Of a DNA stretch of 43,268 nt, positions 1-43,268 are shown piece after piece (position 1 is the stretch's first letter; every line of letters starts with the position of its first letter). Location: the NCBI GenBank assembly GCA_029982795.1, contig JARRBY010000003.1:1-43268 (forward strand), read 5' to 3'. The DNA comes from Patescibacteria group bacterium (GTDB lineage Bacteria > Patescibacteriota > Patescibacteriia > Patescibacteriales > UBA12465). The notes under the pieces are model-generated. The model searched no databases. It saw only the letters and a program-made list of their open reading frames with translations, and had not been told where the DNA came from. The translations under genes were made by a program, and so were the position numbers.

Positions 1-26
1 ATATAATATAATAATATATAAATAAT

Positions 27-350
27 ATGAGTTTTGAACAAATACAAGAAAATAAAAATGATAAAAATAGAGATCAAGAAAGATTAAATGATTTAGCCGA
101 TAAATTAGATGGATTGCAAAAAGAATTTGCTCGTAATCATGGTTTAGACTCTGATACTATTCCTTATGTTGATTGGATAGTACAAGATTTACGAAAAGGT
201 GATTTAGCGCAAGCAAGAATAAATTATGAACAACAAAGGGATAAATTTGATAATAAAAAGGAAATTAAGAAGTTTTTAGAAGATAATAATATTGTTGAAA
301 AGGGAATAGATTGGAATGCATGGAAAAAAATGTCTACCAACTCTGATTAA
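27..350 (+). CDS. hypothetical protein (107 aa, charged, helical)
   Basis: ORF; no recognised family. Confidence 0.6.
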   Translation: MSFEQIQENKNDKNRDQERLNDLADKLDGLQKEFARNHGLDSDTIPYVDWIVQDLRKGDLAQARINYEQQRDKFDNKKEIKKFLEDNNIVEKGIDWNAWKKMSTNSD

Positions 351-379
351 TTGACAAAATAATTTAATTATGTTATAAA
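351..379 (+). promoter_or_regulatory. sigma70-type promoter TTGACA-17-TATAAA with TGn extended -10
   Basis: ttgaca(351-356), 17 bp spacer, tataaa(374-379), upstream of the 419 ORF. Confidence 0.7.
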
Positions 380-418
380 TTAAGTAGTATTAATTGTACT
401 TTAAAATAGTATTTACAT

Positions 419-901
419 ATGGAAAATGATCAAGCAATTGAATTAATGTCTGTTTTGGAATCAAATGATCAAATCATAAATATCATAAAGGAAAAAAAAT
501 ATGATTCTATGGTTTGTTTGCAGGCTATTCCATTTCTAAGATTAGAAGAAAAGGATGAAAGGGAGGTATTACGTATTTTAAAGAAAATAAAATATGAACC
601 TCAAATTTGTGTTGCCGCGCTTACTTTTTTAAAAAAAGAAAAAAATGTAATGCGTATAATCAAAAAATCTGGCTATGTCCCTGAAGTTTGTCAAGCGGCA
701 ATTAGTAGTTTGAATTTAGGCAATAAATCTGAATCTAAAATCATGTCTATCTTAAATCAAGTTAAATATGATTTAGCGATTTGTGAGGCGAGTATAAGTT
801 ATCTAAAAAAAGAAAGTAATCTTTTAAAGATACTTAAAAAAAATGGTTATAACAAACGTTTGGTTACGGTTGTTATGAAACGTTTAGAAACTTTAAAATA
901 G
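419..901 (+). CDS. tandem helical repeat protein (alternating 31/27-aa units)
   Basis: Repeats starting at Y: YDSMVCLQAI.., YEPQICVAAL.., YVPEVCQAAI.., YDLAICEASI.. Confidence 0.75.
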   Translation: MENDQAIELMSVLESNDQIINIIKEKKYDSMVCLQAIPFLRLEEKDEREVLRILKKIKYEPQICVAALTFLKKEKNVMRIIKKSGYVPEVCQAAISSLNLGNKSESKIMSILNQVKYDLAICEASISYLKKESNLLKILKKNGYNKRLVTVVMKRLETLK

Positions 902-910
902 TTTCCATAT

Positions 911-944
911 AATCCTGAAGCTAAAATCGCTTCAGGATTTTTTT
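911..944 (+). terminator. intrinsic terminator
   Basis: aatcctgaag / cttcaggatt stem followed by T-tract. Confidence 0.85.
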
Positions 945-949
945 AAATA

Positions 950-982
950 AAAAAAGGCCTAGTATTATAACTAGGCTTTTTT
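950..982 (-). terminator. intrinsic terminator (bidirectional look)
   Basis: gcctagt / actaggc with A and T flanks. Confidence 0.75.
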
Positions 983-990
983 GATTTTTT

Positions 991-1461
991 TTATTTTATT
1001 TGTTCTCCAATGAAGATGGAAAAAATTTCGTTGGCATTAATTTTTCTTATACCAACCGCTTCCTTTATTAATCTTAATGCCTCTTTAGTCAGTCTTTTAC
1101 TTCTAAAACTTAATGCTGTTTTAAGTTTTATAGGTAAAAGATAATCTTGAGGATGATTAATCTTCAACTCGGTTTGGCAAAGATAATTTTCGCAACAAAC
1201 CAGATTTTTATTTATATCCTCATGATTGAGGAATAAAAAATATTTTGCTGTTCTTTCACCACAAATTGGGCATATTTTCTTGTAGCGAGGGGTATTTTCC
1301 AGAAGGGCTTCTAAATGATTCTGTAGGCGATTTATATTTTTTCCTTTACGATAATTATTTAAAGAAATAATATAATCGGGATTTTTGAAGATCAATTCTT
1401 CAAGATATTCTCCCGCATGCTTACCAGTCTGAAAGAGATAGGGTTCATTAATTTCATTCAT
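991..1461 (-). CDS. hypothetical protein with ExoX C-terminal-like segment and Cys cluster
   Basis: FQTGKHAGEYLEELIFKNPDYI resembles the fGKhkG..l.dPdY motif; CPIC...CC...C putative zinc site. Confidence 0.55.
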   Translation of the reverse strand: MNEINEPYLFQTGKHAGEYLEELIFKNPDYIISLNNYRKGKNINRLQNHLEALLENTPRYKKICPICGERTAKYFLFLNHEDINKNLVCCENYLCQTELKINHPQDYLLPIKLKTALSFRSKRLTKEALRLIKEAVGIRKINANEIFSIFIGEQIK

Positions 1462-1572
1462 GACTTTAATTTTTTTATGTTAAACAACTGTAATTAGTAT
1501 ACAATATTTATAAATAAAAGTCAAGTTTATGAATTATCAAGTTTATGAATTATTTTTTAAAAAGAATAAAAA

Positions 1573-1601
1573 AAGACACCTATTTATTATATAGGTGTCA
1601 A
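1573..1601 (-). terminator. intrinsic terminator
   Basis: gacacctat / ataggtgtc stem with A/T flanks. Confidence 0.75.
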
Positions 1602-1616
1602 ATAAAAAAAGGTAAA

Positions 1617-1706
1617 TTACACGTCCACTGGAGTCCAATCAAAAAATTGGATTAAATCTGGTTCTTGAGGACTAACAGGGGGCGGTATTAAAGAATAATC
1701 TTCCAT
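1617..1706 (-). CDS. small proline-rich acidic peptide, 29 aa (MEDYSLIPPPVSPQEPDLIQFFDWTPVDV)
   Basis: Open frame on minus strand followed by a terminator hairpin; below ORF-track length cutoff. Confidence 0.4.
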   Translation of the reverse strand: MEDYSLIPPPVSPQEPDLIQFFDWTPVDV

Positions 1707-1787
1707 AATTGTTTTTTTTAAAAAGTACGATAATCGGCTTATATTATATAAAAGCTTTTAATTTATGTCAAGAGCGGATAGAAAGAA

Positions 1788-1814
1788 AAAAGACGAACCT
1801 CGGTTCGTCTTTTG
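1788..1814 (-). terminator. intrinsic terminator of PhoH2 gene
   Basis: gacgaacc / ggttcgtc stem, T-tract on minus strand. Confidence 0.8.
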
Positions 1815-1848
1815 AGAATTTTGATTTTTAAAATGTTTATAATACTGT

Positions 1849-3279
1849 TTATAATACTTTTTCGGCATAAGCGGCCACCTCAGAACGAACAGTGTGAGTT
1901 AGATTAACTACACCAATCATTGGATTGCCAACCATTTTTGCCATAGCATACGATAATCCCGAGTTTTCTGCATTGAGAAAACGACGGTCTATCTGTCCTA
2001 AGTCCCCCACAAAAACCACTTTAGAATCACGCCCCATTCGAGTAATGATTTGTTTTATTTCAATTGGTGATAAGTCTTGTGCTTCATCAACAATTAAAAA
2101 GGTTTTGTGATAAGTTCTTCCTTTATAGTACTGAATGGAATTAACTTTAATTCCCAGTCTACTTAAAAATTCAAATTGTTTTGTCCGTAAAAAATTTAGA
2201 AGTTCAGCGCGACTACAATTTTTTTTGCGGCTATCTTCTGAAATAACTTCTTTCATCCAAAAATTAGGATTTTTATCATTAGCGTCAATAATAACTTCTA
2301 AATTTTGGACAAAGGGATCCATAAATTCTGACATTTTGGCATTTAAGTCACCAGGTAGAAAACCAAGACGGTCCAGGTCACCAATTAAGATAGCAGGCCG
2401 GGTTAGGATAATATCGCGATAATCATCGTGTTTTTCCAAAGCAGCAGCAAGTGCAAGTAGGGTTTTACCTGAACCAGCTCCACCTGAGGCCATAACTACT
2501 TTAATTTCCGGATCAAGTAATTGGGCAATTAATAATTCTTGTTCCCAATTACGTTCTCCTTCATTTTGTGATTTAATCCCAGAGGCAGAAATATAACTTG
2601 GAATACGTACAATTTCATTTTTCTTGCGATAGGCTAGACTTAAATTGTCGTTTTCTTTTAAAAGAACACCGTCATTTTCTTTTATTCCAGGAAATTTGTT
2701 TGCTTTGTAGATAATTTTTCCTGATTTGTCATAATCTTTTAAGTTTAGTTTAACGATTTTTAAGCCTTTTTCTTCTGTTTTTGCAGAGGGAATTCGAATA
2801 TTACGAAATCTTTCTACTTCAACTCGAGGATTGTTTTCAAAAAAACTAGAAGCAAGAATAAGCATGCTTGTGTCATCAGTGACTAATTTAATTTTTTTAT
2901 AAGAACTAAAATCAGTTGATTTGGTGACATGATTTAAGCAGGCAATAATTTGGTTGTCAGGGACATCTTTATCTAAAGATAAGCGAGAAAAATTTTGTGA
3001 CCATAAAATTTTTAGTTTACCTTCTTTATGGAATTTGTAAATGAGATTTGAAGCCATTCGGGCTTCATGTTTCACTTCTGGTTTTGTCTTTAGCTTATCA
3101 AGTTCAACGACCACTGTTTTTGGAACAATCAATAAATTTTTATCTTTAATGAAGTCATGTAAAACAGTGTAATCATTAATAAAGACGTTAGTGTCAACGA
3201 TGATTACATTTCCTTTTTCCTCTTCTTGACTTAATCCATTTTTATTTACAACCGGTACAGAATTTTTTACTTTTTTCAT
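1849..3279 (-). CDS. PIN domain-PhoH family ATPase (PhoH2/YlaK type)
   Basis: N-term VIIVDTNVFIND PIN; ASGGAGSGKTLLALAAAL Walker A; FLIVDEAQDLSP Walker B. Confidence 0.92.
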   Translation of the reverse strand: MKKVKNSVPVVNKNGLSQEEEKGNVIIVDTNVFINDYTVLHDFIKDKNLLIVPKTVVVELDKLKTKPEVKHEARMASNLIYKFHKEGKLKILWSQNFSRLSLDKDVPDNQIIACLNHVTKSTDFSSYKKIKLVTDDTSMLILASSFFENNPRVEVERFRNIRIPSAKTEEKGLKIVKLNLKDYDKSGKIIYKANKFPGIKENDGVLLKENDNLSLAYRKKNEIVRIPSYISASGIKSQNEGERNWEQELLIAQLLDPEIKVVMASGGAGSGKTLLALAAALEKHDDYRDIILTRPAILIGDLDRLGFLPGDLNAKMSEFMDPFVQNLEVIIDANDKNPNFWMKEVISEDSRKKNCSRAELLNFLRTKQFEFLSRLGIKVNSIQYYKGRTYHKTFLIVDEAQDLSPIEIKQIITRMGRDSKVVFVGDLGQIDRRFLNAENSGLSYAMAKMVGNPMIGVVNLTHTVRSEVAAYAEKVL

Positions 3280-3473
3280 AGTGTTATAATATTTTTTTGT
3301 GAAAGTACGTTGTTATCTGTTTTCAAGTTAACATAGAAATAAACATTTGGCAATGTGGAGAAAATATTTATATAAATATAATAAAAATCAAATTATCTTG
3401 ACAAATTAGAAAAAAATATGTTAGGTTATGGTTGATAGTAATCAATTGTTGTACTTTAAAAATATATAAGAAG

Positions 3474-3872
3474 ATGAAAAAGAACAAAGAATTTCCTGTA
3501 TTTTCTCAAAGAGACAAATCCTGGTCTTTATATGAGTTACGAAAGAGAAATAAAAAGTTTGTTTCGATGACGATACTGTATTTAAGTAATCCAGATCAAA
3601 GCCAAGGAAAAAGAAAAAGTTTTTGGGATTATTTTTCTTGTCCGTGTTGTCATCAAGAAATCAAAGAAGTTGTGGTAAATGATGAAAATGGGATATTGCT
3701 TTCCTTTGATAAGAAAAATAAAGCGGTTATTCGTTTTCGTGATGAAAACGCTTGGAAGGCAGTGGAAAATTATGATGAAAGAACAATGAAAAAAGAAGAA
3801 GATTCTCATCTCTTTTATCCATATTGTTTTACTTTTCCTGTTATGAACATAAAGAGAATTGTTTGGGTTTAA
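3474..3872 (+). CDS. hypothetical protein with CPCC motif
   Basis: ORF; ATG at 3474 in the 3432 frame gives MKKNKEFPVF...; FSCPCCHQEI. Confidence 0.5.
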   Translation: MKKNKEFPVFSQRDKSWSLYELRKRNKKFVSMTILYLSNPDQSQGKRKSFWDYFSCPCCHQEIKEVVVNDENGILLSFDKKNKAVIRFRDENAWKAVENYDERTMKKEEDSHLFYPYCFTFPVMNIKRIVWV

Positions 3873-3882
3873 TTAAATTAAA

Positions 3883-4104
3883 ATGTTAAAAATTATTGCT
3901 GTTTTGTGTTATATAGCCTTTGTGCTATATTTCACCTTTCGAGGGAAAACGCAGGAAAAAGAATCATTTTTTAGTCATAAATTAATGCGTTTTATGTTTG
4001 CCCTTGTTGTTTTTCCCTTTTTTGGTTGCCTGTTATTTTTAGCAGGTACAGTTCTAAAGTTTTTTGGTAGCTTTTTCTTAGCCCCTTTTAACTTTAATTT
4101 TTAA
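3883..4104 (+). CDS. small membrane protein
   Basis: Two hydrophobic segments; followed by terminator at about 4113-4147. Confidence 0.5.
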   Translation: MLKIIAVLCYIAFVLYFTFRGKTQEKESFFSHKLMRFMFALVVFPFFGCLLFLAGTVLKFFGSFFLAPFNFNF

Positions 4105-4162
4105 AAAGATAAACGGCACTGGATATAAATCTAGCGCCGTTTTTTTATTTCATTTAATATTT

Positions 4163-4762
4163 TTAATTGCAGGTAGCGGGAGTAGTGATGATGGTGATTT
4201 CTTTAAAACCAGCTGCTTCAAAAAGCAGTGATAATTGTTTTTTGGCATTTTCATTAGCTTCTTCTAATATATTGCCATCACAAGCGGCTTGCCTTATTTC
4301 ACTTTCTGCTTTTTGTCGGGCAGTTGCCTCTAAGTCTAATTCACCTTTGGTAAATAAACCACGTTCACGATCAAAAACGGAAGTAGCATTATTATCTAGA
4401 ATAGTTTCTAAAATTTGTGGAGCCGGTAATTTAATGATAATACTGTCACCTTTACCAGAATAGTTTGAAGAATCTAAAGTGGAAAGATCGAAACCGGCAA
4501 TTACTTTACCATGGGCAATAAGTATAATTTTATCACCAAACAAAAAATCCCGTAAACGATCATAATCAGTACTAATTTCAATAATTTTATCAATCCTAAA
4601 GGAAGCTGTTTCAAAACGTGTCAGAGTTTCAATTTGTTTTATCACAGCTGCTCTGTCGGGGCCATAGCGAAAATCCGGATTTTTTTGGAAAGATCGCCAA
4701 GCAAAAAAGATGGCAAAAAAACCAACAATTATTAAGAGTGAGATAATTATATATTTTTTCAT
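4163..4762 (-). CDS. DUF4230-like membrane-anchored protein
   Basis: N-terminal TM then LTRFETASFRIDKIIEI... DUF4230-like pattern. Confidence 0.65.
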   Translation of the reverse strand: MKKYIIISLLIIVGFFAIFFAWRSFQKNPDFRYGPDRAAVIKQIETLTRFETASFRIDKIIEISTDYDRLRDFLFGDKIILIAHGKVIAGFDLSTLDSSNYSGKGDSIIIKLPAPQILETILDNNATSVFDRERGLFTKGELDLEATARQKAESEIRQAACDGNILEEANENAKKQLSLLFEAAGFKEITIITTPATCN

Positions 4763-4987
4763 AATGCTATAAATTAATATATTTATAGTTTAAATAGAAT
4801 TTATGATTATTGCAATCTTTAAAATTGACACTAAGCTATATTAGTGATTATATTACGAAAGAGTTATAACAGAAATTAATTTGTAGTTTGTTTGATTAGA
4901 GTTATGTTTTTATAACATTTAAAATTAAAAACTGGTTTTAAAAGATAAAAAAAGATGTTAAAATAAAAAAATATTAAGAATAAAAAT

Positions 4988-6169
4988 ATGAGTAAAAATT
5001 GTTTGATTGTTAATACCGGCAGTGCTTCTAAAAAATATAGTTTTTATATTGGTGAAGAAAAAAAATATAGTGCTCATTTTGAAAAAGAGGGCAACTCTCT
5101 TATTGTTACCGAAACTATTGGAGATAACAAGGAAAAAAAAGTTTTAAATGATAATGATTATCCGCAGTCTGCTCGTTTTGTAATTGACTCCTTAGTTAGG
5201 GAGCAAATTATTGCTAATGAAAACAATTTACAAGTAATTGGAATTAGAATTGTTGCTCCCGGTAATTTCTTTTTAGAAACAAAAAAAATTGATGAGGATT
5301 ATATTAAAAGAGCTGAAGAAGCTCTTGAGAAAGTTCCTCTTCATTTAGCCCCAGCTTTAACTGAAATTAAAAATCTTAAATCTATTTTTGGTGAGAGTAT
5401 ACCAATTATTGGTGTTTCCGATAGCGCTTTTCATAAAACTATACCGCTTGAAAATAAATTATATTCAATTCCCATTGCTGATACTCGTAAATATGAAATT
5501 TATCGTTTTGGTTATCACGGAATTTCAGTTCAATCTATCGTTTGTCAAATAAAAGAAAAATTATCTTATATTCCAGAAAAAATGATAGTTTGTCATTTGG
5601 GTGGAGGAGCAAGCATAACTGCGGTTTTAAAAGGGAAAAGTGTGAATAATACGATGGGGTTTACCCCGCTTGAAGGTTTAACTATGGCCACTCGGGTGGG
5701 TGATATTGATCCCGGAGTAGTCCTTTTTCTTGCTGAAAAATTAAATTTAAATCGAAGTGAATTAAATCATTACTTTAATAATAAATGTGGACTTTTAGGT
5801 TTATCGGGTTCAAGTGATGATATTAGGGAACTTTTAAAAAAAGAAGAAGAGGGAGAAAAGGACGCCGCTTTAGCTTTGAAAGTTTATGTGGAAAGAGTAA
5901 AGGAAAATATTGCGAAAATGGCAGCTAATTTAGGAGGAGTTAATCTGCTGGTTTTTGCCGGTACGGTGGGAGAGCGTTCCTTTGTTTTACGTGAAAGAAT
6001 CTGTTCAAAACTTGAATATATGGGTATTGTTTTAGATAAGGTGAAAAATGACGGTAATGAGGGGAGTCGTTTAGATTTAGAAGCAAAGACAAGTTTGGCT
6101 AAAATTATGATAATTAAAACTGATGAAATGGCGGAAATTATTAAAGCTGTTTACAAGGTTGATTTATAA
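4988..6169 (+). CDS. ackA: acetate kinase
   Basis: LIVNTGSASKKYSF, FGYHGIS, CHLGGGASI, MGFTPLEGLTMATRVGDIDPG. Confidence 0.95.
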   Translation: MSKNCLIVNTGSASKKYSFYIGEEKKYSAHFEKEGNSLIVTETIGDNKEKKVLNDNDYPQSARFVIDSLVREQIIANENNLQVIGIRIVAPGNFFLETKKIDEDYIKRAEEALEKVPLHLAPALTEIKNLKSIFGESIPIIGVSDSAFHKTIPLENKLYSIPIADTRKYEIYRFGYHGISVQSIVCQIKEKLSYIPEKMIVCHLGGGASITAVLKGKSVNNTMGFTPLEGLTMATRVGDIDPGVVLFLAEKLNLNRSELNHYFNNKCGLLGLSGSSDDIRELLKKEEEGEKDAALALKVYVERVKENIAKMAANLGGVNLLVFAGTVGERSFVLRERICSKLEYMGIVLDKVKNDGNEGSRLDLEAKTSLAKIMIIKTDEMAEIIKAVYKVDL

Positions 6170-6324
6170 TTTGTTTTTTTAGTTTTTAATCGATAAAAAT
6201 ATTAAATATCTGTTAAATAAATTGTATTATTAGGTCTTTTTGTTAATCAAAAAAATATTTTATTATTTTCCAAAATTTGTTAAAATAAATATATATTTAT
6301 TAATTAAAATATAAAAGAAAACAT

Positions 6325-7551
6325 ATGAAAAAAATTAATAAAGGATTTTTAATTATTATTTTTATTTGTTCTCTTATTCTCAGCTCTGTTGTTGGCGGTG
6401 CTGTTGGTTATTGGACAGGAGCTCAATTTAGTAACAAAAATAAAGAAGTAATAACTGAAATTGAAAGAAAAATAGTTCAGGTTAGAGAGGAGTCAGATGT
6501 TGTTTCTGTTGTTGAAAAAGCAGCGCCAGCGGTAGTTAGTATTGTGGTAACCAAAGATTTACCTAAAATTGAAGAATATTATTTTAATCCTTTTGGTAGT
6601 GATGATTTTTTACAATATTTTTTTGGTGATGATTTTTTTAATTTTCAAGTTCCGGAGTATAGAAGGGAAAATGGAACTCAGGAGCAAACAATCGGTGGAG
6701 GCACAGGTTTTATTGTAAGTGAAGATGGTTTTATAGTTACCAATAAACATGTTGTCGCTGATGAGGAGGCGCAATATACGGTGGTTTTAAATGATGAGAC
6801 TAAATATGAGGCTAGTGTAATTGCCAGAGATCCTTTGACTGATTTTGCTGTTCTAAAAATTGAAGCTGATAATCTTCCGGTTATCGCCTTAGGTGAAAGT
6901 GATCAAATTAAAGTAGGGCAGACAGTAATTGCAATTGGTAATGCTTTAGGTGAGTTTAGTAATACCGTTTCAGTCGGTGTCATATCAGGTTTATCACGTT
7001 CTATTGTTGCCGGTAGCTTTGATCTTGGTAGGGAACAGTTAAATGGTGTAATTCAAACCGATGCTTCTATTAATCATGGAAATTCAGGTGGTCCTTTATT
7101 AAATTTAGCCGGAGAAGTTATTGGTATTAATACTGCCATTGCTCAAGGGGCACAAAATATTGGTTTTGCTATTCCTATTAATGAAATAAAAAATAGTTTA
7201 GAGAGTGTTAAAACTAATGGTCGAATTATTAGACCGTGGTTGGGGGTACGCTATGTTTTAGTCAATGAAGAATTAGTTGCGGCTAATAAACTTCCTGTTG
7301 ATTATGGTGCTTTAATAGCTCGTGGTGAGAATCCCAGTGATTTAGCGGTTATTCCCGGTAGTCCCGCTCATAAAGCCGGTCTTTTAGAAAATGATATCAT
7401 TTTAGAAATTAATGGTAATAAAATTACTAAAAATTATCCTTTAGCTAAAGCAATTTCTGAACAGACTGTTGGTAGTGAAATTACGCTTAAAGTTTGGCGA
7501 CCGGACGGTGAGAAAGAAATAAAAGTTATTTTGGAAGAAATGAAAGAGTAG
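6325..7551 (+). CDS. HtrA/DegP-like serine protease with PDZ domain, membrane anchored
   Basis: Triad motifs TNKHVV, LTDFAVLKI, GNSGGPLLN; C-terminal PDZ. Confidence 0.93.
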   Translation: MKKINKGFLIIIFICSLILSSVVGGAVGYWTGAQFSNKNKEVITEIERKIVQVREESDVVSVVEKAAPAVVSIVVTKDLPKIEEYYFNPFGSDDFLQYFFGDDFFNFQVPEYRRENGTQEQTIGGGTGFIVSEDGFIVTNKHVVADEEAQYTVVLNDETKYEASVIARDPLTDFAVLKIEADNLPVIALGESDQIKVGQTVIAIGNALGEFSNTVSVGVISGLSRSIVAGSFDLGREQLNGVIQTDASINHGNSGGPLLNLAGEVIGINTAIAQGAQNIGFAIPINEIKNSLESVKTNGRIIRPWLGVRYVLVNEELVAANKLPVDYGALIARGENPSDLAVIPGSPAHKAGLLENDIILEINGNKITKNYPLAKAISEQTVGSEITLKVWRPDGEKEIKVILEEMKE

Positions 7552-7624
7552 TTAGTTTTAGATTATTTCTTGTTTATATAGTATTTTGTAGTTTTAGTTA
7601 AAAAGATAGAATTATATAAAACAT

Positions 7625-7660
7625 AAAAAGATTGGTATTTTTGAAAACCAATCTTTTTTT
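7625..7660 (+). terminator. intrinsic terminator
   Basis: agattggt / accaatct then T-tract. Confidence 0.8.
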
Positions 7661-7771
7661 AAAATAAAGAAATTATTAATGGGGGAATAGAATTATATTT
7701 TTTGAGTTTTAGGGGGTTTGCCTTTTTTTAGTATATTAACTAAAATAGAAGAAGAAATAATCAATAAAAAT

Positions 7772-8803
7772 ATGAAAAAAGTTATAATTACCAGTGTTAG
7801 CGTAATCGCTTTTTTGTTAATAGGATTTTTTGTAGTTAAGAATTATACTAATAATCCAAAACAAAGTTATGATGAGAATATAGTGGTTAATTCTTATGAA
7901 GAGTGTGTCGCGGCTGGTTTTCCTATTTTAGAGTCCTATCCGGAGCAATGTGTCAGTGCTGACGGTCGGCATTTTACTAGAAAATTAAAGGCAGAAGAAT
8001 TAGCGCAAATGGCGGTTCCCGCTATTTTATACGGTAGCTTTGTTTGTTTGCCACTCCGCAATCCTAGTGACAGTTTGGCTACTTCAGAGTGTGTCTATGG
8101 TATAAAAGCTGAATCAGGTGAGTATTATACCTTAAAAGATGATTCTTCTTCTTTGTTTAGTGTTGCAAATGGACAACAAATAGAGATACGAGGAATGTTA
8201 AATCCAGAAAAAAGTGAGATTTATCAAAGTGAGGGAGTAATTGATGTTCAGGAGTTTTATGTTATTAAAACAGAGAAAGAGGAAGAAGAAAAAGAAGAGA
8301 TAACAGAAGATGAACCGATTCGCCTGGAAACAGACAGTTTTTCTTTTATTATTCCGAGGGTTAGTTTTGATTATACAAGTATCAGAGATTGGCAAGTTGA
8401 TTTAATAAGAGATGAAGAAGTTTTATTAGAGCGAGTATTTGATGGTCAATTAGTCTGTCGAGAAATAGTTTCTCATAATGATTCTAGTTTGAATGTAAGT
8501 CGAGTTATAACTGATAAGGCGCAGTATTGTTTGGAGACTATAAGCGAGGGCGCAGCCGGTTCAGTTTATACTAAATATTCCTACTATACCTTGAATGAAG
8601 ATGATTTGATAGTAATTAAATTTACCGCTCAATATCCTCAATGCTATAATTATGATGATCCGGAAAAAACTGATTGTTTGGCAGAAAGAGAAAGTTTTTC
8701 TACCAATGATATTGCTGATGAAATTTTTTCCAGTTTAATTAAAGTGGAAGCTGAAATTGAAGAAGAAAATGAGGAGGAACTCCCAATAAATAATGAGGAA
8801 TAA
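7772..8803 (+). CDS. membrane-anchored hypothetical protein
   Basis: Start ATG 7772 in the 7718 frame; signal/TM; VNSYEECVAAGFPILESYPEQCVSADGRHF motif. Confidence 0.65.
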   Translation: MKKVIITSVSVIAFLLIGFFVVKNYTNNPKQSYDENIVVNSYEECVAAGFPILESYPEQCVSADGRHFTRKLKAEELAQMAVPAILYGSFVCLPLRNPSDSLATSECVYGIKAESGEYYTLKDDSSSLFSVANGQQIEIRGMLNPEKSEIYQSEGVIDVQEFYVIKTEKEEEEKEEITEDEPIRLETDSFSFIIPRVSFDYTSIRDWQVDLIRDEEVLLERVFDGQLVCREIVSHNDSSLNVSRVITDKAQYCLETISEGAAGSVYTKYSYYTLNEDDLIVIKFTAQYPQCYNYDDPEKTDCLAERESFSTNDIADEIFSSLIKVEAEIEEENEEELPINNEE

Positions 8804-8839
8804 AAATTTTTAGATAAGATGTCTTAAAATTGTTTTAAT

Positions 8840-9880
8840 ATGAGAAAACTAAAATTATTATTTTTAGTCTTGATTTTAAGTGTCTTATTTTTTCCGTTGA
8901 CAACAAAGGCAACGTCTTTAGCAGAAAAAATGGTTGGAAAAATATTATTGCAAGTTGAAGATAAAGGGCAAGCTTGGTATGTTTATCCGCAAGACTTAAA
9001 AAAATATTATTTAGGTCGTCCCGCTGATGCTTTAGCTGTTATGCAAAAATTAGGATTGGGGGTTAGGCCGGAGATAATAAATCAAGATTTACTGCCGTCT
9101 AGGCTAAAAGGAATGATAATTTTAGATGTTTTAAATAATGGTGAAGCTTATTACGTTAATCCGCAAGACTTAAAAAAATATTATTTAGGTCGTCCCGCTG
9201 ATGCTTTAGCTGTTATGCAAAAATTAGGATTGGGGATTAGTAATAATGATTTAAAATATATTAATCGGGGTGAAGTTAAAGAGGAAATAGAAAATAGTGC
9301 TTCTTATTTAACAGGAGTTCCTTTTACCAGTCAGGCGCCAAATTTTAATTGGTCTGACTCTCGGTTACAAGATGGGTGTGAAGAAACTTCTGCTTTAATG
9401 GCAATTAAATGGGCAAAGGGGGAAAATTTAGATAAAGACGAAGCTTTAACTGAGATATTAAATATTTCCGATTATTTAAAAGATGCCTATGGTGAGTATC
9501 GTGATATTTCTGTAACTGATGTTAATTCTTGGATATTTCATGATTATTTTAATTACCAAAATACTAAAGTTTTATATGATGTAAATATGGTTGATATTAT
9601 TGATGAACTGGCTAAAGGAAATTTGGTTATCGCCCCTTTTAATGGACAATTATTAAATAATCCTTATTTTACAGGATTGGGTCCAGAAAGACATATGTTG
9701 GTGATAAGGGGATATGAAAAAGAGAATAATACTTTTATTACCAATGATCCCGGAACTCGTTATGGAGAAAATTATAAATACCCCGGTCGTGTTCTCTTTG
9801 CAGCAATTCGTGATTATGAAACGGGGTACCATAAACCGATAAAAGAAGTGAAAAAAAATATTATAGTCATTTCAAAGTGA
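8840..9880 (+). CDS. secreted C39-like cysteine peptidase with duplicated N-terminal module
   Basis: Signal peptide; DGCEETSALMAIKWA (catalytic Cys), RHMLVIRGY (His), TNDPG; two copies of YPQDLKKYYLGRPADALAVMQKLGLG. Confidence 0.8.
   Translation: MRKLKLLFLVLILSVLFFPLTTKATSLAEKMVGKILLQVEDKGQAWYVYPQDLKKYYLGRPADALAVMQKLGLGVRPEIINQDLLPSRLKGMIILDVLNNGEAYYVNPQDLKKYYLGRPADALAVMQKLGLGISNNDLKYINRGEVKEEIENSASYLTGVPFTSQAPNFNWSDSRLQDGCEETSALMAIKWAKGENLDKDEALTEILNISDYLKDAYGEYRDISVTDVNSWIFHDYFNYQNTKVLYDVNMVDIIDELAKGNLVIAPFNGQLLNNPYFTGLGPERHMLVIRGYEKENNTFITNDPGTRYGENYKYPGRVLFAAIRDYETGYHKPIKEVKKNIIVISK
8985..9061 (+). repeat. 77-bp perfect direct repeat, copy 1
   Basis: Identical to 9159-9235 (offset 174 bp). 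Confidence 0.95.
9159..9235 (+). repeat. 77-bp perfect direct repeat, copy 2
   Basis: Identical to 8985-9061. Confidence 0.95.
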
Positions 9881-9905
9881 AATAAAAAGCAATAAAAACA
9901 GGGGT

Positions 9906-9934
9906 TTGACGATAGGTGATAAATTTGCTACTAT
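9906..9934 (+). promoter_or_regulatory. promoter TTGACG-17-TACTAT of RNR operon
   Basis: ttgacg 9906-9911, tactat 9929-9934 with TGC extended -10. Confidence 0.65.
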
Positions 9935-9949
9935 ATCAATATATAGTAG
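9934..9949. promoter_or_regulatory. NrdR-box-like site A
   Basis: TATCAATATATAGTAG; core CAATATATAGT fits CwAtATaTwGt. Confidence 0.6.
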
Positions 9950-9966
9950 TTTTTTTATAAATTAAA

Positions 9967-9982
9967 ACACTATATATAGTAT
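9967..9982. promoter_or_regulatory. NrdR-box-like site B
   Basis: ACACTATATATAGTAT, one mismatch to acaCwAtATaTwGtgt; 33 bp from site A. Confidence 0.65.
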
Positions 9983-10020
9983 AAATTTGTTTTTAATTTA
10001 TTATTAATTTTAAAAGTCTT

Positions 10021-12324
10021 ATGACAAACAGTAAACGTGAGGCGATTGGTAAAATCAGAAAACGGGATGGTCGCTTAGTGGCTTTCGATGCCAATTTTAT
10101 TATTAACGCTGTTACCAAAGCTTTTAAGCAAGTTGGGGCAGAAACTAACGGTTTTCCTAAAAAAATTAGTCAACAAGTAGAATCGGATTTACGTCGTTTG
10201 AAACGTTTATCAAAGGATAAAGACTTTATTCCCACAGTTGAAGTTATTCAAGATATAGTTGAGGAACAATTGATGATAAATGGATTTTCTAAGGTAGCTC
10301 GAGCTTATATTTTATATCGTGAAGAAAGGGCAAAAATTAGAGCAGCCGCTCGAAAAGTACCAGAACATGTAAAAAAATTAACTCAAGAAAGTAAAAAATA
10401 TTTTAAAAATCCCCTTGCTGAGTTTATTTTTTATCGCTCATATTCTCGTTGGATAGAGGAAGAAGGAAGACGTGAAACTTGGATAGAAACCGTTGATCGG
10501 TATATAAATTTTATGAAGGATAAATTGCAGGATAAGTTAACTGTCAAGGAATATGAAGAATTACGAGAGGCAATTTTAAAACAAGAAGTAATGCCTTCAA
10601 TGCGTTTAATGCAATTTTCCGGTAAAGCCGTCGAAAGAACTAATGTTTGTGCCTATAATTGTTCCTATATTGCTCCAGAAAATTTTCAAGATATTGCTGA
10701 AATCATGTATGTTTCTATGTGTGGTACGGGAGTAGGTTGGTCGGTAGAAAGTCGTAATGTGGAAAAATTTCCTCAAATTATGATTCAAACCGGGATAAAA
10801 AGAGATAAGTATATAATTCCTGATAGCAAGGAAGGTTGGGCAGATGCTTTGGCACTGGGAATGAAGGTTTGGGCAAAGGGAGAAGATATTGAATTTGATT
10901 ATTCATTGTTAAGACCGGCGGGAGCCCGTCTTAAAACCATGGGCGGAAAAAGTTCGGGCCCGGAGCCATTAAGACAGTTGTTAGACTTTACTCGTGTAAA
11001 AATGTTAAATCGTCAGGGCAGACGTCTAAGAACTATTGATTTGCATGATATTATTTGCATGATTGGCTATTGTGTTGTTTCTGGTGGTGTAAGGAGAAGC
11101 GCCATGATTTCATTATCTGACCTCGATGATAGAGATATACGTGATGCAAAAAAGGGGCAATTTTATATTACCGAACCACAAAGAAGTTTAGCAAATAATT
11201 CAGCGGTATTTATGAAAAAACCTGACAATGAAGAGTTTTTAAGTGAATGGTTGGCGCTTATTAAATCTGGTTCCGGAGAAAGAGGTATCTTTAATCGTGG
11301 TTCATTGGTAAAAACATTGCCGGCGCGCCGTTTGGAAATATTGCGTGAGAAAAAGGGGTTTTTCTCTGCTGATGGTCAAATTATGTTAGGTCAAATGGGT
11401 ACTAATCCTTGCGGGGAAATTATTTTGCAATCAAAGCAGTTTTGTAATTTATCTGAAGTGGTGGCAAGAGCTGAAGATGATGAAGAATCTTTACTGCGAA
11501 AGGTAAAATTAGCCGCTATTTTAGGGACTTATCAGGCCACTTTAACTGATTTCCCTTATTTATCAAAAACATGGCAAATAAATTGTGAAAGTGAACGTTT
11601 GTTGGGAGTTTCGGTGACTGGTCAATGGGATTCAAAAGTAGCTCGTGAGGAAAAGGTTCTACAAAAGTTAAAGGATGAGGCGGTAAGGGTAAATAAATTA
11701 TATGCGAAAAAATTTGGCATTAATCAGTCTTCTGCAGTAACTTGTGTTAAACCATCAGGCACAGTTTCACAATTAACTGATTGTGCTTCCGGAATGCATG
11801 CTCGTTATGCTCCTTATTATATCCGTCGCGTTCGTATTTCGGCAACTGATTCTTTATTTAGAATGTTACGTGATCAAGGAGTACCTTTTAAACCTGAAGT
11901 GGGACAATCATATGAAAATGCAACAACTTTTGTTTTTGAATTTCCGGTTAGAGCCCCAAAGGGGTCTATCTTTAGTCGTGATTTATCGGCTCTTGATCAG
12001 TTAGAGCATTGGAAGAAGGTAAAACTTAATTTCACAGAACATAATCCTTCTGTTACTATTTCTGTTGGTGAAAATGAATGGATAGAGGTAGCTGATTGGG
12101 TTTATAATAATTGGGATATAGTTGGTGGTTTATCTTTCTTGCCTCGTTCAAATCATATTTATGATCTTGCTCCTTATGAGGAAATTAATAAGGAAAAATA
12201 TGATGAATTGATGGTTAAATTTAAGGATATGGATTTTGCTCAAATTGTTGTTTATGAAAAAAAAGATGAAACTGAGGCAAAGAAAGAATTAGCTTGCGCT
12301 GGTGGCGCTTGTGAAGTTAATTAA
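10021..12324 (+). CDS. nrdJ: adenosylcobalamin-dependent (class II) ribonucleoside-triphosphate/diphosphate reductase with ATP-cone
   Basis: IRKRDGRLVAFD ATP-cone; NPCGEIIL; PSGTVSQL; C-terminal ACAGGAC redox tail. Confidence 0.9.
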   Translation: MTNSKREAIGKIRKRDGRLVAFDANFIINAVTKAFKQVGAETNGFPKKISQQVESDLRRLKRLSKDKDFIPTVEVIQDIVEEQLMINGFSKVARAYILYREERAKIRAAARKVPEHVKKLTQESKKYFKNPLAEFIFYRSYSRWIEEEGRRETWIETVDRYINFMKDKLQDKLTVKEYEELREAILKQEVMPSMRLMQFSGKAVERTNVCAYNCSYIAPENFQDIAEIMYVSMCGTGVGWSVESRNVEKFPQIMIQTGIKRDKYIIPDSKEGWADALALGMKVWAKGEDIEFDYSLLRPAGARLKTMGGKSSGPEPLRQLLDFTRVKMLNRQGRRLRTIDLHDIICMIGYCVVSGGVRRSAMISLSDLDDRDIRDAKKGQFYITEPQRSLANNSAVFMKKPDNEEFLSEWLALIKSGSGERGIFNRGSLVKTLPARRLEILREKKGFFSADGQIMLGQMGTNPCGEIILQSKQFCNLSEVVARAEDDEESLLRKVKLAAILGTYQATLTDFPYLSKTWQINCESERLLGVSVTGQWDSKVAREEKVLQKLKDEAVRVNKLYAKKFGINQSSAVTCVKPSGTVSQLTDCASGMHARYAPYYIRRVRISATDSLFRMLRDQGVPFKPEVGQSYENATTFVFEFPVRAPKGSIFSRDLSALDQLEHWKKVKLNFTEHNPSVTISVGENEWIEVADWVYNNWDIVGGLSFLPRSNHIYDLAPYEEINKEKYDELMVKFKDMDFAQIVVYEKKDETEAKKELACAGGACEVN

Positions 12325-12327
12325 AAT

Positions 12328-12864
12328 ATGTATTACACTGGTCAAGGTGATACTGGTAGCTCAAAATTATTTAATTCTTCCAGTCGATTAGCTAAAAGTG
12401 AACAAATTTTTGTAGTTTTAGGAACTTTAGATGAATTAAACTCATATTTAGGTTTTGCTTCAACTTTTAGTGAACAAGAAACACAAATTTTAGTCGCTCT
12501 TAAAAGGGAACAGGATAATTTATTTACTTTACAAGCTCATTTTGCCAAGGCTCAGTTAACAATTAGTCCGGATTTAATTATTAATTTGGAGGCTGATATT
12601 AATAAATGGGAAAAAGAAATAAGTCCCATTAATAATTTTATTGTTCCCGGCGGCAGCAAACTAAGTGCTATTTTAGATATAGCACGAACGATAGCACGTC
12701 GAGCAGAAAGGGAAGCCCTTTCCTTAAATACTGAGATTAGAATTAGTTATAATAAATTAGCTTTTGTTTATCTTAATCGTTTGTCTAGTTGGTTATATGT
12801 GTTAGCGCGACTTGCGAATTATAAAACGGAGCAACCGGAAATAACTCCGCAATATAATAAATAA
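12328..12864 (+). CDS. PduO-type cob(I)alamin adenosyltransferase
   Basis: YTGQGDTGSSKLFN, LGTLDELNSYLGF, FIVPGGSKLSAILDIARTIARRAER. Confidence 0.93.
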   Translation: MYYTGQGDTGSSKLFNSSSRLAKSEQIFVVLGTLDELNSYLGFASTFSEQETQILVALKREQDNLFTLQAHFAKAQLTISPDLIINLEADINKWEKEISPINNFIVPGGSKLSAILDIARTIARRAEREALSLNTEIRISYNKLAFVYLNRLSSWLYVLARLANYKTEQPEITPQYNK

Positions 12865-12882
12865 ATTATTAATAAAAAATAT

Positions 12883-13161
12883 ATGTTATATGAAGAAAGA
12901 AATAAATTAAGTGAAAAAACTTTAGATATTAAAAGAGCCATTGATTCTTTAAAAGAAGAAATGGAAGCGGTTGATTTATATCATCAAAGAGCGGATGCAA
13001 CTTTGGCTGAAGATTTAAAGCGTATTCTTATCCATAATGCTAATGAAGAAAAAGAGCATGCTGCGATGTTAATTGAATGGTTAAGAAAAAATGATGAAAT
13101 TTTTGCTAAAGAATTAAAAGATAATCTATATCAAGAAGAGATTAATACTAATCATAAATAA
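12883..13161 (+). CDS. encapsulated ferritin-like protein (EncFtn family)
   Basis: SLKEEMEAVDLYHQRADA...ILIHNANEEKEHAAMLIEWLRKND matches the EncFtn signature with E/ExxH metal ligands. Confidence 0.88.
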   Translation: MLYEERNKLSEKTLDIKRAIDSLKEEMEAVDLYHQRADATLAEDLKRILIHNANEEKEHAAMLIEWLRKNDEIFAKELKDNLYQEEINTNHK

Positions 13162-13190
13162 GCTGGTAAAAATAATTAGGAATCCAATAA

Positions 13191-13216
13191 AAAACCGATT
13201 AAAGTCGGTTTTTTGT
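13191..13216 (+). terminator. intrinsic terminator
   Basis: aaaccga / tcggttt then T-tract. Confidence 0.75.
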
Positions 13217-13276
13217 TTTATTAGTAAATATTACAATAAAAAGCTAAAAATATTGCTTTTTTCTCAAAACTGTTCG

Positions 13277-13305
13277 TTGACATAATATCATTATTATGAT
13301 ATAAT
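13277..13305 (+). promoter_or_regulatory. perfect consensus promoter TTGACA-17-TATAAT
   Basis: ttgaca 13277-13282, tataat 13300-13305. Confidence 0.85.
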
Positions 13306-13471
13306 AATTTTTATAATTAAGGAACCTTAAAAAATATTCTACTCTAGCTAATAGCTATTCTATTCAGGATAATTATTAGCTGGGGCAGAATTAATAACGA
13401 TTCGAGAACGGCAACAATTCGCAATATAGTCTATAAAAAGACAAAGTTGCAAAATTATAGGAGATATAACA

Positions 13472-13909
13472 ATGAAGAGTCAACTGGAAATTAAACCAAT
13501 TGCACACCTAATTGATTGTAATGCAAATCCTTCTACTCCGGCTGGTTGGTTATTTGAGGAGCACAAGAGGAATGGACTCTTCGAATTTGATCCTGCCAAG
13601 GTTTTCCTTTATCTGTCTGAAAAGCAGAAAAAAGGCACAATTTCTGGGTATGATCTTCGTAAGGAATTGAGGAATAAGCCAGTAATGAATGCTAACGTTC
13701 TTGATTATTTGTTGGCACATATTGAACTTATTCCAGAAGAATGGAAAGGTAAGTTTGTATATTTTTGGGGCACTATTTATCGCTATTCCATTGACAGTCT
13801 CTATGTTCGTTGTCTTTTATGGGATAGCTACAATTTAGAGTGGCGCTGTTGTTACATTTGGCTTAATTACAAATTTAATTCTAATGATTTTGCCGCCCTT
13901 ATAATATGA
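13472..13909 (+). CDS. hypothetical protein (145 aa), CPR-type conserved family suspected
   Basis: ORF with aggaga SD-like sequence, long leader; KPVMNANVLDYLLAHIELIPEEWKGKFVYFWGTIYR. Confidence 0.7.
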   Translation: MKSQLEIKPIAHLIDCNANPSTPAGWLFEEHKRNGLFEFDPAKVFLYLSEKQKKGTISGYDLRKELRNKPVMNANVLDYLLAHIELIPEEWKGKFVYFWGTIYRYSIDSLYVRCLLWDSYNLEWRCCYIWLNYKFNSNDFAALII

Positions 13910-13928
13910 CTTTTAAATTTTGTCATTT

Positions 13929-13975
13929 GACCTTGGTTTTTAAACATAACGTTTATATAACCAAGGTCTTTTTTA
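13929..13975 (+). terminator. intrinsic terminator
   Basis: gaccttggtt / aaccaaggtc 10-bp stem then T-tract. Confidence 0.85.
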
Positions 13976-14031
13976 ATATTTTTCTTGCCTTAAAATAGAA
14001 ACGCGTCTTCATTTTATCTTCATTTTGTATA

Positions 14032-14060
14032 TTGACATTATATTTTAAATATGTTATAAT
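14032..14060 (+). promoter_or_regulatory. perfect consensus promoter TTGACA-17-TATAAT with TGT extended -10
   Basis: ttgaca 14032-14037, tataat 14055-14060. Confidence 0.85.
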
Positions 14061-14134
14061 TAACTTTGTAATCAAGCAGATTAAAAAATCAGCATTTATG
14101 ATTACATTATTGTACAATCAAAAAATAATAAGGC

Positions 14135-14287
14135 ATGAAAAAAAAATTAAAAAAAGCAAGCGCAAAAACAAAAAGAGAGTTTAAATGTGAATCATTTGGA
14201 AATAGGTGCTCAATTTGTGGCACTTACTTTGATGAAGATGGTGTTTGTTCTTTTGGCCATGAACTAGGCCAAACTTATATCATCTAA
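14135..14287 (+). CDS. 50-aa putative zinc-ribbon small protein (MKKKLKKASAKTKREFKCESFGNRCSICGTYFDEDGVCSFGHELGQTYII)
   Basis: ORF between consensus promoter and terminator; C..CSIC...C pattern; below ORF-track cutoff. Confidence 0.7.
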   Translation: MKKKLKKASAKTKREFKCESFGNRCSICGTYFDEDGVCSFGHELGQTYII

Positions 14288-14305
14288 CAGATTTTTGAAA
14301 AATAT

Positions 14306-14338
14306 ACCCGTTGTTACAAACAGCGGGTTTTTTATTTT
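14306..14338 (+). terminator. intrinsic terminator
   Basis: cccgttg / cagcggg then T-tract. Confidence 0.8.
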
Positions 14339-14344
14339 TTAAAC

Positions 14345-14373
14345 TTGGTTTTTGCTGTTTGTCATGTTATAAT
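14345..14373 (+). promoter_or_regulatory. promoter TTGGTT-17-TATAAT with TGT extended -10
   Basis: Upstream of the structured noncoding region. Confidence 0.65.
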
Positions 14374-14379
14374 ATAAAT

Positions 14380-14671
14380 GTCAGTTTAATAGAAATTAAA
14401 GCTAATAATTAGATTATAAATTATAAAGATTATAATTAATTAGATAAACTTTAATTTCATGATACTTATTGACGCCTAGCCGCCTCTGTGGACGGCAAGA
14501 TGTCAACGTTTTAAGTTTTAATACGAGTAAGTAATACTCTATTTACAACTTATAAAGCGTTAAAGGTTTAATTTTAACTGTCCAAGAGGTAGCTGGGTTT
14601 TCTGATGAGATTGTTTGTTAAAACTTTATTTTTACTTTAAAACCAAACAGGTATCGGTTTTTATTTTTTCT
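14380..14671 (+). ncRNA. candidate structured noncoding RNA or riboswitch-like leader, family unknown
   Basis: No ORF; several complementary stems (14392-14401/14449-14458; 14469-14473/14502-14506; 14507-14512/14554-14559; 14572-14578/14617-14623) and a terminator-like hairpin at 14639-14661 with T-tract. Confidence 0.55.
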
Positions 14672-14691
14672 AATTTTTATAACATTAAAAA

Positions 14692-15123
14692 ATGCGTAAA
14701 AAAACTTTAGCTTTTATTGAAATTGCTTTAATTATAATTTTTATTTTTATTCTTCTTCTTTTTTCTTTATGGCTTTTAGAGCAGGGGAAAATAAGGGCTA
14801 ATGATGCGAAAAAGATAGCTGATGTAAAAGAAATACAGAGTGCTTTAGCTTTATATTTTCATGAAAATAATGATTATCCTGACATACTGGAAAGTAATAA
14901 TGCTTTACAAAGTCGAACAACAATTTATCTTGATATTGTTCCTGAAGCACCTATAAGCAAGGGGGAATGTGCTTCTTTTGGCTATAATTACCAAAGAAAT
15001 ATTGAACAAGAAGGGAATCCGTCCTATACTTTAGAGTACTGTCTTAGTCAAGCGTCAGCTGATATTCCAGCTGGAATAAATACGGCAACACCAGCTGGTT
15101 TAAGTTTAAGAAAAATTGATTAA
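14692..15123 (+). CDS. type IV pilin/pseudopilin-like protein with N-terminal TM
   Basis: Hydrophobic helix then RANDAKKIADVKEIQSALALYFHENNDYPD, typical pseudopilin-like segment. Confidence 0.65.
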   Translation: MRKKTLAFIEIALIIIFIFILLLFSLWLLEQGKIRANDAKKIADVKEIQSALALYFHENNDYPDILESNNALQSRTTIYLDIVPEAPISKGECASFGYNYQRNIEQEGNPSYTLEYCLSQASADIPAGINTATPAGLSLRKID

Positions 15124-15130
15124 TTTAAAT

Positions 15131-16270
15131 ATGGATATATACGAAAGGGCACTTAAATTACATAAAGAAAAAAAAGGAAAATTGGAGATAAAAAGCAAAG
15201 TTAAGATTAATGATAAAAATGATTTATCTTTAGCTTATAGCCCAGGGGTAGCCGCTGTATCTCGATTAATTGCGAGTGATAAAAAAAGTGCCTATACGCA
15301 CACTAATAAAGGTAATACTATTGCTGTGATTAGTGATGGGAGTGCTATTTTAGGCTTAGGTAATTTAGGGGCTTTAGCCGCTATCCCCGTAATGGAAGGA
15401 AAATGTGTTTTATTTAAGGAATTTGCCAATATTGATGCGATACCCATTTGCCTTGATACTCAGGATAGTGAAGAAATTATTAAAACTATTAAATATTTAG
15501 CACCAAATTATGGCGGAATTAATTTAGAAGATATAGCGGCTCCTCGTTGTTTTGAAATTGAGGCAAGATTAAAAAAAGAGTTAAATATTCCTGTTATGCA
15601 TGATGATCAACACGGTACGGCGGCAGTGGTATTAGCGGGTTTAATTAATGCTTTAAAAATTAAAAATATAAGTTACAGGGAGGCAAAAATTATTATTAAT
15701 GGGGCTGGTGCGGCTGGTTTAGCAATTGCAGATTTACTTATTAAATATGGTTTTTCTCAACTTATTGTACTTGATAGTAAAGGGGTGATACATGAGGGTC
15801 GCAGTGATTTAAATTTAGTTAAAGAAAAAATTGCAAAACTTACCAATCCGGAAAAAAAGAAAGGGGGCTTAGCTGAGGTTATTAAAAATACGGATGTTTT
15901 TATTGGTGTTAGTCAGGGTAAAGTTTTAACTAGAGAAATGATACTTAGTATGAGAGAAAAACCGGTTATATTTGCGCTTGCTAATCCTGAGCCAGAAATT
16001 ATGCCTGAAGTAGCCAAAGCGGCCGGCGCTTTTATTGTTGCTACTGGACGCAGTGATTATCCTAATCAAATTAATAATGTGCTTGCTTTTCCCGGTATTT
16101 TTCGAGGGGCTTTAGATAATAAAGTTGATCAAATTACCGATGAAATGTTGATTCAAGCTGCAAAAAATTTAGCTAGTTTAGTTAGCACGCCTACTCCTAA
16201 TGAGATTTTACCCAACCCATTTGATAAGCGGGTAGTTGTCGCTGTATCTAAAGCTATAAAAGTGTTATAA
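15131..16270 (+). CDS. NAD(P)-dependent malic enzyme (short bacterial type)
   Basis: LAYSPGVAAVSRLI, HDDQHGTAAVVLAG, NGAGAAGLAIADLL; ATG 15131 follows the previous stop. Confidence 0.92.
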   Translation: MDIYERALKLHKEKKGKLEIKSKVKINDKNDLSLAYSPGVAAVSRLIASDKKSAYTHTNKGNTIAVISDGSAILGLGNLGALAAIPVMEGKCVLFKEFANIDAIPICLDTQDSEEIIKTIKYLAPNYGGINLEDIAAPRCFEIEARLKKELNIPVMHDDQHGTAAVVLAGLINALKIKNISYREAKIIINGAGAAGLAIADLLIKYGFSQLIVLDSKGVIHEGRSDLNLVKEKIAKLTNPEKKKGGLAEVIKNTDVFIGVSQGKVLTREMILSMREKPVIFALANPEPEIMPEVAKAAGAFIVATGRSDYPNQINNVLAFPGIFRGALDNKVDQITDEMLIQAAKNLASLVSTPTPNEILPNPFDKRVVVAVSKAIKVL

Positions 16271-16308
16271 TTTTAAAAAAGCGTTAACTTTATTAATTAT
16301 TAATTTAT

Positions 16309-17232
16309 ATGAGAAAAAAAATTATTTTTTTATTAATTTTTATCTTCGTCTTTACCCTCGTGGTAGCGACACCGATGTTAGCCGAAGATAATGAAAACGA
16401 AACATCTGTTACTGCGACTGAACAAGCGACTTCGTCGCTAGAAAAGATAATATCACCTGATCAAATTCCTTTGTTTAGAAATATTATTAAAAGAGGTAAA
16501 GATTTATATGGCGTCAGACTTAAGACACAAATAAATGCTGATGCTAAACTTCAGGTTAGAGAAGAACAAAAAAATCGGATTTTAGAGAAAATTCCTGCAC
16601 CGCAATTTGTAGGTATGTATGAAAATGTTAGACAAGTTGGTAATGCTTTGTGGGGTTATAGGAAAGATAATTACAGTGAAAACAAAGATGATAAGATTTT
16701 ATCTAATCAAAATATTGCTGATCGTTTAGAAGAGTTAAAAACGGAAATTCATATTCAATCCCCTTCAGATTTAAGCATGTTTACCAATATTAGAAAGACA
16801 GCTGATGGTAAAATGTTTGGTATTTTAAAGGATTTAAAAAATATTCCAGAAAAATATCAAAATGCAATAAAATCTAAAGAATTTTCACCAATCACAGAAA
16901 TGGAAAGAACTTGTGTTGTAGAGGCTATTTCGGAAAAAGATGAAGCTTTACAAGCTAATAACTCACAATTTATCAATAACTTAAATAATAGTATTGAAGT
17001 TAGAAGCAAGTGTCAGGTGTCAGCTCTAAATCAAGATGAAGTAGTACAAAAAGAGGCATTCTTAGCTTGTAATCGTGAGTTTCAAGCTAGTCAGGAACAA
17101 TTTAAAGAACAGGCTAGAGAAGAACAGGAGTTAGTTTGGAAAAATTATAAAGAGGCGTTAGTTAAATGTCGACCTCAATCTAGTACTAGCACGCCAATAA
17201 TAATTGAAGATGGTGGAATTAATATTTACTAG
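16309..17232 (+). CDS. secreted hypothetical protein
   Basis: Signal peptide then charged helical region. Confidence 0.6.
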   Translation: MRKKIIFLLIFIFVFTLVVATPMLAEDNENETSVTATEQATSSLEKIISPDQIPLFRNIIKRGKDLYGVRLKTQINADAKLQVREEQKNRILEKIPAPQFVGMYENVRQVGNALWGYRKDNYSENKDDKILSNQNIADRLEELKTEIHIQSPSDLSMFTNIRKTADGKMFGILKDLKNIPEKYQNAIKSKEFSPITEMERTCVVEAISEKDEALQANNSQFINNLNNSIEVRSKCQVSALNQDEVVQKEAFLACNREFQASQEQFKEQAREEQELVWKNYKEALVKCRPQSSTSTPIIIEDGGINIY

Positions 17233-17262
17233 TATATTGAAATAGAATTCAAATAGATAAGA

Positions 17263-17291
17263 AAAAAGGCCTTCTTGTTGAAGGCCTTTGA
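17263..17291. terminator. bidirectional intrinsic terminator
   Basis: aaaggccttc / gaaggccttt 10-bp stem. Confidence 0.8.
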
Positions 17292-17295
17292 TTTG

Positions 17296-17454
17296 TTATT
17301 GGGGCAAGCTGATAAGAGCTAATGAATCTTTGATAATAGTCAAAATATTGACCAATATCTCATTAGCAATATATCCAGCTTGTGGAGGGAAAAGCCATTT
17401 CAAAACGAAAATGAAAAATAAAATCGTGATGAAATTGTTAAGAATTCTAAACAT
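17296..17454 (-). CDS. possible 52-aa membrane peptide (MFRILNNFITILFFIFVLKWLFPPQAGYIANEILVNILTIIKDSLALISLPQ)
   Basis: Minus-strand frame ending just before the bidirectional terminator; below ORF-track cutoff. Confidence 0.4.
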   Translation of the reverse strand: MFRILNNFITILFFIFVLKWLFPPQAGYIANEILVNILTIIKDSLALISLPQ

Positions 17455-17659
17455 ATGTTTAAAATTAGAGGTAAAAAATTTAATTATTTTCTACCCCCGA
17501 CAAAGCGATGTCGCAAAGGCTTTTCCTATATATATTTAAAGAACTATTATAATAATATATTTACATATTTTAGTAAAAGAGTCAAGGTCTTGGGTTTTAT
17601 ATACATTTTGTTATATACTATTAATATAATTAATTTTAATTAGTAATTAACTTTATATT

Positions 17660-19870
17660 ATGAGTGCTAAAAATTATTTAAGAATTTTACAAGGAGGTAT
17701 TGTTTTATCACTTTTGGTAGTATTATTAGTGTTTCCTAGCTTATTATTTCCTTATATCAGCTCTAAACAATTGGTCTTTAATATTTTAATGGAACTTCTT
17801 TTAGCTGTCTGGTTAGTTTTTATTTGGAAGTATCCTTCTTATCGACCGAAATTAAATTTTTTAGTTTATAGTTTAAGTGCTTACCTATTGGTTATTTTTC
17901 TTTCTTCTATTTTTGGAGTTGATTTTAATTTAAGTTTCTGGGGAGACGTTGAAAGAATGTTAGGTTTTTTTCATATTTTACATTTCTTTATTTTCTTTAT
18001 TATTTTAATTTCTGTTTTCCGCCAAGAAAAAGACTGGCACTTTTTACTTAACTTTTCTCTTATGGTTGCTACGGTGGTTGCTTTAATAGGCCTATTGGGA
18101 GATAAACCCTATAGTACGATTGGTAATACAACTTATGTAAGTGGTTATATTATTTTTAATTTGTTTTTTGCTGCTATTTTGTTTTTTCGTAATCAGTCTG
18201 CTTGGCGCTATGCTTATTTAGTGCCTATTTTTCTTCTTTTATTACAATTTAAGGAAATGCGAACCTCTGGTGCTATTATTGGTTTAGGGATTAGTTTGTT
18301 AGTAGCTTTAGTTTTAATAGGTGTGTTGCATAAAAATAAGAGGCTTAAAATTACTTTATTTTCTTTCGTTGGTATTGCGATTTTAACCTTAATTTTTATC
18401 TTTTCTCAGCAACAAGCTACTTGGTTTCAAAATAGTTTTTTAAAAAACTTAACTAGTCAAAAGGCAACTTTTCAAACTCGTCTTTTATCTTGGCAGAGTG
18501 CGGCTAAAGCCTTTCCGGAACACCCGATACTCGGTACCGGTTTTGGTAACTATGCTATTATTTTTGATAAGTATTTTAATCCAGTTTTTTTTAATTATGA
18601 TAAAAATGAAACTTATTTTGATAGGGCGCATAATAATTTGATTGACATTGCTTCAACAACGGGAATTTTAGGGTTAATTTCCTATCTCGCTATATTTGTC
18701 TTTGTTGCTTACTATATTATAACTCTTTGGCGTCGTCAGGGTTGGCATATTGATAATAGTGCTCAAGGGCGAAAAAATCTGGAATTAGTTATATTAACAG
18801 CTCTATTTATTGCTTATTTTATTCAAAATTTAGCTGTTTTTGATTCGCTTGTTACTTATATGGGTTTAATGATGGCGCTTGGTTTAATTTATTATCTTTA
18901 TGAAAATAGCAAAGCAAATACTTTTCTAAATGAACCGGATAATAAAGAAAAAAAGGGGGAGGGCTGGTTTTTAACAGGAACTTTAATTTTGGCCTTAATT
19001 GTTATAAATCAATATAATTTAAAGCCTTGGCGCACTTTAGAAGGAGTTATTACGGGTTATACAAAATTAGTTTCGGGTGAAGTGATAGATGGCTTGGATG
19101 TTTTTCACGACAGTTTACAAGCTGGTCCACTTGATCGGGATGGACGTTCTTCTTTATTAAACTTAATTATATCAAATCCCATTATTCTCACTTCCTTTAC
19201 CGAAGAAAGGGCTAAAACTGAATTTTCTTATCTTGAATCACTGGCTTTAAAAAATTTAGAATATAATCCACAAGATAGTTTATTTCTTCTGCAAACTGCT
19301 CAATTATATGATTTAGGGGCGAGAGTTTTTGCTGAAGATGAGGAGTTAAAAAATAAGTATATTGATTTAGCCCTTAATTATGTGGAAAGAGCGATAGCTT
19401 CAAGTCCGGGACGTATTCCAATTTATTTTGTTAAAGCGCAAATTTTAAGTTTTAAAGGTGATAATGATGCCGCTTTAGAAATTTTAGAATATGCAGCGTC
19501 ATTAAATTCTGATTACGCTGATACTAATTGTCGTTTAGCGCCCTTATATAAAGAACTTGATCGGCAGAGTGATGCTCTTAACGCTTATTATAATTGCATT
19601 GATAATGGGGCAACTAGCAAATTAGGCGGAGTTAATTCTTTAATTGAAGCGGCTGAATTTTTAGTGGAAAATGAGGAGTATGAGCGCTCTATAGTAGTTT
19701 TAGAAAAATTAGTTGAAACTTATGACAGTGATCCTAACATGTGGTTTAATTTAGCTCAATTATATTTACTGGTAGAAAATGATGAAATAAAGGCTAGGGA
19801 AGCAGCTAATAAGGCTATAGTTTTAGACCCTAGTTTTGTAACGAAGACGGAAATGTTGTTTTCTGATTGA
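17660..19870 (+). CDS. O-antigen ligase/polymerase-like membrane protein with C-terminal TPR repeats
   Basis: Multi-TM; HPILGTGFGNYAIIF, RAHNNLIDIASTTGILGL (Wzy_C); TPR-like C-terminus. Confidence 0.88.
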   Translation: MSAKNYLRILQGGIVLSLLVVLLVFPSLLFPYISSKQLVFNILMELLLAVWLVFIWKYPSYRPKLNFLVYSLSAYLLVIFLSSIFGVDFNLSFWGDVERMLGFFHILHFFIFFIILISVFRQEKDWHFLLNFSLMVATVVALIGLLGDKPYSTIGNTTYVSGYIIFNLFFAAILFFRNQSAWRYAYLVPIFLLLLQFKEMRTSGAIIGLGISLLVALVLIGVLHKNKRLKITLFSFVGIAILTLIFIFSQQQATWFQNSFLKNLTSQKATFQTRLLSWQSAAKAFPEHPILGTGFGNYAIIFDKYFNPVFFNYDKNETYFDRAHNNLIDIASTTGILGLISYLAIFVFVAYYIITLWRRQGWHIDNSAQGRKNLELVILTALFIAYFIQNLAVFDSLVTYMGLMMALGLIYYLYENSKANTFLNEPDNKEKKGEGWFLTGTLILALIVINQYNLKPWRTLEGVITGYTKLVSGEVIDGLDVFHDSLQAGPLDRDGRSSLLNLIISNPIILTSFTEERAKTEFSYLESLALKNLEYNPQDSLFLLQTAQLYDLGARVFAEDEELKNKYIDLALNYVERAIASSPGRIPIYFVKAQILSFKGDNDAALEILEYAASLNSDYADTNCRLAPLYKELDRQSDALNAYYNCIDNGATSKLGGVNSLIEAAEFLVENEEYERSIVVLEKLVETYDSDPNMWFNLAQLYLLVENDEIKAREAANKAIVLDPSFVTKTEMLFSD

Positions 19871-19900
19871 TAATTATTTTTCTTCTTACTTTATAAATCA

Positions 19901-19929
19901 ATCCAACTTGAAAAAGTTGGATTTTTTTA
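19901..19929 (+). terminator. intrinsic terminator
   Basis: atccaactt / aagttggat then T-tract. Confidence 0.85.
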
Positions 19930-19997
19930 TAAAAAATAAAAACGTGCTATAATAAATAAATAAGAAATTTTTATTTATTAATTTTATAGTTTTATTT

Positions 19998-21011
19998 ATG
20001 CAAAAAATAAATATCGCAATAAACGGCTTTGGCCGTATTGGTCGCAGTGCTTTAAAAATAATTGTTGATTGCTTTCCCAACATAAATATAGTTGCCATTA
20101 ATGATTTAGCTGATGTAGAAATTTTAGCGCATTTGCTTCGCTTTGATTCGGTTTATGGTAATTATAACAAATCAGTCAGTTACAGTGATAACAAGTTAAT
20201 TGTTGATAAAAAGAAAATTCCGGTTTTTGCTAGCAAAGATCCAAGCCAGCTTCCGTGGCAGCAATTAAAAGTTGATGTGGTGCTTGAGTGTACCGGCGTA
20301 TTTCGTGATAAAGAAGCGCTTAGTTTGCACCTTAAAGCTGGCGCTAAGAAGGTGATTCTTTCCGCTCCCGCTAAAGGCAAGGGGGTGAAAATGATAGTTC
20401 TGGGCGTAAATGAGAAAAAAATCTTAAAGGGAGATGACTTAATTTCTTGCGCTTCTTGCACTACTAATTGTTTAGCGCCGGCAACAGAAATAATTAGACA
20501 AAAATTTGGTATTAAAAAAGCTTTAATGACTACAATTCATGCTTATACGGCTAATCAAAATATAGTTGATGGCCCCAGTAAAGATAAACGTCGTGCTCGT
20601 GCCGGGGCTTTGAATATAGTGCCAACAACTACAGGAGCAGCCATTGCTACCACTGAAGTTATTCCTCAATTAAAGAATAATTTTGATGGCATGTCGGTAC
20701 GTGTACCGGTGCCAGTTGGCTCTTTGGTTGATGCTGTTTATATTTTAAAGAAAAAGACAACGGTGGCTGAAGTTAATGAGGTGTTAACAAAGGCCGCCGC
20801 GGGAAAGTTAAAAGGAATTATGGCTGTTACTCATGAGGAAATTGTATCTTCTGATATAATTGGGAATACCAACAGTACCATTATTGACGCTGCTTCAACT
20901 AAGGTTTTAGGAGGTGATATGCTAAAACTTATCTCTTGGTATGATAATGAGTGGGGATACTCTAATCGTTTAGTAGAGCTTGCTCTTTTAACCGCTAAAT
21001 TTATTAAATAA
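19998..21011 (+). CDS. gap: glyceraldehyde-3-phosphate dehydrogenase
   Basis: INGFGRIGR, SCASCTTNCLAPA, SWYDNEWGYSNRL. Confidence 0.96.
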   Translation: MQKINIAINGFGRIGRSALKIIVDCFPNINIVAINDLADVEILAHLLRFDSVYGNYNKSVSYSDNKLIVDKKKIPVFASKDPSQLPWQQLKVDVVLECTGVFRDKEALSLHLKAGAKKVILSAPAKGKGVKMIVLGVNEKKILKGDDLISCASCTTNCLAPATEIIRQKFGIKKALMTTIHAYTANQNIVDGPSKDKRRARAGALNIVPTTTGAAIATTEVIPQLKNNFDGMSVRVPVPVGSLVDAVYILKKKTTVAEVNEVLTKAAAGKLKGIMAVTHEEIVSSDIIGNTNSTIIDAASTKVLGGDMLKLISWYDNEWGYSNRLVELALLTAKFIK

Positions 21012-21027
21012 TTAAAAGATAAAAAAT

Positions 21028-21765
21028 ATGATGTTAAAAAATAAAGTAGCGATAGTAACCGGTGCTGCTTCGGGAATTGGACGAGCAATTGCTGATTTAT
21101 TTGTTAGCGAAGGTGCTAAGGTGATCTACTCTGATATTCATAAGAACCTGACTGGTTTTAAAACAAGTGCAAAAAAGGCAATTTATGTACCTTGTGATGT
21201 TTCCAATCAGGCAGAAGTAAAGGCTTTGGTAGCAAAAGCCAAGGAGATTTATAAGGGTTTGGATATTATGGTTAATAATGCTGGTGTTGGTGGATCAGGG
21301 GGGATTTTAGAAGTTTCGGCTGATGATTTTGACAGAACTCTTAAAATTAATTTATATGGAGTTTTTTATGGTACTCAGATTGCAGCTCAAACTATGAAAG
21401 CTGCTAAAACAAAGGGTAATATTATTAATATTTCATCTATTTTAGGAACGGTTGGGATGGAACAATCCTTAGCTTATTGCACTTCCAAGGGTGGAGTTGA
21501 ACAATTAACAAGAGCGGCTGCCTTAGATTTAGCTACACTGGGTATTCGGGTTAATGCAATTGCTCCCGCTTTTATTAAAACAAAGATGACGGAAGGCATT
21601 TTACATGATAAAAAATTTAATCAGATGATAGTTAATAATACTCCGCTTGGTTATGTGGGCGAGCCGAAAGATATAGCAAATGCGGCCCTTTATTTAGCGA
21701 GCGATAAGGCAAAGTATATTACCGGTAGTACTCTGCGTGTTGATGGAGGTTGGACTATACACTAA
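21028..21765 (+). CDS. short-chain dehydrogenase/reductase
   Basis: VTGAASGIGRAIA, NNAGVGG, AYCTSKGG (YxxxK). Confidence 0.93.
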   Translation: MMLKNKVAIVTGAASGIGRAIADLFVSEGAKVIYSDIHKNLTGFKTSAKKAIYVPCDVSNQAEVKALVAKAKEIYKGLDIMVNNAGVGGSGGILEVSADDFDRTLKINLYGVFYGTQIAAQTMKAAKTKGNIINISSILGTVGMEQSLAYCTSKGGVEQLTRAAALDLATLGIRVNAIAPAFIKTKMTEGILHDKKFNQMIVNNTPLGYVGEPKDIANAALYLASDKAKYITGSTLRVDGGWTIH

Positions 21766-21766
21766 A

Positions 21767-22807
21767 ATGACAAATTTAGCGTTAATAAAAAAAATAGAAG
21801 AATCAGGGTTAACTGGTCGGGGTGGTGGTTCTTTTTCGGTTGCAAAAAAATGGCAATTAGTGAAAAAAAATTTAAAGGGTAATAATCCGGGATATATTAT
21901 TATAAATGGCGCTGAAGGTGAGCCGGAAGTAAAAAAAGATGGTTATTTATTAGCGCAAGAAACAGAATCAGTTATAGCCGGGGTTTATTATGCTTTTCTC
22001 TATTTAGGGAAAAAAAATGTTAAGGCAATTTATTTCTATTTAAATCCAATATATTTTAAAAAATATAGAGCAAGAATTGAAAAAGTATTAAAGAATAGTT
22101 TGTATAAAGAATTGGCAAAAAAAGTGATTTTTTATAAAAAATCGGAAGAGAGTGGTTATATTGGCGGGGAAGAGAGTGTGGTAATAAATATTATAAGCGG
22201 CAAAAAAGCTCAGCCAAACCAGAGACCGCCATTTCCAGTTGAAATTGGTTTATTTGAAAAACCAACTCTAATTAATAATGTTGAGACTTTTTATAATATC
22301 GCTTTAATTGCTACAGGTGTTTACGATAACAAACGGCTTTATACTTTAGCGGGAGCTTGTCGTCATAAAGGAGTGTATAATTTACCCGCTACTATGAGTA
22401 TCGCTGATGTTCTGCAGGCCACTGATAATTATCCCGATTTTCCTTTTTTTGTTATTGCCGGTGGTGGAGTTTGTGGAGAAGTTTTAGATGAAAATCAACT
22501 TTTAGCCGGGGTGGAAGGTTCGGGTTTGATTATGATTTTTGATCATCGTCAAACTGATTATGATAAGTTGCTTAATTATTGGTTACGATTTTATAAAAAC
22601 CAAAGTTGTGGTTTATGTACTCCTTGTCGTGAAGGTAGTTATCGTTTGCATGAATTAGCTAAGGAAAAAAAGATTAAGGAGGAAAAATTTATTGATCTTT
22701 TAGACAATTTAGAACAAAGTACTTTTTGTGCTCTAGGTTCTTCTTTAACCTATACGGTGAAAAGTTATTTAGAAAATATTTATTTTAAATATAAAAAATA
22801 TGACTGA
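21767..22807 (+). CDS. NuoF/HydB-like flavin iron-sulfur subunit, N- and C-terminally reduced
   Basis: GLTGRGGGSFSVAKKW, GGEESVV, PPFPVEIGLFEKPTLINNVETF, SCGLCTPCREG...C; ATG 21767 follows the SDR stop. Confidence 0.88.
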   Translation: MTNLALIKKIEESGLTGRGGGSFSVAKKWQLVKKNLKGNNPGYIIINGAEGEPEVKKDGYLLAQETESVIAGVYYAFLYLGKKNVKAIYFYLNPIYFKKYRARIEKVLKNSLYKELAKKVIFYKKSEESGYIGGEESVVINIISGKKAQPNQRPPFPVEIGLFEKPTLINNVETFYNIALIATGVYDNKRLYTLAGACRHKGVYNLPATMSIADVLQATDNYPDFPFFVIAGGGVCGEVLDENQLLAGVEGSGLIMIFDHRQTDYDKLLNYWLRFYKNQSCGLCTPCREGSYRLHELAKEKKIKEEKFIDLLDNLEQSTFCALGSSLTYTVKSYLENIYFKYKKYD

Positions 22808-23564
22808 AGAAAAAAATGAAATTACTGTTCAACCGGTTGATAAAAAAAAGGAATTACCCTCTTTTTTTAGCAGTTTAGAAAGGGCAACTAAATTATGGTG
22901 GAAACATTTAAAAAAAATTGTTTTAATTTATTTAGAAGGGCTTAAATTAGCCTTAATTCCTTTACTTATTTTGCTTTCAATAATAGTTTTGGATTTTAAT
23001 TTATTTAGTGAGCGGTTTTCTTTAGCTTGGCTTGATTTAGTTTTATTTGTGGCCTCTTTTCTATTAACCTTTTACTTTTTTTCACGAGCGGAGATTGCTA
23101 TTTTCCTTTTTATAAAAAATGGTTTTAAAGGTGAAGCCAAAACTTTGTTTAAAAAAACACGTCCTTTATTTTGGCCCTATTTTTGGCTGGGTTTATTAAC
23201 CTTTATTTTAATTTTTTTATGGAGCCTGCTTTTAATTATTCCCGGTTTAATATTTAGCGCTTATTATGTTTTAGCGGTGTATGCTTTTTTCAGTGAAGGA
23301 AAAAAAGGTTGGTCGGCTATTTCGCGAAGCAAATTTTTAGTAAATGGTTATTTTTGGCCCATATTTGGACGTTTCCTTTTTTTCTTCATTTTAGCTTATT
23401 TGTTTGGTAGTATTATTGACATCCCTCAATCAGTTTTAACTGAAGATAGTGTGATGTTTAAAACTTGGGATTTGATTGAACAAGTTATTATTACTTTAGT
23501 GATTCCTATTTTCATTATTTTCTTTTACGACGTTTATGATTTCTTAGCTAAGAGCAAAAAATAA
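22800..23564 (+). CDS. multipass membrane protein of unknown function within the hydrogenase cluster
   Basis: Start overlaps the nuoF-like stop by 8 nt; several TM segments. Confidence 0.8.
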   Translation: MTEEKNEITVQPVDKKKELPSFFSSLERATKLWWKHLKKIVLIYLEGLKLALIPLLILLSIIVLDFNLFSERFSLAWLDLVLFVASFLLTFYFFSRAEIAIFLFIKNGFKGEAKTLFKKTRPLFWPYFWLGLLTFILIFLWSLLLIIPGLIFSAYYVLAVYAFFSEGKKGWSAISRSKFLVNGYFWPIFGRFLFFFILAYLFGSIIDIPQSVLTEDSVMFKTWDLIEQVIITLVIPIFIIFFYDVYDFLAKSKK

Positions 23565-23568
23565 GAAC

Positions 23569-25266
23569 ATGCAGGTAATTATTGATAAAAAAAAGATAGA
23601 GGCCAAAAAAAATGAAACTATTTTGGCGGTTGCACAGAGAGTTGGGATAGATATTCCTTATCTTTCATTTAATCCCGAACTTAGAGGTAAAGGGGGTGAT
23701 AGAGTGGCTTTGGTTGAAGTAAAAGGTGAAAGTAAGTTAATGTCGGCGGAAACTACAAAAGTGCGCGAAGGAATGATAATTTTTACCAATTCAAGTAAAG
23801 TACAGCGTTTTCGTCGTTTAAATTTAGAATTAATTTTTGCGTCTCATATTGAAAAATGCGCTGATTGCACTTTGCGTTTTAATTGTCGTCTTTTGGAATT
23901 AGCGCGTCTTCAGCAAATAAAAATTAGTGAGTTTTCTGATCGAAAAGCTTTGCGTAAAACCTATCGCTTTTCTACTGCGGTTGAAATTGATGGAACGCAA
24001 TGCATTGATTGTGGTAACTGTATTGAAGCTTGCGCTTTGCAGGGAATTAATTTTCTCCAATTTACAGGTAAAGGTTATCAGCAAGAGTTAAAGCCAACAA
24101 ATGATAAAAGTAGAGTTTGTATTCATTGTGGGCAATGTACTAATGTTTGTCCGGTAGCGGCCGCTCAAGAACAGCTGGAGTGGCCACAGGTGGAAAAGGT
24201 TTTAGCTGATAAAACTAAGATAGTGGTGGCGCAATTTGCTCCCGCCGCTCGCGTTTCTATTGGTGAAGAGTTTGGAATGAAACAAGGAACTGATTGTACT
24301 AAAAAAATAAATACCGCCCTTAAAGAATTGGGCTTTGCTTATAGTTTTGATATTAATTTTGGGGCCGATATTACAACGATGATTGAGGCTGAAGAATTAT
24401 TGCAACGTTTAAAAAACAAAAAGAATTTACCCCTTTTTACTTCTTGTTGTCCGGCTTGGGTTACTTATGCTGAATCATATTATCCTGAATTACTCCCCCA
24501 TCTTACCACCGCTCGCTCTCCTCATATTCATAGTGCGGGGGCAATTAAGACCTATTTTGCAAAGAAAAAAGGGTTAGATAGACGGCAAATTAAGGTTGTG
24601 TCTATAGTCCCTTGTACAGCTAAAAAGCAGGAAGCTGTAAGAACTGAATTATATTATCAAAAAGAACCGCTAGTTGATTATGTCTTGACTGTTCGTGAAT
24701 TTGCTTTTATGCTAAAAAAGCGACAAATTGACTTGGCTCGATTGAAAGAAAGTGAAACTGAACCTTTATTTAATGATGGTTCGGGGGCGGCGGCTATTTA
24801 TGGTGCTTCCGGCGGTGTAATGGAATCGGCTTTGCGGACGGCTCTTTTTTTAAACAGTACCAAAGAAAAAAAGATTTCTAATGATTTTCGCTTAGATTTT
24901 AAAGAATTGCGACTTAATAAAAATATTAAGGAAGCGGAAATAATGTTGGGAAAACGAAAATTGCGACTGGCCGTTATTAATGGAATTGCCAATTTTCATT
25001 ATATTTTACCCCATTTAAATAAATATCATTATATTGAAGTGATGGCTTGTCCGGGGGGATGTTTAGGTGGAGGAGGACAGCCTCTTCCTAATACTAAAGA
25101 AATCAAAGAAGCTCGAAGAAAAGCATTATACCAAATTGATAAAGATAAAAAAATCAGACGAGCTCATGAAAATAAAGCTATGTTAACTTATTATAATTGG
25201 GTTAAAACGAATAAATTAGAAGCTAAACTATTACATACAAAGTATTTTTCTCGAAAAAGAACTTAA
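23569..25266 (+). CDS. hydA: [FeFe]-hydrogenase catalytic subunit (group A-like)
   Basis: H-cluster motifs TSCCPAWV, VPCTAKKQE, EVMACPGGCLGGGGQP; two [4Fe-4S] CxxCxxCxxxC; His-Cys3 HIEKCADCTLRFNC. Confidence 0.93.
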   Translation: MQVIIDKKKIEAKKNETILAVAQRVGIDIPYLSFNPELRGKGGDRVALVEVKGESKLMSAETTKVREGMIIFTNSSKVQRFRRLNLELIFASHIEKCADCTLRFNCRLLELARLQQIKISEFSDRKALRKTYRFSTAVEIDGTQCIDCGNCIEACALQGINFLQFTGKGYQQELKPTNDKSRVCIHCGQCTNVCPVAAAQEQLEWPQVEKVLADKTKIVVAQFAPAARVSIGEEFGMKQGTDCTKKINTALKELGFAYSFDINFGADITTMIEAEELLQRLKNKKNLPLFTSCCPAWVTYAESYYPELLPHLTTARSPHIHSAGAIKTYFAKKKGLDRRQIKVVSIVPCTAKKQEAVRTELYYQKEPLVDYVLTVREFAFMLKKRQIDLARLKESETEPLFNDGSGAAAIYGASGGVMESALRTALFLNSTKEKKISNDFRLDFKELRLNKNIKEAEIMLGKRKLRLAVINGIANFHYILPHLNKYHYIEVMACPGGCLGGGGQPLPNTKEIKEARRKALYQIDKDKKIRRAHENKAMLTYYNWVKTNKLEAKLLHTKYFSRKRT

Positions 25267-25271
25267 TTATT

Positions 25272-26711
25272 ATGAAAATTCCGGATTTTGTTATGACGAC
25301 AACAACTAAAATTAAAGCCGCTGGTTTTAAGGCTTTTATAGTAGGTGGTTGTGTTCGAGATTTTTTAATGAATAAAGAGCCTCAGGATTGGGATATAACA
25401 ACTAATGCTAAACCAGAAGAAATTGTTTCTCTTTTTCCCGAAGCTAAATATAATAATTCTTTTGGTACGGTTTTGTTACCTATTCGTGATCGTGAAGAAA
25501 AAATTATTACTGTTTTAGAAATTACAACCTATCGTAGTGAAGCGACCTATACTGATCGTCGCCATCCTGATAAGGTGGAATTTGAAAAGGAATTAGATAA
25601 AGATTTATCACGACGTGATTTTACTATTAATGCGTTAGCAATTGATCCTGCTAATCCTGATTTAATAGTTGACTTATTTGGTGGCCGTAAAGATATTAAG
25701 TTAAAAATAATCAGAGCAATCGGTGAACCGACCGATCGTTTTAAAGAAGATGCTTTAAGAATGTTACGAGCGGTGCGATTTGCGACTCAACTTGATTTTA
25801 CCTTAGAACCAAAAACAGAAAGAGCGATTATTAAATTAGCCGGTAGTCTTAAATTTGTTTCCAATGAAAGAATTAGGGATGAGTTTATAAAAATACTTGC
25901 TTCTGAAAGACCGGCGAAAGGCATAGAACTACTGCATAAAACTAAACTTCTGCAATATATTGTTCCAGAATTAGAGCAGGGAGTTAATGTAAAGCAAGAT
26001 AGACACCATATTTATCCGGTTTTTAAACATAACTTGTTAGCTTTAAAATACTGTCCTAGTAAAGATTGGCAAGTTCGTTTAGCCGCTCTTTTACACGATG
26101 TTGCTAAACCAAAAACAAGAAAAATTATAAAAAATATAGCAACTTTTTATAATCATGAATATTTGGGGGCAAAAATGGTTAATCGAATTATGACGAGGCT
26201 TAAATTTAGTAATGAAGATAGAGATAGAGTGGTTAATTTGGTAAAAAACCACATGTTCTATTATAATGTTGGTGAAGTAACGGCCGCTTCAGTGCGACGT
26301 TTAATTGCTAAAGTCGGTCGAGAAAACTTAGCTGATTTAATTGATTTACGAGTAGCTGATCGTTTGGGTTCCGGAACTCCCAAGGCGATGCCTTATAAAT
26401 TAAGACATTTGCAATATATGATGGAAAAAGTACAACATGATCCGATATCAGCAAAAATGTTAAAGGTAAATGGAAATACTTTAATGACTGCTTTAAAATT
26501 AGCACCGGGACCAAAAATAGGGGCTATTTTAGATGTTTTGTTAAGTGAAGTAATAGAAGACCCGAGTTTAAATGAAGAAGATAAACTTTTAGCAAGAGCA
26601 AAAAAATTAAATGAGCTTCAATTAGAGGAGTTACGCCGGAAAGCAAAGACGGTGATTGCTGAAAAAAGACAAGAAGAAGATAAAAATATTAAAAAACAAT
26701 TTAAAATTTAA
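25272..26711 (+). CDS. cca: CCA-adding tRNA nucleotidyltransferase / poly(A) polymerase family with HD domain
   Basis: FIVGGCVRDFLMNKEPQDWDITTNAKPEE; RRDFTINALA; HD motif LLHDVAKP. Confidence 0.93.
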   Translation: MKIPDFVMTTTTKIKAAGFKAFIVGGCVRDFLMNKEPQDWDITTNAKPEEIVSLFPEAKYNNSFGTVLLPIRDREEKIITVLEITTYRSEATYTDRRHPDKVEFEKELDKDLSRRDFTINALAIDPANPDLIVDLFGGRKDIKLKIIRAIGEPTDRFKEDALRMLRAVRFATQLDFTLEPKTERAIIKLAGSLKFVSNERIRDEFIKILASERPAKGIELLHKTKLLQYIVPELEQGVNVKQDRHHIYPVFKHNLLALKYCPSKDWQVRLAALLHDVAKPKTRKIIKNIATFYNHEYLGAKMVNRIMTRLKFSNEDRDRVVNLVKNHMFYYNVGEVTAASVRRLIAKVGRENLADLIDLRVADRLGSGTPKAMPYKLRHLQYMMEKVQHDPISAKMLKVNGNTLMTALKLAPGPKIGAILDVLLSEVIEDPSLNEEDKLLARAKKLNELQLEELRRKAKTVIAEKRQEEDKNIKKQFKI

Positions 26712-26722
26712 TTATAGATATT

Positions 26723-27385
26723 ATGTTAAAAAAAATAGGATTAATTATATCTTTAGTTTCAATCACGCTACTTTTAAGTGCTTGTACAACCGAGAAGGAA
26801 ACAACAACTGGTGCGGTAAACAATAATTTAATTATTAATCAAAATATAAATAATAATATGAATAATAACAGAACCCTTGATGGTCAAGTGGATTTAGCGT
26901 CAGAATACAAAGCAGCGCTTATAAAAACTAATTTAGGTGACATTAAAGTAGAGTTTTATGCGGAAGAGTCGCCGTTAACTGTTAATAATTTTCTTAATTT
27001 AGCTAAAGATGGTTTTTATGATAATACTAAATTTCATCGTGTTATTAAGGATTTTATGATACAAGGTGGTGATCCTAATAGTCGGGGAGATAATTATATG
27101 ATCTATGGTACCGGTGGTCCGGGCTATACTTTTAAGGATGAAATTAATAATCATAAATTAGTAGCCGGTAGTTTAGCGATGGCTAATTCGGGGGCAAATA
27201 CCAATGGTTCCCAATTTTTTATTGTTACTCTTGATAGCACTCCTTGGCTTGATGGTAAGCATACTAATTTTGGTCAAGTTGTAGCGGGAATGGATGTAGT
27301 TATGAAAATAGAAGGAGTAACAACCGGGGAACGTGATATTCCTTTAGAACCGGTTGTAATAAATACAATAGAACTGTTACAATAA
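26723..27385 (+). CDS. cyclophilin-type peptidyl-prolyl isomerase lipoprotein
   Basis: Lipobox LLLSAC; FHRVIKDFMIQGGDP, NGSQFFIVT; Asn-rich linker. Confidence 0.93.
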   Translation: MLKKIGLIISLVSITLLLSACTTEKETTTGAVNNNLIINQNINNNMNNNRTLDGQVDLASEYKAALIKTNLGDIKVEFYAEESPLTVNNFLNLAKDGFYDNTKFHRVIKDFMIQGGDPNSRGDNYMIYGTGGPGYTFKDEINNHKLVAGSLAMANSGANTNGSQFFIVTLDSTPWLDGKHTNFGQVVAGMDVVMKIEGVTTGERDIPLEPVVINTIELLQ

Positions 27386-27389
27386 AAAG

Positions 27390-27809
27390 ATGCCTAAAAT
27401 AGATAAAAAAATTAGAGCTTTAGCGGTTGTTATTATTAAACATAATAATCGTATTTTAGTATCACCGCTTTATGATAGAGAAAAAGATTGGCATTTCTTT
27501 CGCCTTTTAGGGGGAGGAATTGAGTTTGGAGAAAGAGCACAAGAAGCTTTAGAGCGTGAAATTAAAGAAGAGTTAGATAAAGAAATTGTAAATATTTCAC
27601 TTGTAGAAGTAAGTGAAAATATATTTCAGTATCAGGGGAAAAAGGGACATGAAATTTGTTTTATTTATCAGGCTGATTTTAAAAATAAGGCAGATTACAA
27701 TATAGAAGAATTTTCAATTTTAGATCAAGCTGATCGAAAAGCAATTTGGGTGGAATTAAATGAGGAAAATAGAAAAAAAATTACACCAATAATAAATAAA
27801 AAATATTAA
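27390..27809 (+). CDS. NUDIX hydrolase
   Basis: GGGIEFGERAQEALEREIKEELDKE Nudix box. Confidence 0.9.
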   Translation: MPKIDKKIRALAVVIIKHNNRILVSPLYDREKDWHFFRLLGGGIEFGERAQEALEREIKEELDKEIVNISLVEVSENIFQYQGKKGHEICFIYQADFKNKADYNIEEFSILDQADRKAIWVELNEENRKKITPIINKKY

Positions 27810-27813
27810 TTAT

Positions 27814-28968
27814 ATGAGAGTATATTTAGATAATGCGGCGACAACGCCTTTAGACCCTCGGGTTTTAAAAAAAATGTTACCTTATTTTACCGAAAAATTT
27901 GGTAATCCTGCTTCTATTCATGCCCTGGGACAAGAAGCTTTTATCGCTTTGGAAGAAGCAAGAGAAAAAGTTGCCAATATTTTAAAAGCCCCAAAAGATT
28001 CTCTGGTTTTTACTTCAGGAGCGACTGAATCAAATAATTTTATTATCAGAGGCCTTGCTTTAGCAAATAAAAATGAAAAAAGAAAACGGATTATTATTTC
28101 CGCAATTGAGCACCCTTGTGTTCGTGAAGCCGCCAGAAGATTAATGGTTGCGGGATATACTATTGATTATGTACCGGCTAATAAGGAGGGAATAGTGACT
28201 GCTAAGGCTTTAGAAAATCTAATAGGGGATGATGTTTTATTGGTTTCTGTTATGATGGTTAATAATGAAATTGGAACTATTCAGGATATCAAAAAATTAG
28301 CTACTATAGCCCATCGCTTTGGTGCTTATTTTCATAGTGACGCTGTTCAAGCCGTACCATATTTAAATATAGATATTAAGGCTTTAAAAGTAGATTTTTT
28401 AAGTTTATCAGCTCATAAGTTTTACGGACCAAAAGGAGTGGGCTTAGCTTATATTAATCCTGATATTAAAATGCAAGCTTTAATTGTTGGTGGTGGACAA
28501 GAAAATAATTTACGTTCCGGTACTCATAATTTACCCGGTATAATTGGTTTAAGTGAAGCGCTGTATTTAGCTTACCGGGAAAGAGATGAATATCTTAAAA
28601 GAATAAGTAAATTACAGAAATATTTTTGGGAAAAATTAAAACAAGAAATTCCTGAAGTTTTAATTAATGGTAGCTGGGAAAAAAGAGTTCCTGCTAATTT
28701 AAATGTGCGTTTTCGTTATATTGAAGGAGAAGCAATTTTAATGGATTTATCTCAAAAGGGAATTTGTGTTTCTACTGGTTCAGCTTGTTCTGCTTCAGAT
28801 TTAAGAGCTTCTTATGTTCTTAAAGAAATAGGATTAGATAAAAATTATTTAAATAGTAATATCCGTTTTTCATTTGGTCGTTTTACCACTAAAGCAGAGC
28901 TTGATTATACAATTAAGGCTTTAAAGCAAACGGTAAAAAGACTACGAGCTTTCTCTCCAATAAATTAA
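27814..28968 (+). CDS. iscS: cysteine desulfurase
   Basis: YLDNAATTPLDPRV, SGATESNN, LSLSAHKFYGPKG, STGSACSA. Confidence 0.95.
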   Translation: MRVYLDNAATTPLDPRVLKKMLPYFTEKFGNPASIHALGQEAFIALEEAREKVANILKAPKDSLVFTSGATESNNFIIRGLALANKNEKRKRIIISAIEHPCVREAARRLMVAGYTIDYVPANKEGIVTAKALENLIGDDVLLVSVMMVNNEIGTIQDIKKLATIAHRFGAYFHSDAVQAVPYLNIDIKALKVDFLSLSAHKFYGPKGVGLAYINPDIKMQALIVGGGQENNLRSGTHNLPGIIGLSEALYLAYRERDEYLKRISKLQKYFWEKLKQEIPEVLINGSWEKRVPANLNVRFRYIEGEAILMDLSQKGICVSTGSACSASDLRASYVLKEIGLDKNYLNSNIRFSFGRFTTKAELDYTIKALKQTVKRLRAFSPIN

Positions 28969-29037
28969 AATTATTTTCTTGATTTTATTAATAATTTATA
29001 GTATATTTAGAAAATATAAAAAATTAAGCATTGAAAT

Positions 29038-29511
29038 ATGTCATTAAATTATACGAAAAAAACCTTAGAACATTTTTTAAGGCCAAAAAATATTGGGAAA
29101 ATTGTGCATCCTGATGGTTATGCACAAATTGGTAATATGGTCTGTGGTGACCAATTAGACTTTTTTTTGAAGGTAAAGGAGGGAAAAATTATTGATGTAA
29201 AATTTCTTTCTTTTGGTTGTGCTTCAAATATCGCTACTGCCTCTATTTTAACGGAGAAAGTTAAAGGTATGACGATAGAACAAGCTAAAAAATATGCTTG
29301 GCAAGAAGTAGTTGATGATTTAGGAGGGTTACCTAAACAAAAATTGCACTGCTCCGTAATGGCAGTTCAAGGTTTAAAAAAGGCAATTTCCGATTATGAG
29401 GAAAAACAACAAGTGTTACCTAAAGTAAAAAAAACCAAGAAAAAGGAAGAAAAAACCAAGAAAAAAATAAGTGTAAAAAAATCAAGTTTAAAAAAAACCA
29501 AGAAAAAATAA
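29038..29511 (+). CDS. iscU: IscU/NifU-like Fe-S scaffold with Lys-rich C-terminal tail
   Basis: MVCGDQ, SFGCASNIATASILTE, KLHCSVMAV; tail KKTKKKEEKTKKK... Confidence 0.92.
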   Translation: MSLNYTKKTLEHFLRPKNIGKIVHPDGYAQIGNMVCGDQLDFFLKVKEGKIIDVKFLSFGCASNIATASILTEKVKGMTIEQAKKYAWQEVVDDLGGLPKQKLHCSVMAVQGLKKAISDYEEKQQVLPKVKKTKKKEEKTKKKISVKKSSLKKTKKK

Positions 29512-29520
29512 GATAATAAA

Positions 29521-29552
29521 AAACGCCCAACAATTAAGTTGAGCGTTTTTTG
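29521..29552. terminator. bidirectional terminator between convergent iscU and RRM gene
   Basis: aaacgc..caac / gttg..gcgttt stem with A and T flanks. Confidence 0.8.
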
Positions 29553-29571
29553 TTTTATCAAAGTTTTAGCA

Positions 29572-29829
29572 CTAGAATCTTTTTTCCATAGGACGAGCCT
29601 CATTGACGACAACGCGACGTCCGTCTAATTCTTGGTTGTTGTACATTTCAATGGCTTTGTCTGCTTCCGCATCATCTTCCATTTCCACGAAACCAAATCC
29701 TTTAGATCTTTGAGTCATTCTATCCTTAATAATGATAGCAGATAAAACTTTGCCGGCTTTTGAAAAAGCTTCATTTAAAGCTTCCTCAGTGGTCTTGAAA
29801 TTCAAGCCGCCGACGAATAATTTCTTCAT
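29572..29829 (-). CDS. RRM-domain RNA-binding protein
   Basis: KLFVGGLNF (RNP2), KGFGFVEM (RNP1). Confidence 0.93.
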   Translation of the reverse strand: MKKLFVGGLNFKTTEEALNEAFSKAGKVLSAIIIKDRMTQRSKGFGFVEMEDDAEADKAIEMYNNQELDGRRVVVNEARPMEKRF

Positions 29830-29932
29830 GTTTGTTTCTTTTTAGTTTACAAATGTAAGACGACCTTTTTTAGCAAAGAAAGGCCGAATCAGAGATACGC
29901 CCTTTCTTAAAAATTGCTTACCTACAAAAGTA

Positions 29933-29961
29933 AGTATAGGTGTTTTTTGTAATAATGTCAA
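29933..29961 (-). promoter_or_regulatory. promoter TTGACA-17-TATACT for the RRM gene
   Basis: Minus-strand tgtcaa 29956-29961 and agtata 29933-29938. Confidence 0.75.
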
Positions 29962-29965
29962 GGAT

Positions 29966-30652
29966 TTAAGAAATATTTACTTTTACCCCATGACTCATAG
30001 AAGAAGCGATCGTTATACCCTTAATAAAGGTTCCTTTAGCTGAACTTGGCTTAAGGCGACGAACCGCTTCAATAAAGACTTGAAAATTTTCTATTAATTT
30101 TTCGTCAGAAAAACTAAGTTTACCAATTACCGCATGGAGGTTACCGGTATCATCATTCTTAAAGCTTACTTTACCCTTTTTTAACTCAGAAATAGCCTTT
30201 ACGATATTTGGGGTAACAGTTTCATTTTTAGGGGAAGGCATTAATCCACGGGTACCTAAAATTTTAGCGATGACGGCTAAATTTTTCATTAAAGCCGGTT
30301 CTGCAACGGCAACTTGAAAATCAGTTTTTTCAGTTTTTTTAATTTCGGCAATCAATTCTTCACCGCCGACAAAATCAGCCCCAGCATCTTTAGCTAATTT
30401 TTCGTTTTCCGGAGAAACAAAAGCGGCGATTTTAATTGTTTTACCGGTACCATGAGGAAGGTTAACGGCGCCTCTAATTTGTTGATCACTTTTTTTAGTA
30501 TTAATTCCTAAATTTACATGTACCTCAACAGCGCCATCAAATTTAGCGGTACTGATTTTTTTTACAATTTCAATTGCTTCTTTAATGGGGTATTGTCTAT
30601 TTTTATCGTAAATAGTTGAAAAGTCTTTTTTGTTAATTTTTTTGTTTTCCAT
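29966..30652 (-). CDS. rplA: 50S ribosomal protein L1
   Basis: FDGAVEVHVNLGI, RGAVNLPHGTGK, RGLMPSPKN. Confidence 0.95.
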   Translation of the reverse strand: MENKKINKKDFSTIYDKNRQYPIKEAIEIVKKISTAKFDGAVEVHVNLGINTKKSDQQIRGAVNLPHGTGKTIKIAAFVSPENEKLAKDAGADFVGGEELIAEIKKTEKTDFQVAVAEPALMKNLAVIAKILGTRGLMPSPKNETVTPNIVKAISELKKGKVSFKNDDTGNLHAVIGKLSFSDEKLIENFQVFIEAVRRLKPSSAKGTFIKGITIASSMSHGVKVNIS

Positions 30653-30705
30653 AGTATTGTGGTGCAGGCGTAATGAATTATTACTCCCACATTATGATAA
30701 ATTAA

Positions 30706-31128
30706 TTATTTAATATCTACTCCCATTTGACGAGCAGTACCGGCAATAATTTTTTTTGCCGCTTCAAGATCACGAGCACTTAAGTCAGGCATCTTAATTT
30801 CGGCAATTTCCGTCAATTGTTTATCGGTAATTGAACCAACTTTTTCTGTCAGAGGTTTTCCTGATCCCTTTTTAATTCCGGCCGCTTTTTTGATCAATTC
30901 TGCCGCCGGAGTGGTTTTTAGAATAAAGCTGTAGCTTCTATCTTCATAAACGGTAATTTCAACCGGCACAATATTACCCATTTTGTCTTTTGTTTTATCA
31001 TTGAAATCTTTACAAAATTCTGCAATATTTAATCCGTGTTGTCCTAAAGCAGGACCAACTGGTGGAGCGGGATTAGCTTGTCCTCCGGCAATTTGTAATT
31101 TTATTTTTGTTTTTATTTTCTTAGCCAT
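30706..31128 (-). CDS. rplK: 50S ribosomal protein L11
   Basis: [27 protein letters not shown]. Confidence 0.97.
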
Positions 31129-31172
31129 ATAATATTATTTAATAGACGTAGAAGCACCGTCTGTTTTCATTA

Positions 31173-31718
31173 TTATCCTTTTTTAATTTGCAGAAAGTCT
31201 AATTCAACCGGAGTTTCGCGACCAAAAAGAGAAACAGATACTTTAACTTTACCTTTAGCTTCATCAATCGCTGTGACCTTTCCTTCCATATTCTTAAAGG
31301 GACCTTCATTAATTTTAACAGGGGAACCAATTTCAACATCAATTTGAAATTTAGGATCTTCAACCCCCATTCTTTTTTGCAAAGCTTTTACTTCAGCGTC
31401 ACTAATTGGAGTGGGAATAGTCCCACTGCCAATAAAACCGGTCACGTTAGGAGTGTTACGTACTATATACCAAGATTCATCAGTTACTATCATTTCTACT
31501 AAAATATAGCCCGGGAAGATTTTTTCTTCACTAACTTTTCTTTTTCCATTTTTAATTTTAATCTTTTTTTCAGTGGGGATTAAAACGTTAAAAATTTTAT
31601 CCTCCATATCCAAGGATTCCACTCTTTGTTTTAAATTTTGCGCCACATTTTCTTCGTATCCAGAATAAGTATGAATAACGTACCAGCGACGTCCTTGGTT
31701 TAAAAGTTGTTTAGCCAT
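31173..31718 (-). CDS. nusG: transcription termination/antitermination protein NusG
   Basis: RRWYVIHTYSGYEENV, FPGYILVEM, KOW region. Confidence 0.96.
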   Translation of the reverse strand: MAKQLLNQGRRWYVIHTYSGYEENVAQNLKQRVESLDMEDKIFNVLIPTEKKIKIKNGKRKVSEEKIFPGYILVEMIVTDESWYIVRNTPNVTGFIGSGTIPTPISDAEVKALQKRMGVEDPKFQIDVEIGSPVKINEGPFKNMEGKVTAIDEAKGKVKVSVSLFGRETPVELDFLQIKKG

Positions 31719-31754
31719 AAATTTATTTTAAAGCTATTTTAATGATTATTTTTT

Positions 31755-31934
31755 TTAAATTATCAGTTTAAAGCCGAGGTTAAAAATAAAGTCAAGTAAA
31801 CCCAGAAAAGCAGCCACTGATAAACTTATAATTATTACTAAGGTGGTATAACGGTAGGTTTCTTTTTTACTGGGCCAAGTTACCTTTTTCATTTCGGCAA
31901 TTGACTCTTTTATGTATTTTGTCAGTTTGTTCAT
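31755..31934 (-). CDS. secE: preprotein translocase subunit SecE (59 aa)
   Basis: Translated by hand: MNKLTKYIKESIAEMKKVTWPSKKETYRYTTLVIIISLSVAAFLGLLDFIFNLGFKLII; upstream of nusG; missing from ORF track. Confidence 0.93.
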   Translation of the reverse strand: MNKLTKYIKESIAEMKKVTWPSKKETYRYTTLVIIISLSVAAFLGLLDFIFNLGFKLII

Positions 31935-31992
31935 ATATAGGCAAAATTGGTAATTAAAAATGGCTGCAAGGCCACTTATATATCACGTATTA

Positions 31993-32021
31993 ATAATACA
32001 AAATAGTGCAATTTATGTCAA
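31993..32021 (-). promoter_or_regulatory. promoter TTGACA-17-TATTAT for secE-nusG-rplK-rplA
   Basis: Minus-strand tgtcaa 32016-32021, ataata 31993-31998. Confidence 0.75.
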
Positions 32022-32167
32022 GACTTGATTAAGACTTATTGATAAATAAAAAAAGCTTAATTTTGAGTATTAGGAAAATGAGAAAAACTAAACTTTTATT
32101 GCTTTTTTTGCTAAAAGCGGATAAAATAAAAACAATTGAGCAAATTATATATTTTTATTGCTAATTT

Positions 32168-33895
32168 ATGGTAAGCCCTAATTTAATTAGAAAACAAGTT
32201 AATGCTGAGCCTTTAGAATTTAATGATAATACAAAGAAATTATTTCAAATTATTTATTCTGAGGCTAATCGTAAAGAAGAGGAAGGGGAAAATGAACCTA
32301 AAATCAAAGTAGGGGAACTTATCTCTCACCTGTCTCTTTTCTATGAAAAAATTAGAAATGCGGTGCAGTATGATGAAGATCATTTATTGCGTAAAAATGC
32401 AATTTCTCGTATTTTACGTCGTCAAGTTATAATTGAAGGAGTAATCAAAGAGGTTGATAGTGAAAAATTATCCCAGCATCTTTTAACAGAACTTATTCGT
32501 GGCGGGTATCTTCCCAATAACGCTATTTTGGAAAAAAAAATAGCAGAAATTTCTGTTCTTTTAGATAAATATCTCCAATTAAAAGATGAGGTAATTTCAA
32601 ACATTAATTCTGTTTTAAATGCTAAAACCAATATTAGCAGTGCCAATAAATTATTACAAAAGAAAAACAATGTTATTCGTTGGTTGTTAAATTTAGCCGC
32701 TTGTGAAATTGAAGAAAATTTAAATCCTAATCGTGTTAAAAAGATAATCGTTGGAAACATGTTTGACGTTTTATGTCATGATATAGCTCTACCTAGTAAT
32801 TCACCTTATAGCCAAGATTTAGAAATACAAATTTATTTAAGTATTGGACGTAAATTTCTCAAGCTGGATAAGGACATGTTAAGTTTTGTTTTATTTAAAT
32901 ATTACAACGAAAATTGGTTAGATTTGAATAAAATTAGTGATAAAGAAGAAAAGAAAAGAGAAATTAAAAAGATTGCCCAGCGTTTTGATGCTTTAGATGC
33001 TAAAATTAATCAACAATTAAATCATAGTCTTTCTCGAGATTTGGATAAAATTGTTCGTCGTTATGCTCTTTATTTTACTATTTTAACGGAGGCAATTTCA
33101 GAAAATCCAGTTCAAGCTTATAAATTGGCTCAGGAAGGAGAAAAACCATTTTCGCAACTGATTGCTAAAATCTGTAATAATAAATATAAAAATGCTAAAT
33201 CCCGACTGTGGCGCGCGGGTTTAAGAAGTATTATTTATATATTTTTAACAAAATCAGTATTTGTTCTTTTAATAGAAGTTCCGGCTATTAAGTGGTTTGG
33301 TGAAAATCTTAATATTTTAACACTGGCGATAAACATTTCTTTTCCCGCAATCTTGCTTCTTTTCATTATTTTGTTTACCAGAAAGCCGGGTAGCAATAAT
33401 ACGGATAAAATTATAGCCGGAATTAAGCAGGTAACCTTGGTGGGTAAAGAGAATAAACAGCCAATCTATATTAAACCTAAACGTAAACGTCGTTTTTTAA
33501 CTAATTTGATTTTTAATCTGATTTATACTACTGCTTTTATCTTTTCTCTTTACTTAATTATCAATGTCTTAACGGCAATTAATTTTACTTGGGTGAGTAT
33601 AATAATATTTTTATTCTTTCTTGCCTTTGTCAGTTTCTTTAGCATTATTGTTACTCGTGGAATTAGAGAATTAATGATAGTAGAGCGGCAAGAAAATATT
33701 GTCACTTTTTTGGTAGATTTATTTTATATGCCCATTATTTTAGTAGGTCGCTGGTTATCAGGGAACATGTCTCGTATTAATGTCTTTATTTTCTTTTTTG
33801 ATTTTATTATTGAAGCCCCGTTTAAGATTTTAGTGGATGTAGCCGAAGATTGGACACGTTATATCAGAGAAAGACGAGATAACATGGAATCATAA
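32168..33895 (+). CDS. large hypothetical protein with C-terminal TM helices
   Basis: ORF; soluble helical N-terminus, about 4 TM segments. Confidence 0.7.
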   Translation: MVSPNLIRKQVNAEPLEFNDNTKKLFQIIYSEANRKEEEGENEPKIKVGELISHLSLFYEKIRNAVQYDEDHLLRKNAISRILRRQVIIEGVIKEVDSEKLSQHLLTELIRGGYLPNNAILEKKIAEISVLLDKYLQLKDEVISNINSVLNAKTNISSANKLLQKKNNVIRWLLNLAACEIEENLNPNRVKKIIVGNMFDVLCHDIALPSNSPYSQDLEIQIYLSIGRKFLKLDKDMLSFVLFKYYNENWLDLNKISDKEEKKREIKKIAQRFDALDAKINQQLNHSLSRDLDKIVRRYALYFTILTEAISENPVQAYKLAQEGEKPFSQLIAKICNNKYKNAKSRLWRAGLRSIIYIFLTKSVFVLLIEVPAIKWFGENLNILTLAINISFPAILLLFIILFTRKPGSNNTDKIIAGIKQVTLVGKENKQPIYIKPKRKRRFLTNLIFNLIYTTAFIFSLYLIINVLTAINFTWVSIIIFLFFLAFVSFFSIIVTRGIRELMIVERQENIVTFLVDLFYMPIILVGRWLSGNMSRINVFIFFFDFIIEAPFKILVDVAEDWTRYIRERRDNMES

Positions 33896-33896
33896 T

Positions 33897-34598
33897 ATGA
33901 GTGCTTTACTAAGCGTTGTTGCCACGCCTATTGGCAACCGAGAGGATATTACTCTAAGAGCCCTGCGGGTTTTTCGGGAAGCGGACTTAATTTTATGTGA
34001 GGATACTCGTGTTGCTAAAAAATTGCTTGCTTATTATGAAATAAAAACACCTCTTCTTTCCTATCACCAACATTCTGATAATTTAAAAACTGAAAAAATT
34101 AAGGAACTTCTAAAAGCAGGGAATAAGTTAGCTTTAATAAGTGATGCCGGTACGCCAGGTGTGTCTGATCCGGGTAGCAAATTAATTTCCCAATTACGAG
34201 AAACTAAAGATTTGGATCTTAAAATGGAAATAATTCCTGGTCCTTCCGCTTTAACCGCTGCTTTATCACTAGCCGGGACAGGTTTTGATCGTTTCATTTT
34301 CTTAGGCTTTCTGCCACACAAGAAGGGAAGACAAACTTTTATATCTCAAATTATTAATTCAAAAATGTCTTTTGTCCTTTATGAATCCAAGCATCGTCTC
34401 CTTAAATTACTTCAGGAGTTAAGTCGGGCGAGTGAATTGGTGGGAGCAAAAAAAGAACTTTTAATATTTCGAGAAATTAGTAAATTGCACGAAAGTGTTT
34501 ATAAAGGAGAGCCTGATGTATTACTGACAGATTTACAAAAAGATGCTAATAATTTAAAAGGAGAATTTGTCGTTTTAATAAAGGATAAAAATAGATAA
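33897..34598 (+). CDS. rsmI: 16S rRNA (cytidine1402-2'-O)-methyltransferase
   Basis: LSVVATPIGNREDITLRALR, LISDAGTPGVSDPG, IPGPSALTAAL. Confidence 0.95.
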   Translation: MSALLSVVATPIGNREDITLRALRVFREADLILCEDTRVAKKLLAYYEIKTPLLSYHQHSDNLKTEKIKELLKAGNKLALISDAGTPGVSDPGSKLISQLRETKDLDLKMEIIPGPSALTAALSLAGTGFDRFIFLGFLPHKKGRQTFISQIINSKMSFVLYESKHRLLKLLQELSRASELVGAKKELLIFREISKLHESVYKGEPDVLLTDLQKDANNLKGEFVVLIKDKNR

Positions 34599-34611
34599 AA
34601 TTTTAAAAATT

Positions 34612-36054
34612 ATGTCAGAAAAAGAATATTTTTATATCACCACCACTTTGCCGTATATTAATTCCGAGCCTCACATTGGTTTTGCCGCTGAGATTATTAA
34701 GGCTGATGTAATTGCTCGTTATCAGAGACAACAAGGAAAACATGTTTTTTTTAACACCGGTACCGATGAACATGGTTTAAAAGTCTACCAAAAAGCGCAA
34801 GCGGAAGGCTTGTCTGTAGCTGAATATTGTGATAAATATTCTGCTAAATTTAAGCCACTTAAGGAAAAGTTAAACCTTTCTTATAATAAATTTATTAGGA
34901 CGACAGATGCTTCTCATCAGGCAGCGGTTCAAGAATTTTGGCGACGTTGTTTTAATCAAGGCGATATTTATAAAAAGAAATATGAGGTTAAATATTGTGT
35001 TGGGTGTGAAATGGAAAAAACCGATTCTGAACTAGAAAATGGTTTTTGTCCTCTTCATCCGGGACAAAAATTAGAATTAATTGCTGAAGAAAATTATTTT
35101 TTTCGTTTTTCCAAGTATCAAAAACAATTACTTGCGCTTTATAAGCAAGATAATTTTATCATTCCTGCTTCTCGTCAAAAAGAAATTAATAATTTTGTTG
35201 CTTCGGGATTAAAAGATTTTAGTATCTCTCGTCAAAGAGAAAAAATGCCTCACGGTGTGCCGGTTCCTAATGATGATAGCCAAGTCGTATATGTTTGGTT
35301 TGACGCTTTAGTTAATTATATTTCCACTCTTGGTTGGCCTCAAACTGAGAGTAATTTTGCTAAATATTGGCCAGCGGTTCAAGTTTGCGGTAAAGATAAT
35401 CTCCGTCCACAAGCAGCGATGTGGCAAGCCATGTTAATGTCGGCGGGAATTAAACCTTCAAAACAAATTTTAGTTTTTGGTTTTCTAACTAATAATGGTC
35501 AAAAAATTGGTAAAAGTTTAGGAAATACAATAGATCCCTACAGTTTAGTTGAAAAATACGGTAGCGATGCTTTGCGCTATTACTTATTAGCCGAAATTTC
35601 AACCTTTGCTGATGGTGATTATTCCGAAGATAAATTTATTACCCGTTATAATGCTGATTTGGCTAATGGTTTGGGTAATTTAGTAGCCCGAGTAGCTAAT
35701 TTATTAGAAAAAAATGAAATTAAAACTAAGTTAAAACCTGATTTAACATTCACTGATATTAAAAAAACCGTAACACTTTTTGAAAAATCAATGGCTAATT
35801 ATCATTTTAATGAAGCCCTGCAAATTATTTGGGAAAAAATAAGCGAACTTAATGAAAGTTTAAGCACTCAAGCCCCTTGGAAATTAGAAGATAGAGCAGC
35901 TATCGCTTCTGTTTTAATTCCGTTAGCACAAGATATAATAAACCTTGCTTATTTATTGGAACCATTTATACCACTTACAGCGGTTAAAATTAATACTCAA
36001 TTTCAAATGAATCAAATTAAAAAAGGGGAAGCCTTATTTCCTCGTTTAAATTAA
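34612..36054 (+). CDS. metG: methionyl-tRNA synthetase (short form)
   Basis: TTTLPYINSEPHIGFA, GTDEHGLKV, NNGQKIGKSLGNTIDP. Confidence 0.95.
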   Translation: MSEKEYFYITTTLPYINSEPHIGFAAEIIKADVIARYQRQQGKHVFFNTGTDEHGLKVYQKAQAEGLSVAEYCDKYSAKFKPLKEKLNLSYNKFIRTTDASHQAAVQEFWRRCFNQGDIYKKKYEVKYCVGCEMEKTDSELENGFCPLHPGQKLELIAEENYFFRFSKYQKQLLALYKQDNFIIPASRQKEINNFVASGLKDFSISRQREKMPHGVPVPNDDSQVVYVWFDALVNYISTLGWPQTESNFAKYWPAVQVCGKDNLRPQAAMWQAMLMSAGIKPSKQILVFGFLTNNGQKIGKSLGNTIDPYSLVEKYGSDALRYYLLAEISTFADGDYSEDKFITRYNADLANGLGNLVARVANLLEKNEIKTKLKPDLTFTDIKKTVTLFEKSMANYHFNEALQIIWEKISELNESLSTQAPWKLEDRAAIASVLIPLAQDIINLAYLLEPFIPLTAVKINTQFQMNQIKKGEALFPRLN

Positions 36055-36059
36055 AATTT

Positions 36060-36575
36060 ATGTCTATTTTGGATTTAATTTTAGTTGCTTTTCTGGCTTT
36101 TGCTTTCTTTTATGGTTTTAAAAAAGGTTTAATTCGTTCTTTAGGCAGAATTGTCGGGCTTATAATTGGTATTTATATTTCTTCCCACTATTATCTTAAT
36201 TTTTATTTGTGGGGACAGGATTTACTAAATATTAATGAAAATGTTGAAAAAATAATTGCTTTTATTATTTTATTTATTGCCGTTATTCAAATTAGTAATT
36301 TAATATTTTATCTAATTGAAAAAACCTTTAAATTAATTGCTTTTATCCCTGGTAGTAAATATATTAATAATATTTTAGGCGGTATTTTAGGGTTAGCGGA
36401 AAATGCACTTTTTTTAGGTACAATTTTTTATGTTTCAGCTCGTTATCTTGCTCTTAGTGAACGTTTTTCCGATATAGCTAATGATTCAATTGTCTTGCCT
36501 TGGCTTAATAAAACAGTGGAAATTATTTTACCCCTTTTACCGCAAGCGTTAAAAACTATTCAAACTATTATCTAA
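36060..36575 (+). CDS. CvpA family membrane protein
   Basis: LDLILVAFLAFAFFYGFKKGLIRSLGRIVGLIIG. Confidence 0.82.
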   Translation: MSILDLILVAFLAFAFFYGFKKGLIRSLGRIVGLIIGIYISSHYYLNFYLWGQDLLNINENVEKIIAFIILFIAVIQISNLIFYLIEKTFKLIAFIPGSKYINNILGGILGLAENALFLGTIFYVSARYLALSERFSDIANDSIVLPWLNKTVEIILPLLPQALKTIQTII

Positions 36576-36576
36576 T

Positions 36577-37170
36577 ATGAATTATCAGTATAAGGCTTTA
36601 ACATCACTGACAGCTAATGATATTAGTTTTATTGTTAGTTTATTAAAGAAAGATAAAGTTTTGGTTCTTCCCACTGACACTATCTATGGTCTTAGTTGTC
36701 GAGCAAGCAGTTACAAGGCTTTTACTAAAATTAGGAGGCTTAAAAATCGCCCTGATTATAAACCTTTTATTCTTTTAATTTCTGATTTGGAAATGGCTAA
36801 TCAATTAGCTGATATTAAACCTGAAAAATTAAAAGAAATTAAAAAAATTTGGCAAACAAGCGAACCTACTACCATTATTTTAAAGGGACAAAAATCAGTT
36901 TTACCGTTTTTAAAAAGTAAAGCGGGTAATATTTCTTTGCGTTTGCCTAAATCTGATTTTTTAATTAAAATAATAAAAGAACTGGGCGAACCTTTAATTT
37001 CAACCAGTTTGAATTTAAGCGGTCAACCCGCTTTAAAAACAGTAAAAGAGCTTGATATGATTTTTCCCGCTAATTTATTACCAGACTTTGTTTTTGATAG
37101 CGGTGTTCTTGATAGGCCCCCTTCTAAAATAATTGATTATAGCGGGAATAAACCTTTTCAAGTTCGTTAA
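36577..37170 (+). CDS. Sua5/YrdC family threonylcarbamoyl-AMP synthase
   Basis: LVLPTDTIYGLSCRA, KIRRLKNRPDYKPFILL, ISTSLNLSGQPA. Confidence 0.92.
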   Translation: MNYQYKALTSLTANDISFIVSLLKKDKVLVLPTDTIYGLSCRASSYKAFTKIRRLKNRPDYKPFILLISDLEMANQLADIKPEKLKEIKKIWQTSEPTTIILKGQKSVLPFLKSKAGNISLRLPKSDFLIKIIKELGEPLISTSLNLSGQPALKTVKELDMIFPANLLPDFVFDSGVLDRPPSKIIDYSGNKPFQVR

Positions 37171-37190
37171 TTTAAAAAAATAATAAAACT

Positions 37191-38417
37191 ATGCGAAATT
37201 TAAATAAAAAAATTAAACAACCAGCCCTCATTATTTTTTCTCTTTTAATTGTTGGTGGAGTTTATTTGTTGGGATTTTATGCCGGTAAAGATAAGACAGC
37301 TTATCAAGGCAGTTTAGCTTATTCACCTGAAGTAAGAGAAATGAGAGCTAATAATAAAGATAATTTTGATTTTAATTTATACTTTGAAGTATGGAACAGT
37401 TTAAAAAGTGAACATGTTGATAAAAACAAAATCAAAGATAGTGATTTGTTTTATGGTTCTTTAGAAGGAATGGCGGCTGCTACTGGTGACCCCTATACAA
37501 TTTTTATGAATCCGGAAGAAACTACTGAATTTTATGAAGATCTTTCGGGAACATTTGAAGGAATAGGGGCTGAAATTGGTATGCGTAATGAAATAATAAC
37601 CGTTATCGCCCCGCTTGATGGGACGCCGGCACAAAAAGCCGGTTTAAGGGCAGGGGATAAAATTTATGCCATTGATGGCGAATCTGTTCTTGGTCTTAGT
37701 GTGAATGAAGCCGTTAAAAAGATAAGAGGTGAAAAGGGAACGGCGGTAACTTTAACTATTATACGCAATGATGATAAGCCAAGTGATATTGAAATTATAA
37801 GGGATAAAATAGTGGTAAATTCTGTAAAAACAGAAATGAAAGAAAATGGTGTTTATTATTTACAAATATCCAACTTTAATGATGATACCCAAATATTGTT
37901 TGATAAGGCGGTCTCGGATATTTTATTAAAAAATCCTAAAGGGATAGTTTTAGATTTACGTAATAATCCTGGTGGTTATTTAGATACCGCTATTTATATT
38001 GCCAGTGATTGGATTAAAGAGGGACCGATAGTGGCGGAACAATTTGGTGAAAATAAACGAGCGGAACATCCCTCACGCGGTCAAGCCCGTTTAAGTGGTA
38101 TTAAAACGGCAGTTTTAATCAATGAAGGTAGTGCTTCCGCCTCAGAAATTGTTGCCGGAGCTCTACGTGATTATAAAAAAGCAACAATAATCGGTAAACA
38201 AAGTTTTGGTAAGGGATCAGTGCAGAACGTTCGGGATTTAAGTGATGGTTCGTCTTTAAAAATAACAGTGGCCAGATGGTTAACTCCGGAGGGTGATTAT
38301 ATTCATGATAAAGGAATAGCCCCGCAAATTGAAGTTGATATTAGTGAAGACGATATTAATAATAATCGTGATCCACAGTTAGAGCGAGCAATAAACTTTA
38401 TTTTAGAAAATAAATAA
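37191..38417 (+). CDS. C-terminal processing peptidase S41 (CtpA) with PDZ
   Basis: DPYTIFMNPEE; LDLRNNPGGYLD; NEGSASASEIVAGAL; KQSFGKGSVQ. Confidence 0.95.
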   Translation: MRNLNKKIKQPALIIFSLLIVGGVYLLGFYAGKDKTAYQGSLAYSPEVREMRANNKDNFDFNLYFEVWNSLKSEHVDKNKIKDSDLFYGSLEGMAAATGDPYTIFMNPEETTEFYEDLSGTFEGIGAEIGMRNEIITVIAPLDGTPAQKAGLRAGDKIYAIDGESVLGLSVNEAVKKIRGEKGTAVTLTIIRNDDKPSDIEIIRDKIVVNSVKTEMKENGVYYLQISNFNDDTQILFDKAVSDILLKNPKGIVLDLRNNPGGYLDTAIYIASDWIKEGPIVAEQFGENKRAEHPSRGQARLSGIKTAVLINEGSASASEIVAGALRDYKKATIIGKQSFGKGSVQNVRDLSDGSSLKITVARWLTPEGDYIHDKGIAPQIEVDISEDDINNNRDPQLERAINFILENK

Positions 38418-38436
38418 GTAAGTAAATAAATAAGAA

Positions 38437-38463
38437 AAAGGCGCTAAAATTTAGCGCCTTTCT
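38437..38463. terminator. bidirectional terminator
   Basis: aaggcgcta / tagcgcctt stem. Confidence 0.8.
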
Positions 38464-38478
38464 TGTTTTTGTTTTTTG

Positions 38479-38736
38479 TTAATCAAAGTCTACGTAGAAC
38501 TGATTATTTTCTTTTCTAAATTCCTGTTGAATCAGTTCTCGTAATTTTTCCTCTTTATCTCGGGGTAAATCAAAATGAATTGAATTCCCTGAAAAAATGT
38601 GGTCTTCTACCACTTCTTGCCTTTCTTCTATTAAAAATTGTGCGATTTTTAATAGGTTTCCACTTTTGCTCTCTAACAAATAGTTACCTTCTTCTCGTAC
38701 GATAAAACTTCGTCCTTGTTTTACAATTTCTAGCAT
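38479..38736 (-). CDS. hypothetical protein (85 aa)
   Basis: ORF convergent to ctpA with shared terminator. Confidence 0.65.
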   Translation of the reverse strand: MLEIVKQGRSFIVREEGNYLLESKSGNLLKIAQFLIEERQEVVEDHIFSGNSIHFDLPRDKEEKLRELIQQEFRKENNQFYVDFD

Positions 38737-38827
38737 GATAAGATTTTTTTAATGTAATGTAATGATGTTAAATTACCATTTTTAGGCTATCATATTATTT
38801 TATATTTGTAAATAAACTGAACAGTAT

Positions 38828-38856
38828 TTGACAAAATTAAGATTTAGTTGTATAAT
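38828..38856 (+). promoter_or_regulatory. perfect consensus promoter TTGACA-17-TATAAT
   Basis: ttgaca 38828-38833, tataat 38851-38856. Confidence 0.88.
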
Positions 38857-38942
38857 ATAAACATACTTAAGTTAAGCTAAAAAAGTGAAAATTAAGTAAA
38901 AAAGTTCATTAAAATAAAAATTTAAAACAAAAAAAGTAAGGC

Positions 38943-40235
38943 ATGAAAGCAATCGTTAGAATTGGTCTCTGGAAAGCGATAGCTTTCCTGACCGCCGCTG
39001 TGATGGTACTTTTCTCCTGCTCCTCTTGTGAGCCCGAAGAACCGCCCGTTGTCTATGAACCAAGCATTAATATCTCGGTGGAAAATGTTCGAGGGACTAG
39101 TGTAACCCTCGTTGCTCAAGTTTCTGCCGGTGGGCGAAACTTGGAAGTACAGTTTGAATATTTTGCTGATGGAAGTTGGCATAAGATTGAAGCCGGACGA
39201 ATCAGTGGTCAAGACGTACAAACAATTAAAAAAGAATTAACCGGTCTGGTTCCGGAAAAAGATTATCAATTGCGTGGAGCCCTGATTTTTCGTTTAGATG
39301 GCGCCTGGGATTATGTCGCTACTGCAAATACTCTTAGTTTTAAAACTTTGAAGCATACAAATATCAGAGTGAAAAAAACTACTAGCGACTACAACTTTAT
39401 TGAGGTGGAGATTGAACTGATTCCGCATCTAGCCAACACTAAGATTGAGTTGGAATATCAGTTAAATAACAAAAAGGAAGTGCAAATGGCGCCCGGAACT
39501 TATAGTGGTGATCAGCCTTTAACTTTAAACTTCAAAATGGATAAATTAGCAAAGAATACAATTTACCCTGTGCAAATTAAAGTAATAAATGATTCTCCTT
39601 TTGTTCTGGATACCATCTTTCAAACGGCCGCAGTAGAAGACTATGATGGCAATAAGTACTGTTTAGTCACTATCGGTTCTCAAGTTTTTCTCAAAGAAAA
39701 CTTGAAAGCCACTCATTTTTTAAACGGCGATCCGCTTCCGAATGTTGAGAGTAATGAAGAGTGGTACAATCTCAAAACTCCCGCTTATTGTTACTATAAT
39801 AACGACCCGGAGTTAGGAGAAAGATATGGTGCTCTTTATAACTTCTATGCCGCTTCCGACCCGAGAGGATTCATTGCTGGTTTTCACACGCCGACGATAG
39901 AGGAATATATGGAGCTGAGTAATTATCTTGGTCAAGACGCTGGCGGAAAGATGAAAACTACCACCCCGGATTGGGAACAGCCCAATAAGGGAGCAACCAA
40001 CTCTAGTGGTTTTAGTGCTTTGCCAGCGGGAGCAAGGTCGTATTCAGGCGATAGCTATGACCAACCAGAATTTTTAGGATTAGGCATATCTGCAAATTTT
40101 TGGACAGGAAAAATTGAGCCGGCTTTGCCTCAATACGCCTATACTCCTCATTGCTTTTATAACCAAGATGGTTTCGCTTACAGTGGCCTTAATCCTCATT
40201 GGATGGGAATTAGTGTTCGTTTAATACAGGACTAA
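38943..40235 (+). CDS. lipoprotein with Fn3-like region and C-terminal FISUMP (Fibrobacter major paralogous) domain
   Basis: Lipobox FSC; DYDGNKYCLVTIGSQVFLKENLKATHFLNGDPLPN...AYCYYNNDPELGERYGALYNFYA. Confidence 0.85.
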   Translation: MKAIVRIGLWKAIAFLTAAVMVLFSCSSCEPEEPPVVYEPSINISVENVRGTSVTLVAQVSAGGRNLEVQFEYFADGSWHKIEAGRISGQDVQTIKKELTGLVPEKDYQLRGALIFRLDGAWDYVATANTLSFKTLKHTNIRVKKTTSDYNFIEVEIELIPHLANTKIELEYQLNNKKEVQMAPGTYSGDQPLTLNFKMDKLAKNTIYPVQIKVINDSPFVLDTIFQTAAVEDYDGNKYCLVTIGSQVFLKENLKATHFLNGDPLPNVESNEEWYNLKTPAYCYYNNDPELGERYGALYNFYAASDPRGFIAGFHTPTIEEYMELSNYLGQDAGGKMKTTTPDWEQPNKGATNSSGFSALPAGARSYSGDSYDQPEFLGLGISANFWTGKIEPALPQYAYTPHCFYNQDGFAYSGLNPHWMGISVRLIQD

Positions 40236-40245
40236 ACTAATATCT

Positions 40246-40280
40246 AGCGGAGTGTTTGCAACAAACACCCCGCTTTTTTA
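40246..40280 (+). terminator. intrinsic terminator
   Basis: agcgg.gtgtttg / caaacac.ccgct then T-tract. Confidence 0.85.
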
Positions 40281-40309
40281 TTGTAAAAAATATGAAATAT
40301 TGTTATAAT
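40281..40309 (+). promoter_or_regulatory. promoter TTGTAA-17-TATAAT with TGT extended -10
   Basis: ttgtaa 40281-40286, tataat 40304-40309. Confidence 0.6.
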
Positions 40310-40350
40310 ATATTTAGTTCTTTATATTTTTAAAAATCATTAAAAATTTT

Positions 40351-42372
40351 ATGAAAAAATTTTTTAGGGTAATTTTTCTAGGCTTATTTTTATTAGCTCT
40401 TTTTTTAGTTACCCCCACCCCTAGTTTAGCTACTGGGGAGAGTTCCTTTTTTAAAATCTTAAAAAGTAAAGTTATAAATTTTGACCATTTAAGCACTGGG
40501 ATAGGCCAGGAGGTAACGACGTCAGCAAAAAGCAATACTACAGGCATTTATTCTTTTATAAATCGTTGTTCTGGGGATCTTTTTATAGGGAATAAAACTT
40601 CTTCGGAATTTACCTCGTTTCTTAGTGCCCCCCCCGCTTGTGTTGAAAAAAATGAATGTGGTGATGGTGTTTGTCAGTCGTCAACAGAAAATACAACTAA
40701 CTGTCCTGATGATTGTTATCGCCCGAGTGGTTATTGTGGCGATGGAATTTGCCAAACAAACAGCGGAGTTCAAGTCTGGGTCTCTTATAACCCCCCTAAA
40801 GAAAGCACTTATTGGGAAAAAACTTGCCGAAAAAAAACTAGTCGCTGGATTTGGGTTCCGATTGTCAATACTATTTTGGTTTGGACAGGAAACATCGATC
40901 ACATGGTTTGTGATGATGTTAAAAAAACCGTTAAAATTTATGGTGGTTATGTTGATGGTGGTGAAGCTTATACAGTAAACGATTTTATGAAGCAAACTGA
41001 GTGTAAACAAGATTGCTCTCCTCCTTCAACTGTTGGCTGTGGGACTTGTGGTTACAATACAAATGGGGAACTTTGCCCTAATCATTGTGGTGATAGAGGA
41101 TATAATCTAGTTAATTGCTCTTTTAAGTCAGCGGTAAGTATTACTGAATGCAAGGGTGGAAATCCATTAATACCTGTGGTTAAAAATAATGATAGTTTGT
41201 TTTTAAAGAAATATTTTAGTGTTGCTTCCGCCTTAGCGTACCTTGACCCAACTGGTGCTGGCACCGGAGACGATTGTATTACCTATCAGACTGACGCTTA
41301 TTGGACTTGTGATAATAGTGATGATGCTTCTTTGTGTACCGCTGGATATTATTGCACTAATGCTGGAGGTTTAAATACATCTTTTTGCCCTGCTGGTAAA
41401 ACCTGCCAAATGATTACTTGTCCAGCAGGTAGTTTTTGTCCCAAAGGATCTTCTTATCCCCGATATTGCCCCTATAATTACTATAGTAACTCCGGTGCTT
41501 CAAGTTGCACAAAATGTCCGACCGGAACTGGAACGATGACAGGTGGAGCGGCTGGTGTTGCCTCTTGTGAGCCACTTAATATTGCAAACGATGGTGTCTG
41601 CAATACCCTTGAAAATCCAACAAACTCTCCTCAAGATTGCCCCGATAATTTATCCGATTCTCGCCAAGCTGGATGGGTTAGCGATGGATTATGCACTGGC
41701 ATTGAGACGATTGCCAATTCTTTGGATTGCTCTTGTGGCAATGGCATCTGTGATGCTAGTGAGAGTGATTTACTTTGCATAGCTGATTGCGCTTGTCTGG
41801 ATAATATTTGCGATATAGGGGAAACAAATAAATGTACAGTTGGTGGCTTTATTCGAACTAATCCTGGTTGTTCAACTCTAGCAAACACTGATCGTTGTGG
41901 TGACGGTATTTGTTCTACGGGCGAGGGGTACAATGAGACTTTAAAAAAGATTGTTTGTCAGGCTGATTGTTCTTGTGGTAATCGTGTTTGTGAGCCGACA
42001 ATTGGAGAGACTATATCAACCTGTTTTCGTGATTGTTCTTGTGGTAATGGTATTTGTGATGGAATTGATAATAGCTATAACTGCCTTCAAGACTGCTCCT
42101 GTGGCAACGGTACTTGTGAGCCTCAATATGGAGAAACTTGGAGAACTTGTCTTACTGACTGTCGTTGCGGTAATGGGATTTGTGACAGCTATTACGGAGA
42201 AACTCCTTCTAATTGCTACACAGATTGCAGTGTCTGTGGTAATGGTGTTTGTGAATTTAGAGAGACTGCTGTAAAGCCAACTCCACTAGGTTTTGTGTAT
42301 TGTTACAATGATTGTAGTAACGATGTTGAGTGTTTACCAGGGAAACCGTGCAGTATTATAAAAGAACAATAA
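40351..42372 (+). CDS. secreted Cys-rich repeat protein (CGNGxC...GE..xC..DC repeats, GCC2/GCC3-like segment)
   Basis: Signal peptide; about 10-12 repeats such as SCGNGICDGIDNSYNCLQDC; CPAGSFCPKGS...C segment. Confidence 0.85.
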   Translation: MKKFFRVIFLGLFLLALFLVTPTPSLATGESSFFKILKSKVINFDHLSTGIGQEVTTSAKSNTTGIYSFINRCSGDLFIGNKTSSEFTSFLSAPPACVEKNECGDGVCQSSTENTTNCPDDCYRPSGYCGDGICQTNSGVQVWVSYNPPKESTYWEKTCRKKTSRWIWVPIVNTILVWTGNIDHMVCDDVKKTVKIYGGYVDGGEAYTVNDFMKQTECKQDCSPPSTVGCGTCGYNTNGELCPNHCGDRGYNLVNCSFKSAVSITECKGGNPLIPVVKNNDSLFLKKYFSVASALAYLDPTGAGTGDDCITYQTDAYWTCDNSDDASLCTAGYYCTNAGGLNTSFCPAGKTCQMITCPAGSFCPKGSSYPRYCPYNYYSNSGASSCTKCPTGTGTMTGGAAGVASCEPLNIANDGVCNTLENPTNSPQDCPDNLSDSRQAGWVSDGLCTGIETIANSLDCSCGNGICDASESDLLCIADCACLDNICDIGETNKCTVGGFIRTNPGCSTLANTDRCGDGICSTGEGYNETLKKIVCQADCSCGNRVCEPTIGETISTCFRDCSCGNGICDGIDNSYNCLQDCSCGNGTCEPQYGETWRTCLTDCRCGNGICDSYYGETPSNCYTDCSVCGNGVCEFRETAVKPTPLGFVYCYNDCSNDVECLPGKPCSIIKEQ

Positions 42373-42380
42373 AAAATAAT

Positions 42381-42818
42381 ATGAATAAAAAACAAAAAAT
42401 AATTTTTTTCTTCATTGTCTTACTACTACTGTTTGGTTTAAGTTTTCTTTTTTATCAAAATAAACAAAAGCTCCCCGGTGTACAAAAAGAAGTTAATGAA
42501 GAACAGCAAAACTTAGATCAGCCGCCCGCTTACGCTCCCACCGCTCGCGAAGCCAGTAACTGGAATGCTCCTTTTATTAAACAGATTCAAGTGATTTTTG
42601 CTACTGAAGAAGAGCGAGAACAAATGGGAATAAATGTTAGCCCTTTATTTGATCCGGCGCGTATTCAGGTTTTAGAGCGAGATGAGAATGGTCGGGTAAT
42701 TACCTATAAAAAGATTTATAACGATAATGAAATTATCCATGAATTATATCTCCCCACTGGAAGTTTAAGTGAGGGAGGGATTGTTCCAATAATTGAAGAG
42801 AGTGAAGAAAATAAATAA
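42381..42818 (+). CDS. membrane-anchored hypothetical protein
   Basis: ATG 42381 in the 42330 frame gives MNKKQKIIFFFIVLLLLFGLSFLFYQ. Confidence 0.65.
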   Translation: MNKKQKIIFFFIVLLLLFGLSFLFYQNKQKLPGVQKEVNEEQQNLDQPPAYAPTAREASNWNAPFIKQIQVIFATEEEREQMGINVSPLFDPARIQVLERDENGRVITYKKIYNDNEIIHELYLPTGSLSEGGIVPIIEESEENK

Positions 42819-42823
42819 CAATC

Positions 42824-42850
42824 AAAAAGCTCCCAGTTGGGAGCTTTTTT
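42824..42850 (+). terminator. intrinsic terminator
   Basis: aaaagctccca / tgggagctttt. Confidence 0.85.
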
Positions 42851-42863
42851 AAAAGATCAGGAA

Positions 42864-43208
42864 ATCCCGCACGAGCACCAAGCGAGTGCGGGGATGAATG
42901 ATTCTGCTCTTAACACGACCTGCAGGGGCGTGTTAAGCTATAATCATGAGAATCCGAGTTTTAAATCATTCTACCTATCAACATCAATATCATATAGTCT
43001 GGGGAACAAAGTATCGCCGGAAGTTTTTGAAAGAGTATGTTAAACCAGAACTTCTGGCCGTTTTTGGTGAAGAGTAGATAAAGAAGTATATTGCTTGGCA
43101 AGGCCAGAAGGATCTACCGCAAGAAACTACGCTCGGATTCTAATGAAAACCCAAAGGAAACCCTGTATGAAAAAAGCTATCCAAAGGATAGCTTTTTGAG
43201 TGCGGGGA
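42864..43208 (+). mobile_element. decayed IS200/IS605-type element (hairpin-flanked)
   Basis: Hairpins at 42866-42893, 42909-42937, 43171-43197; 11-bp repeat gagtgcgggga at 42884 and 43198; TnpA remnant inside. Confidence 0.65.
42946..43143 (+). pseudogene. IS200-like TnpA, internally deleted with in-frame stop
   Basis: MRIRVLNHSTYQHQYHIVWGTKYRRKFLKEYVKPELLAVFGEE* then IKKYIAWQGQKDLPQETTLGF* (YxxxQ) in the same frame. Confidence 0.78.
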
Positions 43209-43268
43209 GGAGATTATTATTATATTGCTGGTGGAACTTATTTTTAAATTTTAAAAAATAAAAAAGAT

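Follow-up and report, generated by a model that had tools for sequence, protein, structure and literature searches.

Loss of the [2Fe-2S] ligands from a retained N-terminal ferredoxin domain in a patescibacterial group A [FeFe]-hydrogenase

The group A [FeFe]-hydrogenase (HydA) of a Patescibacteria group bacterium carries an N-terminal Fer2 domain in which the four cysteine ligands of the [2Fe-2S] cluster have been replaced by serine, aspartate, alanine and glutamate. Judged from the sequences, the loss of these ligands is real, old and derived, and the cluster-less domain is under purifying selection and not in decay. The gene lies in a stretch of 43,268 nucleotides (contig JARRBY010000003.1), which was analysed as a whole and is called the window below; all coordinates refer to it. 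The host, which like the sister species described below is an uncultured, ultra-small bacterium, has a genome of 668,587 bp (98.8% complete); the named organisms closest to it are Candidatus Falkowbacteria and other MAGs of Patescibacteria. Our literature search found no reports on [FeFe]-hydrogenases of Falkowbacteria.

Results

The hydA gene (23569..25266, forward strand) encodes a protein of 565 aa, and its open reading frame starts with MQVIIDKKKIEAKKNETILAVAQRVGIDIPYLSFNPELRGKGGDRVALVEVKGESKLMSAETTKV. Pfam recognized Fer2_4 (residues 3-75, E 4e-11), two 4Fe-4S motifs, Fe_hyd_lg_C (5e-83) and Fe_hyd_SSU. The NCBIfam group A model TIGR02512 matched with 424 bits (cut-off 406); the top full-length NCBIfam model was the NADH-dependent group A6, with a score of 584 bits that stays below the strict cut-off of 765. 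The closest PDB structure is T. kivui HydA1 (Foldseek top match 8a6t_A, TM 0.89), and Foldseek also gave a full-length match to CpI with a TM of ~0.86-0.90. Following the Fer2 domain (residues 1-80, 23569..23808) is the His-Cys3 [4Fe-4S] site, called FS4C, or A4 in HydABC, which is intact and falls in conserved columns (H93, C97, C100 and C106; 23845..23886). The two [4Fe-4S] motifs, C145-C155 and C184-C194 (FS4B/FS4A, or A2/A3; 24001..24150), have all eight cysteines. In the H-domain and small-subunit domain (24217..25254), the L1, L2 and L3 cysteine motifs are all found (TSCCPAW, VPCTAKK and EVMACPGGCLGGGGQP), together with equivalents of CpI C299, E279, E282, S319 and R286. The original prediction that the His-Cys3 site, both [4Fe-4S] motifs and the H-cluster domain are intact is thus correct for every ligand. 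On its H-domain motifs and its TIGR02512 score above the cut-off, we assign the protein to the group A [FeFe]-hydrogenases. Of the features of an M3-type (CpI-like) F-domain, it has the His-Cys3 and the two [4Fe-4S] sites, and it does not have the four cysteines of FS2.

Alignment with CpI and T. kivui HydA places S33 (23665..23667), D44 (23698..23700), A47 (23707..23709) and E61 (23749..23751) at the first to fourth [2Fe-2S] cysteine positions, respectively. The CpI ligands are C34, C46, C49 and C62. HydA homologues were gathered from the window's order and beyond, and 76-78 of them possess a Fer2 domain. Cysteine occupies all four columns in 100% of these sequences (78/78 at the first position and 76/76 at each of the other three). 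The only exceptions are the window HydA and that of a sister species (Patescibacteria STF2_62, JAQWDY010000004.1), which is 83% identical and has the same S/D/A/E; the replacement of all four cysteines had been predicted in exactly this form. Very few further changes are common to the two proteins at positions with at least 88% conservation. From cysteine codons, the replacements require a minimum of 1, 2, 2 and 3 nucleotide changes (codons TCA/TCT, GAT, GCT and GAA). Under random loss of four among ~20 conserved ligand positions, exactly these four would be hit with a probability of 1/4845.

The two species' Fer2 domains are 77% identical, and the identity of the four residues in both is therefore not significant alone. 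It does bear on whether the replacements arose from a sequencing or assembly error, which the prediction had named as a way in which it could fail, or from a wrong reading frame. Nothing in favour of an error was found, one to three nucleotides per codon would have to be miscalled, and the same four replacements are present in a separately assembled genome at 83% protein identity; the chance of such an artefact is practically negligible. Cysteines from elsewhere do not fill the site, since residues 1-96 contain none and the earliest is C97. The single HydA copy in the host genome also rules out a second HydA with an intact cluster. As for an alternative metal site with S33, D44 and E61 as oxygen ligands, no evidence was found.

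An AlphaFold model of the window HydA (mean pLDDT 86.5) retains the beta-grasp fold in the Fer2 domain, with values of ~90 in the core and 70-74 in the former ligand loop. The same loop has values of ~50-75 in the model of a cysteine-bearing relative, which was truncated by five N-terminal residues. These models make a Fer2 fold plausible in the absence of the cluster, which is as far as they go. Together with the Pfam match, they agree with the Fer2-type domain that had been recognized from the sequence. In two other HydA sequences of the set (L089 and L110, family f20), long low-complexity insertions are located between the third and fourth [2Fe-2S] cysteines, near the equivalents of residues 52-54 of the window HydA.

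A HydB/NuoF-like subunit with FMN and [4Fe-4S] sites is encoded upstream of hydA (21767..22807, forward strand; Complex1_51K and NADH_4Fe-4S in Pfam). Its open reading frame opens at GTG 21737, with a maximum of 356 aa; since the ATG at 21767 is where relatives start, translation more likely begins at that codon. The protein retains GRGG, the phenylalanine of GRGGxGF, GEE and the N3-type ligands CxxCxxCREG...C, which identify it as a NuoF/HydB flavin subunit. It consists of the FMN domain and the N3-type [4Fe-4S] site only, and has neither the N-terminal [2Fe-2S] (thioredoxin-like) domain nor the C-terminal 2x[4Fe-4S] bridge domain. HydC/NuoE (PF01257) is absent from the host genome and 18 relatives (0/19 genomes), and no such subunit was found to be encoded elsewhere in the host genome. 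HydB of the window and of the sister species have four changes at the flavin/NADH loops (A31G, P34S, G64E and R161N/S in ORF numbering), at positions that are otherwise invariant in 14 relatives; the distant NuoF/HydB chains that were aligned conserve most of them as well.

The gene order GAPDH-(SDR)-hydB-mem-hydA-cca is kept across most of the genus. In the window it is headed by GAPDH (19998..21011), the SDR-family oxidoreductase (21028..21765) lies between GAPDH and hydB, and a membrane protein of ~254 aa (22800..23564) is located between hydB and hydA, all on the forward strand. The membrane protein is syntenic in most of the genus and has no Pfam or NCBIfam match. HydA and HydB are missing from the locus in two members of the genus. 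In one of them (G002) GAPDH is directly followed by cca, and the other (G005) has the order GAPDH-mem-cca. Since the latter keeps the membrane protein at a locus with neither HydA nor HydB, this protein may not be hydrogenase-specific. In another part of the window (10021-12864), a ribonucleotide reductase with ATP-cone, RNR alpha and barrel domains is found beside a cobalamin adenosyltransferase, which suggests that the reductase of this small genome is B12-dependent.

Comparison of hydA between the window and the sister species yielded a dS of ~1.1, at which silent sites are saturated, and an omega of 0.093 for the whole gene. By part, omega is 0.119 for residues 1-80 and 0.051 for residues 211-430; hydB has an omega of 0.079 and a dS of 1.4. 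In both species hydA is a single intact open reading frame, and there is no indel between them. The divergence of the Fer2 domain relative to the remaining HydA is 1.44, within the range of 0.66-2.73 seen in control pairs (119 pairs, all others cysteine-bearing). The original prediction had argued against gene decay, and it is upheld by the intact frame, the absence of indels, the control range and the omega values, the last of which rule decay out. A downstream start codon that bypasses the Fer2 domain is also unlikely, given purifying selection on residues 1-80 and the lack of indels between the species.

In a tree of the HydA core, the window and the sister species are nested in the genus as the sister group of four cysteine-bearing species (99/95 support); therefore the loss is derived. 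On the stem branch of the pair, the path ratio is 5.0 for the Fer2 domain versus 2.5-2.7 for the HydA core, and the domain thus changed ~2x faster. By this measure the HydA core lies between cca (1.9) and GAPDH (3.7), so an acceleration of the whole hydrogenase is not specific and the Fer2 domain alone stands out; the lineage is fast in general, and the rates of cca, GAPDH, HydB and the HydA core scatter about that level. The simplest reading is that one cluster loss was followed by a burst of change in the domain and then by lasting constraint. It could be argued that the domain is an evolutionary leftover heading for loss, as its fast stem branch and the outright loss of HydA and HydB at the locus in two genus members would allow. 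However, such a leftover would not be expected to evolve at an omega of 0.12 where dS is saturated, nor to have kept its frame, free of indels, in the two living species. This selection signal has already largely refuted the idea, and we consider it very improbable.

HydA is present in 68 of the 111 genomes of the window's order (G000-G110), for example in one that is assembled as a single contig (G003). True HydG was found in three of the 111 only (G043, G061 and G097); it is absent from the host genome and from 108 of the 111, three of which have weak sub-threshold matches. Of 28 genomes tested for HydF, only G043 has it; the remaining 27 gave matches to EngA-like GTPases only. HydE is not among the six radical-SAM proteins of the host genome, which are MiaB, MtaB, RlmN, Elp3, a SPASM type and a B12-binding type. 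The H-cluster ligands and proton-path residues are conserved across dozens of genomes that have no maturases. The absence of all known H-cluster maturases from the host genome weakens the claim of H2 activity and leaves the family membership of the sequence as it is. It appears that bacteria of this order either gain the di-iron cofactor by some other route or use HydA in another role.

Discussion

In the HydABC complex of T. maritima, electrons follow the chain FMN-B2-A1-A2-A3-H, from which the His-ligated A4 branches off, and A1 links the HydB cluster B2 to A2 (PMC9499530). We take A1 to be the [2Fe-2S] cluster of the Fer2 domain, since it is homologous to N1b and HydB and HydC account for the two remaining [2Fe-2S] clusters that were resolved. 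Loss of A1 therefore leaves a gap between HydB and the remaining HydA. By analogy with complex I, we propose that the HydB [4Fe-4S] cluster may pass electrons directly to the ferredoxin-type clusters of HydA, with the empty Fer2 domain as a docking piece, and we give this proposal slightly less than an even chance. The ancestor of the two close Patescibacteria would have lost the A1/N1b-type [2Fe-2S] cluster from an NADH-linked HydAB, and the Fer2 domain would have stayed as a structural piece that fixes HydB on HydA. Electrons from NADH would enter at the HydB flavin, move to the N3-type [4Fe-4S] cluster and bypass the missing relay by a direct hop to the A2/A3 [4Fe-4S] pair of HydA, from which they would reach the H-cluster. 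We infer the docking of HydB by the domain, a sufficient speed of the hop and H2 as the product.

Such a direct hop is supported by the complete and lineage-specific loss of the ligands, by the retention of every other ligand and by purifying selection on both the empty domain and HydB; selection on HydB together with its cluster ligands would fit it. In E. coli complex I, the N1b domain physically joins NuoE/NuoF to NuoG, the complex without N1b has full NADH oxidase activity, and the direct step from N3 to N4 spans 14.9 Å and is ~10 times slower by calculation (PMC10175503). This distance is that of complex I and may differ in HydAB, and a tenfold slower step could be harmful to a turnover-limited hydrogenase even if complex I is unaffected. 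The four clade-specific HydB changes at near-universal flavin/NADH-loop positions count against the direct hop; they could mean that the function of HydB itself has been altered.

The HydB changes count in favour of another reading, in which the wire from HydB has been cut and HydA has become ferredoxin-linked. Electrons from a 2-oxoacid:ferredoxin oxidoreductase would then enter at the surface-exposed His-Cys3 cluster FS4C, and HydB would be left with docking or another diaphorase role. The His-Cys3 site is fully intact, and genes for POR gamma, delta and alpha are present in the host genome, as is a small ferredoxin. Whether electrons enter CpI-type enzymes such as CpI and CaHydA1 at FS2 or at FS4C is debated, which makes FS4C one of the two candidates (PMC12645427). 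However, cysteine-bearing relatives own the same oxidoreductase, so that no new electron source has been gained, and purifying selection still acts strongly on HydB and on the ligands of its cluster. In CaHydA1, FS2 rather than FS4C matters most for ferredoxin, and FS2 knockouts that preserve the scaffold have a lower affinity for it (PMC12645427). Entry at FS4C is on balance rather unlikely. The rewiring of electron entry in the original prediction corresponds to this reading; it is only partly supported and stands as one of two live options. It is set back by the retention under selection of HydB with its [4Fe-4S] ligands, and by E. coli complex I, in which loss of N1b is bypassed with the entry point unchanged (PMC10175503).

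H2 chemistry in the window HydA is not assured, since HydE, HydF and HydG are all absent. HydA may no longer be a working hydrogenase, or may not be one in this order at all. The H-domain would then hold at most the [4Fe-4S] part of its cofactor, and HydAB would serve in electron transfer or NADH oxidation, as a complex that could do with a simpler relay. The maturase survey is what such a complex would predict, with HydG missing from the host genome and 108 of 111 genomes, only EngA-like GTPases in place of HydF in 27 of 28, and the six radical-SAM proteins of the host genome all assigned to other families. Against it, the H-cluster ligands and proton-path residues are preserved in dozens of maturase-less genomes, and the omega of 0.05 for residues 211-430 is hard to explain without catalysis at a full cofactor. 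We regard this role as unlikely. Returning to the direct hop, its boldest form would be a naturally evolved HydAB [FeFe]-hydrogenase able to dispense with the A1/N1b relay, which is supposed to be obligatory, in a lineage that activates the H-cluster without HydE, HydF and HydG, through a borrowed cofactor or a new maturase; for this combination the prospects are poor.

A natural FS2 knockout with all else under selection provides a direct test case for the debated electron entry in these enzymes. A second, larger question is posed by the ~65 HydA-bearing genomes of a small-genome lineage that have no recognisable HydG.

The window HydA shares the order Fer2, His-Cys3, 2x[4Fe-4S] and H-domain with the M3-type group A enzymes CpI and CaHydA1. 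These bind the FS2 [2Fe-2S] cluster in the Fer2 domain, whereas the window HydA has none of the four ligands; the FS2 knockouts of CaHydA1 that keep the scaffold were engineered (PMC12645427), and the window HydA is a natural one. As in the bifurcating HydABC complexes of T. maritima, T. kivui and A. woodii, a NuoF-type HydB is encoded upstream, and among PDB structures HydA is nearest to T. kivui HydA1. The window system differs from them in that HydC/NuoE is absent, HydB has no extra domains and HydA has no A1 cluster. Hyd1ABC of Syntrophomonas wolfei, which is NADH-dependent and non-bifurcating, likewise combines a short HydB that has no extra clusters with an NADH-linked group A HydA; however, it has HydC and, as predicted in a review, the HydA [2Fe-2S] cluster, and the window system has neither (PMC6288185). 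The E. coli complex I without N1b, obtained in a bolA mutant or by H2O2 treatment, concerns the same domain and cluster position, and there the empty NuoG domain supports an active complex (PMC10175503). That complex lacks its cluster for other reasons and still has the cysteines, whereas in the window HydA evolution has substituted the ligands.
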